From assembly GCF_002117105.1 (NCBI RefSeq), contig NZ_CP019343.1, positions 1,302,001 to 1,366,000 on the forward strand: DNA of 64,000 nucleotides, written 5' to 3'. The notes below the pieces were generated by a model. It searched no databases. It was not told the origin of the DNA and saw nothing but the letters and a program-made list of their open reading frames with translations. A program made the position numbers and the translations under genes. Each line of letters begins with the position of its first letter. Positions within the stretch are counted from its first letter, which is position 1. Below, one piece after another: positions 1 to 64,000 of the stretch. This stretch comes from Oceanicoccus sagamiensis (GTDB lineage: Bacteria; Pseudomonadota; Gammaproteobacteria; Pseudomonadales; Dasaniaceae).

Positions 1-266
1 AGCGGTTCTTCCCTGGCCGCCACTTGACCCACCAGGCCCTCAGTAGGTGCCATAGATATCTTGCCGACAAAGTTTTTATTCAGCCCTTCAGTGGCACTAA
101 AGACATAGCGGCCGAGGGTGGACTCACGGAGGTAGATTGAGCAAACTTCGGTGCCCATCGCATCCTTCACTCGCGCCACGGTAATATCTAACACCGATTG
201 CAAGTGGTCGGCAGTATTTACTTCCTGAACAATACTGCGTAGCGAGTCGAGCATATTTTTTCGCAT
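1..266 (-). CDS. ptsP: Phosphoenolpyruvate-protein phosphotransferase PtsP, N-terminal part (truncated by window edge)
   Basis: Reading the minus strand from the ATG at 266 gives an open frame of 88 residues that runs off the window. It begins MRKNMLDSLRSIVQEVNTAD and continues into a GAF-type segment (VCSIYLRES, then LVGQVAAREE). This is the start of PtsP, the GAF-containing enzyme I of the nitrogen phosphotransfer system, which passes phosphate from PEP to NPr. The gene lies 11 bases downstream of rppH on the same strand, the same rppH-ptsP order as in E. coli and Pseudomonas, so the two are probably co-transcribed. Only the sensory domain is visible; the PEP-utilising domains are outside. 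Confidence 0.88.
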   Translation of the reverse strand, partial: MRKNMLDSLRSIVQEVNTADHLQSVLDITVARVKDAMGTEVCSIYLRESTLGRYVFSATEGLNKNFVGKISMAPTEGLVGQVAAREEP

Positions 267-277
267 CTAGTTAACTC

Positions 278-793
278 TTAATCACTCTGTGCTGCCCTAT
301 CGCGGAGATGATCATCCACCATGCGGCTATGTCTGGGCGATAACTCTTTCAGTGCGCGGCGATAGACTTCACGCTTAAAAGGGATAACCTGCCCCAAAGG
401 GTACCAATAGCTAACCCACTGCCAGCTATCGAACTCCGGTTTCTCATCATTATCAAAGCGAACGGCATCATCCTCAGCCAACATTCGCAATAGAAACCAT
501 TTTTGTTTTTGACCAATGCACAGAGGCTTGCTATCCCGGCGTAACAAGCGCTGCGGCAAACGATAACGCAACCACCCCCGGGTACAGGCCACTACTTCGA
601 CATCTTTTTCGGTTAAACCGACTTCTTCTTTTAACTCACGGAACAGCGCCTGCTTGGCGCTCTCCCCCTCTTGAATACCACCTTGCGGAAACTGCCAGGC
701 ATCTTGCCCTACTCGCCTGGCCCAAAGGACTTCACCTTTGGCGTTGGCTATCATGATGCCAACATTGGCACGAAAACCCTCTGAATCAATCAA
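278..793 (-). CDS. rppH: RNA pyrophosphohydrolase RppH
   Basis: The 171-residue Nudix protein converts 5'-triphosphate mRNA ends to monophosphates, the step that starts RNase E-dependent decay. The Nudix box lies at G38-L60 with R52, E53, E56 and E57 in place. The N-terminus ([11 protein letters not shown], then [12 protein letters not shown]) is typical of RppH rather than other Nudix hydrolases, and the length is normal for the family. It is followed by ptsP on the same strand, the conserved gene pair. The divergent neighbour is a HAD phosphatase, as in Pseudomonas. Confidence 0.95.
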
Positions 794-1026
794 TGGCTAC
801 TCCAAATACTCTCGCAGTGACTGTCTTGCCGGTTTTATATGTGGACGGCAAGTTAGGCTGCAAGGCCATATTAGAAAGCATCTATTGTTCCATAAATCAG
901 TGATTTAGAGAAATCGGATAATTTTTCCCACTACTGCGGGGGTTTCAGGGATGCAAAAGGCCAGCGTCACCAGTATGCTATGCGCCCATTACGATCTGAT
1001 GAACAGCAGCCTGTGGAGCAACCCTA

Positions 1027-1683
1027 GTGACTCTTGCCATTTTTGACCTTGATAACACCTTATTAGCAGGCGATAGCGACCATGCCTGGGGACAGTTTTT
1101 GGTAGATAACGGCATAGTCGATGCAGATGCCTACGAGAAGGCGAATGATCACTTCTTAAAACAGTACCAGCAAGGGGGGCTGGATGTGCATGAGTTTCTG
1201 GCTTTTGCCCTAAAGCCGCTGGCTGACAACACCAAACCACAACTAGACCAATGGCATCAGCAATTTATGCAGCAGTCGGTAGCCCCGATGCGTCTTGCCA
1301 AAGCGGACGCCCTGTTGAAAAAACACCGGGACCAGGGAGATTTTCTGCTTATCATTACAGCGACCAACCGCTTTGTGACTGGCCCTATTGCCGAAAGTCT
1401 GGGTGTTGACCATATTCTGGCAACAGAACCGGAATTTATCGATGGGGCTTATACCGGCAAGGTGGCAGGCACACCCTGCTTTCAGGATGGTAAGGTTGTT
1501 CGATTAAACGAATGGCTGGCGGAAACCGGCCACTCGCTGGCAGGTAGCCACTTTTATAGCGACTCACATAATGATTTGCCATTGCTGGAGATTGTGGATT
1601 ATCCGGTGGCGGTGGATGCGGATGAGATTCTAAGCAAGCACGCTACGGATCAGGGTTGGCCACATATCAGCTTAAGAGACTAA
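1027..1683 (+). CDS. HAD-superfamily phosphatase (SerB-like, HAD-IB)
   Basis: A 218-residue HAD hydrolase of the phosphoserine-phosphatase-like class. Motif I is FDLDNTLL with D7 and D9. T111 fits motif II, K156 motif III, and SDSHNDLPLL (D179, D183) motif IV. The start is a GTG with GGAG eight bases upstream; the frame is closed by a stop further upstream. Homologues beside rppH in Pseudomonas are annotated as HAD hydrolase or histidinol-phosphatase, so a histidinol-phosphate role is possible but the substrate cannot be read from sequence. The stop codon directly abuts a paired-palindrome repeat. Confidence 0.85.
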   Translation: MTLAIFDLDNTLLAGDSDHAWGQFLVDNGIVDADAYEKANDHFLKQYQQGGLDVHEFLAFALKPLADNTKPQLDQWHQQFMQQSVAPMRLAKADALLKKHRDQGDFLLIITATNRFVTGPIAESLGVDHILATEPEFIDGAYTGKVAGTPCFQDGKVVRLNEWLAETGHSLAGSHFYSDSHNDLPLLEIVDYPVAVDADEILSKHATDQGWPHISLRD

Positions 1684-1747
1684 GTAGGGTGGATTACAAT
1701 CCACCAAAAGCTGCCACTGTATTATGGTGGATTATAATCCACCCTAC
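1684..1747. repeat. Paired-palindrome repeat, copy 1
   Basis: Left arm 1684-1705 is GTAG plus an 18-bp palindrome of form GGTGGATTNNAATCCACC. Right arm 1726-1747 is its mirror ending CTAC. The spacer is 20 bases. It fills the gap between two convergent genes, beginning right after the HAD stop codon and ending three bases before the end of rlmI. Confidence 0.9.
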
Positions 1748-1750
1748 GAG

Positions 1751-2953
1751 TTAGCTGGCGGTTAGCACTCTGGCAAAGACTGCTTTTAAATATTCCGTCT
1801 CAGCAATTGCCGGATGCACCGGGTGATCAAAGCTCTGCCCGCCCTGCTCCAGAATTTGAATATCGCGATCAAGATGACGTGCCGAGGCTCTTAAAATATC
1901 CGTTAAACGATCTCGCCCCAAATGCATCGAGCAAGACCCTGACACCAGGATCCCACCTTTATTAATTAACCGAATCGCCAATTCGTTTGCGCGACGATAA
2001 GCCTGCTCACCACTTTTAATATCTTTGCGTTTTGGAATAAATGCCGGCGGGTCAATAATGACCACATCAAAGCGCTCGCCTTCATCAATCAGCATTTTCA
2101 TCGCTTCAAAGGCATTGCCCTGTAAGGTGCCGACTTTTTCGCGGACATTGTTTAATTGCGCATTGCTTTCCACATGATCGAGAGCAAATTCTGATGCATC
2201 AATACACGTCACTGACTCGGCACCAAAAGCAGCAGCCTGAACACCCCAGCCGCCCACATAACTAAATACATCCAAGACGCTTTTACCTTTAACATAATCC
2301 GCTAAACGCGCGCGACTGCCACGGTGATCATAAAACCAACCGGTTTTTTGACCCTCAAAGACCGGAATATTAAAGTGCACGCCATTTTCAATCGCGGGAA
2401 CTTGTTTAGGGACTTCGCCATAAGCCACGTCCACATACTCGGGTAATTCTTCAGCTTTGCGAATACGTGAATCATTTTTTAATAAAATACCGGCAGGCTT
2501 TAATACCTGTACCAGAGCGTCAATCAACTGATCTTTAACCAACTCCATCCCCACCGTGGCGATTTGCACAACTAACACATCACCAAAACGATCAACGACC
2601 AGGCCCGGCAAAAAATCACTATCGCCATACACCAAACGATAATAGGGCTGGTCAGTAATACCTTCACGTAAACTTAAGGCAATATTTAACCGGTGAACCA
2701 ATAACGATTTATCCAAACGGTATTTGGTTTCACGGCTAAATAGGCGGGCGCAAATTAAACTATGGGGGTTGATATAGGCCATACCCATCGACTTACCGTT
2801 AGCACTTTGTACCTGCACCTGCTCACCGGGCTGAAAGTTCTTTAATGGCGATTTTGCTACGTCTACCTCATTGCTATAAATCCATAAGTGACCGGCACGC
2901 AGGCGTCTATCAGCCTGGCCTTTAAGAGTAAGAGTTTGTATTTCGCTGGTCAT
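1751..2953 (-). CDS. rlmI: 23S rRNA m5C1962 methyltransferase RlmI
   Basis: A 400-residue class I SAM methyltransferase that modifies C1962 of 23S rRNA. An N-terminal PUA domain (about residues 5-80, LRAGHLWIYSNEV) is followed by a central EEHEE-like region and a Rossmann domain. VLDVFSYVGGWGVQAA is the SAM-binding motif I, DPPAF the motif IV, and SGSCSMHL carries the catalytic cysteine. Length and domain order match RlmI/YccW. An AAGG lies about nine bases before the ATG. It is an isolated gene, flanked on each side by a copy of the dispersed repeat. Confidence 0.92.
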   Translation of the reverse strand: MTSEIQTLTLKGQADRRLRAGHLWIYSNEVDVAKSPLKNFQPGEQVQVQSANGKSMGMAYINPHSLICARLFSRETKYRLDKSLLVHRLNIALSLREGITDQPYYRLVYGDSDFLPGLVVDRFGDVLVVQIATVGMELVKDQLIDALVQVLKPAGILLKNDSRIRKAEELPEYVDVAYGEVPKQVPAIENGVHFNIPVFEGQKTGWFYDHRGSRARLADYVKGKSVLDVFSYVGGWGVQAAAFGAESVTCIDASEFALDHVESNAQLNNVREKVGTLQGNAFEAMKMLIDEGERFDVVIIDPPAFIPKRKDIKSGEQAYRRANELAIRLINKGGILVSGSCSMHLGRDRLTDILRASARHLDRDIQILEQGGQSFDHPVHPAIAETEYLKAVFARVLTAS

Positions 2954-2977
2954 GGATAATGGCCTTATTCGTTAATC

Positions 2978-3041
2978 GTAGGGTGGATTACAATCCACCA
3001 AACAGCAACTGCTCAAAAAGGTGGATTACAATCCACCCTGC
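2978..3041. repeat. Paired-palindrome repeat, copy 2
   Basis: Left arm 2978-2999 and right arm 3020-3041, with a 20-base spacer. The right arm ends CTGC instead of CTAC. It lies between the rlmI start and the gcvH terminator. Confidence 0.88.
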
Positions 3042-3050
3042 GGTAGAAAT

Positions 3051-3078
3051 AAAAAAGCCCCGCTTAAAGCGAGGCTTT
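3051..3078 (-). terminator. Rho-independent terminator of gcvH
   Basis: On the minus strand AAAGCCTCGC and GCGGGGCTTT form a ten-pair stem with one mismatch and loop TTTAA, followed by a run of T. It lies 18 bases past the gcvH stop codon. Confidence 0.85.
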
Positions 3079-3096
3079 GTATGGGGTTAATGCAGC

Positions 3097-3486
3097 TTAG
3101 TCTTCTTCGCAGGAAGCAATATAGTCTTCGGCGCTTAGCAAGTTTTCCAGCTCGCTAACATCCGATGGCTTTAATTTATAAAACCAACCGTCATGATAAG
3201 GGTCGGAGTTGACGGTTTCAGGCTCTTCTTCCAGCACTTCATTGACCGCAATCACTTCACCTGCGACGGGTGCATAAATATCTGAAGCGGCTTTTACCGA
3301 CTCGACAACACCCGCTTCATCACCGGCAGCAAGATTGGCACCGACATCGGGGTTTTCAACAAACACCACATCACCCAAGGCCTCCTGGGCGTGATCACTG
3401 ATACCGACTGTTACGGTACCGTCATCTTCTAAACGCGCCCACTCATGGCTGCTCGCATATTTTAGTTCGCTGGGTGTGTTGCTCAT
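3097..3486 (-). CDS. gcvH: Glycine cleavage system H protein
   Basis: A 129-residue lipoyl carrier that shuttles the aminomethyl group between the P, T and L proteins of the glycine cleavage complex. The lipoylated lysine is K65 in ESVKAASD. The N-terminal [20 protein letters not shown] is typical of GcvH and the length is normal. AGAGG sits seven bases before the ATG and a terminator follows. No gcvP or gcvT is nearby, so here gcvH is a single-gene unit. No glycine riboswitch is recognisable in the short upstream gap. Confidence 0.95.
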
Positions 3487-3598
3487 GGTAAAACCTCTGA
3501 TACAAAAAAACTTAAATAGGAAGACTAATGCGATGCATTCTACCGTTGGAAATAGGAATTACAAGCCGCTGGCACGGGGCTTGGCAAATAAATACTGA

Positions 3599-5278
3599 CT
3601 AACGGCTAGCGGATTGCCGCACAGCCTGAATCACCGGCAACAGCCCCACCAAAATAAGTGTTAAAGCGGGTAATGCGGCACGCTCCCATTCACCCTCTGA
3701 GGTCATCTCATAGATACGCACCGCCAGGGTATCCCAGCCATAGGGGCGCAGTAATAAGGTGGCTGGCATTTCTTTCATCACGTCCACAAACACCAGCACC
3801 ATTGCCGTTAGTAAACCCGGGCGCAGAATGGGGAGATAAATCTGCCAGAGCAGTGGCCAACTATGGGAGCCGAGACTCCGGGCCGCTTCTGGAATACTGG
3901 GGCGAATACGCTGCAAGCTGGAATCCACCGGACCATTGGCAACGGCGAGAAAGCGCACCCAATAGGCAGCCAACAGGGCAAAGACACTGCCTAATAATAA
4001 GGGCTTGGCTTGCAGACCAAACAACTCCAGCAGAGGTGCAACGAATTGATTATCGACAAAGGTAAAGGACAGCATAATCCCAACGGCCAATACCGAGCCG
4101 GGCAACGCATAGCCCAGAGTGCCTAAATCATAGAAAGTCCGCAGCCGGGTTTTGGCTCGGCGACGACCAAAAGCCAATAACAGAGCCAGCGCCACCGTTA
4201 AAATAGCCGCAGCGCCACCCAATAATAATGTGCGCCATAATAGATTCAGATAGCGGGCATCCATCGCCTGCAACCCCTCCAACAAAACCCACTGTAATAA
4301 CTGTAATACCGGTAGAACAAAAGCAAGCAACAGGACCAAGCCACAAAAGGCAGAAGCCGCAAAAGCCTGCAGAGGTGATAACTGATGCCGGAAACGGTGT
4401 TGCTTGCGGTCTGACTGGGTATAGCTGCGACTGCCACGGCTATATTTTTCAGCCATCAGCGCCAGCGCCACAAATAACAATAGCAGTGACGCGAGTTGCG
4501 CGGCGGCCTGTAAATTAAATAAACCAAACCAGGACTTATAAATGGCCGTGGTAAAGGTATCGTAGTTAAACACCGCCACGGTACCGAAGTCCGCCAGTGT
4601 TTCCATAATAGCCAGGGAAGTACCTGCGATAATCGCCGGCCTTGCCATCGGCAGTGCCACCCGAAAAAAAGCGCGCCAGCGATTAGCGCCCAACACTCTG
4701 GCGGCCTCCATTATATCCGTGCTCTGGGCTAAAAAAGCACTGCGGGCCAACATATACACGTAGGGATAAAATACCAACACCAGGACAGCAATCACCGCCG
4801 CTTCATGGCGTATATCAATATAGCGGTAGTCGCTACCGAACCAGCTATGCAAACCCTGCTGCAAGGGACCGGCAAAATCAAAAATCCCCAATACCACAAA
4901 GGCCAGGACATAGGCCGGCATGGCCATCGGTAACATTAAGGCCCAATCCAGCCAGCGCCGACCGGGGAATTCACACATCACCGTCAACCAGGCCAGACTG
5001 ACACCCAGCAGGGTAACACCGCTGCCCACCCCGATAACCAAGACCAGCGTATTGCGCAACAGGGTCGATAATTGGGTTTCAATCAGATGCTGCCAGACTT
5101 CGGTTTGGTCAGAGCTCCAACTCCAGATAATCACCAGCAGCGGGGCCAACGCCATCAGCACGGTAAAGATACCGGCGATTTTAACGACGGTATTCAACTG
5201 CCTTAGCCCACGCCCATGGTGGTTCGCCCCTACAAACGGGCGACTCGAAGAAAACGAAGCGGGAAGCGGGCTAGCCAT
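3599..5278 (-). CDS. Iron(III) ABC transporter permease (fused two-domain, FbpB/SfuB type)
   Basis: A 559-residue inner-membrane protein with about twelve hydrophobic segments and two copies of the ABC permease domain. Each copy carries the cytoplasmic EAA loop: first MEAARVLGANRWRAF, second PEAARSLGSHSWPLL. This doubled architecture is typical of periplasmic ferric-iron importers such as FbpB, SfuB and HitB. It starts 11 bases after the iron-binding lipoprotein gene and so shares its Fur-like promoter. No ATPase gene follows; the next gene downstream is gcvH, which has its own unit. The transporter must therefore use an ATPase encoded elsewhere. Confidence 0.88.
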   Translation of the reverse strand: MASPLPASFSSSRPFVGANHHGRGLRQLNTVVKIAGIFTVLMALAPLLVIIWSWSSDQTEVWQHLIETQLSTLLRNTLVLVIGVGSGVTLLGVSLAWLTVMCEFPGRRWLDWALMLPMAMPAYVLAFVVLGIFDFAGPLQQGLHSWFGSDYRYIDIRHEAAVIAVLVLVFYPYVYMLARSAFLAQSTDIMEAARVLGANRWRAFFRVALPMARPAIIAGTSLAIMETLADFGTVAVFNYDTFTTAIYKSWFGLFNLQAAAQLASLLLLFVALALMAEKYSRGSRSYTQSDRKQHRFRHQLSPLQAFAASAFCGLVLLLAFVLPVLQLLQWVLLEGLQAMDARYLNLLWRTLLLGGAAAILTVALALLLAFGRRRAKTRLRTFYDLGTLGYALPGSVLAVGIMLSFTFVDNQFVAPLLELFGLQAKPLLLGSVFALLAAYWVRFLAVANGPVDSSLQRIRPSIPEAARSLGSHSWPLLWQIYLPILRPGLLTAMVLVFVDVMKEMPATLLLRPYGWDTLAVRIYEMTSEGEWERAALPALTLILVGLLPVIQAVRQSASR

Positions 5279-5289
5279 GAAAGGGGTGC

Positions 5290-6315
5290 CTAACGGTAGC
5301 CAGCCCGATCCATTAATTTAACGGCAGCGGCTTGTAGACGGCCCGCTTCACTCACATCCACCTGATCGCCTTTAAACGCGCCCCAGGCCTGTAGCTCGGC
5401 ATTCATCTCTACGCTGCTATTCACGGGATATTCCTGGTTTAAGTCCATCAATATCTGCTGAGCTTCCGGTGTGGTGAGCCACTCGATTAACTGCTGGGCC
5501 AGTGCTTTATGTTGACTGGCGCGGGTAATGCCCACACCGGAGACATTAACGTGAACGCCTCGCCCCTGAGCCCCCTCACCTTGCTGGTTAGGCCAAAACA
5601 GGGCCAAGGGTGTGGCCGGCTTTTTCTTCATCAAGCGGCCATAGTAGTAAGTGTTTACTATCCCCACTTCGCACTGACCAAGTGCCACCGCTTCCATAAC
5701 CTTGGTATCGTTAGACAGGGGATCAATCGCCAGGTTATTGACCCAGCCCGCCACAATCTGCTCCGTTTGCTCTTCACCCAGTGCTGCAATCATGGTGGCG
5801 ACCAGAGACTGGTTATAGACTTTTTTGGAGGTGCGAAGACATAGGCGCCCCTTCCATTCAGGGGCCGCCAAGGCCTCATAGGTAGACAGGTCAGTGGGGG
5901 ATAATGTATCCGTGTTATAGACCATAGTCCGAGCGCGAATGGTCAGGGAAAACCAGCTATTATCTGCGCCCCTTAAATGTGGAGGGACATTGTTATTGAG
6001 TATTGCCGACTCAACCGGTGCCAGCACACCCACTTCGTTGGCCTGCCAGAGGTTGCCAGCATCCACTGTCATCAATAGATCCGCTGGGGAGTTCTCACCC
6101 TCAGCCTGCAAGCGGGTTAATAAAGGGCCTGCTTTATCCGTCACATAGTTAACCACTATGCCAGTTTGCTCGGTAAAGCGATCAAATAGCGGCTTAATTA
6201 AATGCTCATTACGGGCGGAATAGACCAATAATTCCGGGGCGGGCTTTTCAGGCTCACTGCAGGCGACCAATAAGACGAGTAAAAACAGCAAGCTATAACG
6301 GATACCGTGACGCAT
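5290..6315 (-). CDS. Iron(III) ABC transporter substrate-binding lipoprotein (FutA/FbpA family)
   Basis: An extracytoplasmic iron-binding protein of 341 residues. The start is placed at the ATG at 6315 because it gives a signal peptide MRHGIRYSLLFLLVLLVAC with a lipobox ending in cysteine, and because AGGGG lies about eight bases upstream. An upstream GTG-type extension to 6411 would run through the promoter and Fur box. LLVYSARNEHLIKPLF is the family start, and VNTYYYGRL with the second tyrosine pair matches the iron-ligand tyrosines of the FbpA/FutA group. The permease gene follows at 11 bases. Confidence 0.88.
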   Translation of the reverse strand: MRHGIRYSLLFLLVLLVACSEPEKPAPELLVYSARNEHLIKPLFDRFTEQTGIVVNYVTDKAGPLLTRLQAEGENSPADLLMTVDAGNLWQANEVGVLAPVESAILNNNVPPHLRGADNSWFSLTIRARTMVYNTDTLSPTDLSTYEALAAPEWKGRLCLRTSKKVYNQSLVATMIAALGEEQTEQIVAGWVNNLAIDPLSNDTKVMEAVALGQCEVGIVNTYYYGRLMKKKPATPLALFWPNQQGEGAQGRGVHVNVSGVGITRASQHKALAQQLIEWLTTPEAQQILMDLNQEYPVNSSVEMNAELQAWGAFKGDQVDVSEAGRLQAAAVKLMDRAGYR

Positions 6316-6369
6316 GTAAGCAACCCCTGGATACAGTATTTTATGGAAGGATAAGACAACAAGGCGCAG

Positions 6370-6398
6370 ATGATAATTATTATCATTAACTCTTGCAA
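6370..6398 (-). promoter_or_regulatory. Promoter with overlapping Fur-like box upstream of the iron transporter
   Basis: On the minus strand TTGCAA (6393-6398) and TATCAT (6370-6375) are spaced by exactly 17 bases. The near-palindrome TGATAATTATTATCA (6371-6385) overlaps the -10 box and resembles the Fur consensus GATAATGATAATCATTATC. This predicts iron-repressed transcription of the binding protein and permease, with a leader of roughly 45 bases. Confidence 0.75.
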
Positions 6399-6553
6399 TG
6401 ACCTGCCACAACTAATTATCGCCCCAACAGCTTACATGTCAGATAAAGCCATTAAAATGTCCGTAATCATCATAGTGTTGCCAAGTGATGCAAACTACTC
6501 TAAACCTATAGAACTACCACTTATATAAAAGAAGATATACACCACCAACAATC

Positions 6554-7705
6554 ATGGATAAAACACCAGAACACTTGTTTCGGACTATACCTGGCTGGTT
6601 TGGCAGCCAAGGTGAGACGGAGCTTAAAAACGACGAGCATTACCTGCGGGCCACCATCGTATTGGGCGTGGCCATGATGTCCTCCTGTTTTGCCCTGCTG
6701 GTTATGATCGGGCTATTTTTCTCTCCCTACCCCAGTAACCCCGAGCATAAACTAGCAGCGCTGGGTATCACCGCAGTGGTGCTGCTCTGCTATATGGCAA
6801 GCCTGATCTACTACAAATATCGGCAAACCATTATTGGCCCATCCAACCTCTATGCCACGGGTGTGCTAGTGGCCACCACCTTGCCAGGTATATTAACCGG
6901 TGGTTTTCTTTCATCACCCAATTTACAAATCATTATTGTTGTTCCGGTATGGGCTTTTTTAATGGCTGGCAACCGCAATGGCCTAATGTGGTCGGCCATC
7001 ACCCTGCTTGCCATAAGTGCCTACTATGTGGCTGAGTTACTGGGGGTTCGTTTTCCGCAAACCATTCCGGCTAATGCCGAGGCAACGCTCAAACTGATAA
7101 CCTGGTCTATTGCCATTGCGCTGGTAGTACTGTGCCTATACCTTTATGAGGTTAATCTGGTTCGGCTAACGGAACGCCTGCAAAAAGAACAGAGCAAGCT
7201 GGCCCATGAAGCCACCCATGATTCATTAACCGGTTTATTAAATAGAAAATCTTTACTGCAAAGTGTGGAAGACGCCATCGCTGCCCATCAAAAATTTCAA
7301 CATCAGGCGGCCATTTTATATATTGATCTGGATAACTTTAAGCCCATTAACGATACCCATGGCCATGCCATGGGGGATGAAGTATTAACCATTGTGACAT
7401 CACGGCTGGAATCCTGTGTTAAATCCTCCGATACGGTTGCCCGGATTGGCGGCGATGAATTTGTGATTGTATTGCCGAATATTCAGGGCAAGGACATCAG
7501 CTCACGGATTGCCCAGCAAGTGCTGGATTCTTTGCACCAGAAAATTGTGTTGAATAATAAGGAATTTGAAATCAGCGCAAGTATTGGTGTGGCGTTTATT
7601 CCCAAAGATAGCGACTCGGCGGATACTATTCTCTCCCTCGCTGACCAAGCTATGTACCGAGCCAAGCGCGAGAAAAATGCTATTTGCTATAGCGAAGCCA
7701 GCTAG
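6554..7705 (+). CDS. Membrane diguanylate cyclase (GGDEF)
   Basis: A 383-residue protein with about five to six hydrophobic segments between residues 35 and 200, a short helix, then a GGDEF domain. The active site is R297-I-GGDEF at 299-303. Upstream DLDNFKPINDTHGHAMGDE holds the metal-binding aspartate and substrate residues, so synthesis of c-di-GMP is likely. The product-inhibition site RxxD is KSSD here (K290), so canonical feedback inhibition is doubtful. The membrane part matches no named sensor domain I recognise. The gene lies alone between divergent and convergent neighbours. Confidence 0.88.
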   Translation: MDKTPEHLFRTIPGWFGSQGETELKNDEHYLRATIVLGVAMMSSCFALLVMIGLFFSPYPSNPEHKLAALGITAVVLLCYMASLIYYKYRQTIIGPSNLYATGVLVATTLPGILTGGFLSSPNLQIIIVVPVWAFLMAGNRNGLMWSAITLLAISAYYVAELLGVRFPQTIPANAEATLKLITWSIAIALVVLCLYLYEVNLVRLTERLQKEQSKLAHEATHDSLTGLLNRKSLLQSVEDAIAAHQKFQHQAAILYIDLDNFKPINDTHGHAMGDEVLTIVTSRLESCVKSSDTVARIGGDEFVIVLPNIQGKDISSRIAQQVLDSLHQKIVLNNKEFEISASIGVAFIPKDSDSADTILSLADQAMYRAKREKNAICYSEAS

Positions 7706-7709
7706 GGTT

Positions 7710-8930
7710 TTATAAACCCATCGCCTGGCGCATCACCTGATTTTTTAACGGCGTCGCTTTATTTAACCAACGCAACCCTGCATTGCGGGCCCAGCGAACA
7801 GGTAGTGACGGCTGCTCAAATAAACGCTTAAAGCCTTCCATCCCTGCCATCATGGATAGATTGGCGGCTTTGCGCCGGCGCTGGTAGCGCTGAAGCACAG
7901 GTAGCGACCCTGGATTTAATGCTCTTTGCTCTGCCCGCAATAATTCTTCACTTAATGCCAGAGCATCCATTAAACCAAGATTAACGCCCTGCCCTGCCAA
8001 GGGGTGAATGGTATGAGCCGCATCACCCACCAGAGCAATACCCGTCTTAATATAATCAACCGCATGGCGCTGGCGTAAAGGGAAACTAAAACGACGACTA
8101 ACGTCAGTCACTTCACCCAGCCTGTGTTCAAAAGCCCTGGCCAGATCCAGAGAAAATTCAGCATCATCCAATGCCATTAAATTTTCCGCATACTGTGGAA
8201 TAGCAGACCAGACAATAGAGCTATAGTGCTGCTGTTGCTCAGCGGTACTCAGCGGTAAAAAAGCCAGTGGACCTTCAGGCAAAAAACGCTGCCAGGCTGT
8301 CTGTTGATGTGGTTTTTCAGTTTTTACTGTTGTCACTATTGCATGGTGGCCATAGTCCCATTCACGCATTGCCATAGCTGCAAGGCTGCGCACATTGGAA
8401 TTGGCACCATCGGCAGCCACCAACAAATCGGTACTTAAAGAGCGGCCATCATCTAACGCTATTTGGTAGGCACCACTTTCTGTAGACTGGATAGCCTCCA
8501 ATGTAACCGGTGCAATACACTCGATATTGCGATGCTGCTGAATTTTTTGCAGCAGCGCGGTAGCCGTCACTCTATTTTCGACAATATGCCCTAATACCGG
8601 CTGATTAATATCATCCGCCGCAAAATGAATATTGCCAGTGCCCTCTGCATCCCAGACATGCATCTGGCGATAGGGACTAATCCGGCGCTCACGGATGGCC
8701 GACCAGATATCCAACCGCTGAAGAAATGCCTGCGAAGCAACGGTTAAAGCACTCACCCTGGGATCAAAACCATCAATAGCATCGGCCTGTTCTGGCCAAT
8801 CAGTATTGATGGGGCGCGCTTCAATGACCGCCACTTTTAGTTCGCTGCCACCCAAAGCACAGGCCAAGGCAGCGCCAACCATACCGGCGCCCACAATAAT
8901 GACATCAAAATCTGCTGCGCTTTTGCTCAT
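7710..8930 (-). CDS. ubiI: UbiH/UbiF/VisC-family FAD monooxygenase (UbiI-like)
   Basis: A 406-residue flavin hydroxylase of ubiquinone synthesis. The dinucleotide-binding motif VGAGMVGAALACAL is at the N-terminus, DGANS in the middle and GDAAHTIHPLAGQGVNLG near residue 290 for FAD. It lies last in the ygfB-pepP-ubiH operon, the position of visC/ubiI in E. coli, so C5 hydroxylation is the likely step. Sequence alone does not exclude another position on the ring. The gap to ubiH is 61 bases. Confidence 0.82.
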   Translation of the reverse strand: MSKSAADFDVIIVGAGMVGAALACALGGSELKVAVIEARPINTDWPEQADAIDGFDPRVSALTVASQAFLQRLDIWSAIRERRISPYRQMHVWDAEGTGNIHFAADDINQPVLGHIVENRVTATALLQKIQQHRNIECIAPVTLEAIQSTESGAYQIALDDGRSLSTDLLVAADGANSNVRSLAAMAMREWDYGHHAIVTTVKTEKPHQQTAWQRFLPEGPLAFLPLSTAEQQQHYSSIVWSAIPQYAENLMALDDAEFSLDLARAFEHRLGEVTDVSRRFSFPLRQRHAVDYIKTGIALVGDAAHTIHPLAGQGVNLGLMDALALSEELLRAEQRALNPGSLPVLQRYQRRRKAANLSMMAGMEGFKRLFEQPSLPVRWARNAGLRWLNKATPLKNQVMRQAMGL

Positions 8931-8991
8931 GAGTACTGACCTACCGCTGCGCCATCATGCAAACCTGCGGCATGATGAATAAATTGGGATT

Positions 8992-10200
8992 TTACCGGCG
9001 GAAGAATATCCAAAACCCCAAACCAATACTGCGCAACACACTTAACGGAAATTGATTGCGGGTAAATAAACCCGGCAATTGATCAGAAAAACGAATGGTT
9101 TTTTGTTGATCAAACTGTTGCTGTTGTTGGTATTGCTGCAATAAGCCCAAATCACCCAGAGCTCGATTCTGCTGGCTGGCCGCGACTAACAACTGTGTTA
9201 AACGAGCACTGTCACGCAGTGCCAAATTAAAACCTTGCCCAGCAACCGGATGCAAGGAATGGGCAGCATTGCCCATCACGACAATACCGGAACGAACCTG
9301 CTCTTCAGCTTCCACGAGCTTTAATGGATAACCAGAGCGATCGCCGACGCGAATAAATTCGCCCTGCCGGTGACCAAAACGCTGCTGTAGCGTCTTTAAA
9401 AATTCTGCTTCATCACACTCTGATAAAGTGGCGGCCTGATCGTTCGGCAAACTCCAGACCAACGCAGCCCGTGGCTGACTTAATTCACTATCACTTAATG
9501 GCAGCAAGGCCATTGGGCCCTGATCGGTAAAGCGTTCATAGGCGCAACCCTGATGCGCTTTGGTAAAGCTGACGTTGGCAATCAAGGCGGTTTGTTGATA
9601 GCTGTGTACCCTGGCGTTAATACCCAACTGTTCTCGCAGGTTTGAATTAGCACCGTCGGCAATAATCGCCAACTGCGCAGCAACGGTTTTTTCGCTGCCG
9701 TTCTGTTCAACCATTAATGTAACACCCTGTTGCTGGGGGCTAATATGTTTTACCGAAGCCGGTGCTAGAAAATCAATCGTGTCTTTTTCACGCAAGGCAT
9801 TTAGTAGCACATTACCCAGCCAGGCATTTTCAATCACACAGCCGAGCGCTGGCCAATCAACATCACCAGGCTTCATCATTGTTGAACCTAAACGACGGCG
9901 CTCAGAAACATGAATACTGTTTATGGCTGCCGCATATTTAGACAGCAAGGGCCAAACACCCAGCGGCTCCAGAATTAATTGACTGCTATAGGATAAGGCA
10001 GTGGAACGAGCATCAAAACTCGGATTATAAAGGGGCGCTTCAGCGGTATGACTTTTAGCAATAGGAAAACTTTCAACCACCAAAATTCGCAGCTGTTGCT
10101 GGCTATGGTGACACAATTGCAAGGCCAAACTGGCACCCACCATACCGCCGCCGGCAATCACCACATCGTACTGTGATTTATTGGCAGCGGTTTGTCCCAT
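8992..10200 (-). CDS. ubiH: 2-octaprenyl-6-methoxyphenol hydroxylase UbiH
   Basis: A 402-residue FAD monooxygenase that hydroxylates the ubiquinone ring. AGGGMVGASLALQL is the N-terminal FAD motif; SFDARSTALSYSS and the IHVSERRRLG segment are characteristic of UbiH rather than UbiI or UbiF. GNAAHSLHPVAGQGFNLALRD is the second FAD motif. Its ATG overlaps the pepP stop codon as TAATG, indicating translational coupling. Confidence 0.9.
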   Translation of the reverse strand: MGQTAANKSQYDVVIAGGGMVGASLALQLCHHSQQQLRILVVESFPIAKSHTAEAPLYNPSFDARSTALSYSSQLILEPLGVWPLLSKYAAAINSIHVSERRRLGSTMMKPGDVDWPALGCVIENAWLGNVLLNALREKDTIDFLAPASVKHISPQQQGVTLMVEQNGSEKTVAAQLAIIADGANSNLREQLGINARVHSYQQTALIANVSFTKAHQGCAYERFTDQGPMALLPLSDSELSQPRAALVWSLPNDQAATLSECDEAEFLKTLQQRFGHRQGEFIRVGDRSGYPLKLVEAEEQVRSGIVVMGNAAHSLHPVAGQGFNLALRDSARLTQLLVAASQQNRALGDLGLLQQYQQQQQFDQQKTIRFSDQLPGLFTRNQFPLSVLRSIGLGFWIFFRR

Positions 10201-11519
10201 TAAGCGGCACCACTCATAAGGGCTTCTATTTCTTTCACGGTTTTGGGAACATCTTTGGTTAACACATCACAACCGTCTTTGGTGACCACCACATCGTCTT
10301 CAATACGGATACCAATACCGCGCCATTTTTTGGCCACCTTTTTATTATCTGGCGCCACATAAATACCCGGCTCAACGGTCATGGCCATACCTTCTTCCAG
10401 CACACGCCATTCATCACCTATTTTATAATCGCCTACATCATGCACATCCATACCTAACCAATGCCCAGCGCGGTGCATATAAAAATCTTTATAGGCTTCT
10501 TTTTCAATAAGCTTGCTAACAGTGCCTTTAAGCAAGCCTAATTCAACCAAACCCTTGGTAATAACTTTTACGGTGGCGTCATGGGATTGATTCCAGTGAT
10601 TGCCGGGTTTAATCGTTTTGATAGCGGCAAGCTGTGCTTTTAACACCAAGTCATACAGTGCTTTTTGCTCTTTAGAAAATACCCCATTGGCAGGAAAGGT
10701 ACGGGTAATATCCGCCGCATAGTGTTCCAGTTCGCAGCCGGCATCTATCAACACCAAATCGCCATCTTTAATCACATCGGCATTTTCTGTGTAGTGTAAT
10801 ATGCAGCCATTTTTACCGGCACCGACAATAGAATTATAGGCGGCAAAGCGCGCGCCATTGCGGCCAAACTCATGTTGTATTTCGGCTTCCAGCTGATATT
10901 CCGCCACACCGGGTTTACAGATTTGCATAGCGCGAATATGCGCGGCGGCGGAAATTTGCCCGGCTTTTTTCATCACTCTTACTTCAGCGGCACTTTTATA
11001 TAAACGCAAATCGTGTAGTAAGTGATCTAAATCCAGAAACTCGCCGGGGGGATGGGCACCGGTACGAACCTGTGAGCGAATAACATTGACCCACTTCATG
11101 ACCTTGCGATCAAATTCCGCATGGCGGCCCATCGCATAATAAACCCGCTCACGGCCTTCGATCAGGCCTGGCAAAATATCATCAATATCACTCACGGGAA
11201 ATGCATCATCCGCGGCATAATCCTCCGTCGCGCCTTCTGGCCCAGCGCGGTAGCCATTCCATAATTCCATGGTGGGGTCGCGGTCGCGGCAGAATAAAAT
11301 ATACTGGCCATGTTTGCGGCCGGGTAATAACACCAGTACGGCATCGGGCTCGGCAAAGCCGGTGAGATAATAAAAATCACTGTCCTGACGAAAGGGGTAA
11401 TCCACATCGCGATTGCGAATGGTTTCACGAGCCGCGGGGACAATCGCAATACTATCTGGCTCCATTTCGGCCATCAGGTTTTTACGGCGGCGGGCAAACT
11501 CTTTTTTACTGATTTTCAT
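10200..11519 (-). CDS. pepP: Xaa-Pro aminopeptidase PepP
   Basis: A 439-residue M24 metallopeptidase that removes N-terminal residues preceding proline. The N-terminal AMP_N domain (ARRRKNLMAEM ... FYYLTGF) precedes the pita-bread domain. Metal ligands are visible as the two aspartates of LIDAGCELEHYAADITRTFP, the histidine of HRAGHWLGMDVHD, and glutamates of VEPGIY and GIRIED. The ATG at 11519 is chosen because it gives the usual family length; an in-frame GTG at 11570 would add 17 residues. Neither start has a strong ribosome site. It lies between ygfB and ubiH, as in E. coli. Confidence 0.93.
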   Translation of the reverse strand: MKISKKEFARRRKNLMAEMEPDSIAIVPAARETIRNRDVDYPFRQDSDFYYLTGFAEPDAVLVLLPGRKHGQYILFCRDRDPTMELWNGYRAGPEGATEDYAADDAFPVSDIDDILPGLIEGRERVYYAMGRHAEFDRKVMKWVNVIRSQVRTGAHPPGEFLDLDHLLHDLRLYKSAAEVRVMKKAGQISAAAHIRAMQICKPGVAEYQLEAEIQHEFGRNGARFAAYNSIVGAGKNGCILHYTENADVIKDGDLVLIDAGCELEHYAADITRTFPANGVFSKEQKALYDLVLKAQLAAIKTIKPGNHWNQSHDATVKVITKGLVELGLLKGTVSKLIEKEAYKDFYMHRAGHWLGMDVHDVGDYKIGDEWRVLEEGMAMTVEPGIYVAPDNKKVAKKWRGIGIRIEDDVVVTKDGCDVLTKDVPKTVKEIEALMSGAA

Positions 11520-11642
11520 AAGGGTGTTTTCTATAGGTTCTGTCGTTCTGTGACGAGGCTTGTTATTCACTCATGGTTTGTGTTGTGCTTAGTGTGTCTT
11601 ATCATGCCAATGATAATAAACCCAATCTAACAAGCTCGTATC

Positions 11643-12308
11643 TTAATGCAACTTCTTATCGGTTTTATTAAACAGATTACTTAAGGCACCTGCCACTTCC
11701 GCCTCGGCTTCCACTTCAGAAACCGGCCCATTATCGTCGCCCTCTTGCGGCTTGTTACACTCAAGATAAATCGTCATCGCTGCCACTCGCAGATACTCAC
11801 TGATTTCAACGATATTCTGCTCACTCTGCTCCAAATCGGTGTCAGCATCGCTCAGGCCAATCTGGCTAATCGCGGCAATATCACTTACCGCCTCGGAGAC
11901 ATCTTTGGGATACTGCTGTTGCCCCTGCTGTTCTTTAATAGCTGTCCCCCCTTGGGCAAAGCCTGCCACAAAGCCCTGACACCACTGGCCGATGGAATCT
12001 ACTCGCTGGGTAATCTCGGCGCCATCGTCTGGCAATAAAAGCTGTAACTCCATCTCGCCGCCTTTAAGACAGGCCTGGGTAGCACCATAGAGGGCTGATA
12101 GGACCTGACTATCTTCAGCATTGGGGGGCTCAACGGCATCAATAAAGGCCGCGGCCTGTTCCAGCCATTGCTCTGGTTCACGTGTTTCTCCCACCGCCAA
12201 CTGACCTACCAGATAGCCGTGCAACTGGGAGGGGGACTGCATACCGCCCAAGCGCCAATAGATATCGGCAAGCTGGTCAAAATCGGGCATGGGGATTTGG
12301 AGGGTCAT
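11643..12308 (-). CDS. ygfB: YgfB/YecA (UPF0149) family protein
   Basis: A 221-residue mainly acidic helical protein of the UPF0149 family, which forms dimers and is always found in front of pepP. The N-terminal MPDFDQLADIYWRLGGMQSPSQLHGYLVG and the WCQGFVAGF segment are the family signatures. A low-complexity acidic C-terminus follows. The ATG at 12308 is chosen because the upstream in-frame extension to 12362 is lysine- and proline-rich and not conserved-looking. The biochemical function is not clear from sequence. Confidence 0.88.
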   Translation of the reverse strand: MTLQIPMPDFDQLADIYWRLGGMQSPSQLHGYLVGQLAVGETREPEQWLEQAAAFIDAVEPPNAEDSQVLSALYGATQACLKGGEMELQLLLPDDGAEITQRVDSIGQWCQGFVAGFAQGGTAIKEQQGQQQYPKDVSEAVSDIAAISQIGLSDADTDLEQSEQNIVEISEYLRVAAMTIYLECNKPQEGDDNGPVSEVEAEAEVAGALSNLFNKTDKKLH

Positions 12309-12582
12309 GGGTTTCTCTTTGATAATGATGGTCGATGGTTTTGACGGGGATAAGCGGCGCATATTAACGGCTCACTCTGACAAAATCGACCAGCCTTTAG
12401 GCAAAGTTTTATGCGATGGAGCTCTCACCTTGATAATTATTTTTGAAATATTAGCTATATCATTGAAATATAACCATTTTATTAAATTGACCCGCCGCCC
12501 AGTCAGAACTATATTTAATCCATCTTTTATCATTCTATAAATAACCCTAAGCGCCTATAAAAAGGTGTATGGCACAGTATCC

Positions 12583-12792
12583 ATGGCAGACCCACAACTA
12601 AAAGCATTAACCGCCAAGATTAATGACCTGATACAGCTCTGTGAGCAGCTTGACGAAGAGAATCGGGCACTAAAAGCCGATGCCGCAGGCTGGGTCGATG
12701 AGCGTGATTCACTGGTTGAGAAAACGGAGATCGCCCGCAATAAGGTTGAGTCGATGATTTCCCGCCTGAAGACGCTGGAAGAAGAGTCCTAA
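12583..12792 (+). CDS. TIGR02449-type coiled-coil protein (ZapB-like)
   Basis: A 69-residue protein that is almost entirely coiled coil: heptad-like ALTAKINDLIQLCEQLDEENRALK, then RNKVESMISRLKTLEEES. Small proteins of this family sit immediately before zapA in many gammaproteobacteria and are often compared with the division factor ZapB. The ATG at 12583 matches the usual MADxxL start; an in-frame GTG at 12565 adds six residues but lacks a ribosome site. A role in division is inferred from position and shape only. Confidence 0.8.
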   Translation: MADPQLKALTAKINDLIQLCEQLDEENRALKADAAGWVDERDSLVEKTEIARNKVESMISRLKTLEEES

Positions 12793-12854
12793 GACTGAAA
12801 AGATAACAAGCTATTAGTTAGTAGAAAGAAGTAAACCGTAATGAGGCAAGTACC

Positions 12855-13178
12855 GTGAGTAATGAGACTGTAATCGTCAAACTATTGGACAAGGAATACC
12901 AAGTCGCCTGTCCCCCTGGACAACAGGAAGCTTTGGCCAAGTCTGCCCGTTACCTTGATCAGCAAATGCGCAATATTCGCGCCAATGGCAAAGTGATTGG
13001 CCTGGAGCGTATTGCGGTAATGGCCGCCCTGAATATCAGCAATGAATTAATCCAGCAGGAAGGTGACGGCAATGCTGTGGAAGATAGCGCCAATGCACCC
13101 AGCAGTGCCCAGCTTAAAAGCCTGAACTCCAAGCTGGATGAAGCCCTGCACCGCTTCCGGCAGTTGGAAATCGGTTAA
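12855..13178 (+). CDS. zapA: Cell division protein ZapA
   Basis: A 107-residue FtsZ-ring stabiliser. The N-terminal beta region (VIVKLLDKEYQVACPPGQQEAL) and the helical segment AKSARYLDQQMRNIRANGKV followed by RIAVMAALNISNELI are the ZapA fold. The C-terminal coiled coil ends in LDEALHRFRQLEIG. The start is GTG with GAGG about eight bases upstream. It lies in the conserved order coiled-coil gene, zapA, 6S RNA, ygfA. Confidence 0.93.
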   Translation: MSNETVIVKLLDKEYQVACPPGQQEALAKSARYLDQQMRNIRANGKVIGLERIAVMAALNISNELIQQEGDGNAVEDSANAPSSAQLKSLNSKLDEALHRFRQLEIG

Positions 13179-13200
13179 TCCCCCGCCCCTCTCACCCAAG

Positions 13201-13310
13201 AACGTCATTTCCGCAAAGGCGCGGGACCAATACCTCAACTAACAGCCAGACATTGTTGGGTGGATTGTAATCCACCCTACTATCTCCGAATACTTCGCAG
13301 TAATGACGTT
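13201..13310. repeat. Inverted repeat (GTCATT-type) enclosing a solo palindrome repeat
   Basis: AACGTCATT at 13201-13209 is matched by AATGACGTT at 13302-13310. The similarity extends inward: CATTTCCGC on the left against CATTACTGC read from the right. The solo copy of the GGTGGATT palindrome (13258-13280) lies between the arms. The element fills the zapA-6S RNA gap. Confidence 0.6.
13258..13280. repeat. Solo palindrome repeat, copy 3
   Basis: A single GGTGGATTGTAATCCACC palindrome ending CTAC at 13280, with no partner arm. It is the only unpaired copy in the window. Confidence 0.85.
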
Positions 13311-13331
13311 TCTAGATAATTATTTCTCAGT

Positions 13332-13337
13332 TATAAT
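13332..13337 (+). promoter_or_regulatory. -10 box of the 6S RNA promoter
   Basis: A perfect TATAAT lies seven bases before the expected 5' end of 6S RNA. No good -35 hexamer is present at the usual distance, so the upstream half is not assigned. Confidence 0.6.
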
Positions 13338-13343
13338 CTCCCC

Positions 13344-13521
13344 CGCTCCCTGGAATATTTGCCAGACAGCTTAGACCCCTGAGCCGATGCGCATTACCCC
13401 CGGAGGTTTTAGTGCTATGGGCGTGCATGCCTGCTTGACGGGAAGCCCGATATAGCGCGGAAACCACCACCTTGAACCGTTGGGTTCAAGGGCCATGTTG
13501 TCAGCGGTATTGTGGGGAGCC
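13344..13521 (+). ncRNA. ssrS: 6S RNA
   Basis: The regulatory RNA that mimics an open promoter and sequesters sigma70 RNA polymerase. The conserved CCCCTGAGCCGAT is at 13377-13389, and CACCTTGAACC is followed by GGGTTCAAGGG in the 3' half. The ends pair: GCTCCC at 13345-13350 with GGGAGC at 13515-13520, and GACAGC with the GTTGTC region. About 178 bases is the usual length. It sits between zapA and ygfA, as in E. coli and Pseudomonas. Exact ends are approximate. Confidence 0.93.
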
Positions 13522-13535
13522 CTTTTTGTTATTCC

Positions 13536-14147
13536 ATGAAGCCCTATAGAGCCTCCATCTTGGAACCCACCTCCCGCCAGCAGCTTCGTCAACAACTTCG
13601 CGCCAAACGCCGCGGGCTAACACGGCAGCAACAGCGCAAAGCCAGCCTGCAACTTAAACGGCATATTAGCACTACCGGTTTATTCGGGCGCCATAGCCAT
13701 ATTGCCTTTTATTTGCCCAATGATGGCGAGATCAGCCCGCTACCGCTGCTTATGCTAGCCCACCAACAAAAACGGGCCTGTTATTTGCCAGTACTGGCAC
13801 CCAATAATAGTCTGTGGTTTGTGCGCTACCGCCCCGGAGATCCCTTAAAGCCCAATCGCTACGGCATTCCTGAACCGGCCAATACGCAGCATCGCCGTAA
13901 AGCCTGGGCTTTGGGTATGGTGTTTTTACCACTGGTGGGTTTTGATCGTCAGGGTGGACGTTTGGGTATGGGGGGAGGTTTTTATGATCGCTGCTTTAAA
14001 AACAGCCTGCTAATACCCAAGATGAAACAGCCCCATTTAGTGGGTCTGGCGCATCATTGTCAGGAGGTGGATAGTTTGGAGCTGGAAAACTGGGATATTC
14101 CCCTGTCTAAGGTAGCCACTGACAGAGAAGTGATCAATTCTATCTAA
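13536..14147 (+). CDS. fau: 5-formyltetrahydrofolate cyclo-ligase (YgfA/Fau)
   Basis: A 203-residue ATP-dependent enzyme converting 5-formyl-THF to 5,10-methenyl-THF. Basic N-terminus RQQLRQQLRAKRRGL and the signature VFLPLVGFDRQGGRLGMGGGFYDR (split: FDRQGGRLGMGGGFYDR binds ATP) are clear. The start is set at ATG 13536 because the upstream in-frame GTG at 13512 lies inside 6S RNA. No strong ribosome site is seen; in E. coli this gene is co-transcribed with 6S RNA, and the 15-base gap here suggests the same. Confidence 0.92.
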   Translation: MKPYRASILEPTSRQQLRQQLRAKRRGLTRQQQRKASLQLKRHISTTGLFGRHSHIAFYLPNDGEISPLPLLMLAHQQKRACYLPVLAPNNSLWFVRYRPGDPLKPNRYGIPEPANTQHRRKAWALGMVFLPLVGFDRQGGRLGMGGGFYDRCFKNSLLIPKMKQPHLVGLAHHCQEVDSLELENWDIPLSKVATDREVINSI

Positions 14148-14148
14148 A

Positions 14149-14241
14149 TCAAGCCATTAACATCTGCAATGTGCCGGTTACTGCTGTACCTACGCCAAAT
14201 AAGATAACGGTTACTGTTAAAGCATCAACTCTTGTAGTCAC
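14149..14241 (-). CDS. Candidate small membrane protein (30 aa)
   Basis: A short minus-strand frame starting with GTG at 14241 encodes a 30-residue peptide. It has a polar start (TTRVDALT) and one hydrophobic helix-length stretch (VTVILFGVGTAVTGTLQMLM). AGGGGA lies seven to eight bases before the GTG, a strong ribosome site. It ends one base past the fau stop and is therefore convergent with it. I recognise no family. Real translation is unproven; the evidence is the ribosome site plus a well-formed membrane segment in a gap that otherwise holds nothing. Confidence 0.4.
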   Translation of the reverse strand: MTTRVDALTVTVILFGVGTAVTGTLQMLMA

Positions 14242-14626
14242 TGTCTATTCCCCTAATAAATATGGTTAGCTGTTTATTGCCTGGCTTGTTGCCCTTGCCT
14301 ATTAAAACTAGAGAAAAACCGGCAAGGCTGCAAAGCCCAGTTTGCTATCTTGTGACGGCCGCTGAATAAGCGGTGTTAACTCAGTCACAAACTGGCAGGG
14401 AGAGCTTTAAATTAACCAACAGGGCTATTGTCGTAAAGACAAAATAACGGCAATTTTTGGCCACGGCTTAGGGTATTTCAAGAACGGTGCCAGAATGGCT
14501 AAATACAGGAATATTTTTAATTATTTAATACTTTCAAGGACTTAACCAAGGCGGCAGCCATTGACGAGATTTAATGGACTCACTCCCCCATTAAACCCCG
14601 CACCAAATGACATCAAATTGACAGGC
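14242..14626. other. Gene-free stretch downstream of ilvA
   Basis: About 385 bases between the candidate small ORF and the end of ilvA. I see only a small hairpin (CCGCT/AGCGG near 14357-14371) and AT-rich sequence around 14500-14530. No convincing terminator, RNA or further ORF was found. Confidence 0.5.
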
Positions 14627-16159
14627 CTATGCACCGGTTTGGCCACTGAGAAATAGCTGGTAAGCCGGATTATCCGTCTCCTCCTGATAGGGGTATTGCA
14701 GCTGGGTCAGAAAAGCCTCCAGAGATTTACGGTCAGCTTTAGAGGCCTGCAAGCCCACCAATACCCGGCCATAAGCGGCACCGTGGTTGCGATAATGGAA
14801 CATAGAGATGTTCCACTGCTGGCCCAGCTTGCTTAAAAAGTTTAGCAGGGCACCGGGGCGCTCTGGAAACTCAAAACGATAGACCACTTCTTCCGGCACC
14901 TCCGCTGGCGCATGCCCACCGACCATATGACGGATATGCAACTTAGCCATTTCGTTATCGGTTAAGTCCATCACCGGATAATGTTTTTGCTCAAGGCCTG
15001 CAATTAATTCTTCCCGATCATTACCGCCAGCGGCAATTTGCACGCCCACAAAAATTTGTGCATCACGTTGGTGGCCATAGCGGTAATTAAATTCGGTGAT
15101 ATTGCGCTTACCCAATGCCGAGCAAAACTTTTTAAAACTACCGGGGCGTTCAGGGATAGTGACGCTAATAACGGCTTCGCGTTTTTCACCAATTTCGGTG
15201 CGCTCGGAAATATAACGCAGCCGATCAAAATTAGTATTGGCACCACTTTCAATCGCCACCAAAGTTTGGCCCTGAATATTATTTTGCTCAACATATTTTT
15301 TTAAACCAGCCAGCGCCAGCGCACCGGCAGGTTCTGCTATCGAACGGGTATCATCAAAAATATCTTTTATGGCCGCACAAATTTCATCGGTACTGGCGGT
15401 AATCACTTCTTCAACGGTATTGCGAATCACCCGAAAGGTTTCTTTACCAATTTGCGCTACGGCAACACCGTCGGCAAAGATACCCACCTGAGGCAAAGTG
15501 ACGCGGCGGTTTTTTTCCATGGCAGCTTTTAAACAGGCAGCGTCTTCCGGCTCTACCCCAATCACTTTGACATCAGGGCGCACATATTTTACATAGGCGG
15601 CGATACCGGCTAATAAACCTCCGCCACCGACCGGAACAAAGATCGCATCCAACGGGCCGTTTAGCTGGCGCAGGATTTCCATACCGATAGTGCCCTGCCC
15701 GGCAATAACATCAGGGTCGTCGTAGGGGTGGATATAGACCAAACCTTTTTCGTCCACCAGCTTTTTTGCGTGGGCAGAGGCTTCATCATAGGTATCGCCA
15801 TGGAGTACCACTTTGGCTCCGCGGCTACGCACTGCATCGACTTTAATTTGCGGAGTGGTTTTGGGCATGACAATGGTGGCTTTGACCCCCAGCTTTAAGG
15901 CGGCCAGTGCCAGCCCCTGGGCATGGTTACCGGCGGATGCCGCTATCACCCCCTTGGCCAGCTCCTCTTCGGTCAGATGCACCATTTTGTTGTAGGCACC
16001 ACGAATCTTAAAAGAAAAAACCGGCTGCAGATCTTCCCGCTTTAATAGCACGCGATTATTAAAACGCTTGCTCAACAATGGCGCTTCATCGATGGGGGTT
16101 TCTATGGCGACATCATAGACACGGGCATCGAGGATTTTTTTAATATAAGCTTGGGGCAT
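14627..16159 (-). CDS. ilvA: Threonine dehydratase, biosynthetic (threonine ammonia-lyase)
   Basis: A 510-residue PLP enzyme that deaminates threonine to 2-oxobutyrate, the first committed step to isoleucine. The PLP lysine is K51 in FSFKIRGAYNKM; the glycine-rich cofactor loop is PVGGGGLLAG. Two C-terminal ACT-like regulatory domains (from about residue 335) include ERPGSFKKFCSALG and ERPGALLNFLSKLG, so isoleucine/valine allostery is expected. AGGAGAG lies nine bases before the ATG. It diverges from rpiA, the same pairing as in Pseudomonas. Confidence 0.95.
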   Translation of the reverse strand: MPQAYIKKILDARVYDVAIETPIDEAPLLSKRFNNRVLLKREDLQPVFSFKIRGAYNKMVHLTEEELAKGVIAASAGNHAQGLALAALKLGVKATIVMPKTTPQIKVDAVRSRGAKVVLHGDTYDEASAHAKKLVDEKGLVYIHPYDDPDVIAGQGTIGMEILRQLNGPLDAIFVPVGGGGLLAGIAAYVKYVRPDVKVIGVEPEDAACLKAAMEKNRRVTLPQVGIFADGVAVAQIGKETFRVIRNTVEEVITASTDEICAAIKDIFDDTRSIAEPAGALALAGLKKYVEQNNIQGQTLVAIESGANTNFDRLRYISERTEIGEKREAVISVTIPERPGSFKKFCSALGKRNITEFNYRYGHQRDAQIFVGVQIAAGGNDREELIAGLEQKHYPVMDLTDNEMAKLHIRHMVGGHAPAEVPEEVVYRFEFPERPGALLNFLSKLGQQWNISMFHYRNHGAAYGRVLVGLQASKADRKSLEAFLTQLQYPYQEETDNPAYQLFLSGQTGA

Positions 16160-16302
16160 TGGGCAGCACTCTCCTGTAAAGGGCGCAGTCTAATACCTTA
16201 AGAAGAAAAATTCAGCACAATCTCCCATCTATTAGTAGCCGATCCTTTATAGCGACTTTATAATGGCCAGCTTTCTATCCCCTGATTAATAAGGCCATTG
16301 CA

Positions 16303-16974
16303 ATGACCATGACTCAAGACGAACTCAAACAAGCCGTTGCTCGGGCCGCTCTGGATTACATCAAACCCAATATTGAAGAAGACACTGTGATCGGTATTGG
16401 CACCGGCTCCACCGCCAATTACTTTATTGATTACCTGGCCGAGATTAAGAGCCAGGTCAATGCTACCGTTGCCAGTTCAGAGGCCTCCGCTGAAAGGCTT
16501 AAAAAGCACGGTATTCCTGTCTATGACCTAAATTCGGTCGATGAAATTACCGTCTATGTCGATGGTGCTGATGAATCTAACCCGCATCTGGCCTTGATCA
16601 AAGGGGGTGGTGCCGCCCTCACCCGTGAGAAAATTGTCGCCGCCGTCGCCAAAGAGTTTGTCTGTATTGCTGATGGCAGCAAGCTGGTGGACCATCTGGG
16701 GCAGTTCCCCCTGCCGGTAGAAGTGATCCCTATGGCCCGCAGCCATGTGGCCCGGGAACTGGTTAAGTTGGGCGGCGACCCCGTCTACCGTGAGGGTGTA
16801 GTGACTGATAATGGCAATATTATCCTCGATGTGTTCAATTTTATGATCCCCAAGCCCTTTGAGACTGAGCAAAAAATAAACGACATTACCGGCGTGGTAA
16901 CCAATGGTATTTTCGCCCGCAGACCGGCGGATGTACTGCTCTTGGCCACTCAGGATGGCGTCAAACAATTATAA
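16303..16974 (+). CDS. rpiA: Ribose-5-phosphate isomerase A
   Basis: A 223-residue isomerase of ribose-5-phosphate and ribulose-5-phosphate. Motifs include [16 protein letters not shown] near the N-terminus, [28 protein letters not shown] with catalytic acid and lysine residues, and PVEVIPMA. The length is standard. AAGG lies about eight bases before the ATG. It is divergent from ilvA. Confidence 0.95.
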
Positions 16975-17145
16975 GCCTATAGCTACATCAAAATATCTTC
17001 ATTAAAGAGATATAAATCCCTGCCGACATAACGCATTACCAGAGATTCCTCCTATACTTACGAGTCAGATATGTTAAGTAATGCCTGTCAAAAGTGTTAA
17101 AGGGTATTGCAGCAGTTAATACAGAAATTAATGTAGGTACTTTTA

Positions 17146-18786
17146 ATGAACAGTCTTAGTGTCGGTCAACGATTAGCCATCCTGATAGGTATCCCCCTAT
17201 TGATTATTGTTGCGCTGGTAGTTTCATCACTCTCTTCTTTTTCTGTTATAAATCAAGGCGTTGGCCGGATTTATGATGACCGGGTAGTACCACTTACCCA
17301 ACTTAAGGGGATGATGGACGGCTATACCACCATCATTAACGCCATCAATAAGGCAGACAATGGCCTGGTTAACCCAGACGAGGCCCTGCTGGAATTAGAG
17401 CAGGGCCAGAAGACCATTAAAGACAATTGGCTGCAATACACCAAGGGCGCGCTAAATGCCGATGAAAACAAAGCGGTTAAAGCCACTGAGGCGCTATTCC
17501 CCGATGCCGATAATATTATTATTGAGGCCGCCGGTATCCTGCAAGATATGGGCGATACGCTGCAATTTGATGAAGACGGCGACACCCTGATTACCGATTA
17601 CAACGGCGATTTGTTTGAGTATGTCGACCCCATTGCCGAGCAGATTTCCACCCTGATTGAATTACAGCTAAAAATAGCCAAGCAGGAACGAACTGCTGCC
17701 CAACAGGTTTACGATGACTCCTTTAGCGTGTCCATTACTGTCGGTCTGGTGGCCATTATTATTATGGTCGCCTCCGGCGTTTTGGTGGGTCGCAGTATCT
17801 CTGGCCCATTAAATGAATTGCGCACCTTGATCGAACAGGTAGACCGCGATCAGGATCTTACCGTTAAGGTCTGCATTGAGCAGAATGATGAGATTGGCCA
17901 GGTGGCCAGCGCCTTCCAGCGGATGATGGATAAATTCCACGATATTATTGAAGATGTCGGTACTACAAGTAGCCAGTTGCAGGATTTTGCCAATACGCTA
18001 TCCAATACCACTGAGCTGACCCGTGAAGGTGTCACCGTGCAAACCCGCGAAACCGACCAGGTTGCCACCGCAACCACGGAAATGACCAACGCGATTGAAG
18101 AAGTAAACCGCAACGCCCAGCAAGCCGCTGAAGCTGCCACGGAAGCCAACCGTGAAACCGATGAAGGTACCCAAATTCTGGAGCAGGCGATCCGCTCTAT
18201 TAACAGCCTGTCTACCCGGATTAATAATGCCAGCGATGTGATTAACCGCGTCGCCAGTGATAGCTCGGCGATTGGCTCGGTACTGGATGTTATTCGTGGC
18301 ATTGCAGAGCAAACCAACCTGTTAGCACTAAACGCGGCTATCGAAGCAGCCCGCGCCGGTGAACAGGGCCGAGGCTTTGCGGTTGTGGCTGATGAAGTTC
18401 GCTCACTGGCACAGCGTACGCAGGAGTCAACTCAGGAAATTCAGGAAATGATTGAACGCCTGCAAGGCGGCACCCAGGACGCGGTTAAGAATATGGCCGA
18501 CGGCACTGAAGTGATGGACCGTACTGTGAGTGAAGCAGAAAAAGCCGGTGCATCGTTAATGGCTATTTCCGGTGCAGTTTCTATGATTACTGAAATGAAC
18601 AGTCAGATTGCTACAGCCACCGATGAGCAAATGTCGGTATCTCAGGAAATTTCCCGTAACGTGGTGAACATTTCTGATGTAGCGAAAAGTTCTGAACATC
18701 AGGTTGAAGAAGTGGATCGGGCCAGTACTGAACTTAAAGAATCTGCCAGTCGTTTAGCCAGTATGGTCGGTGAGTTTACAACCTAG
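17146..18786 (+). CDS. Methyl-accepting chemotaxis protein
   Basis: A 546-residue chemoreceptor. The first helix (about residues 10-32) anchors the N-terminus; a periplasmic four-helix-bundle domain reaches about residue 185. A second membrane helix ([19 protein letters not shown]) leads to HAMP (about 210-265) and the signalling domain. The hairpin tip [20 protein letters not shown] starts near residue 388. No CheR-binding pentapeptide is seen at the C-terminus. It is a single gene ending in a strong terminator; the ligand is unknown. Confidence 0.9.
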
Positions 18787-18812
18787 GCCTGAGTTAAATA
18801 GTAAAGTGACCA

Positions 18813-18844
18813 TTAAAAAAGGGAGCGGCTGCTCCCTTTTTTAA
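18813..18844. terminator. Strong bidirectional hairpin terminator
   Basis: TTAAAAAAGGGAGC and GCTCCCTTTTTTAA form a perfect 14-pair stem with a four-base loop. A/T tracts on both sides let it stop the chemoreceptor gene on the plus strand and the FAH-family gene on the minus strand. Confidence 0.9.
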
Positions 18845-18893
18845 TGCCTGCCTCTTCAACACAGCAGATCAATGCCTCAGGCTTAGTCGTTTA

Positions 18894-19568
18894 TCAATCA
18901 GCCAGCATAACCTGAGTATTTACCGTGATTAAATCACCCAGGCTTGCCACCAACTGATCGCCATGGTGCAAAGGCCCTACGCCTGCCGGTGTGCCGGTTA
19001 ATACAACATCCCCGGGTAATAAGGTAAAACTTTGGCTAATCTCCTGAAGTAATACCCGTGTGCTAAACAACATATCGCGGGTATTACCACATTGCTTTAA
19101 TTCGCCATTAATCGCTAGCTGGATATCGAGAGCTTGAAGGTCAACACCGTCAACGGCAACAAACGTAGATAAAGGGCAGGCGCCATCAAAGGCTTTTGCT
19201 CGCTCCCAGGGCTGACTTTTTTGTTTTAAGGTATCCTGAATATCCCGCAAGGTTAAATCCAAACCCAGGCCAATACCGGCAATGCCATGCGCTACTTGCT
19301 GTGCTGTTGCCGCTGTTAAGGGCTGGCCAATAAGCACCGCCATTTCCAACTCGTGGTGACAGGCACCCAGTCCATCTGGTATAGACACCGGCCGGTGCAT
19401 AGAGACGGCCGCGGTTGCAGGTTTAATAAATAATAGGGGCTGGTCGGGGATAGGGTTATTGAGTTCTTTGGCATGGTCTGCATAGTTGCGACCAACACAA
19501 ATAATTTTACCTAGCTGGTCCGTGCAATCTACAGCTGCAGCCAGTTGATGGCGATACAACGTAGCCAC
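18894..19568 (-). CDS. Fumarylacetoacetate hydrolase-family protein (YcgM-like)
   Basis: A 224-residue protein of the FAH family, close in sequence to E. coli YcgM. Landmarks are KIICVGRNYADHAKELN, LFIKPATAAV, the metal-binding segment HHELEMAVLIG, the long LDLTLRDIQ...PWERAKAFDGACPLS stretch, and GDVVLTGTPAGVGPL. Related enzymes hydrolyse acylpyruvates or decarboxylate oxaloacetate. The substrate here cannot be told. It begins (GTG) two bases after the FHA-EAL gene stop, so the two are surely one transcript. Confidence 0.85.
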   Translation of the reverse strand: MATLYRHQLAAAVDCTDQLGKIICVGRNYADHAKELNNPIPDQPLLFIKPATAAVSMHRPVSIPDGLGACHHELEMAVLIGQPLTAATAQQVAHGIAGIGLGLDLTLRDIQDTLKQKSQPWERAKAFDGACPLSTFVAVDGVDLQALDIQLAINGELKQCGNTRDMLFSTRVLLQEISQSFTLLPGDVVLTGTPAGVGPLHHGDQLVASLGDLITVNTQVMLAD

Positions 19569-19570
19569 CC

Positions 19571-20662
19571 TTAGAACTCATGAGCATAGCGGGGCACATC
19601 AAATAAATAGCCCTGATAGTAATCAAAGCCAATGGTTTTACACACGTCATATTCTTCCTGCTGGCTCACACACTCCGCCAGGGTTTTTATCTCTAAACGC
19701 CGGGCTAAGTCGTGCAACTGTTTCACCAGTTCCAGTTTGGCAGGTTCTGCCTGGTGAATATTCTGCGTTAGCATCATATCGAATTTTAAGACATCAGGGG
19801 TGGCCTCAACCAACTCTAACAAGCGTGATTGGCCAACACCAAAATCGTCGTAGGCAATCAGTATATTCATGCTTTTTAACTCAGCCTTGATGGCTTTGAT
19901 AGCCTCAACGTCGGTAATCGCCTGCTCGTGAATTTCCAGCAATACATTGGCCTTGGGGAATCGTTGTCGCATTAAACGAATAGAAGCCAATAACTCATCC
20001 GGGTTAATCAATTCATTGGGGTGAGTATTAATAAATAAAGGCCCTTTTAAACCCAACTCAGCGGCCTGCTCTACCCCCTTATTACGCATCAGCTCAGACA
20101 AGCGCACTTCAAGGCCAACACTTTCTGCTACTTGAAATAAAGCACCGGGGCTTTGCGGCAACAGGTCACTGGTTCCGCGGCCCAGAGATTCATAGCCATA
20201 GGCGCCACTGTTATCGTGGTAGACAATCGATTGAAACGCGGTGGTGATATGCTGGCTATCAATGATTTCTTCCAGCTCCTTGGCGCCATAGGGGAATTTG
20301 CTGCTGAGCTTATCGGCGGTAAACATTACGGTGCTTTCGCCCTGCTCTTCATCCCGGGATTTATTGGCCTGCATAAAGCGCATCTCAACATCGCCCAGGT
20401 GAATAATATCGCCATGGTTGATTGCGGTGGGGGTATTGATCAGCGTGTGGTTAACGAAGGTGCCGTTTTTACTGCCTAAATCTTCTATCAGAGCAGCGTC
20501 GCCATTTAGTGTGATTTGGGCATGGCGGCGGGACATGGCACTGGCAAAGACACTGAGGCCCAGACCGTCTTCACGGCCCATAACAAAGGGAGTTTCCTGC
20601 ACCGGCTGGCGATGGATAAGACCATCCCCAGTAAAATAACCTTCCAGGTACCAAGACGACAT
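19571..20662 (-). CDS. FHA-EAL fusion protein (putative c-di-GMP phosphodiesterase)
   Basis: A 363-residue soluble protein. An FHA domain fills about residues 25-97, with the phosphothreonine-binding residues G29 R30, S44, R46 H47 and N66 G67. A linker of about 35 residues leads to an EAL domain. Its signature is ESL (E158), and the other expected residues are present: N212, E243, D272 D273 in YDDFG, K293, E330 and Q350. Phosphodiesterase activity is therefore plausible. The FHA part suggests control by protein phosphorylation. It is transcribed with the FAH-family gene downstream. Confidence 0.85.
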   Translation of the reverse strand: MSSWYLEGYFTGDGLIHRQPVQETPFVMGREDGLGLSVFASAMSRRHAQITLNGDAALIEDLGSKNGTFVNHTLINTPTAINHGDIIHLGDVEMRFMQANKSRDEEQGESTVMFTADKLSSKFPYGAKELEEIIDSQHITTAFQSIVYHDNSGAYGYESLGRGTSDLLPQSPGALFQVAESVGLEVRLSELMRNKGVEQAAELGLKGPLFINTHPNELINPDELLASIRLMRQRFPKANVLLEIHEQAITDVEAIKAIKAELKSMNILIAYDDFGVGQSRLLELVEATPDVLKFDMMLTQNIHQAEPAKLELVKQLHDLARRLEIKTLAECVSQQEEYDVCKTIGFDYYQGYLFDVPRYAHEF

Positions 20663-20799
20663 TATATGCTCCTTAGCCTCTTTCTTATTGAATGCTAATT
20701 GATAAGAGTAGCACTATAACCACGGCGCACAAAGTTTTACTAGCCAGTCACTTGGGCCGCCCAATGTTAGCCACTGCCACCCCTGCGAGAGCGGCCGGT

Positions 20800-22206
20800 T
20801 TAATCAAAAATCTTACCGGGGTTCATCACACCATTGGGGTCAAACACCTGTTTAACCTGTTTCATCAGGGCAATTTCAGTCTCGCTGCGGGAATAGGGCA
20901 AAAAGGCTTTTTTGGTCATGCCTACCCCGTGTTCCGCCGAGACACTGCCGCGGTATTTTTCGACAATCTCAAACACCCATGTGCTAACAACATGGCACTG
21001 CTCAAAAAAGACGTCTTTGGCTACATGGTCAGGCTTAAGAATATTTAAATGTACATTGCCGTCACCGATATGGCCAAACCAAATAATTTCAAAATCGGGA
21101 TATTCTTTATTCACCACCGCCTCCACTTCAGTTAGAAAGTCAGGGATTTTTGAGATCACGGTAGAGATATCATTCTTATAAGGAGTCCACTGGGAAATCG
21201 TTTCGGAAATATCTTCCCGCAGGCGCCATAGATTATTCAGCTGCTCAATACTTTGGCTCATCGTGCCATCTAATACCCAGCCCTCTTCCATACAGCGTTC
21301 AAATAACGTCATCGCCAGCGCTTCGGTTTCTTCGTTGTTATTTTCAAATTCTAATAAGGCATAAAATTCGGCTTCTGTTTCGAAGGGGCGCTGCAAGTCC
21401 TGATGGGCCACCACTTTTTGCAGGGCTTTTTCTGAGAAAAATTCAAAGGCAGTCAAATCCATTTCCGCCTGGAAAGTATTTAACACCTCCATAATGGCAG
21501 AAAATTCTGGCACACCTAAAACCAATGCTGTGAGATTGCCAGGTTGGCGAGATAAACGCATGGTGGCTTCAACCACAAAACCCAGGGTGCCCTCTGCCCC
21601 GATAAAAAGCTGGCGCAAATCATAACCGGCGTTGTTTTTCATTAGGCCACGGTTCAGGTCAACGATATCGCCATTGCCTGTCACCACTTTTAGACCGGCG
21701 ACCCAATCCCGGGTCATACCGTATTTGATCACTTTAATACCTCCGGCATTGGTACTGATATTGCCACCAATCTGGCTGGAACCACTGGAGGCAAAATCCA
21801 CCGGGTAGTAAAGCCCCTGCTCTTCAGCGTAAATTTGCAGCTGTTCGGTGATAACCCCAGCCTGACACACAACAGTGCGGTCTACCGGATCAAAGTCGGA
21901 GATTTGGCTCATATAGTCGAAGGCCACCACTACTTCACCGTTAGCCGCCACAGCACCCGCTGATAAGCCGGTACGGCCCCCCGATGGCACCAGGGCTATA
22001 TGATGCTCATTGGCCAGCCTGACAATCGCCTGCACCTGTTCTATGGTCTTGGGGAATACAATAGCGCTGGGGCTTGGCGCATAGACCTTGGTCCAGTCTT
22101 TACCGAAGGTAGACCGTGATTCATCGTCTAAACGGACCTTATCGTCGCCGACAATCTGTTGCAGGGCATTCAGTACAGCCGCTGGCAGCGTGGGTATTTC
22201 GCTCAT
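20800..22206 (-). CDS. FAD-linked D-2-hydroxyglutarate dehydrogenase
   Basis: A 468-residue flavoprotein of the FAD_binding_4 / FAD-oxidase C family. FAD-binding residues include PSGGRTGLSAGAV and GGNISTNAGGIKVIKYGMTRDW; C-terminal WFGHIGDGNVHLNIL and SAEHGVGMTKK hold metal and substrate ligands. D-lactate dehydrogenases look similar. The position, divergent from serA, is the same as in Pseudomonas, where this enzyme reoxidises the D-2-hydroxyglutarate made by SerA and pulls serine synthesis forward. That role is inferred here. AAGGT lies eight bases before the ATG. Confidence 0.85.
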   Translation of the reverse strand: MSEIPTLPAAVLNALQQIVGDDKVRLDDESRSTFGKDWTKVYAPSPSAIVFPKTIEQVQAIVRLANEHHIALVPSGGRTGLSAGAVAANGEVVVAFDYMSQISDFDPVDRTVVCQAGVITEQLQIYAEEQGLYYPVDFASSGSSQIGGNISTNAGGIKVIKYGMTRDWVAGLKVVTGNGDIVDLNRGLMKNNAGYDLRQLFIGAEGTLGFVVEATMRLSRQPGNLTALVLGVPEFSAIMEVLNTFQAEMDLTAFEFFSEKALQKVVAHQDLQRPFETEAEFYALLEFENNNEETEALAMTLFERCMEEGWVLDGTMSQSIEQLNNLWRLREDISETISQWTPYKNDISTVISKIPDFLTEVEAVVNKEYPDFEIIWFGHIGDGNVHLNILKPDHVAKDVFFEQCHVVSTWVFEIVEKYRGSVSAEHGVGMTKKAFLPYSRSETEIALMKQVKQVFDPNGVMNPGKIFD

Positions 22207-22344
22207 TTATAGACCTTATGAGGTGGCAGGTGGTAGCAGAAAAAGGCGGGTATGATACCATACGCGCCTTTTTGCAAAACATCCCTTTTTTCACTGATTA
22301 TTAACCACCAGCAAAACTGCCGATTTCCTTAGGAGCCAGCCGCT

Positions 22345-23574
22345 ATGGGCCAGACATCCCTCGATAAAAGTAAGATCAAGTTCCTATTATTGGAAGGCGT
22401 ACACCAATCCGCGGTAGATACCCTGACAGCGGCAGGCTATACCAATATTGTCACCCACCCCAAGGCGCTGCCTGAAGAGCAGCTAAAAGCCGAGATTGCC
22501 GATGCGCATTTTGTCGGTATTCGCTCCCGTACCCAGATAACTGAAGACGTGCTTGAAAGTGCCAATAAGCTTATCGCTATTGGCTGCTTCTGTATTGGTA
22601 CCAACCAGATTGACCTGAGCGCTGCTACCGAGAAAGGTATAGTTGTCTTTAATGCGCCCTTCTCTAACACTCGTAGTGTGGCGGAGCTGGTGATTGCCGA
22701 AGCGATATTGCTACTGCGCGGTGTCGCTGAAAAGAATGCCCTCGCCCATCGCGGTGTTTGGCAAAAATCTGCCAGCGGATCTTTTGAAATTCGCGGCAAA
22801 CAGTTAGGCGTTATTGGTTACGGCAGTATTGGTATGCAGTTGGGCGTTATCGCCGAGTCTCTGGGTATGCAGGTAGTATTTTACGATGTCACTAGCAAGC
22901 TACCTCTCGGGAATGCCATGCAAGTCGCCAGCTTAAGCGAACTGTTAGCCAAATCCGATATCGTCAGCTTACATGTTCCAGAAACCGGCTCCACCAAAAA
23001 TATGATTGGTGAGCAGGAATTGGCGCAAATTAAAAAAGATGCGATTTTAATTAACGCATCACGCGGCACTGTGATTGATATTGACGCACTGGCCGCTGCT
23101 TTAGAGTCCGGCCATCTTGCCGGTGCAGCGATTGACGTATTCCCCGTTGAACCAAAATCTAATGATGATGAATTTATTTCGCCATTAAGAAAATTCGATA
23201 ATGTTTTCCTAACCCCACATATTGGCGGCAGCACCATGGAAGCTCAGGAAAATATTGGTTTGGAAGTCGCGGAAAAAATGGCCCGCTATAGTGATAACGG
23301 AACATCCACCTCTTCTGTTAACTTCCCTGAAGTTGCCCTACCCGCGCATACCGATATGCATCGACTGTTGCACACTCACCGCAATGTACCCGGCGTCATG
23401 TCCGCCATTAACCAGGTGTTTGCTGAAAATGAAATTAATATTCGTGCACAGTATCTGCAAACCACTAAAGATATTGGCTATGTGGTGATTGACATTGATG
23501 CTGAGTATAGTGAATTGGCGTTGAAGAAGCTGAATGCGATTGATGGCACTATACGGTGCCGGGTCTTGTTCTAA
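22345..23574 (+). CDS. serA: D-3-phosphoglycerate dehydrogenase
   Basis: A 409-residue enzyme of the first serine-pathway step, E. coli type. It has N- and C-terminal substrate-domain halves, an NAD-binding fold (IGYGSIGMQLGVIAESLGM), the catalytic region NASRGTVIDIDAL and TPHIGGSTMEAQENIG, and a C-terminal ACT domain (from about residue 335) for serine feedback. AGGAG lies nine bases before the ATG. The enzyme can also reduce 2-oxoglutarate, which links it to the divergent dehydrogenase gene. Confidence 0.95.
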   Translation: MGQTSLDKSKIKFLLLEGVHQSAVDTLTAAGYTNIVTHPKALPEEQLKAEIADAHFVGIRSRTQITEDVLESANKLIAIGCFCIGTNQIDLSAATEKGIVVFNAPFSNTRSVAELVIAEAILLLRGVAEKNALAHRGVWQKSASGSFEIRGKQLGVIGYGSIGMQLGVIAESLGMQVVFYDVTSKLPLGNAMQVASLSELLAKSDIVSLHVPETGSTKNMIGEQELAQIKKDAILINASRGTVIDIDALAAALESGHLAGAAIDVFPVEPKSNDDEFISPLRKFDNVFLTPHIGGSTMEAQENIGLEVAEKMARYSDNGTSTSSVNFPEVALPAHTDMHRLLHTHRNVPGVMSAINQVFAENEINIRAQYLQTTKDIGYVVIDIDAEYSELALKKLNAIDGTIRCRVLF

Positions 23575-23600
23575 CGCTCTCTATTGATACTGATAGAAAC

Positions 23601-23624
23601 AGGTCACGACTTTCGCCGTGACCT
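23601..23624. terminator. Possible hairpin terminator between serA and the AI-2E pseudogene
   Basis: AGGTCACG and CGTGACCT form a perfect eight-pair stem with an eight-base loop between two convergent genes. There is no clear T tract on either side, so the terminator call is weak. Confidence 0.5.
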
Positions 23625-23636
23625 CCAAGCTGTAAT

Positions 23637-24706
23637 TCAAGGTTTATAATTGGGTGCACTGGCATCATCATCCAGCCACTCATTGTAAAGCTGATACGTC
23701 AGTGCCAAGAAGACAGCCCCCACGAACAAACCAATAATACCCGCGAAAATCATTCCACCAATTGCACCAATCAATATCACCAACATCGGTAACTCAACGC
23801 CACGGCCAAGTAACAATGGTTTTAACAACGCATCACTTGAACTCACCACAATACTGTAAACCAGAAACAAGGTTGCTACCCACGAAGGCTCTACAGAATA
23901 AACATAGGCCGCTACCGGGCCAAGAATAATAATCGGGGGCAGCTGAACCGTGGCCACCAGTAATACCAGTACTGCCCAGAGGCCCACACCCGGTACACCG
24001 ACAGCCATCATACCGATGGTGGATAACAGGGTTTGAATAAGTGCCGTACCCAGTACGCCTTTGGCAACGCTTTGGATAGTAGCCCCTAAAGAATCAACAA
24101 TAGCCGCCCCCTTAAAGGGAAACAAACGATGCGCTAAACGATAGAGGCTATCTCTGGTGCCCTCTGCCTTATACAAGAGAACACCGGAAATAATGGTAGC
24201 CACAACAAACATGACCACCGACTTACCCGTCGAGGCAGCAACAGCCAGCAAGGTTTTACTCACCTCGGTTAGCTGTAGTTTATTTTTCGACAGAAAACCC
24301 TCAAGATTTGAAGAAATAGAACTCCAGCTTGCATAGACCTTCTCACCGACAATCGGCCACTGTGCGACACTGTCGGAAGGCGGGGGATTTTTAAATCACC
24401 CTCGGCCAATTTATCGCTAATTGTTTGGGTGGTATCAATTAGTGAATCCGTTAGCAAAGAAACGGGGATAATCAAAATAGCCAAGCCCACCAAGGTAATC
24501 AGTACCGACGATCGCTTTTTATTGTCACCCAGTCTGGCCGTGAGTGACTTGTGTAATGGGTATAGTGCTGTAGCGATAATCCCTGCCCATAACACCAATA
24601 CGATAAAGGGCTTAACAATTTGTAGGCTGACATACAGTATAAAGATAAGAAGCCCTACACTGATGGCTGCCTGAATCACCTCTTTTTGGAAATTATTTTG
24701 CTCCAT
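23637..24706 (-). pseudogene. AI-2E family transporter (PerM-like), broken by one frameshift
   Basis: Two abutting frames make up one AI-2E family membrane protein. The first, from ATG 24706, has membrane helices (AAISVGLLIFILYVSLQIV) and then turns into nonsense after GDLKIP. The second continues the family with WPIVGEKVYASWSSISSNLE, then EVSKTLLAVAASTGKSV and the usual C-terminal helices. The frames join if one C is added to the C5 run (G5 at 24382-24386 on the plus strand). The restored product would be about 356 residues, a normal length. The family exports small molecules or ions; here it is a recent pseudogene or a sequencing error. Confidence 0.85.
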
Positions 24707-24835
24707 GAAAACGCCCTTTTAGTGATTATTTAATCGAGATAGGTATTAACCGTGTCAACAACAGTATAGATTAAAGTCTAAAATCTGCTCAGCTGGGCCC
24801 GCTTTTACGCCAAATATAAAAAGTCTAAGGGCTTT

Positions 24836-25777
24836 TTACCCACCATAAACATCAAAATAGATATCCATCGCCGAGAACATAGTCTGCAGACTATCCTCCG
24901 TTTCATTAGCAAGGTGATGCTTGGCGTTTTTTAAATAGAAGGTTTTTCTGTCGGGGAATTTTTTCTGGATTAACGTCAGGTTATAGGGCCAATCAACCGT
25001 AGTATCTTCCTTGCCCTGTATCACCAAGGGTTTTGCCTGGCTAACTCCACTGGCTAAAAAGTGGGGTATCCACTTTCTTAACGCACTGACCCACTGCAAC
25101 GGCAATACTGGTGACTGCAATGGATCTTTGTTTTTGACGAAGTCCAGAAATTTATGGTCGTGACTACTATCCAGATAATTTCTTTTTATTTGCTTTAAAA
25201 ACAACTTTGCGACGCTATGAACCAGTTTTGACACCAACCAGCCACGGGGGCGAACCAGCGGTGCCAGCAAAACGGTCTTGGGTAGAATTTTATTACCCCC
25301 GGCGATTAAAAAATCCATCAGTATCGCAGAGCCGGTACTTTGCCCGATGGCTTTCCAGGGACGCGGTGCCACATCTTTAAAGAACACCAGAATATTGGCC
25401 AATACGATTTGATAGTCATTAAAACTATCAATGCTGGCCTGTGTTCCTGCCGACAAGCCATGGCCCGGCAAGTCATAGATAACCACTGAGAAATTTCTCT
25501 TTAAACAGTAATCTATAATATGGCGATATAAGCCAGCATGATCATAAAAACCATGGACGATAAAACAGGTTTCGACGGCGAGTCTATTTTCAAAATAGTG
25601 GGCAACAATATCAAAGCGATCACAGGCAATATGACCGAAGTGGTGAACAATATGATCGTTATTTTCTTCGAAGTTGATGCCGTAGAATCGAAAGTAATCT
25701 CGCTCTGCATCGCTGGTAGCGGGAGGCCTTGTAGGGTCAAGGCTTTTTATATTGGCGACCAGGGCATCTAGGTTCAT
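24836..25777 (-). CDS. Alpha/beta hydrolase (serine aminopeptidase/monoglyceride lipase-like)
   Basis: A 313-residue alpha/beta hydrolase of the Hydrolase_4 type. The oxyanion segment VHGFYDHAGLYRHIIDYCL, VVIYDLPGHGLSAG and nucleophile elbow AIGQSTGSAI (GxSxG) are clear. An aspartate in QGKEDTTVDW and the late histidine in LKNAKHHLANE complete a likely triad. No signal peptide. The natural substrate, a monoacylglycerol or other ester, is not known. A dispersed-repeat copy lies just upstream. Confidence 0.83.
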   Translation of the reverse strand: MNLDALVANIKSLDPTRPPATSDAERDYFRFYGINFEENNDHIVHHFGHIACDRFDIVAHYFENRLAVETCFIVHGFYDHAGLYRHIIDYCLKRNFSVVIYDLPGHGLSAGTQASIDSFNDYQIVLANILVFFKDVAPRPWKAIGQSTGSAILMDFLIAGGNKILPKTVLLAPLVRPRGWLVSKLVHSVAKLFLKQIKRNYLDSSHDHKFLDFVKNKDPLQSPVLPLQWVSALRKWIPHFLASGVSQAKPLVIQGKEDTTVDWPYNLTLIQKKFPDRKTFYLKNAKHHLANETEDSLQTMFSAMDIYFDVYGG

Positions 25778-25799
25778 AGTGTATTCATACCGCCTGGCC

Positions 25800-25863
25800 G
25801 TAGGGTGGATTGTAATCCACCAAAACCATTGTGGTGGAGATGGTGGATTTTAATCCACCCTAC
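25800..25863. repeat. Paired-palindrome repeat, copy 4
   Basis: Left arm 25800-25821 and right arm 25842-25863, spacer 20 bases. It lies between the 3' end of fba and the start of the alpha/beta hydrolase gene, both on the minus strand. Confidence 0.9.
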
Positions 25864-25873
25864 GCGGGGTTGT

Positions 25874-26938
25874 TTATTTTATTTTGGCGTCCAAAGCACC
25901 GCTTTCGTATTGCTTGAACATATCTTCCAGATTAATGGGTTTGATTTTGTCCGCATTACCCGCAGTACCAAAGGCTTCGTAGCGATCTTTAACGATGGCT
26001 TTCATTTCGTTAATGGTTTGCTGCAAATATTTACGTGGGTCAAACTCTGATTTGTTCTGTGCCATAAAGCGACGGATAGCACCGGTTGAAGCTAAACGTA
26101 AATCGGTATCGATATTGATTTTGCGAACACCATGCTTGATGCCCTCAGCAATCTGCTCAACGGGTACACCGTAAGTTTCAGGGATCTCGCCACCAAATTC
26201 ATTAATAATCGCCAACCACTCTTGCGGCACCGAAGACGAGCCGTGCATAACCAGATGAGTACCGGGGATGCGCGAGTGAATATCTTTAATGCGGTCTATT
26301 GCCAGAATGTCGCCTGTCGGTGGGCGAGTAAATTTGTAAGCGCCGTGGCTGGTACCGCAAGCGATAGCCAATGCATCGACCTGAGTTTTTTGAACAAAGT
26401 CTGCGGCTTCTTCCGGATCAGTTAACATCTGATCGTGGGACAACGTGCCTTCTGCACCGACACCATCCTCTTCTCCGGCCTGACCTGTTTCCAGTGAACC
26501 TAAGCAACCTAATTCACCTTCAACGGAAACACCACAGGCGTGGGCCATATCGACGGTACGACGGGTAACATCGATATTATATTCATAGCTCGACGGAGTT
26601 TTGCCATCGGCTTCCAGTGAACCATCCATCATCACGGATGAAAAACCTAACTGGATAGAACGCTGACAGACGGAAGGGCTGGTGCCGTGATCCTGATGCA
26701 TAACCACCGGAATTTCCGGAAACTCTTCAATCGCCGCTAAGATCATATGGCGCAAAAATGGCGCACCGGCATATTTACGGGCACCGGCGGAGGCTTGCAT
26801 AATTACCGGGCTATTGGTTTCGCGGGCCGCTTCCATAATGGCGCGGGTCTGCTCAAGGTTGTTTACATTAAAGGCGGGCACGCCGTAATCATATTCGGCA
26901 GCGTGATCCAGTAATTGACGCATGGATACTAGTGGCAT
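25874..26938 (-). CDS. fba: Class II fructose-bisphosphate aldolase
   Basis: A 354-residue zinc aldolase, Calvin-cycle subtype, that splits or makes fructose-1,6-bisphosphate. The zinc-binding [11 protein letters not shown] and YGVP...[16 protein letters not shown] signatures are present; [27 protein letters not shown] is the typical start. It is the last gene of tkt-epd-pgk-fba, 51 bases behind pgk. Confidence 0.94.
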
Positions 26939-26989
26939 TGTCTCGTTCCTTTTATATTTACTATTTTAAATGTGTGTTTTTTTCAATAA

Positions 26990-28159
26990 CTATTCTGCTG
27001 CGCGGGCTTCAAGCACCGCAACGGCGGGTAATATTTTTCCTTCAACATATTCAAGAAAGGCACCGCCACCTGTTGAGATATAGGACACTTTATCGGCAAT
27101 CGCGTATTTGTCGATGGCGGCAAGCGTATCGCCTCCTCCGGCAAGGGAAAAACCATCGCTATCGGCAATCGCTTCGCTCAGTGCCTGGGTGCCGCTGGCA
27201 AATTGGTCAAACTCAAAAACACCTACCGGGCCATTCCACAGAATGGTTTTAGCATTTTTCAGTATATCCGCAATCTGTGCTGCGCTATCGGGACCGATAT
27301 CAAAAATCATATCATCTTCGGCCACAGCATCCGCCGCCTTTATCTCGGCCGCCGCCGTCTCAGAAAATTCTTTGCCGGTAACGACATCAGTAGGCACAGG
27401 GATATGGGTTTTGGCCATGAGTTTTTTAGCATTATCAATCAAGTCATGTTCGCACAGGGATTTACCAACGGGCTTACCGCTGGCGGCTAAAAAGGTATTA
27501 GCAATGCCACCACCAACCACCAACTGATCGACCACATCGGACAGGGTTTCTAATACCGTTAACTTGGTAGACACTTTTGAGCCACCCACAATAGCCACCA
27601 TCGGGCGCTCAGGTTTGGCTAAAGCTTGTGCCAGTGCATCCAGTTCGCCAGCCAGTAATGGACCGGCACAGGCAACCGGGGCAAATTTAGCCACACCATG
27701 GGTTGATGCTTGAGCGCGGTGTGCGGTACCAAAGGCATCCATTACAAAAATATCGCAAAGGGCGGCATAGGCTTTGGATAAGTCTTCGCTGTCTTTTTTC
27801 TCACCGGGATTAAAACGTACATTTTCTAACAGAGCGAGTTCACCATCGGCCAGTTCAACACCGTTTTGCCACTCGCTAATCACTGGCACCTTGCGGCCTA
27901 GTAATTGGCCCAGATGGTCGGCTACCGGCTGCATAGAATATTGCTGTTCAAACTCACCTTCCGTAGGACGGCCAAGATGCGACATCACAATCACTTTGGC
28001 ACCGGCATTAAGGGCGTGTTCGATACTGGGTAAGGCCGCACGAATACGAGCATCACTGCTCACGGCACCGTCTTTAAGGGGGACGTTTAAATCTTCACGG
28101 ATTAATACTCGCTTTCCCGCAAGATCCAGATCGACCATTTTTATTACACTACTGGACAT
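26990..28159 (-). CDS. pgk: Phosphoglycerate kinase
   Basis: A 389-residue two-domain kinase that interconverts 1,3-bisphosphoglycerate and 3-phosphoglycerate with ATP. N-terminal [24 protein letters not shown] and C-terminal GPVGVFEFD and [14 protein letters not shown] are all typical. The ATG at 28159 is preferred since GAGAG lies eight bases before it; an in-frame GTG at 28168 adds three residues but is too near the ribosome site. Confidence 0.95.
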
Positions 28160-28189
28160 CGACTTCACTCTCTCCTGATGGTATTTATT

Positions 28190-29215
28190 CTAATTATCTC
28201 GCAGCCAATGGGAGGCTACATCTAGCATACGGTTGGCATAAGCCCATTCATTATCAAACCAAACCAGTACATTAATCATTTTACCGCTAACCCGGGTTTG
28301 ACCGGCATCCACGATACCCGAGCGGGCATCGTGATTATAATCGCAAGAGGCCAAAGGTTCATCGCTATAACCAAGGATGCCTATTAAGTCACCCTGCGAA
28401 GCCTCACGCAACGCATTATTCACAGTTTCAATACTGGCATTCGCGGCCACCACGATAGACAGCTCCATAGCCGAGACATTAATGGTCGGCACCCTTAAGG
28501 CACGCGCCTCAAACTTACCTTCCATGGCGGGAATAATTCTACCAATGCCAGCGGCCAAGCCGGTATCTACCGGAATAATTGACTGCCCGGCGGCACGGGT
28601 TTTACGCAGGTCCGTATGATGATAGGCATCAATCACGGGCTGGTCGTTCATCGCCGAATGAATGGTGGTAATCACCCCGGACTCAATAGCAAAGGCTTTG
28701 TCCAATACCGCAATAACAGGCGTAATACAGTTACTGGTACAGGAAGCGGCCGAAAGAATCTGCTGCGCTTCCGTCACGGCCTGTTGGTTCAGGCCCATCA
28801 CGATAGGCTTGATCGGCGCCATGCCCGGCTGTGATAACAGCACCTTGTTGGCACCCGCTGCCAGATGGGTTTTTAATTCTGTTTCCAGCGCATAATGCCC
28901 GGTACATTCCAATACCAGATCAGGCTCTTGCTCTGACCAATCAAGCGCCTCAAGGCTATCGTGATGACTGACAGCAATGTTATCGCCATTAATCAGCAAG
29001 CTGTTTTCACCGGTAGCAACCGTAGCGGGAAAACGCCCATGGGTACTATCGTATTTAGTCAGATGAGCGATGGTGGCCAGGTCTGCTGGCTCGTTGATTG
29101 CAACCACTTGCATCGCAGGGTGATGGCCCGATTCGTAAAGGGCGCGTAATACGCAGCGCCCAATTCGACCATAGCCATTGATCGCGATACGAATCACATC
29201 ACCACGCTCGGCCAT
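28190..29215 (-). CDS. epd: Erythrose-4-phosphate dehydrogenase (GAPDH family)
   Basis: A 341-residue NAD-dependent dehydrogenase. INGYGRIGRCVLRAL is the NAD motif and SCTSNCITPVI carries the catalytic cysteine. The segments HSAMNDQPVIDAYHHTDLRKTRAA and SIIPVDTGLAAGI are closer to Epd than to GapA, and the tkt-epd-pgk-fba order is the one known for Epd. It would make 4-phosphoerythronate for pyridoxal phosphate synthesis. Glycolytic GAPDH activity cannot be excluded. ATG 29215 directly follows the tkt stop. Confidence 0.88.
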   Translation of the reverse strand: MAERGDVIRIAINGYGRIGRCVLRALYESGHHPAMQVVAINEPADLATIAHLTKYDSTHGRFPATVATGENSLLINGDNIAVSHHDSLEALDWSEQEPDLVLECTGHYALETELKTHLAAGANKVLLSQPGMAPIKPIVMGLNQQAVTEAQQILSAASCTSNCITPVIAVLDKAFAIESGVITTIHSAMNDQPVIDAYHHTDLRKTRAAGQSIIPVDTGLAAGIGRIIPAMEGKFEARALRVPTINVSAMELSIVVAANASIETVNNALREASQGDLIGILGYSDEPLASCDYNHDARSGIVDAGQTRVSGKMINVLVWFDNEWAYANRMLDVASHWLRDN

Positions 29216-29218
29216 CAA

Positions 29219-31216
29219 TTAACCCAGTGCGTCTTCAACCGCTTCAACCACGGCATCAACAGTAAAGCCAAAGTGTTCCATCAAGTCTTTGATGGGGGCG
29301 GATTCACCAAAGGTTTCCATACCGACAATGCGACCATCAAGGCCAACATATTTGTACCAGAAATCTTTATGGCCCGCTTCAACAGCAACCCGTGGTAACA
29401 CATTACTAGGCAGCACTGATTCTCTATAGACAACGTCCTGGCGATCAAACACTGAGGTAGAAGGCATAGATACCACACGAATTTTGCGACCCTGTTCTGC
29501 CAATACGGCTTTAGCATCCAACGCTAGCTGCACTTCAGAACCGGTAGCAATAATGATGGCATCGGGGTCAGTGTCGCAATCGCTAAGGATATAAGCACCG
29601 CGAGCCACATTGGCCAACTGTTCTTCGTCACGAGTCTGGTGAGCCAGCCCCTGACGAGAAAAGATTAACGCGGCTGGGCCGTCATTACGTTCAAGCGCTG
29701 CCTTCCAACATACCGCAGATTCAACTGCATCACAGGGGCGCCAGGTATCCAGATTAGGTGTAGAACGCAATGACGTCAGCTGCTCAACCGGCTGGTGAGT
29801 TGGGCCATCTTCACCCAGACCAATCGAGTCATGGGTATAAACAAAAATGCTGCGCTGCTGCATTAATGCCGCCATACGGACAGCATTGCGAGCGTACTCC
29901 ATAAACATCAGGAAGGTGGCACCGTAAGGAATAAAACCACCGTGCAAAGCAATACCGTTCATCATCGCCGACATACCAAACTCACGTACGCCGTAGAATA
30001 AGTAGTTGCCGGAAGCATCGTCGGCAGTCACGCCTTTTGAGCCACCCCAGATAGTTAAGTTAGAGCCGGCTAAATCCGCAGAACCACCCAGCATTTCTGG
30101 TAGCAAGGGGCCGTAGGCGTTTAAGGTATTCTGCGAGGCCTTACGTGAGGCAACCGAAACACCATCCGCTTGTAACTCACGGATATAGGCATCTGCTTGC
30201 TCGGCAAAGTTTTCTGGTAAATCACCACTGAGACGACGGGCAAACTCTACCGCCAGGTCAGGGTGGGCTTCAGCATAGGCATCAAAGCGCTCATTCCACT
30301 GCTGCTCCAGTTGCGCACCTTTATCTTTGGCGCTCCAACCGGCATAAACATCACTCGGCACAAAGAATGGAGGATGTGACCAGCCTAAAGTCTCTCTCAC
30401 CAGATCAATCTCATCAGCACCTAAGGGCGCGCCGTGGCAATCTTCTTTGCCCTGCTTATTCGGTGAACCTTTACCAATAATCGTTTTACAGCAAATCATC
30501 GTAGGCTTGCCGGTTTCGGCGCGGGCTTCTTCTATTGCTGCTTTTATAGCATCGGCATCATGGCCATCGATGGCAGGGATAACATGCCAGCCATAAGCGT
30601 CAAAACGCTTGGGAGTATCATCGGTAAACCAACCTTCAACTTCACCATCGATAGAGATACCGTTGTCATCGTAGAAGCAGATTAATTTACCAAGCCCCAG
30701 CGTCCCGGCCAGTGAACAGGCCTCATGGGAAATACCTTCCATTAAGCAGCCATCGCCCAAAAAGGTATAGGTGTAGTGATCAACTACTTCGTGGCCATCG
30801 CGGTTAAACTGTGCCGCCAGAATCTTCTCGGCAGCAGCCATACCTACAGCATTAGTAATACCCTGCCCTAATGGGCCTGTGGTGGTTTCAATGCCCGGCG
30901 CATAACCATATTCCGGGTGACCCGGTGTTTTTGAGTGCATCTGGCGGAAGTTCTGTAACTCTTCCATCGGCAGCTCATAGCCGCTCAAATGTAGCAGCGA
31001 ATAAATCAACATCGAACCATGGCCATTGGACAGCACAAAGCGGTCTCTATCGGCCCAGTTGGGGTTGGCAGGGTTATGCTGCAGATAATCATTCCATAGA
31101 ACTTCAGCAATATCGGCCATACCCATAGGGGCACCGGGGTGGCCACTATTGGCCTGTTGAACGGCGTCCATACTAAGGGCGCGGATGGCGTTAGCTAATT
31201 CGCTACGAGAGGGCAT
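29219..31216 (-). CDS. tkt: Transketolase
   Basis: A 665-residue thiamine diphosphate enzyme of the pentose phosphate pathway. [22 protein letters not shown] is the start of the family; [15 protein letters not shown] with the following DDNGISIDG binds the cofactor and metal; [15 protein letters not shown] marks the pyrimidine domain. The length is typical. AGGAG lies about ten bases before the ATG. It leads the operon with epd, pgk and fba. Confidence 0.95.
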
Positions 31217-31241
31217 CTATTAAGACTCCTAAAGAGGGGCT

Positions 31242-31265
31242 GGGGAAAAAGGCGGTATTTTCCCC
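31242..31265. other. Hairpin in the tkt leader
   Basis: GGGGAAAA and TTTTCCCC form a perfect eight-pair stem with an eight-base loop, 26 bases before the tkt start codon. A regulatory role is possible but there is no direct support. Confidence 0.35.
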
Positions 31266-31390
31266 TACCCGCGAGCTAACGGCAATCGCTTAGGGCAAAA
31301 AATCCTTGGAAAGCCACTAATCATGGGCATTTCATTGGAATTTGCCCCTACTTGCCGCCCATTTGCTCAGCTCAGGGGGTTGTTTATAAC

Positions 31391-31438
31391 AAATCTATAT
31401 CAAAATATTTTGATATAGATTTGAAGTGCTGCTATTAT
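31391..31438 (+). promoter_or_regulatory. 32-bp palindromic operator and promoter of the SAM-cycle regulator
   Basis: Half-site AAATCTATATCAAAAT (31391-31406) is followed by its exact mirror to 31422, a perfect 32-bp palindrome. TTGATA (31410-31415) within it and TATTAT (31433-31438) are 17 bases apart and form a near-consensus promoter. The operator covers the -35 box, fitting autorepression by the ArsR-type regulator encoded directly downstream. The expected transcription start falls at or next to ATG 31447. Confidence 0.75.
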
Positions 31439-31446
31439 CCTCCGCC

Positions 31447-32448
31447 ATGACAAGCAAATCCACCAACAAGGTTAGCCCTTTGCCCACCGCCGACGCACAG
31501 CAGCAGAACTTACTGATGTTCTGCAAAGCCAGTGCTGACCAGTTGCGTCTGGATATATTAAAGGTGCTGAGCCATGACTCCTATGGCGTGCTGGAACTAT
31601 GCAGTATTTTCGATACCAAGCAGTCGGGTATGAGCCACCACCTGAAAATTCTGGCCAATGCCGGCTTGGTCAAAACTCGCCGCGAAGGCAATACCATTTT
31701 TTACCGCCGCGCCAATCGCAGCAGCAATAACCAGCTCAATGAATTACAGCAGGCCCTGCATCACACCATTGATCAGCAGGCCACCTCGGCTGAACTGCAA
31801 CAGAAAGTGGATGCGGTACAACAGGAACGGGCTGCCAGTTCACAATTATTTTTTACTGAAAACGCCGACCTGTTTAGAGAACAACAAGAACAAATTGCCG
31901 CCTACGAACTTTATGGCCATAACACCATTGATTTAATCAGTAGAAGTATCAATACCCATAATAATGGCATAGCGCTGGAAGTTGGCCCCGGCGAAGGGGC
32001 TTTTTTGGCAGAGCTATCGCCGCGCTTTCAACAGGTTTACGCACTTGATAATGCACAGCAAATGCTGGACAAAGCTGCGCACTTTAGTGAGCAAAGCGCG
32101 CTGTCCAATATTGAATTTATTCATGGTGATACCAAACACGCCCAGGTGCAGGCACTGAATGCCGATTGCGTGGTGATTAATATGGTGCTGCACCATACTC
32201 CCTCCCCCGCTGACATTTTTTACGACATGTCCAAGGCACTAAAAACTGGCGGCCAACTTTTTGTAACGGACTTATGCAGCCATGACCAAAGCTGGGCAAG
32301 AGAGTCCTGCGGTGATGTATGGCTGGGTTTTGAGCCTGAAGACCTAACCCAGTGGGCAGCCGATGCCGGATTTAAAACCGGTGAAAATATTTATTTAGCA
32401 CAACGTAATGGTTTTAGAGTTCAGATTAGACAGTTTATTAAAATTTAA
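31447..32448 (+). CDS. ArsR-family regulator with methyltransferase domain (SahR-like)
   Basis: A 333-residue two-part protein. Residues 1-100 form a winged helix of ArsR type (ADQLRLDILKVLSHDSYGVLELCSIF, then QSGMSHHLKILANAGLVKTR). Residues from about 150 form a class I SAM-dependent methyltransferase fold with ALEVGPGEGAFLAEL as motif I. ArsR-methyltransferase fusions next to metK-ahcY-metF are known as SahR, responsive to S-adenosylhomocysteine. This context fits exactly. ATG 31447 is chosen; it has no ribosome site, consistent with a leaderless mRNA. An upstream GTG at 31426 lies inside the promoter. Confidence 0.85.
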   Translation: MTSKSTNKVSPLPTADAQQQNLLMFCKASADQLRLDILKVLSHDSYGVLELCSIFDTKQSGMSHHLKILANAGLVKTRREGNTIFYRRANRSSNNQLNELQQALHHTIDQQATSAELQQKVDAVQQERAASSQLFFTENADLFREQQEQIAAYELYGHNTIDLISRSINTHNNGIALEVGPGEGAFLAELSPRFQQVYALDNAQQMLDKAAHFSEQSALSNIEFIHGDTKHAQVQALNADCVVINMVLHHTPSPADIFYDMSKALKTGGQLFVTDLCSHDQSWARESCGDVWLGFEPEDLTQWAADAGFKTGENIYLAQRNGFRVQIRQFIKI

Positions 32449-32507
32449 TTTACCTTTTTTAATTTTACTTTTTTACTTTTTTATCGACGACATTAAGAGG
32501 AATTAAC

Positions 32508-33725
32508 ATGTCAGAATATTCAGTTTTCACTTCAGAGTCAGTGTCTGAAGGCCACCCCGATAAAATGGCTGACCAGGTGTCTGATGCCGTATTGGATGCC
32601 ATTATCTGTCGCGACCCGGTTGCCCGTGTTGCCGTTGAGACATTAGTTAAAACCGGTATGACCATTGTCGCTGGCGAGCTAACCACCTCTTGCTATGTGG
32701 ATCTGGAAGATATTATCCGTGATGTAATCACCGGCATTGGCTACGACAGCTCTGAAGTAGGCTTTGACGGCGCCAGCTGTGCCGTACTGAATGCCATTGG
32801 TAAACAGTCTGTCGATATCAATATGGGAGTTGACCGCGCCAAGCCTGAAGATCAGGGTGCCGGTGACCAGGGTTTGATGTTTGGCTATGCCACTAACGAA
32901 ACCGATACACTGATGCCTGCGGCGGTTTACTACTCGCACCGCCTGGTAGAGCGCCAGGCCCACCTGCGCAAAGACAAGGTCTTGCCCTGGTTGCGCCCTG
33001 ACGCCAAATCACAGGTTAGCCTGCGCTATGAAGAGGGCAAGCCTGTGGCCATCGATGCCGTGGTTCTTTCTACCCAGCACGATCCCGATATTTCTTTAGA
33101 TGACCTGCGTGAAGCCGTGCTGGAAAATATCATCCTGCCCGTCCTGCCGGCCGAGTGGTTGCACGAAGGCACGGAATACCATATTAACCCCACCGGTAAC
33201 TTTGTGATTGGTGGCCCTGTGGGCGACTGTGGTCTGACTGGCCGTAAAATTATCGTAGACACCTACGGCGGTATGGCCCGTCACGGTGGTGGTGCATTCT
33301 CCGGTAAAGACCCCTCTAAAGTTGACCGCTCAGCCGCGTATGCAGGCCGTTATGTGGCGAAGAATGTAGTTGCGGCAGGTCTTGCCGACCGCTGTGAAAT
33401 TCAAGTGTCTTACGCGATTGGTGTCGCCGAGCCGACGTCGATAGCCGTCAACACCTTTGGCACCGGTACGGTATCTGACGATGAGCTGATTAAAGCCATC
33501 CGCAAGACCTTTGACCTGCGCCCTTATGCCATTACCACCATGCTGGACCTGCAGCACCCGATGTATCAATTAACTGCTGCCTACGGTCACTTTGGTCGTG
33601 AGCCTTTTGAGCACACCTACAGCTGGACCGACGAGCAGGGCAATGAACAGTCAGACACGTTTACTGCCTTTACCTGGGAAAAGACTGACCGTGCCGATGC
33701 CCTGAAAGCAGCCCTGAACGCCTAA
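32508..33725 (+). CDS. metK: S-adenosylmethionine synthetase
   Basis: A 405-residue enzyme making SAM from methionine and [39 protein letters not shown] (ATP-binding) and [16 protein letters not shown] (P-loop-like) are the family signatures. AAGAGGAA precedes the ATG at good distance. It lies 59 bases after the SahR-like gene and 40 before ahcY, forming one SAM-cycle operon. Confidence 0.96.
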
Positions 33726-33765
33726 GCCCTATTTACCTATACAGAGAAAAACGAAGGAAAAGACC

Positions 33766-35130
33766 ATGACTGATTATAAAGTTGCCGATATCTCATTAGC
33801 CGAATGGGGCCGTAAAGAACTGAATATTGCTGAGACAGAAATGCCGGCGTTAATGGCCCTGCGTGCGAAGTACAGTGCCAGCCAGCCATTGGCGGGTGCC
33901 AAGATCCTGGGTTGTATCCATATGACCATCCAGACCGGTGTATTGATTGAAACCCTGACCGCACTGGGTGCAGAAGTGCGCTGGTCCTCGTGTAATATCT
34001 TCTCGACCCAGGACCACGCGGCGGCGGCGATTGCGGCGGCGGGTGTACCGGTATTTGCCTGGAAGGGTGAGACAGAAGAAGAGTATGAGTGGTGTCTTGA
34101 GCAGACGATTTTAAAAGATGGCCAGCCCTGGGATGCCAATATGGTATTGGATGACGGTGGTGATTTAACCTTAATGCTGCACGAGAAGTACGGCACGATG
34201 TTAGACGCTATCCACGGTATTACCGAAGAGACCACCACCGGTGTACACCGTCTGCAAGAGATGCTGGATAAAGGCAGCTTAAAAGTCCCGGCGATCAATG
34301 TTAACGATTCTGTGACCAAGTCCAAGAACGATAACAAATACGGTTGTCGTCACTCATTAAGCGATGCGATCAAGCGTGGTACTGACCACCTGTTGTCGGG
34401 TAAGAAAGCGCTGGTGATTGGCTATGGTGATGTGGGTAAAGGTTCTGCTCAGTCATTAAGTCAGGAAGGTATGATTGTTAAGGTGACCGAAGTTGACCCG
34501 ATCTGTGCGATGCAGGCGTGTATGGACGGCTTTGAGGTAGTCTCGCCGTATAACGACGGTATTAACACTGGCAAGGTAGAAGATATCAACGTTGCTCTGT
34601 TACAGAATACTGATCTGGTTGTCACCACAACGGGTAACTTCAATGTGTGTGATTCAGCGATCTTGCAGAGTCTGAAGAACGGTGCGGTGGTTTGTAATAT
34701 TGGTCACTTCGACAATGAGATTGATACGGCCTATATGCGTAAGAACTGGAGATGGGACGAGGTGAAGCCTCAGGTTCACAAGGTTTACCGTGATGAGGCC
34801 AGCAACGACCATTTAATCCTGTTGTCAGAAGGTCGATTGGTGAATTTGGGTAACGCTACGGGTCACCCCTCGCGTATTATGGACGGCTCGTTCTCCAACC
34901 AGGTATTGGCGCAGATTTACTTGTATGAGCGCAAATTTGCGGATCTGGAAGCCAATATGAAGGCGAATGCGATTACGCTGGAAGTATTACCGAAGAAGCT
35001 GGACGAAGAAGTGGCAGCGGATATGGTGAAGGGCTTTAACGGCGTGATTACTCAGCTGACACAGGAACAGGCCGATTATATCAATGTACCGGTTGATGGG
35101 CCTTATAAAGTCGAGTCCTATAAGTACTAA
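33766..35130 (+). CDS. ahcY: Adenosylhomocysteinase
   Basis: A 454-residue NAD-dependent enzyme that hydrolyses S-adenosylhomocysteine to adenosine and homocysteine. [17 protein letters not shown], the NAD-binding [13 protein letters not shown] and the C-terminal YKVESYKY ending (LLxxYxY-like) are diagnostic. AAGGA lies before the ATG. No SAH riboswitch is visible in the 40-base gap after metK. A perfect 29-base hairpin follows the stop. Confidence 0.95.
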
Positions 35131-35136
35131 ACCCAT

Positions 35137-35165
35137 GGCTAATTCCCGCTAAGCGGGAATTAGCC
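35137..35165. other. Perfect hairpin between ahcY and metF
   Basis: GGCTAATTCCCGCT and AGCGGGAATTAGCC form a 14-pair stem around a single unpaired base. No T run follows, so it is more likely a 3' stabilising or attenuating structure than a classic terminator. Its TTCCCGC core resembles the GTCATTCCCGC-type repeats elsewhere in the window. Confidence 0.6.
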
Positions 35166-35168
35166 ACC

Positions 35169-35237
35169 GTAGGGTGGATTACAATCCACCGTCCGTAAAC
35201 ACGTTAGTTAAGCAAGGTGGATTATAATCCACCCTAC
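35169..35237. repeat. Paired-palindrome repeat, copy 5
   Basis: Left arm 35169-35190 and right arm 35216-35237, spacer 25 bases. The right arm ends 12 bases before the metF ATG and directly abuts the only ribosome-site-like bases (AGG at 35238-35240). Confidence 0.9.
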
Positions 35238-35249
35238 AGGTTAAAGATT

Positions 35250-36080
35250 ATGAGCGAGAACAAGCGCTTTAGTTTTGAATTTTTTCCGCCCAAGACTGAT
35301 GTCGGCCGGGAAAAATTAGCGACAGTCCGCAAAGAATTAAATCAGTTGGGCCCGGATTTTTTCTCGGTCACCTACGGTGCTGGCGGCTCAACCCGCGACA
35401 ATACCAAAGATATTGTGTTAACCATGACCGACGAAGGTATTTCAACGGCTCCGCATTTATCCTTTGGCGGTGACGATGAAGCCTCAATGCTTGAATTAAT
35501 TACTAGCTATAAAGAGGCCGGCATTAATCGCATTGTTGCTCTGCGTGGTGATATGCCTTCAGGTATGGGAGCACAGCGTTTAATCTATGCGGAAGAGTTG
35601 GTGCAATTTATTCGCAAGCATACTGGTGATCATTTTCATCTGGAAGTAGCTGCCTATCCGGAAATTCATCCGGATGCTGATAATTACGATTCAGATATTC
35701 AATTTCTGAAACAAAAGTTTGATGCTGGCGCAGACAGTGCCATTACCCAGTACTTTTACAATGCCGACGCTTATTTTTATTTTATGGACCAGTGCCAGAA
35801 AATCGGTATCGACAAGCCAATTTACGCCGGCATTATGCCCATAACCAATTATCAAAACCTTGCCCGTTTTTCTAAAAACTGTGGCGCGGAAATTCCTCGC
35901 TGGGTTTGCCAGAAATTGGAAGGCTATGGTGACGATAAAGAAAGCATTGCCGCTTTTGGTACCGATGTTGTGACCAAATTATGCGAACAATTATTGGCGA
36001 ATGGCGCACCAGGCATTCATTTTTATACGATGAACCAGATTGAACCCAATAAAGCGATTTGGAATAATCTCAAACTTTAA
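35250..36080 (+). CDS. metF: Methylenetetrahydrofolate reductase
   Basis: A 276-residue FAD enzyme that makes 5-methyl-THF for methionine synthesis. FSFEFFPPKTDVGREKL is the start, with FSVTYGAGGSTRDNT and LRGDMPSG binding FAD and folate; APGIHFYTMNQIE closes it. ATG 35250 is chosen since an in-frame start at 35217 lies inside the repeat. The gene follows ahcY after a hairpin and a repeat, so read-through decides its co-transcription. A terminator follows. Confidence 0.94.
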   Translation: MSENKRFSFEFFPPKTDVGREKLATVRKELNQLGPDFFSVTYGAGGSTRDNTKDIVLTMTDEGISTAPHLSFGGDDEASMLELITSYKEAGINRIVALRGDMPSGMGAQRLIYAEELVQFIRKHTGDHFHLEVAAYPEIHPDADNYDSDIQFLKQKFDAGADSAITQYFYNADAYFYFMDQCQKIGIDKPIYAGIMPITNYQNLARFSKNCGAEIPRWVCQKLEGYGDDKESIAAFGTDVVTKLCEQLLANGAPGIHFYTMNQIEPNKAIWNNLKL

Positions 36081-36088
36081 TTGCCACC

Positions 36089-36115
36089 AAAACCCCCGTC
36101 GTCACCGGGGGTTTT
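36089..36115 (+). terminator. Rho-independent terminator of metF
   Basis: AAAACCCCCG and CGGGGGTTTT form a perfect ten-pair stem with a seven-base loop. It lies eight bases past the metF stop and ends the SAM-cycle operon. Confidence 0.9.
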
Positions 36116-36159
36116 CTATTTGACAAGCCATAAGCAACGCCCTACCCTCTAAATCGTCT

Positions 36160-36335
36160 CAGCAAGGAATCCAAAAAGGTATTAGGAAAGGTAAACCTAG
36201 AGGCCTTCAAGAAGGACGACATAAAGGCGACCTTAACGCCAAACAGGAGATTGCCAAAAAATGCTGGTCGAAGGGCTTGAACCAGCATTAATTGCTAAAT
36301 TTACTGGCCTCTCTATTCAAAGAATAATGGCTTGA
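36160..36335 (+). pseudogene. Remnant of a COG5464/Rpn-type PD-(D/E)XK nuclease gene
   Basis: A short decayed frame reads KGIRKGKPRGLQEGRHKGDL, then AKQEIAKK, and after a one-base slip in a poly-A run (36255-36260) MLVEGLEPALIAKFTGLSIQ and stop. This is the C-terminal tail of Rpn-family recombination-promoting nucleases (formerly PD-(D/E)XK transposases), with the repeated K-G-R/E-G linker. The nuclease domain is entirely gone. It shows that a member of this mobile family once sat here. Confidence 0.65.
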
Positions 36336-36373
36336 TGACTGACTACCTGATGAGGTTTTGAAGACATTTTATT

Positions 36374-37099
36374 ATGCGTATTAGCCGTATTTATCTTCAC
36401 TCTGCTCTGTCGTCCCATAGCCTGGTCACGCTTGCAGAAAAACCCAGCCACTATATCAGTAAAGTGCTTCGGCTAAAGGCCGGGGCTGAACTGCTGGTCT
36501 TTAATGGTGATGGCTCTCAATACCCGGCGGTGATTGAGGAGGCGGGTAAAAAAAGTGTGACGATCCGCACTGCCGAGGGCAAGTATATTGATAATGAATC
36601 CCCTTTATCTATTCATTTAGGGATTGCAATATCCAAAGGTGATCGGATGGAGTTGGTGATACAAAAAGCCACTGAATTGGGTGTTACGGCTATTACGCCA
36701 TTAACCAGTGAGCGAACGGAAGTTAAATTAAAGGGCGAAAGGCTGGAAAAAAAATTACAGCATTGGCAACACATTGCCATCAGTGCCTGTGAACAATGTG
36801 GCCGCAACCAGATACCGGTGGTGAATAATTTAAGTACTGCCGATGACTGGGTAAAAACGGTAGATGCTGAAAAGAAACTGGTTTTACACCACCGAACCGA
36901 GCAAGCCCTTGATGCCTCCTTGAGTATTCGCAGTTCAGCACTATTGGTTGGGCCGGAAGGAGGTTTAAGCCAACGCGAAATTGTCGAGGCCGAACAACAG
37001 GGTTTTATCCCTCTGCAACTGGGCCCACGGGTTTTAAGAACAGAGACCGCGCCACTGGCGGCGATTACATTGTTACAACATATTTGGGGTGATATGTAG
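36374..37099 (+). CDS. rsmE: 16S rRNA m3U1498 methyltransferase
   Basis: A 241-residue SPOUT-class methyltransferase that modifies U1498 of 16S rRNA. An N-terminal PUA-like domain (MRISRIYLHS ... HYISKVLRLKAG) leads to the knotted SAM site: LLVGPEGGLSQREI and LGPRVLRTETAPLAAI. Length and motifs are standard. It ends three bases before a dispersed-repeat copy, convergent with chpC. Confidence 0.93.
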   Translation: MRISRIYLHSALSSHSLVTLAEKPSHYISKVLRLKAGAELLVFNGDGSQYPAVIEEAGKKSVTIRTAEGKYIDNESPLSIHLGIAISKGDRMELVIQKATELGVTAITPLTSERTEVKLKGERLEKKLQHWQHIAISACEQCGRNQIPVVNNLSTADDWVKTVDAEKKLVLHHRTEQALDASLSIRSSALLVGPEGGLSQREIVEAEQQGFIPLQLGPRVLRTETAPLAAITLLQHIWGDM

Positions 37100-37102
37100 A
37101 CC

Positions 37103-37162
37103 GTAGGGTGGATTGTAATCCACCAGCCCCGGTCATTACCGGTGGATTATAATCCACCCTAC
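37103..37162. repeat. Paired-palindrome repeat, copy 6, overlapping the chpC stop codon
   Basis: Left arm 37103-37124 and right arm 37141-37162 with a 16-base spacer, the shortest copy. The terminal CTAC of the right arm holds the TAG stop codon of chpC (37159-37161). It fills the gap between convergent rsmE and chpC. Confidence 0.9.
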
Positions 37163-37632
37163 AGGACGTTTAAAACTTCTTGCTGAATAAAATCAACATC
37201 AGGAATAACCGCTTTTTCACCACTGACCATAACGCTTGATAATTCCGACGGCCCCTTGGTAGCTCCCTCATCCGCCGATACTTCATCGGGCATAATGCGC
37301 ATTAATCTGGGTACACCTTCGGTAACAATTCCGCAAAAAGGCAATCGCTGGTTATCCACCAGACCATTGAGCACGGCGATACGACGGTCCTTACCCTGGC
37401 CACCTGAAGACTCACCATTCATCGCTTCAAAAGACACTAATGGCACATCGGTGTTGCGCCAATTAAAGGCACCCAAATACCAGTCCGGTTTATCATCATC
37501 GGCCTGCGGCTCGATATAGGGGATAATTTCTGCCACGGATACATTAGGCAGTACTAACTGCTTGCCACTCATGGGTATTAAGAGTGTTGCCAACTCATTA
37601 GCCGCGATTGTCGACTGTAATTCTCCACTCAT
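37159..37632 (-). CDS. chpC: CheW-like adaptor ChpC
   Basis: A 157-residue CheW-domain protein. LLIPMSGKQLVLPNVSVAEII is the first CheW strand set, WYLGAFNWRNTDVPLVSFEA the centre and FCGIVTEGVPRLMRIMP the second subdomain. Its place after chpB identifies it as ChpC, a linker that connects receptors to the ChpA kinase. The TAG stop codon lies inside a dispersed repeat, so the last residues may have been altered by that insertion. Confidence 0.88.
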   Translation of the reverse strand: MSGELQSTIAANELATLLIPMSGKQLVLPNVSVAEIIPYIEPQADDDKPDWYLGAFNWRNTDVPLVSFEAMNGESSGGQGKDRRIAVLNGLVDNQRLPFCGIVTEGVPRLMRIMPDEVSADEGATKGPSELSSVMVSGEKAVIPDVDFIQQEVLNVL

Positions 37633-37655
37633 TGCTTTGCCCTTTATAAAATGAT

Positions 37656-38600
37656 CTAAATATTCAATTCTGCGGCCAGTGCTTCGGCCAATTGCTCAGG
37701 TGTGCCCTGCCTTGATACACAGCCGGTACTGATCGCGGCATTGGGCATATCGGGGCTTAAGCAGCTTTCTGGTGTTTGCGCCCAAACGGTTCCACCGCAA
37801 GCTTTGGCAACGCGGCAACCAATTTCGCCATCATTGCACATACCACTAAACACAATCACACCTAAATTTTGTCGGTAGACTCGGGCCAAATCTGCAATCA
37901 CCTGGTCTAGCGCGGGCTGGTAACTACCGGCCCAGGCTTTTCGCGTTTCAACCACACGACCCCGAGATAAAAAACGTAATTGATGGTCAACCGGAACAAC
38001 TAAAATCTCCCCACTGACCAACTGCTGCTCACCACTGACTAATTGCATGGGGTAATCATGGCCGGTGACGGCGCTAGTCAATAAACCATCAAAGTTGGTT
38101 TCTATATGCTGGCCATACACCATAGCAATCGGCAGCGCTTGCGGTAAGGTGGTTAAAAAACGTTTTACTGCGTCGGGCCCACCCATTGATGCCACCAGCA
38201 CCCAAACTTTATTGGCCGACATCTCGACCGGCAGTGCAGACTCTACCGACTCCACACTTCTGATCACCAGCACTTCTAATTTTTCTAATAAGCGCCGCTG
38301 CCAAATCTCATGGTCTTTGGCGTCTTGTACTGGCGGAATATCATCGTTAACCAGTAGCGGTAAATCACTTTGCCCCAATAATAAATCCAGCGATTGCTGG
38401 ATATCGTTATCATCGATATCAACTAACCAGCCATCAATATCGGGCGTCGTTTTATGTTCACTCAGATAAGCCGATAACGTTGTTCGATCAAAAGACCCGG
38501 CCAGCTCATAATGACCTTCTGCTAACACTGCCTGTAATACATAGCGATTAAGGTCACTGTCGGTAACCAAACCAATGCGCGGCATAATAAGCTCTGACAT
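37656..38600 (-). CDS. chpB: CheB-like methylesterase ChpB
   Basis: A 314-residue protein. Residues 1-130 resemble a degenerate receiver (IGLVTDSDLNRYVLQAVL). The C-terminal half is a CheB methylesterase with the triad serine in VASMGGPDA, histidine in YGQHIETNFD and aspartate in SGMCNDGEIGC. It would remove methyl groups from PilJ, opposing PilK. It starts eight bases after chpA stops. Confidence 0.88.
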   Translation of the reverse strand: MSELIMPRIGLVTDSDLNRYVLQAVLAEGHYELAGSFDRTTLSAYLSEHKTTPDIDGWLVDIDDNDIQQSLDLLLGQSDLPLLVNDDIPPVQDAKDHEIWQRRLLEKLEVLVIRSVESVESALPVEMSANKVWVLVASMGGPDAVKRFLTTLPQALPIAMVYGQHIETNFDGLLTSAVTGHDYPMQLVSGEQQLVSGEILVVPVDHQLRFLSRGRVVETRKAWAGSYQPALDQVIADLARVYRQNLGVIVFSGMCNDGEIGCRVAKACGGTVWAQTPESCLSPDMPNAAISTGCVSRQGTPEQLAEALAAELNI

Positions 38601-38608
38601 CAGGCAGC

Positions 38609-45037
<6,429 letters not shown>

Positions 45038-45082
45038 GCTGTTCCAACCTTTTTAGTTGTTCGACTCATAGCATTCCACTAA

Positions 45083-45949
45083 TTAGTTAGTGAGTCCTCG
45101 TTTCACATAGGCCTGGACTTGCTCATCGCCACTACGCTGCATCTGCGAATGTTGCCAACCCACTACTTCACCGGGACCAATCATTAACATTCCGCCGGGC
45201 TTTAGGTGTTCTGTTAGTGCATTTAACACTTGCCACTGTCTTTCCCGCCGAAAATAAACCAACACGTTTTGGCAGTAGATAACATCCATTGCCAATTTTG
45301 GTGCCTGCTCTATCTCTAACATATTGCCTTGTACAAAATAAATTCTTTGGCGCAAGGCGGGTGTAATTTCAAAGTCACCCTGATTATTTTTTGTAAAATA
45401 TTTATTCTTTATTGCCAGCGGCAAGCTTTCTATTTTTCGCCCAGAGTAAATACCCCTGCGTGCTAGCGTTAGCGCGGTTTGACTTATATCAGTCGCCATC
45501 ACACCAAGAAAACTTTTTACCGCCAAGTAATCAATCACTTCACTAGCCAACATCGCCAGCGAGTATGCCTCTTCGCCGGTAGAACAACCTACACTCCATA
45601 TATCCAGAGGGTAGGTATCTGACTCGGCATTGTCTGCTACACGCTCTAACAGAAAGTCTCTAACTACATCGCAGGCATAATTGTCACGAAAAAAACTGGT
45701 CTCTTTAACAGAAATTTTGTCAACCAGCTGCGCCCACTCAACAACACCATCAGGTATTGCGCTGACCTGTTGAAAATATTGCTCATAGTCCTCAGCACCT
45801 ACCTCGCTCATTCGCTGGCGCAGGCCTTTCTGTAAAATGGACTTATGCTGCATAAAACAAATGCCCGTGCGTTCCTCTAATAGAGACTGCCAACGAGCAT
45901 ATTGTTCATCACTAAGTTCCGGCGCTGCCTTATAAGACCATGTCGACAT
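45083..45949 (-). CDS. pilK: CheR-like methyltransferase PilK
   Basis: A 288-residue SAM-dependent methyltransferase of CheR type. An N-terminal helical domain (KSILQKGLRQRM) precedes SAM motif WSVGCSTGEEAYSLAM, VMATDISQTAL and IYCQNVLVYF. It would methylate PilJ. It lies between pilJ and chpA, as in Pseudomonas. Confidence 0.9.
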   Translation of the reverse strand: MSTWSYKAAPELSDEQYARWQSLLEERTGICFMQHKSILQKGLRQRMSEVGAEDYEQYFQQVSAIPDGVVEWAQLVDKISVKETSFFRDNYACDVVRDFLLERVADNAESDTYPLDIWSVGCSTGEEAYSLAMLASEVIDYLAVKSFLGVMATDISQTALTLARRGIYSGRKIESLPLAIKNKYFTKNNQGDFEITPALRQRIYFVQGNMLEIEQAPKLAMDVIYCQNVLVYFRRERQWQVLNALTEHLKPGGMLMIGPGEVVGWQHSQMQRSGDEQVQAYVKRGLTN

Positions 45950-45995
45950 TGCCGATAACTCTTCAAGTCTTTAACTTTTAAAAAAATCTAACAAT

Positions 45996-48104
45996 CTACT
46001 CGCCAGAAGCCATAGCCAATTCTGGCTCTTCTTGCTCGTAAACGTCTTCTTCGTCTTCAACATCAACTACCAGCTCAGCTTCTTCTGGTAGCTTGAAGCC
46101 CGCAACCGACTCACGTAATTCGTTCGCCATATCAGCAAGGTTACCGATAGATTGTGCGGTTGCTGTTGTACCGGACGATGTCTGCGAGGTAATTTCCTGG
46201 ATAACATTCATCGTGTTGGAAATGTGACCCGCTGATGATGCCTGCTGGCGTGCAGCGTTCGAGATGTTCTGGATCAATTCCGCCAGTTCCTGCGATACTT
46301 TTTCGATCTCTTCCAGCGCTGTACCTGCATCCTGTGCCAAGCGAGCACCACGTACCACCTCCGCGGTGGTTTGTTCCATCGAGATAACTGCTTCGTTAGT
46401 ATCTGATTGAATCGTTTTAACCAGTGCTTCAATCTGCTTGGTCGCAGCTGAAGAACGTTCCGCAAGTCGCTGTACCTCATCCGCAACAACCGCGAAGCCT
46501 CGACCGGCGTCACCCGCCATCGATGCCTGGATGGCCGCGTTAAGTGCAAGAATGTTGGTTTGGTCGGCGATGTCGTTGATCAACGATACGATATCCCCGA
46601 TTTCCTGTGATGATTCACCCAGACGTTTGATACGTTTTGAGGTTTCCTGTATCTGCTCACGGATATTATCCATGCCGTTGATGGTGTTCTGTACCACTTC
46701 AGCACCGGTGTTTGCGATCGCAACCGATCGCTCCGCAACGCCCGCTGATTCGGCAGCGTTTGAAGATACCTGATCGATGGTTACCGCCATCTCGTTAACC
46801 GCCGCCGATGCACCGGCAATTTCTTGCGCCTGGTGTTCGGAAGCTTCGGCAAGGTGTAGTGCAGTAGACTGCGATTCCTGTGCCGCCGCGGATACTTTCA
46901 CCGCCGTATCGTTTATCTGCGATACCAGGATTCTCAATTGGTCAATGGTGAAGTTAATAGAGTCAGCAATTGCACCGGTGAAATCCTCGGTTACTGTTGC
47001 AGTCGTTGTTAAGTCACCGTCCGCGAGATCCGCCAGCTCGTCCAGTAAACGCAAGATCGCGTTTTGGTTTCGCTCATTCATCTCACCGGTTTCACGTAAA
47101 CGGAACTGGGTGTTGCGGAATGTTTGGATACCAATCATGGCCAAGGAGAATAAGGTCACCCCCAAAAAGATCAGGGCGGTGGTGCCGGTAATATTTCGTT
47201 TGCTTTCCAACGTAGTGATTTCTTCCGCCAGCTTACTGGTGGATTCCATTACCTGCGGTGAATCAACAACAATTTCGTCTGCCGCCGTACGGGCTTTAAG
47301 AAGATCCGGAGAAGCCTGGAAGATTTCATCAACCGAGCCACTTACGAATTCAAACAGTTTGTTAATTTCTTCAAGCGAAGCCTTTGCGTCTTTATCCGTC
47401 ACTCGGGATATGCGCATCGCTTTGTTACCTTGCAACATACCGTTTAGTACCGATCCGAATAAACTCGCATCGAGGTTAAACTGGTCCGCCGCGTCTTTTG
47501 CAGCTGCGCCACCCTGAAGCATGTTATCCACGTTACGTGCAATACGTTCCGCCAGCCAGGATTGACGCTGTGCAACCGCCACCTGTTCCGCCGGTGCACG
47601 GTTTTCTAAAAGAATCTCCACAACGTTGTTATATTCCGCCTGTAATTCCGGGATCGAATCATTTAGCGTTTTCGCAACTTCGTGCAAGAACAAAATCCTT
47701 TCACGGTTATCAACGATGGTAGAGGATGCGGTGTTTACCTTATTCCATAAACCGCCTAACTCAGACAGCTCACTCGACAACATGCTTTGCGGTGACGGCA
47801 ACGAAGAAGTGCCGTTCTGCAAAATGCCGATGGTCTGGTTAAACTTATTCCGGGATTTTGACAACTCGTCAAAGGCCGCCGCATCACCGCCGGTGGCTTG
47901 ACGAGAGCTGGTCGATATCTGCTGCGAGAGTACTCGCAGTTCACCGGTTAGCTCCAGATAGCGCGCATCAAAGCCCGCATCTCGCAACACGATATACGCG
48001 TTGAAACCGGCGCCGATAATACCGGCTACCATCAAAAAGAGGAAAAAGCTTATAGCTCGGTTGGTGGGCAGCTTTGCTGCTGCACCTGCTGTTTTAGCGT
48101 TCAT
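45996..48104 (-). CDS. pilJ: Twitching-motility chemoreceptor PilJ
   Basis: A 702-residue methyl-accepting protein. A membrane helix ([20 protein letters not shown]) opens it; two periplasmic PilJ-type four-helix domains follow to about residue 300. A second membrane helix ([20 protein letters not shown]) leads to HAMP and the signal domain with [19 protein letters not shown] near the tip. An acidic tail ends the protein. Pili contact or retraction is the likely input, judging from homologues. Confidence 0.92.
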
Positions 48105-48176
48105 GCCCGGGGCTCCCCGCTGCTAGTTAAGGTTAACTACAACTGTTACACATCGTTTAAAATTTAAAGCCGCAAC

Positions 48177-48716
48177 TTACGTTGCCGCCGCGTTAAAAAA
48201 TTCTGCATTTTGCGCCAACTTGTATGGGCTAAATACAGACCAAACCTGGTTGTTATGTTCATAGGATCCAGCCAGAAAGGGTTTTAATGGATCTAACATT
48301 TCTGGAATATCTTCACGAAATGAATCAGTGGGAATATGCTGCATCCCAAAGACCTCGCTAACAATCAAGCCGGTATAGAGGTCACCCAGTTCGAGCGCCA
48401 ATACCCGGCGGCTTTTGCGGGCACCGAGGGCGCCGCCAAAGAAACTTTCAAGATCAATTAAAGGAAGCAGACGACCACGAACGTTGGATACGCCTCGCAC
48501 CCAGGCCTGTACGCCCGGCAGACGAGTGGCAGGGGGCTGGGCCAGAATTTCTGCCACTTCACCCATGGGCGCCACAAAATGATGGCCCGCCAACTTAAAA
48601 CCAATGCCCGACCAATGGGGCTTGATATCCACCTGCGCAGGCAAACCTTGTGCATTACCGATACTGCGCTGGGCAATATCCAGTAAGAGGTCAAAAGGTT
48701 CTGCTGGGTTACTCAT
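48177..48716 (-). CDS. pilI: CheW-like adaptor PilI
   Basis: A 179-residue CheW-domain protein. GIGFKLAGHHFVAPMGEVAEI, WVRGVSNVRGRLLPLIDLESF and LVSEVFGMQHIPTDSF show the two SH3-like halves. It bridges PilJ and ChpA. Position between pilH and pilJ matches Pseudomonas. Confidence 0.9.
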   Translation of the reverse strand: MSNPAEPFDLLLDIAQRSIGNAQGLPAQVDIKPHWSGIGFKLAGHHFVAPMGEVAEILAQPPATRLPGVQAWVRGVSNVRGRLLPLIDLESFFGGALGARKSRRVLALELGDLYTGLIVSEVFGMQHIPTDSFREDIPEMLDPLKPFLAGSYEHNNQVWSVFSPYKLAQNAEFFNAAAT

Positions 48717-48777
48717 AAGACTTACTCATCATAAGTTCTTGTTAAAATCGTGTATTGCCGATGCTGTCGCCGCTAAC

Positions 48778-49140
48778 TCAGGGCAGCACATCGGAAATGG
48801 CGCTCATTAAGGTGCCATCATCTACCGGCTTGGTCAGGTAGCCTTTAGCGCCCTGACGCTTACCCCACAAGCGGTCAGTCTCCTGATCCTTGGTGGTCAC
48901 AATAATGACCGGGATATGGCTGGTAGTATCGTGCTTGCTCAGTTGGCGAGTGGCCTGGAAGCCATTTAGCCCTGGCATAACGATGTCCATAAGTACTACA
49001 TCGGGCAAAGTCTCTTTAGCTTTAGCCACACCTTCTTCACCGCTTTCGGCAGTGATCACTTCATGACCATGTTTATCTAAAATAGTAGACATTTTGTGGG
49101 TTTCTGTCGGCGAATCGTCAACGATTAACACTCGAGCCAT
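48778..49140 (-). CDS. pilH: Response regulator PilH
   Basis: A 120-residue stand-alone receiver. VLIVDDSPTETHKM has the acidic pocket, LMDIVMPGLNGF the phospho-acceptor aspartate, VTTKDQETD the switch threonine and LTKPVDD the lysine. It is a target of ChpA linked to pilus retraction in Pseudomonas. Second gene of the pilGHIJK-chpABC run. Confidence 0.93.
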   Translation of the reverse strand: MARVLIVDDSPTETHKMSTILDKHGHEVITAESGEEGVAKAKETLPDVVLMDIVMPGLNGFQATRQLSKHDTTSHIPVIIVTTKDQETDRLWGKRQGAKGYLTKPVDDGTLMSAISDVLP

Positions 49141-49238
49141 ATTTCCTCCGCGTCACAACGGTGCTCGGCACCTGTTATTGTTATGCTTAATGTATTTAAA
49201 GGGCCTGGGCTATCGCCTGCGGGCGCCTTATCGGAAAA

Positions 49239-49628
49239 CTACTGGGTTTCACCCACATGGGACTGAATCGCCCCTAATAATTCGTTTTTGCTGAAAGGTT
49301 TGGTCAAATATTCATCAGACCCCACAATTCGACCTTTGGCCTTATCAAACAGGCCATCTTTGCTCGACAGCATAATCACTGGCGTGTCTTTGAATTCACT
49401 GTTGTTTTTGATCAGCGCACAGGTTTGGTAACCATCCAGACGCGGCATCATAATATCGACAAAGATAATATTGGGTCGGGTATCCGCAATTTTTGCCAGG
49501 GCATCGAAGCCATCGGTGGCGGTGACGACATCACAGCCGACCTTTTTCAGCAGCGTTTCTGCTGTGCGGCGGATAGTCTTACTATCATCAATCACCATGA
49601 CTTTTAGATCTTCAAAATTTCCTTCCAT
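49239..49628 (-). CDS. pilG: Response regulator PilG
   Basis: A 129-residue stand-alone receiver. VMVIDDSKTIRRTAETLL, FVDIMMPRLDGYQTC and LTKPFSKNELL give all receiver residues. PilG is the extension-side output of the Pil-Chp system and works through FimL and adenylate cyclase in Pseudomonas. It is the first gene of the operon, whose promoter must lie in the 380-base gap to gshB. Confidence 0.93.
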   Translation of the reverse strand: MEGNFEDLKVMVIDDSKTIRRTAETLLKKVGCDVVTATDGFDALAKIADTRPNIIFVDIMMPRLDGYQTCALIKNNSEFKDTPVIMLSSKDGLFDKAKGRIVGSDEYLTKPFSKNELLGAIQSHVGETQ

Positions 49629-50008
49629 ACCGTAGGGCCTTATTATCTGGAGCGTTTATTCTAGCTAATGCTAGTGCGGCAAGTACCACGATCAAAAACT
49701 TAGCGATTGCCTATAAAGATTTAACCTATAAATATTTAACATAGTTTCAAGCTTTTATCCATAAGTGCAAGATAAATATAATAAAACTACTATTCAGGCA
49801 TTCTTTGGCAAGCCTTGATTTGTCTGCCAGAGCAACGTAACGTAATGCCCGTTGTCGAACCGGGTCGCACTAACACTCTTATTTCGGCAGACAATGTATC
49901 AGTATAGAAGCGGTTCACGATATCGCCCACTCTGAGAAGTGAGAAACCGCTAGCATTTATCGATAAGTTTTAGCTGCAACAGTATATTTCGGTCAAAACC
50001 TGCAAATC
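49629..50008. other. Divergent gap between pilG and gshB
   Basis: This 380-base gap must hold promoters for the Pil-Chp operon and for gshB. I see AT-rich sequence at 49690-49800 and an imperfect hairpin, AGCGGTT near 49910 against AACCGCT near 49947. No ORF or known RNA is recognisable, and no promoter could be assigned with confidence. Confidence 0.45.
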
Positions 50009-50977
50009 ATGAGTAAATCTATGAAAATTCGTCTCGGCGTTGTAATGGACCCCATTGAATCCATCAATATCAAGAAAGACACCACCATGGCCATGCTGTG
50101 GGCCGCCAGTGACCGAGGTTGGTCGATTAGCTATATGCGCCAGCAAGACCTCTATCAGGCCGGGGGCGAACCCAGGGCCAAAACACGACCTTTGCAAGTG
50201 TTCCGCGACCCTAAGGACTTTTATAAGCTGGGAGACGTTGAGGATATTAACCTTGGCGACCTTGATGTCATCCTGATGCGCAAAGACCCCCCTTTCGATA
50301 ATGAGTTTGTCTACAGCACCTATATCCTTGAGGCCGCAGAGCGCCTTGGAGCCCTGATTGTTAACAAGCCCCAGAGCCTGAGGGACTGCAATGAGAAGAT
50401 GTTCGCCACACAATTCCCCGAGTGCTGCCCGCCTCTGGTGGTGAGTCGTGACGAGCAGACCCTCCGCGACTTCCACCAAGAGCACGGTGATGTGATTTTT
50501 AAGCCCCTGGATGGCATGGGTGGCGCGTCCATTTTTCGGGTGAAGCAAGACGACCCCAATTTAGGCGTTATTCTGGAGACACTGACCGACTTTGGCGCCA
50601 ATACCATTATGGCGCAGAAATACCTGCCAGAGATTGTCGATGGTGATAAACGCATCCTGCTGGTCGATGGTGAACCAGTAGATTACTGCCTGGCCAGAAT
50701 ACCCTCCCAAGGTGAGACCCGGGGCAATCTGGCCGCCGGTGGCACTGGCCGCGCGCAACCGTTAACAGAACGAGATCGCTGGATTGCGAACCAGATCGGC
50801 CCTATAGCCCGTGAAAAAGGGCTATTATTTGTTGGCCTTGATGTGATCGGCGAGCACCTGACAGAAATCAATGTCACCAGCCCGACCTGCGTCAGAGAAA
50901 TTGATGATCAATTTGGAACGGATATCGCCTCCACCTTGATGGATGCGATTGAGGGCAAGTTGAATAACAATGGCTAA
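50009..50977 (+). CDS. gshB: Glutathione synthetase
   Basis: A 322-residue ATP-grasp enzyme joining gamma-glutamylcysteine and glycine. LGVVMDPIESINIKKDTTMAML, FKPLDGMGGASIFRV and VTSPTCVREID are typical. By homology the start could be the ATG at 50021 (MKIRLGVVMDP); neither ATG has a strong ribosome site. It lies beside the pilG operon as in Pseudomonas. Confidence 0.94.
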   Translation: MSKSMKIRLGVVMDPIESINIKKDTTMAMLWAASDRGWSISYMRQQDLYQAGGEPRAKTRPLQVFRDPKDFYKLGDVEDINLGDLDVILMRKDPPFDNEFVYSTYILEAAERLGALIVNKPQSLRDCNEKMFATQFPECCPPLVVSRDEQTLRDFHQEHGDVIFKPLDGMGGASIFRVKQDDPNLGVILETLTDFGANTIMAQKYLPEIVDGDKRILLVDGEPVDYCLARIPSQGETRGNLAAGGTGRAQPLTERDRWIANQIGPIAREKGLLFVGLDVIGEHLTEINVTSPTCVREIDDQFGTDIASTLMDAIEGKLNNNG

Positions 50978-50985
50978 ACTAACCC

Positions 50986-51049
50986 GTAGGGTGGATTATA
51001 ATCCACCAGACAATAAGACCGGAGAGTGGTGGATTACAACCCACCCTAC
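50986..51049. repeat. Paired-palindrome repeat, copy 7
   Basis: Left arm 50986-51007 and right arm 51028-51049, spacer 20 bases. The right arm has one mismatch in its palindrome (AACCC for AATCC). It lies between gshB and the tonB-like gene on the same strand. Confidence 0.9.
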
Positions 51050-51072
51050 AAAAATATAGGATTACCACCGCA

Positions 51073-51981
51073 ATGGGAGCCGCCGCCAATAGCTTACCGG
51101 ACTTTCCGGCATTCGGGGATGTGGAGATCAACCACGACCGTCTAGGCTTTGCCTTTTGTCTGGCCTTGGCTATCCATGCTGCCTTTATCCTCGGTGTTAG
51201 CTTTACCCGTGAGAAGCCCGCCGTAGCCCCACCGAAATTAGAAATCACTCTGGCTCAACACCGCAGTAAAACCGCCCCTGAAGAGGCTGACTATCTGGCC
51301 CAAAGCAACCAGCAAGGCAGCGGCACACTGGATGAAAAAGCCATGCTAACCACTCAGGAATTGTCCGATTTCCAGGACACCGCCATTCGTGAAGTCGCTC
51401 AGCAACAGCAGCAAAGCCAAAGTGAGCGCCAACTAGCAGCCAATACTCAAATCACCACCACAGCCTCTAGCAACAGCAAAGCCAACCGTCAGCAGCAACA
51501 GGAAAAGACCGAGCAGGCCAACCAGCAGCAGGCGGATAATATGACCGTGGTGCAGCGCAGTATGGAAATTGCCAGCCTTGAAGCCAAGCTCGATATCCAG
51601 CGCCAGGCCTATGCCAAGCGCCCGCGGGTACGCCGACTAACCTCCGTTGCCACCAAGCAGTCCGACGATGCCCTCTACCTGCATAACTGGCGCACCAAGG
51701 TTGAGGCCATTGGCAACCAACACTACCCCAGCAAGGCCAAGCAGCAGCAATTATTTGGCAAGTTGCGGATGGTGGTATCGATACTGCCCAATGGCGATAT
51801 CTATCAGGTAAAGATTCTTCAATCCTCCGGCCATAAAATCCTCGACCAGGCGGCGCTCAAGATTGTTCATCTGGCTGCCCCTTATGACCCCTTCCCGCAA
51901 ACCATGCAGCGCAAAGTCGATGTGCTGGAAATTATTCGTACCTGGCGCTTCCACAAAGACCGGCTGTCCTCCAGTACTTAA
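51073..51981 (+). CDS. TonB-family energy transducer (TonB3-like)
   Basis: A 302-residue protein. A cytoplasmic N-terminus of about 25 residues is followed by one membrane anchor (LGFAFCLALAIHAAFILGV). A long glutamine-rich, coiled periplasmic part (about 90-185) comes next, and then a TonB C-terminal domain: LRMVVSILPNGDIYQVKILQSSG ... LKIVHLAAPYDPFP. The usual proline-rich stretch is replaced by glutamines. It sits after gshB, where Pseudomonas has tonB3, which is needed for twitching and pilus assembly. Confidence 0.85.
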   Translation: MGAAANSLPDFPAFGDVEINHDRLGFAFCLALAIHAAFILGVSFTREKPAVAPPKLEITLAQHRSKTAPEEADYLAQSNQQGSGTLDEKAMLTTQELSDFQDTAIREVAQQQQQSQSERQLAANTQITTTASSNSKANRQQQQEKTEQANQQQADNMTVVQRSMEIASLEAKLDIQRQAYAKRPRVRRLTSVATKQSDDALYLHNWRTKVEAIGNQHYPSKAKQQQLFGKLRMVVSILPNGDIYQVKILQSSGHKILDQAALKIVHLAAPYDPFPQTMQRKVDVLEIIRTWRFHKDRLSSST

Positions 51982-52047
51982 AACAAATATTTTTATAACC
52001 CCACTACCATAAAACAACATCCCCCCACGCAGGCGAGAGCCCAGCCC

Positions 52048-52117
52048 GTAGGGTGGATTATAATCCACCACTTATAACGGTTCCTGGCTGGGCTTGCGGG
52101 ATGATAATCCACCCTAC
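52048..52117. repeat. Paired-palindrome repeat, copy 8 (degenerate right arm)
   Basis: The left arm 52048-52069 is intact. The right arm (52096-52117) keeps only ATAATCCACCCTAC intact; its left half reads GGGATG. A nine-base inverted repeat (AGCCCAGCC at 52038-52046, GGCTGGGCT at 52086-52094) crosses the left arm. Confidence 0.8.
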
Positions 52118-52170
52118 TTATCGAGGTTTGAGCACTCTTACTGGCTTACAATACGACGCCGCCATACACT

Positions 52171-52216
52171 TGTCAGGAATTCTCCCAGACAGCAATACAC
52201 GCAGGCGGGAGTGACA
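52171..52216. repeat. GTCATT-type hairpin element
   Basis: TGTCA at 52171 and TGACA at 52212 with inner CTCCC and GGGAG form an imperfect inverted repeat. It belongs to the same kind as the arms around copy 3, reading TGTCACTCCCGCC on the minus strand. Confidence 0.5.
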
Positions 52217-52296
52217 TGCTTGAAATATTTCTCTTTTTCTAACAGATAATCCTTGTCTTAAGCTGCCGCAATCCCAATAATGAAGCTATGGACAAT

Positions 52297-52851
52297 ATGA
52301 CCAGCCTTAAAGATCACTTCCTGATTGCCATGCCTTCCATTGGCGATGGTATCTTCGCCCATAGCATTACCTATATTTGCGAGCACAATGAGCAAGGCGC
52401 CATGGGGATTGTGATTAACCACCCGCTGGACTTAAGCCTCGATGAAATTTTCGAGCACCTTGAGATCGATAATATTCAAACCCCCCACAGTGACCAAATA
52501 TTGGCTGGCGGGCCGGTGCATATGGACCGTGGTTTTGTATTGCACCGCAATACCGAGACCCATTGGGACTCCACCATTAGCGTCTCGGATCAGATTGCCT
52601 TAACCACCTCCCAGGATATTCTTACCGCTATCGCCCATGATGAAGGCCCTAGCGATAGCATTGTGGCGCTGGGCTATGCGGGTTGGTCTGAAGGCCAGCT
52701 GGAAAGTGAATTGGCGGACAACGCCTGGTTAACGGCACCGGCCGATAGCGATATTCTGTTTAATACCCCGATTGAACATCGCGCCAAAGCGGCGGCGGCA
52801 AAAATGGGTGTTGATCTAGCCCTGATCTCACCCACCGCAGGGCACGCTTAG
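52297..52851 (+). CDS. yqgE: YqgE/AlgH family protein (UPF0301)
   Basis: A 184-residue protein of the conserved YqgE family, nearly always next to yqgF/ruvX. SLKDHFLIAMPSIGDGIFAHSITYICEHNEQGAMGIVIN shows the signature (HFLIAMP; YICEHN..GAMGI). The ATG at 52297 aligns with family starts; another at 52288 adds three residues. Function is unsettled: Pseudomonas AlgH affects alginate, but the biochemical role is unknown. Confidence 0.9.
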   Translation: MTSLKDHFLIAMPSIGDGIFAHSITYICEHNEQGAMGIVINHPLDLSLDEIFEHLEIDNIQTPHSDQILAGGPVHMDRGFVLHRNTETHWDSTISVSDQIALTTSQDILTAIAHDEGPSDSIVALGYAGWSEGQLESELADNAWLTAPADSDILFNTPIEHRAKAAAAKMGVDLALISPTAGHA

Positions 52852-52854
52852 GGC

Positions 52855-53283
52855 ATGACCGCCACCCCCCAGGCTGCAAAAACCATTCTCTGCTTTGATT
52901 ACGGCACCAAAAGCATTGGTGTTGCCGTGGGCCAATCCATCACTCAAACCGCCAATCCGCTGGCTGATCTCAAAGCCAAAGATGGTATCCCTGATTGGGA
53001 CGAGCTTAAAAAGCTGATTGATGAATGGCAGCCCAATTTATTACTCGTAGGCTTACCCTTAAATATGGATGGCAGCCCATCTGAGATTGGTGTGCGGGCG
53101 AAGAAGTTTGCCAACCGCTTACATGGCCGTTTTGGTTTGCCCTTTGAGATGGCGGATGAACGACTAAGTAGCTTTGAAGCCAAAGGCGAAATTATTCAGC
53201 AGACGGGTTCGCGGGATTTTAAAAAAAATAATGTGGATAGCCTGGCGGCCAAGGTTATTTTAGAGAGTTGGTTTGTTAAATGA
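52855..53283 (+). CDS. ruvX: RuvX/YqgF family endonuclease (pre-16S rRNA nuclease)
   Basis: A 142-residue RNase H-like protein. [15 protein letters not shown] has the first acidic residue, [15 protein letters not shown] the centre and [10 protein letters not shown] the second acid; an aspartate in NVDSLAA follows. It is thought to mature the 5' end of 16S rRNA. It starts three bases after yqgE stops, one operon. Confidence 0.93.
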
Positions 53284-53307
53284 ACACCATCATTCCCGCG
53301 AATGACG

Positions 53308-53377
53308 GTAGGGTGGATTGCAATCCACCAACTTCTACTATGGGCGCTCAAAAACGGTGGATTATAATCCACCCTAC
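53308..53377. repeat. Paired-palindrome repeat, copy 9
   Basis: Left arm 53308-53329 and right arm 53356-53377, spacer 26 bases. A small TCATT/AATGA hairpin with CCCGCG loop (53290-53305) abuts its left end. It lies between convergent ruvX and pilU. Confidence 0.9.
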
Positions 53378-53420
53378 AGGTAAGGCAGCGCAACACTGGT
53401 GGGGTATTTTGGGTAATTAT

Positions 53421-54572
53421 TTATCGAGAAAAGGTCTGACCCTGATCGCTTTCTGATTCATCTTCAAGGGTCAAGTCGCCAGCAATAGCATCAATCTGTG
53501 AGCTGCTATTTTCATCCCCCAACTTAATCATTAAGCGCAAGTCATTCGCCGAGTCAGCATGAGACAAAGCATCTTCATAAGTAATTTCTCCGGACTGATA
53601 CAACTCATACAAAGCCTGATCAAAAGTCTGCATACCTTGCTCGTTAGATTTTGACATCAAATCTTTTAAGGCATGCACTTCGCCTTTGCGGATTAAGTCC
53701 TGCGCTAAAGGGGTATTAATCAGAATTTCTACACAGGAACGACGACCTTTGCCATCCGGTGTTGGAATTAATTGCTGGGCCACCATCGCCCGTAAATTGA
53801 GCGACAGATCCATCCATAACTGGCGATGACGATCAGCGGGGAAAAAGTGCAAAATTCTATCCAGCGCCTGGTTAGCATTGTTAGCGTGCAAGGTACATAA
53901 GCAGAGGTGACCGGTTTCAGCAAAGGTGATCGCGTGCTCCATCGTTTCACGGGTACGCACCTCACCAATCATAATCACGTCAGGGGCCTGACGTAACATA
54001 TTTTTCAAGCCGATTTCAAAACTGTCGGTATCAATACCAACTTCACGTTGAGTAACAATACAACCTTCATGCTGGTGAATATATTCAATCGGATCTTCGA
54101 CAGAAATAATATGGCCTTTGGAGTTTCTATTACGATGCCCGATCATAGAAGCCAGAGACGTCGACTTACCCGCACCGGTTGCCCCGACAAAGACCACCAA
54201 ACCTCGTTTAACCATGGATAGGTCTTTAATCACATCCGGCAAACCTAAATCATCAATACGCGGGATAGTGGTTTCAATACGCCGCAACACCATGCCCGCC
54301 AGATTACGCTGGTAAAAAGCACTGACACGAAAACGGCCAATACCCCGAGCACTAATCGCAAAATTACATTCTTTATCGCGCACAAAGTCTCTGCGCTGGG
54401 ATTCGTTCATCACCCCCAAGACTGTCTCGCGGGTTTTTTCCGGACTTAGCGGACTGGTAGTCACGGGCAGTACGCGACCATGGACTTTTATAGACGGAGG
54501 TACACCGGCGGTGATAAATAAATCCGACGCCCCTTTTTCCACCATAATTTGTAATAACTTATCAATATCCAC
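53421..54572 (-). CDS. pilU: Type IV pilus retraction ATPase PilU
   Basis: A 383-residue secretion-type ATPase, paralogue of PilT. Walker A GATGAGKST, Asp box region ISVEDPIEYIHQHEG, Walker B VIMIGEVRTRETM and the His box LCTLHANNANQALDRI are present. The C-terminal tail of about 40 acidic residues is typical of PilU. It assists PilT in retraction. It follows pilT by 46 bases. Confidence 0.93.
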   Translation of the reverse strand: MDIDKLLQIMVEKGASDLFITAGVPPSIKVHGRVLPVTTSPLSPEKTRETVLGVMNESQRRDFVRDKECNFAISARGIGRFRVSAFYQRNLAGMVLRRIETTIPRIDDLGLPDVIKDLSMVKRGLVVFVGATGAGKSTSLASMIGHRNRNSKGHIISVEDPIEYIHQHEGCIVTQREVGIDTDSFEIGLKNMLRQAPDVIMIGEVRTRETMEHAITFAETGHLCLCTLHANNANQALDRILHFFPADRHRQLWMDLSLNLRAMVAQQLIPTPDGKGRRSCVEILINTPLAQDLIRKGEVHALKDLMSKSNEQGMQTFDQALYELYQSGEITYEDALSHADSANDLRLMIKLGDENSSSQIDAIAGDLTLEDESESDQGQTFSR

Positions 54573-54618
54573 TGTAAACTCCTGAACTCAATTCTTTAAC
54601 CACTAAACAAGAAAACCC

Positions 54619-55653
54619 TTAAAAGTTTTCCGGGAATCGAGCTTTCTCGCGAGCTACGTCGCGACTAATTAAACGCTTATCAATTAAATCCGTCAGACAT
54701 TGATCCATCGTTTGCATACCGACAGAACCACCGGTTTGAATCGCGGAATACATTTGTGCCACTTTATCTTCACGGATCAGATTACGAATAGCAGACGTAC
54801 CAATCATAATTTCATGGGCAGCCACACGGCCGCCGCCTGCTTTTTTCAATAGTGTTTGCGCAACGACCGCCTGCAAGGATTCCGACAGCATCGAACGCAC
54901 CATCGATTTTTCTTCCGCGGGGAATACATCAATAATACGGTCAATGGTTTTTGCCGCCGAGGTGGTGTGCAGCGTACCAAAAACCAGGTGACCGGTTTCT
55001 GCCGCGGTCATCGCCAGGCGGATGGTTTCCAAATCTCGCAGCTCGCCCACCAGAATAATATCGGGATCTTCACGCAGTGCTGAACGCAGAGCTTCATTAA
55101 AACCGTGGGTATCACGGTGCACCTCACGCTGGTTGACCAGACACTTTTTCGATTCATGGACAAATTCGATCGGGTCTTCAATGGTCAGTACATGTTCGTA
55201 TTTATTGTCATTGATATAGTCCATCATCGCTGCCAGCGTCGTGGACTTACCAGAACCGGTAGGCCCCGTTACCAGCACCAAGCCTCTGGGCACCATAGAA
55301 ACATCGCGAAATACCTGCCCCATACCCAACTCTTCCATCGATAGTACTTTAGAGGGGATGGTCCGAAATACCGCACCGGCACCGCGGTTCTGGTTAAAGG
55401 CGTTAACCCGGAAGCGCGCCACACCGGGGACTTCAAAGGAGAAATCCGTTTCCAGAAACTCTTCAAAGTCCTTGCGCTGCTTATCGTTCATAATCTCATA
55501 GATCAGGCTATGGACCTGCTTGTGCTCCATCGGCGGCAAATTAATCCGCCGGACATCACCATCCACCCGGATCATAGGAGGCAAACCCGCAGAAAGGTGT
55601 AAATCCGAAGCACCTTGCTTGGCGCTAAAGGCTAACAGTTCAGTAATATCCAT
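54619..55653 (-). CDS. pilT: Type IV pilus retraction ATPase PilT
   Basis: A 344-residue hexameric ATPase driving pilus disassembly. Walker A GPTGSGKST, LTIEDPIEFVHESKKC, the Walker B region IILVGELRDLETI, LVFGTLHTTSAAKTIDR and the retraction motif AIRNLIREDKVAQ are clear. The ATG at 55653 (MDITELLAFSAKQGASDLHL) with AAGGA five bases upstream is preferred to an upstream start at 55773 that would run through the promoter. Divergent from yggS, as in Pseudomonas. Confidence 0.95.
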   Translation of the reverse strand: MDITELLAFSAKQGASDLHLSAGLPPMIRVDGDVRRINLPPMEHKQVHSLIYEIMNDKQRKDFEEFLETDFSFEVPGVARFRVNAFNQNRGAGAVFRTIPSKVLSMEELGMGQVFRDVSMVPRGLVLVTGPTGSGKSTTLAAMMDYINDNKYEHVLTIEDPIEFVHESKKCLVNQREVHRDTHGFNEALRSALREDPDIILVGELRDLETIRLAMTAAETGHLVFGTLHTTSAAKTIDRIIDVFPAEEKSMVRSMLSESLQAVVAQTLLKKAGGGRVAAHEIMIGTSAIRNLIREDKVAQMYSAIQTGGSVGMQTMDQCLTDLIDKRLISRDVAREKARFPENF

Positions 55654-55841
55654 GATGATCCTTAATACATTTATCGTTTTATAGAAGAGGCTCAGGGCGT
55701 TTACAGTATAATGAAGCTTTGAGATTACGCCTTGATTGCCGAACCCGGGGTAGATAACTGTGATAAGAATCACAGATACTGCGTTAGCCAGCCCAGGCTG
55801 TGCATGTCGAGAGGCTAAAGAATGAACAGAAAACCAAGCCT

Positions 55842-56528
55842 ATGTCGCCATCGATTCCATTAAATATAGCAAAGCTCCAGCAACGCATCGCAGAAGCTGA
55901 GCAAAAATATCAGCGAAAGCCCGGTTCCGTGCAATTAATGGCGGTTAGCAAGACCCGCCCAGCGGCTATGATACGCGAGGCCGCGGCGGCAGGCGTCACC
56001 GAGGTGGGGGAGAATTATTTGCAGGAAGCCCTGGATAAACAGCAGGAACTGGCAGACCTGAAGCTGAACTGGCACTTTATCGGCCCGATCCAATCCAATA
56101 AAACACGCGCCATTGCCGAGCACTTTGACTGGGTCCATAGCGTCGACCGGCTAAAAATCGCCCAGCGCCTGAATGACCAGCGCCCGGCGGCTATGGCCCC
56201 CTTAAATATCTGCCTACAGGTGAATATCTGTGACGAGCCGAGCAAGTCCGGGCTGGGACTTACGCAACTGGAGGATCTGGCAGAGCAGCTGGTCGCCCTG
56301 CCCAATCTCAGCCTGCGAGGTTTAATGGCGATACCCCGAGCGACGGACGATATCACCGAGCAGCGGCGGGCCTTTGCCCTGCTCAGCAAGGCCCTTGATC
56401 AACTGCAACCCAAATACCCCAGCATGACCGTACTCTCTATGGGCATGTCTAAAGATATGGATGCCGCTATTGCCGAAGGGGCCTCCATTGTCCGTATTGG
56501 CACGGATATTTTTGGCCCGCGCCAATGA
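55842..56528 (+). CDS. yggS: PLP homeostasis protein YggS
   Basis: A 228-residue member of the PLP-binding YggS/PROSC family. The PLP lysine is in LMAVSKTRP; GENYLQEALDK and LSMGMSKDMDAAIAEGAS (phosphate site) follow. These proteins buffer pyridoxal phosphate. ATG 55842 is chosen over the in-frame GTG at 55800, which lacks a ribosome site. It leads yggS-proC-yggT. Confidence 0.92.
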   Translation: MSPSIPLNIAKLQQRIAEAEQKYQRKPGSVQLMAVSKTRPAAMIREAAAAGVTEVGENYLQEALDKQQELADLKLNWHFIGPIQSNKTRAIAEHFDWVHSVDRLKIAQRLNDQRPAAMAPLNICLQVNICDEPSKSGLGLTQLEDLAEQLVALPNLSLRGLMAIPRATDDITEQRRAFALLSKALDQLQPKYPSMTVLSMGMSKDMDAAIAEGASIVRIGTDIFGPRQ

Positions 56529-56593
56529 GATATTAGGCTGCTATACTGCTGCAACAAAAATAGATCATCTACCGGAAATTGAAGGATACTACC

Positions 56594-57424
56594 TTGTCTA
56601 ACCCTAACATTGCCTTTATCGGCGCAGGCAATATGGCCTCAAGCATTATTGGCGGCCTTGTGGCCAAAGGTTTTGATGCCAGCGCCATTACCGCCAGCGA
56701 CCCTTATCCGGAGTCCCTTGCCAATCTGCAAAAAGTGGCGCCGGTCAATATCACCGATAACAACCACCAGGCTATCGCCCATGCCGATGTTGTCGTGCTG
56801 GCCGTTAAGCCCCAGGTAATGAAGCCGGTACTGGAAGAGCTCGCCAGTAGCGCCCAGCAGCACAAACCCTTAATTATCTCCATTGCCGCGGGTATCGAAA
56901 GCAGCAGCCTGGATAAATGGCTGGGGGGCGCTATGCCCATTGTCCGCTGCATGCCCAATACGCCGGCGCTGGTTCAAAGTGGTGCTACCGCCCTGTTTGC
57001 CAACAGCAAGGTCACTGGTGAGCAAAAAACGCTGGCCGACACTATCCTGCGTGCCGTTGGCATTGCCCTGTGGGTCGATCAGGAAAGTGCGCTGGATGCA
57101 GTGACAGCCGTCTCAGGCAGTGGACCCGCCTATTTCTTTTTAGTGATGGAAGCCATGCAGGCTGCTGGTGAGCAATTAGGCTTAAGCGCCGATGTGGCCA
57201 AACAGCTGACGTTACAGACGGCTTTGGGCGCCGCACAGATGGCGATAGCCAGTGATGTTGAAACCGACGAACTGCGCCGCCGAGTGACTTCCCCCGGTGG
57301 CACCACCGCTGAAGCCATTAAAGTGTTTGAAGACGAAGGCTTAAGACAAACCTTTAACCGGGCATTAGTGGCCTGCCGTGACCGCTCTGAAGAGCTGGCA
57401 AAAATAATGGATAGCGACAGCTAA
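56594..57424 (+). CDS. proC: Pyrroline-5-carboxylate reductase
   Basis: A 276-residue NAD(P)H enzyme of the last proline step. IAFIGAGNMASSIIGGL is the dinucleotide fold, VLAVKPQVM and VSGSGPAYFFLVMEAMQ the family motif, and RRVTSPGGTTAEAI the C-terminal signature. The start is TTG at 56594: GAAGGA lies seven bases upstream, while an in-frame TTG at 56579 overlaps that ribosome site. Confidence 0.94.
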   Translation: MSNPNIAFIGAGNMASSIIGGLVAKGFDASAITASDPYPESLANLQKVAPVNITDNNHQAIAHADVVVLAVKPQVMKPVLEELASSAQQHKPLIISIAAGIESSSLDKWLGGAMPIVRCMPNTPALVQSGATALFANSKVTGEQKTLADTILRAVGIALWVDQESALDAVTAVSGSGPAYFFLVMEAMQAAGEQLGLSADVAKQLTLQTALGAAQMAIASDVETDELRRRVTSPGGTTAEAIKVFEDEGLRQTFNRALVACRDRSEELAKIMDSDS

Positions 57425-57473
57425 GCTATCTAATACCGTTAACCCACTCACACCCTGCAACAGGTACTATTTT

Positions 57474-58061
57474 ATGGGCGCTTTGCAAGATATTGGCAAT
57501 TTACTTATCCAGACATTTTTTAATCTCTATATTCTGGCTCTGTTGCTACGCCTGTTATTACAAGTAGCCAGAGCGGATTTTTATAATCCAATCTCACAAT
57601 TTTTAGTCAAGGCAACCCAGCCAGTACTGAAACCAGTGAGAGGAAAGATTCCCAGTATAGGCAGCATTGATACTGCGACTCTGGTTATCGTTTTACTGCT
57701 ACAAATTATTGCCACAGCACTGCTGGTTGTTATTCAAGGCTATGCCATACCCAACCCCCTCTCCTTACTGATCTGGGGTGCGCTCGGTACGGTGGGCATG
57801 GTCATTAATATTTATTTTGTGGCCATTCTGGCTTCAATTATTTTAAGCTGGGTGGCACCGGGCAGTTACAACCCTGCCATCTTGCTCTTGCATCAATTAA
57901 CCGAACCGGTGATGAAACCTTTCCGCAAGCTATTACCATCCATGGGTGGGCTGGACTTATCGCCGATCTTTGTTTTTCTAACCATTAATATATTGCAAAT
58001 TATTCTCAATCATTTGGCCGCCTCTACCGGCTTGCCGACAGCTTATGTGATTGGAATTTAG
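57474..58061 (+). CDS. yggT: YggT family membrane protein
   Basis: A 195-residue inner-membrane protein with two repeats, each two helices followed by the P-V-L-K-P / P-V-M-K-P-F-R loop: [16 protein letters not shown] and [22 protein letters not shown]. Proteins of this type are linked to osmotic stress and cell-envelope curvature, but the role is unsettled. AGGT lies nine bases before the ATG. Confidence 0.92.
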
Positions 58062-58096
58062 CCCGTTATATTTTCAACAAAGCATTGGACCAAACC

Positions 58097-59269
58097 ATGT
58101 CAGAGCAATCTGTCGACAACGTAGCAACCGAAAGCCAGCCACAGTCTATTGGTATTGTCACGCCACAAAGCCAACACTTCGATCAACCACTGGTGCTGGC
58201 CAGTGGCAGGGTGTTATCAGAATATGACGTCGTCTATGAGACCTATGGCGAATTAAACGCGGATAAATCCAATGCTATTTTAATTTGCCATGCCCTGTCG
58301 GGTCACCATCATGCCGCAGGCTTTCATCAAGGCGATAAAAAGCCCGGCTGGTGGGATCACTATATCGGCCCGGGTAAGCCTATCGATAGCCAGCGCTTTT
58401 TTATTGTTAGCATGAACAATCTTGGTGGTTGCCACGGCTCAACCGGCCCCACCTCGATTAACCCCGAGACAGGCAAGGCCTGGCAAAGTGATTTTCCACA
58501 TATGCGCTGTCGCGACTGGGTCAATAGCCAACGTAACTTAATGAAGCTGTTAGGCATTGATCAGTGGGCCGCCGTTATCGGTGGCAGTCTTGGCGGTATG
58601 CAAGCTATGCGCTGGGCACTGGAATATCCGGATGAACTGCGCCACTGCATAGTCATTGCCTCAGCCACCAAATTGACCGCGCAAAATATCGCCTTTAATG
58701 AAGTCGCCCGGCAAGCTATAAGCTCGGACCCGGATTTTCATGATGGTTTTTACATCGACCACAATGTCATTCCTAAAAGAGGACTACGACTGGCAAGAAT
58801 GGTTGGCCATATCACTTATTTATCTGAAGATGGTATGGGGCAGAAATTTGGCCGCGAACTAAAAGCCGGTTCTTTTATGCTCGGTTCTGATGATGATGTT
58901 GAATTTCAGGTTGAAAGTTATCTGCGCTATCAGGGGGATATGTTTTCAGAAGTCTTTGATGCTAACACCTATATCCTAATGACCAAGGCATTGGATTATT
59001 TTGATTTGGCCAGAGAATATGGTGACGATGCCATTGCCGCTTTCAGTCACGCCAAGTGCTCGTTTTTTGTGGTCTCGTTTACCTCTGACTGGCGATTTTC
59101 GACCCAGCGCTCACGGGAAATTGTTGACGCACTGGTCGCTGCCAATAAGCCGGTCAGCTATGCAGAAATTGAAGCGGACTTTGGTCACGATGCTTTTCTA
59201 ATCCCGAATAAACGCTATGAAAATGTCTTTCATGCCTATATGCAACGTGTTGCCGAGGGCTGCCAATAA
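58097..59269 (+). CDS. metX: Homoserine O-acyltransferase MetX
   Basis: A 390-residue alpha/beta-hydrolase-fold acyltransferase of methionine synthesis. [28 protein letters not shown] and the nucleophile elbow [19 protein letters not shown] are diagnostic; late DFGHDAFL supplies the histidine. Whether it uses acetyl- or succinyl-CoA cannot be read here; the Pseudomonas enzyme next to metW uses succinyl-CoA. ATG 58097 is preferred to a TTG at 58085. Confidence 0.93.
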
Positions 59270-59859
59270 TGCGCTTTGATTTAGAGGTTATTCCACACTG
59301 GATAAAACCGGGGTCGAGGGTACTGGACCTCGGCTGCGGTGATGGTGAGCTATTACAAAAACTGCAAAACGACAAGCAGGTTAATGGCTTAGGCATAGAA
59401 ATTGATGAAGAGCAAATTACCGCCTGTATTGGCAAAGGTTTAAATATTGTTGAACAGGATCTGAATAAGGGCCTGGCCAATTTCCAGGATGATAGCTTTG
59501 ATATTGTCGTTATGGCCCACGCCCTACAAACGCTGCATGACCCCCATGTCGTTATTGATGAAATGCTGCGGGTCGGCAAAGAGTGTATCGTCACCTTTCC
59601 TAATTTTGCCCACTGGTCTTGTCGGCTACACCTCAATACCAAAGGCAGAATGCCGGTCTCCAAGTTTATGCCTTACAGCTGGTACGACACACCCAATATC
59701 CACTTTTGTACGGTAAAAGATTTTGAAGTACTCTGTGCGGAAAATGCTATCAAGGTGCTTTCAAGTACCGTCGTCAGCCATGATAGCAGTGAAAGTTTTT
59801 TAGGTGCCTTACTACCCAATCTATTTGGGGTAACAGCGGTTTACCATATCAGTCGATAA
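59269..59859 (+). CDS. metW: Methionine biosynthesis protein MetW
   Basis: A 196-residue methyltransferase-fold protein. VLDLGCGDGELLQKL is motif I, followed by GIEIDEEQI. MetW is needed for MetX activity in related bacteria and is not thought to make methionine itself. Its ATG overlaps the metX stop as TAATG, suggesting translational coupling and equal amounts. Confidence 0.93.
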   Translation: MRFDLEVIPHWIKPGSRVLDLGCGDGELLQKLQNDKQVNGLGIEIDEEQITACIGKGLNIVEQDLNKGLANFQDDSFDIVVMAHALQTLHDPHVVIDEMLRVGKECIVTFPNFAHWSCRLHLNTKGRMPVSKFMPYSWYDTPNIHFCTVKDFEVLCAENAIKVLSSTVVSHDSSESFLGALLPNLFGVTAVYHISR

Positions 59860-59871
59860 CAGGCATTGATT

Positions 59872-60309
59872 ATGTTTAGAAAATTATTGTTTTTAGTCGC
59901 CCTGGCTTTCGGCAATCTGGCTGTGGCACAACCAGACACAACGAAAGTGTTTGGTGACTACGATGTACATTACAGCGTTTTAAACTCTACGTTTATTAGC
60001 CCTACTGTTGCTCAAACCTACGGCATTGTTCGCGGCAAAGATCGCGCATTGATAAATATTGCGGTTAGGCAGCGTTTAGAACGCGGCGAAACCAGGGCCA
60101 AAAAATCCATGGTCTCCGGCAGCAGTTCTGATTTAATTCATTCAGCGCCATTAAATTTTACTGAGATTGTTGAGCAGGATGCGATTTACTATATCGCTGA
60201 ACTGCGCTTTAACAATAAGGAACTACGTACCTTTACTATCAGCATCCAGCCGGATGCCAATATTGCGCCCTATACATTAAAGTTTAATAAAACCCTTTAT
60301 TTCAACTAA
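59872..60309 (+). CDS. DUF4426 periplasmic protein
   Basis: A 145-residue protein with a signal peptide (MFRKLLFLVALAFGNLAVAQ). The mature part (FGDYDVHYSVLNSTFISPTVAQTYGI) is a beta-rich domain of the DUF4426 family, commonly found between metW and rdgB. ATG 59872 with CAGG eight bases upstream is chosen over a TTG six bases earlier. Function unknown. Confidence 0.85.
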   Translation: MFRKLLFLVALAFGNLAVAQPDTTKVFGDYDVHYSVLNSTFISPTVAQTYGIVRGKDRALINIAVRQRLERGETRAKKSMVSGSSSDLIHSAPLNFTEIVEQDAIYYIAELRFNNKELRTFTISIQPDANIAPYTLKFNKTLYFN

Positions 60310-60318
60310 TTATTTGTT

Positions 60319-60909
60319 ATGAAAAAAATTGTTCTCGCCAGCGGCAACAAAGGCAAGTTAAACGAATTTCAGCAACTGCTCGGTGACAGTGGTTTTGAGG
60401 TAATTCCACAGTCTCACTTCGATGTCCCCGATGCTATCGAAGATGGCCTAAGTTTTGTCGAAAATGCTATTATCAAAGCCCGCCACGCAGCAAAACTGAC
60501 TGGCCTCCCTGCCATTGCCGATGACTCCGGACTTGAGGTTGATGCACTCAATGGCCAGCCCGGCATTTACTCAGCACGCTTTGCTGGCGAAGGCGCAACG
60601 GACCCGCGCAATAATGAAAAGTTATTAGCCGATCTTAAAGATATTCCCGACGCTGAACGCAGCGCTCGTTTTCAATGCCTGTTAGTTTTCCTTCGCCATG
60701 AATATGACCCCACTCCTGTTATTTGCCAAGGAACTTGGGAAGGTCGAATTTTGTTTGAACAACATGGTGACAATGGCTTTGGTTATGACCCGTTATTCTG
60801 GGTGCCTGAGAAAGGCTGTAGTTCTGCCCAGTTGCCATCAGCGGTTAAAAACCGCATTAGTCATCGAGGTAAGGCTATGCAGTTGTTGCTAGGGAGAATC
60901 GCTGAGTAG
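60319..60909 (+). CDS. rdgB: XTP/dITP diphosphatase RdgB
   Basis: A 196-residue Ham1-family house-cleaning nucleotidase that removes deaminated purine triphosphates. LASGNKGKLNEFQQLL, ADDSGLEVDALNGQPGIYSARF and the C-terminal NGFGYDPLFWVP and KNRISHRGKAMQ are diagnostic. Nine bases after the DUF4426 gene; same order as in Pseudomonas. Confidence 0.94.
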   Translation: MKKIVLASGNKGKLNEFQQLLGDSGFEVIPQSHFDVPDAIEDGLSFVENAIIKARHAAKLTGLPAIADDSGLEVDALNGQPGIYSARFAGEGATDPRNNEKLLADLKDIPDAERSARFQCLLVFLRHEYDPTPVICQGTWEGRILFEQHGDNGFGYDPLFWVPEKGCSSAQLPSAVKNRISHRGKAMQLLLGRIAE

Positions 60910-60936
60910 CAGGTTTAGTGAGCACTGGGAGTGGGT

Positions 60937-60984
60937 GGGCGCTTCCGGGGCCATCGATGGCAGGGATGGCGAAAAGCGCTCCCC
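60937..60984. repeat. Imperfect inverted repeat downstream of rdgB
   Basis: GCGCTT at 60939-60944 pairs with AAGCGC at 60974-60979, and the flanking G-rich and C-rich stretches extend it. The loop holds CCATCGATGGC followed by GGGATGGC. It may act as a terminator or be a dispersed repeat, but there is no T run. Confidence 0.4.
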
Positions 60985-61126
60985 GCAAGCCCCCAGCCAC
61001 CTCAACTCGTTCCCGCACTGTCAACTCACCCAATCACTGGTAAAAACCCAAATCTATGCTTGAATTAACAAACCTGTAAAACAAATAACGCCCCCAACAA
61101 AAGCCAATAAACGATAGCTGGTAATA

Positions 61127-62395
61127 ATGAAAAAAGTCCTGATTGTTGAAGATAGCAGTACCGTCACCAAGATCCTTAAGCACCTGATTAAACAGCACCC
61201 GGATATCACGGCATTATTTGCTGGCAGCCTTGCCGAGGGCCAGGCCCTTTATGAACAATATGGCGATGAAATATTTGCCGGGATTATTGATCTTAACCTG
61301 CCCGACGCCCCCAATGGCGAGATGGTGGATTATCTATTACATAAAGAGCTGCCCGTCATTGTACTCACCGCCAACTACCAGGAAGACAGGCGCGAGCAGT
61401 TACTGGACAAAGGCATCGTTGATTACATTATTAAAGAGAGTCGCTATTCCTATAACTATGCCCTGAACTTAATCCACCGGTTGGAAAAAAACCAGACGAT
61501 AAAAATTCTTATTGCTGAAGACTCTCGTCCAACTCGCACCTTTATCAAAGCCTTGCTGGAAAAACATCTTTATCAGGTCATGGAAGCCTCCAATGGTCTG
61601 GAAGCGTTAGACGTCCTTAAAGACAACCCGGATATCAAATTATTAATTACCGACTACCATATGCCCGAAATGGATGGCTTTGATTTGGTGAGAGCCATTC
61701 GCCACAATGTGGATAAATCCGGGCTGGTTATTATTGGCTTGTCAGGCGAAGGCAAAGGCTCTTTGTCGGCTAAATTTATTAAAAACGGCGCCAATGACTT
61801 TTTGCAAAAACCTTTTTCCCATGAAGAACTGTATTGCCGGGTCATGCACAATATTGAAGAGCTGGAACTGATTGAACAAATCCAAGATACCGCCAACCGC
61901 GACTACCTGACCAATCTACATAACCGCCGTTATTATTTTGATAAGGGCGAAGTCCTTTATAACAATGCGGTTAATAATGACACCCCCTTTGCTGTTGCCA
62001 TGATTGATATTGATCACTTTAAGCAAATCAATGATAACTACGGTCACGAAGCCGGTGATAAGGTATTAGTCTTTTTAGCGGAAGAACTTAGACTGGCCTT
62101 TTCCCGCTTTGTTGTGGCCAGACTTGGCGGCGAAGAGTTTTCTATTTTAATGCCCGGCCTAAGCAATGAGCAGGCCTTTACGCTATTGGATAAATTCCGC
62201 GGCATGGCCTCTGCAATGACTATTGATATTAATGCCGACGATGGCGAGCTGTTAAATATCTCTCTTAGCATGGGGGTTACCAATTACCTCCATGAAAGTC
62301 TGGACCAGCAACTGCATTATGCCGACCAATTACTGTATCGCGCCAAGGAAGCGGGCCGCAATATGGTCGTCGGTGATGAAGATGCCGATGAGTAA
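61127..62395 (+). CDS. REC-REC-GGDEF response regulator (diguanylate cyclase)
   Basis: A 422-residue soluble protein. The first receiver (1-118) has D8-D9-type acid pocket VEDSS, phospho-acceptor D55, and lysine K103 in IIKES. The second (124-243) has D176 in ITDYHMPEMDG and K228 in QKPFS. A GGDEF domain follows with GGEEF at 334-338 and IDIDHFKQINDNYGHEAGD upstream. The RxxD inhibition site is absent. This PleD-like layout suggests phosphorylation-controlled c-di-GMP synthesis; no cognate kinase is adjacent. Confidence 0.9.
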   Translation: MKKVLIVEDSSTVTKILKHLIKQHPDITALFAGSLAEGQALYEQYGDEIFAGIIDLNLPDAPNGEMVDYLLHKELPVIVLTANYQEDRREQLLDKGIVDYIIKESRYSYNYALNLIHRLEKNQTIKILIAEDSRPTRTFIKALLEKHLYQVMEASNGLEALDVLKDNPDIKLLITDYHMPEMDGFDLVRAIRHNVDKSGLVIIGLSGEGKGSLSAKFIKNGANDFLQKPFSHEELYCRVMHNIEELELIEQIQDTANRDYLTNLHNRRYYFDKGEVLYNNAVNNDTPFAVAMIDIDHFKQINDNYGHEAGDKVLVFLAEELRLAFSRFVVARLGGEEFSILMPGLSNEQAFTLLDKFRGMASAMTIDINADDGELLNISLSMGVTNYLHESLDQQLHYADQLLYRAKEAGRNMVVGDEDADE

Positions 62396-62465
62396 TGGCT
62401 CAAGACTATCTTAAGCGTAGCCACTATCATATCATTCACTTTCCGCCGTACTCTTTAGGTCTACT

Positions 62466-63509
62466 ATGAAACATCTCGCTCTACTTTTTATCACCTTCGT
62501 TATGAGTGGCTGCACCGCTGCCGCCGACCTTAGCACTATTTTTAAGCGGGTTGACCCTGCGGTTGTTGTTATCCAAACCAAGGAGTCGGTCACTCTGGAA
62601 TCCAAACAGGGTGTAAAAAAAATTAATACCGGCGGTCTGGGCTCGGGCATTATTATTGATAAAAGCGGTTTAGTGATGACTGCCGCTCATGTGGTGGAAA
62701 ATGCCGATCAGGTCAAAATCAGCCTGGCGGATGGCAGAGAATTTTCTGCCACCATTATTTCTGCATCCACTATGGCTGATGTCGCACTGATACAAATTAA
62801 TGAGCCACCGGATGATTTGGTATTTGTTAAACCCTGGGATTCTGATCAGGTTAAAACGGGGGAGCAGGTTTTTGTTATTGGCTCGCCCTACGGCCTTGAG
62901 CACACCTTAACCGTCGGCTATTTAAGCGGCCGCCGCATTACTGATGGTGAAGAGAGCTTAATGGATCTGGAGTTTTTGCAAACCGACGCCGCTGTTAACC
63001 AAGGTAATTCCGGCGGCCCCTTATTTAATAAAGAGGGTCGACTGATTGGTATTGTGAGCCATATTCGCACCCAAAGCGGCGGCAACGAAGGCCTTGGCTT
63101 TGCCGCCAGTATTAATATGGCCAAAAGCCTGATGCTGGATGAAGGCCCCTTTTGGTTTGGCGCCCAATTTATTGCATTAACAGAAAAACTCACCCAGGCA
63201 TTAAATATCCCCTACAAAGAAGGCTTATTGGTACAACGGGTGGCCAAGGGGTCTATCGGTGATGCTCTGGGACTTAGGGAAGGAACACTGCCCGTTAAAA
63301 TCAAGGACAACACCGTTTTACTCGGTGGCGATGTTCTGGTCGAAATAGGCGGTGATACGATTTATATTAATCGCGCCGGGCGCAATCGCCTGTTTGACTA
63401 TATTCACTCCATCCCCCCCGGCGGCGAAATGACGGTAACTGTGATGCGTGGTGGTAAAAAAGTGGTGCTTAGCGCAACCATTCCCGACCGCAGGGATTTG
63501 TTCAATTAA
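62466..63509 (+). CDS. Lipoprotein trypsin-like serine protease with PDZ-like tail
   Basis: A 347-residue HtrA/DegP-type (S1C) protease. The signal MKHLALLFITFVMSGC has a lipobox with C16, so it is likely membrane-anchored. The triad is H75 (TAAHVVEN), D105 (MADVALIQ) and S182 (GNSGGPL). A single C-terminal PDZ-like domain (about 230-345, GGDVLVEIGGDTI ... PPGGEMTVTVMRGG) follows. Shorter than DegP and DegQ and with just one PDZ, it resembles DegS in layout but carries a lipobox. Target unknown. Confidence 0.87.
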   Translation: MKHLALLFITFVMSGCTAAADLSTIFKRVDPAVVVIQTKESVTLESKQGVKKINTGGLGSGIIIDKSGLVMTAAHVVENADQVKISLADGREFSATIISASTMADVALIQINEPPDDLVFVKPWDSDQVKTGEQVFVIGSPYGLEHTLTVGYLSGRRITDGEESLMDLEFLQTDAAVNQGNSGGPLFNKEGRLIGIVSHIRTQSGGNEGLGFAASINMAKSLMLDEGPFWFGAQFIALTEKLTQALNIPYKEGLLVQRVAKGSIGDALGLREGTLPVKIKDNTVLLGGDVLVEIGGDTIYINRAGRNRLFDYIHSIPPGGEMTVTVMRGGKKVVLSATIPDRRDLFN

Positions 63510-63516
63510 TCGCGTT

Positions 63517-64000
63517 TTACTGTAACTGCGCGGCCAGCCAATCTTTGATCGCTGGCCCGGTGCCCATATCCCAGGGCACCACATCTTCTTTGTTTTGCAG
63601 CTTATACTCTACCAATTCTTCATTAAGTTTTATGCTGCCCGTAGCGGTCACATGAAAAACAATCAGTAACTGGTTGGCCTGATAAAAAGAATAGTTGCCG
63701 ACAAACTCCGTAATCACCCCCTCCAGATTTAATTCTTCTTTTACCTCCCTGATGACCGATTGCTCTGGTGACTCCCCTTTTTCCAGAAAGCCGGTAATCA
63801 GGGCAAACCAGCCTTCGGGCCACTGTGCATTTCTAGCCAGTAGTACCTGCCCGTTATATTCAACAATAGCGGCAACCACCGGAGTGGGGTTATCCCAATG
63901 CACATAGCCACAGCCAACACCACACTGGATACGCTCCAACCCATCTAAAGGCTGGTTAATGGTAAAGGAGCCACATTGGGGGCAATATTTTATCGGGGCT
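63517..64000 (-). CDS. Zinc-ribbon Nudix hydrolase (5' end beyond the window)
   Basis: The frame is open to the end of the window and so extends upstream past 64000; the internal TTG at 63939 is not the start. The visible part begins APIKYCPQCG, and with CGVGCGYVHWDNPTP gives a four-cysteine zinc ribbon. The Nudix box is GFLEKGESPEQSVIREVKEELNL. Layout is that of short NudC-like hydrolases acting on ADP-ribose or NADH-type substrates, the exact one unknown. It converges with the protease gene at seven bases. Confidence 0.85.
   Translation of the reverse strand, partial: APIKYCPQCGSFTINQPLDGLERIQCGVGCGYVHWDNPTPVVAAIVEYNGQVLLARNAQWPEGWFALITGFLEKGESPEQSVIREVKEELNLEGVITEFVGNYSFYQANQLLIVFHVTATGSIKLNEELVEYKLQNKEDVVPWDMGTGPAIKDWLAAQLQ

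Follow-up and report, generated by a model that had tools for sequence, protein, structure and literature searches.

The sahR locus

The analyzed window, a 64,000-nucleotide stretch of the Oceanicoccus sagamiensis genome, carries the genes sahR, metK, ahcY and metF on its forward strand, next to a divergently oriented tktA. An intergenic span of 230 bp separates tktA from sahR. The features at the locus are listed below in window coordinates.

29219–31216, minus strand: tktA, divergent neighbour, with its start codon 173 bp from the operator
31390–31423, no strand assigned: operator, a perfect palindrome of 34 bp with halves CAAATCTATATCAAAAT and ATTTTGATATAGATTTG
31410–31415, plus strand: -35 element TTGATA, within the right half of the operator
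31430–31438, plus strand: extended -10 element TGC-TATTAT, with a 17-bp spacer; it aligns with the TGCTAGACT-type -10 of orthologs
31447, plus strand: predicted transcription start at the A of the ATG, or alternatively at G31444 with a 3-nt leader; predicted from the -10 spacing and from order-wide conservation
31447–32448, plus strand: sahR, 333 aa, an ArsR/SmtB helix-turn-helix plus a SAM-methyltransferase-like domain, without a Shine-Dalgarno sequence
32508–33725, plus strand: metK, S-adenosylmethionine synthetase, with Shine-Dalgarno AGAGG at about 32496–32500
33766–35130, plus strand: ahcY, S-adenosylhomocysteine hydrolase
35137–35240, plus strand: strong hairpins between ahcY and metF, a 13-bp perfect stem followed by a REP-like element pair
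35250–36080, plus strand: metF, methylenetetrahydrofolate reductase

The product of the first gene combines an ArsR-type helix-turn-helix (PF01022, HTH_5, residues 31–76) with a methyltransferase-like domain (Methyltransf_11/25, residues 177–273), which is the domain arrangement of SahR. For comparison, relatives were gathered from named genomes and from whole genomes of the host's order, and 93 SahR representatives remained after the proteins had been clustered at 70% identity. Motif I of the methyltransferase-like domain, E178-x-G-P-G-x-G, is invariant across these 93 sequences, and D201 is present in 98% of them.

Of 58 loci, 56 share the gene order sahR-metK-ahcY-metF, and 42 have tkt as the divergent neighbour. 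A previous sequence-only reading of this DNA had proposed that the regulator governs the entire metK-ahcY-metF operon. The conserved gene order speaks for this proposal. Because the ahcY–metF gap contains strong hairpins (folding energy -63 kcal/mol, z -10), full membership of metF in the operon is doubtful, and the gene may be partly uncoupled. No terminator T-run was found in the hairpin region, which is a possible attenuation or processing site. The same gap holds a REP-like palindrome, GTAGGGTGGATTATAATCCACC (window 35168–35238), present in several hundred genomic copies. Matches to this near-palindrome in the genome number 383 in forward and 370 in reverse orientation, and many copies form tandem arrays with spacings of 89, 104, 106, 115, 162 or 213 bp.

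The operator palindrome

The palindrome had earlier been read as a perfect one of 32 bp (31391–31422). Its perfection stands, whereas its length has to be revised, the shorter stretch being nested in the 34 bp at 31390–31423. The inner 20 bp, ATATCAAAATATTTTGATAT (31397–31416), match the SahR motif ATC-N10-GAT, here in the form ATC-AAAATATTTT-GAT, and lie 5′ of sahR, as does the palindromic site of SahR. The window contains a single copy of the 34-bp pattern, and 100 dinucleotide shuffles contain none; in the 4.47-Mb genome, too, there is just one, even when up to 3 mismatches are allowed. The shuffles and the genome-wide uniqueness rule out a chance origin of the palindrome.

When the best upstream operator is taken for each gene, 91 of the 93 ortholog clusters have one (core match of at least 11/14), and it covers or abuts the -35 element. 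The symmetry of the site past the published 20 bp is non-random. At positions 13–16 from the centre, the two outer arms of the same species match each other more often than arms shuffled between species (z 5.9, 2.1, 2.8 and 2.9), and the bases themselves vary among species though they stay symmetric, for example ATC..GAT, ACC..GGT and AGC..GCT. Two origins of the long outer arms are both possible, namely an extended contact of the dimer or protein with DNA, and replication-driven perfection of quasi-palindromes by template switching. Some relatives reach perfect palindromes of 48–54 bp (loci L056, L102 and L064); the usual ArsR site is shorter.

Promoter and predicted transcription start

The palindrome overlapping TTGATA and the TATTAT that follows at 17 bases, both pointed out in the sequence-only reading, are present as described. 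The TATTAT hexamer occupies positions 31433–31438 and is preceded by TG. With the sahR ATG at 31447, its A is the ninth base past the -10 element (8 nt between), and near the usual start position there is just one further purine, G31444, the sixth base. Therefore, transcription is expected to start at 31447 or no more than 3 nt upstream of it. No Shine-Dalgarno sequence was found upstream of the sahR ATG, in agreement with the earlier remark that this gene lacks a ribosome site; metK, by contrast, has one. An in-frame GTG at 31426 was considered as the sahR start and rejected, since it sits 5′ of the -10 element and so would fall outside such a transcript.

Conservation of the ATG position across the order

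In the relatives, promoters were picked on the quality of the -35 and -10 elements only, without reference to the ATG, and start codons were located afterwards. A scorable promoter was available for 86 of the cluster representatives. An ATG lies 6–9 nt past the -10 element in 72 of the 86 and is in frame in all 72; at 36 other tested positions ATGs amount to 0.92 per position, with 11 of 33 in frame (Fisher p about 1e-49). If the interval is set at 4–10 nt past the -10 element, 73 representatives qualify, and the codon is ATG in every one of them. At the same loci, the median anti-Shine-Dalgarno energy is +0.2 kcal/mol for sahR versus -5.8 kcal/mol for metK; in this respect sahR shows the AUG start codon without Shine-Dalgarno that characterizes leaderless mRNAs. 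The base composition around the start is also distinctive. C is found at -2 in 74% and at -1 in 79% of cases, making CC usual before the sahR ATG, and the A content between the -10 element and the ATG is 8% versus 26% upstream. Since A is scarce in this interval, the most natural purine to start from is that of the ATG itself.

Of the 34 sampled families, 29 include one or more members predicted to be leaderless. The operator itself occurs in two registers about 12 bp apart, with the -35 element either within it (25–30 nt from operator end to ATG) or just downstream of it (38–41 nt). The distance from the -10 element to the ATG is equal in both registers. Where the operator ends just upstream of the -35 element, steric repression is less obvious.

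Longer leaders are present in 13 of the 86 clusters; thus, the leaderless feature is not indispensable. On the protein tree, the leadered members require 10 changes, at least 7 of which are forced by well-supported branches, and longer leaders appear to have arisen about 7–10 times. The leadered members have a median Shine-Dalgarno energy of -3.5 kcal/mol versus +0.2 kcal/mol for the leaderless ones (p 8e-5). Family f8 provides a natural contrast to the leaderless members. Its three representatives (L189, L191 and L192) have a strong Shine-Dalgarno sequence of -6 to -8 kcal/mol, a longer leader in place of the leaderless start, and GTG or TTG start codons. Cellvibrio, too, offers such a contrast, with a predicted leader of about 22–25 nt. 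Taken over the order, the leaderless state is common, probably old and, judging from the tree, seemingly losable.

The picture is mixed among distant SahR homologs from other orders and classes. In about a dozen of 27 such homologs, 2–10 nt separate the end of the operator from an in-frame start, and among the rest some leaders carry Shine-Dalgarno-like sequences. These comparisons suggest that outside the order the leaderless rule is a tendency only.

The expectation that transcription begins at the ATG had first been raised from this one DNA. The distance between the -10 element and the ATG, conserved and always in frame, adds weight to it: a leaderless start is predicted for sahR, and the comparison of relatives supports it strongly.

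Alternative explanations

The nearest competitor of a start exactly at the ATG is a very short leader of 1–5 nt, for example from G31444, which would use the same 5′-end route of translation and be nearly leaderless. A purine is found at the sixth position past the -10 element, that of G31444, in 24 of 73 relatives, but in 46 of the 73 there is no purine from position 6 up to the A of the ATG. We regard the short leader as unlikely, though worth keeping in mind.

It is also conceivable that the main mRNA comes from an additional promoter 5′ of the operator and has an ordinary leader, the operator-overlapping promoter being minor. The 230-bp gap between tktA and sahR has room for it. However, the promoter described above is the sole promoter-like match in the 500 bp from 31200 to 31700 (0.5 expected), no conserved sequence was found 5′ of the operator among the relatives, and the ATG would have no Shine-Dalgarno sequence even on a longer mRNA. 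All this makes a second promoter of this kind improbable.

Still less probable, to the point of being hardly credible, is that the ATG near the -10 element is merely a promoter or initiator feature and that SahR is translated from a downstream codon with its own ribosome site. The first 25 residues of SahR are poorly conserved, and this sahR has in-frame ATG or TTG codons further downstream. On the other hand, only one third of the conserved ATGs would then be expected in frame, not 72 of 72. Moreover, 39 of the 73 representatives have no alternative start codon 3′ of the promoter, and just 3 of the 73 offer another start codon preceded by a good Shine-Dalgarno sequence. On these tests of frame and uniqueness, a downstream Shine-Dalgarno start for SahR was rejected.

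Finally, SAH riboswitches do act on ahcY and metF in bacteria related to this one (PMC4239095). Control of the operon in cis by a SAH or SAM riboswitch, in whose leader RNA the palindrome would form a hairpin, nevertheless has practically no chance of being correct and was rejected, given that the palindrome is located 5′ of the -10 element, that the protein-type motif is also conserved at other places in the genome, before metH and metK, and that no Rfam riboswitch, SAH riboswitches included, matched between 31000 and 36500.

SahR-like sites elsewhere in the genome

The sequence-only reading had suggested searching for the half-site upstream of other methionine genes, and such sites do exist. 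SahR-like operator copies are located between metH and nfuA (genome position 3628445), 5′ of another metK-ahcY pair (688730) and, on the upstream side, near a paralog of the regulator (678494). Together with the operon order, these sites cover the SahR regulon of sahR, ahcY, metK, metF and metH.

The two metK-ahcY copies, at window positions 32503–35130 and genome positions 685994–688616 (locus L136), are 99.5% identical over 2628 nt. The second copy, which has its own SahR-like operator, is about 8 kb from the regulator paralog (48% identical). Genes nearby resemble those for a Rieske oxygenase, MetE and adenosine kinase (names assigned by eye), and the locus is perhaps a second methyl-transfer module. 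The paralog (2460–2710 in L136; genome 678460–678705) shows the arrangement TTGAAG-17-TAGACT-8-ATG without a Shine-Dalgarno sequence, and by this arrangement it, too, looks leaderless. Its SahR-like site is about 190 bp upstream and not over the -35 element.

A model of operon control

We consider it highly probable, on the strength of the sequence comparisons, that the control region of the SahR operon combines SAH-relieved autorepression at the -35 element with transcription that starts at the ATG or no more than about 3 nt from it and, as a result, a leaderless sahR. At low SAH, a SahR dimer on the palindrome would cover the -35 element and block a strong sigma-70 promoter. A build-up of SAH would lead to its binding by the methyltransferase-like domain and to the release of SahR. 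The genes sahR-metK-ahcY, and possibly metF, would then be transcribed from the A of the sahR ATG or from within about 3 nt of it, SAH would be hydrolysed, methyl groups recycled, and methionine and SAM rebuilt. On this mRNA, sahR would be translated from the leaderless end, and metK and the later genes through normal ribosome-binding sites. We infer binding of SahR at the operator; a response of this SahR to SAH is likewise presumed from the family and from the conserved ligand motif. The likely purpose of the arrangement would be a low dose of repressor relative to enzyme from a single mRNA. Low translation of sahR compared with metK is presumed here by analogy with acuR, for which it has been measured.

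Leaderless initiation requires intact 70S ribosomes and fMet-tRNA, and the status of ribosomes and initiator is tied to SAM-dependent rRNA methylation and to one-carbon units. A more speculative idea, to which we give only a slim chance, is that the leaderless start itself may be a sensor. Translation of SahR would then track methylation capacity, so that the SAH-driven loop acting on transcription would be joined by a second one acting on translation. The idea rests on a review (PMC7949028) that connects one-carbon metabolism with rRNA methylation and initiation. If true, translational sensing would account for the retention of the leaderless start across the order.

Relation to known systems

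Leaderless mRNAs are exceptional in Proteobacteria and are usually noticed strain by strain. Here, one leaderless start is predicted to have been kept ahead of a methyl-cycle repressor in 29 of 34 sampled families despite operator shifts. With such broad retention, it lends itself to asking what leaderless initiation is selected for, a low repressor dose or a response to ribosome state. The order-wide retention also opens the prediction to checking in well-studied relatives, for example in Pseudomonas start-site maps; in P. aeruginosa, sahR is PA0547, beside metK. One such map of this species lists 60 of 2117 transcription units as having no 5′ leader, in a text that does not name sahR (PMC3460626).

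The regulator, its motif, its autoregulation and leaderless autorepressor operons (cI, tetR and acuR) are already known. The regulator and half-site proposed in the sequence-only reading are real, but they have been described as SahR (Leyn et al. 2014, PMC4239095), and the operator and autoregulation are of a known kind. SahR is an SAH-responsive member of the ArsR family with a 20-bp palindrome, of which ATC-N10-GAT is common to SamR, and with a core regulon of sahR, ahcY, metK, metF and metH; among Gammaproteobacteria it was found in two groups, Pseudomonadaceae and an Oceanospirillales group (PMC4239095). For Desulfovibrio and Ensifer, there are reports of binding, SAH response and autoregulation (PMC4239095, PMC8877191), and the increased activity of the sahR promoter upon sahR deletion in Ensifer supports autoregulation (PMC8877191). 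The locus studied here agrees with the described regulon in protein family, in the ATC-N10-GAT palindrome and in the set of genes controlled, and differs in the extent of symmetry, about 32–34 bp with covarying outer arms instead of the 20-bp motif. Leaderless transcripts are not mentioned in PMC4239095. What is new, as far as the literature searched goes, is the conserved leaderless start predicted for sahR; no paper joining sahR and leaderless was found in the search, and the candidate matches, judged by title, looked like the surname Sahr.

SamR of Xanthomonadales is distantly homologous to SahR and has a palindrome related to that of SahR, but its motif is 24 bp long and its methionine regulon is larger and lacks ahcY (PMC4239095). 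Elsewhere in Gammaproteobacteria, we found only distant SahR homologs, with 25–29% identity.

Among operons headed by a leaderless autorepressor gene, the closest precedent studied by experiment is acuR-acuI-dddL of Rhodobacter sphaeroides, in which the mRNA was mapped to the A of the repressor AUG (Sullivan et al. 2011, PMC3017554) and translational fusions showed that AcuR is translated less than the downstream genes (PMC3017554). As in the sahR operon, the autorepressor gene comes first, an inverted-repeat operator overlaps the promoter, and the later genes have Shine-Dalgarno sequences. The protein and effector are unrelated, AcuR being a TetR-family regulator of catabolic genes with acrylate as inducer. 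Similarly, lambda cI (from PRM) and tetR of Tn1721, as cited in PMC3017554, have leaderless mRNAs that encode self-regulating repressors needed in small amounts; these, however, are genes of a phage and a transposon, whereas sahR stands, order-wide, at the head of a core metabolic operon.
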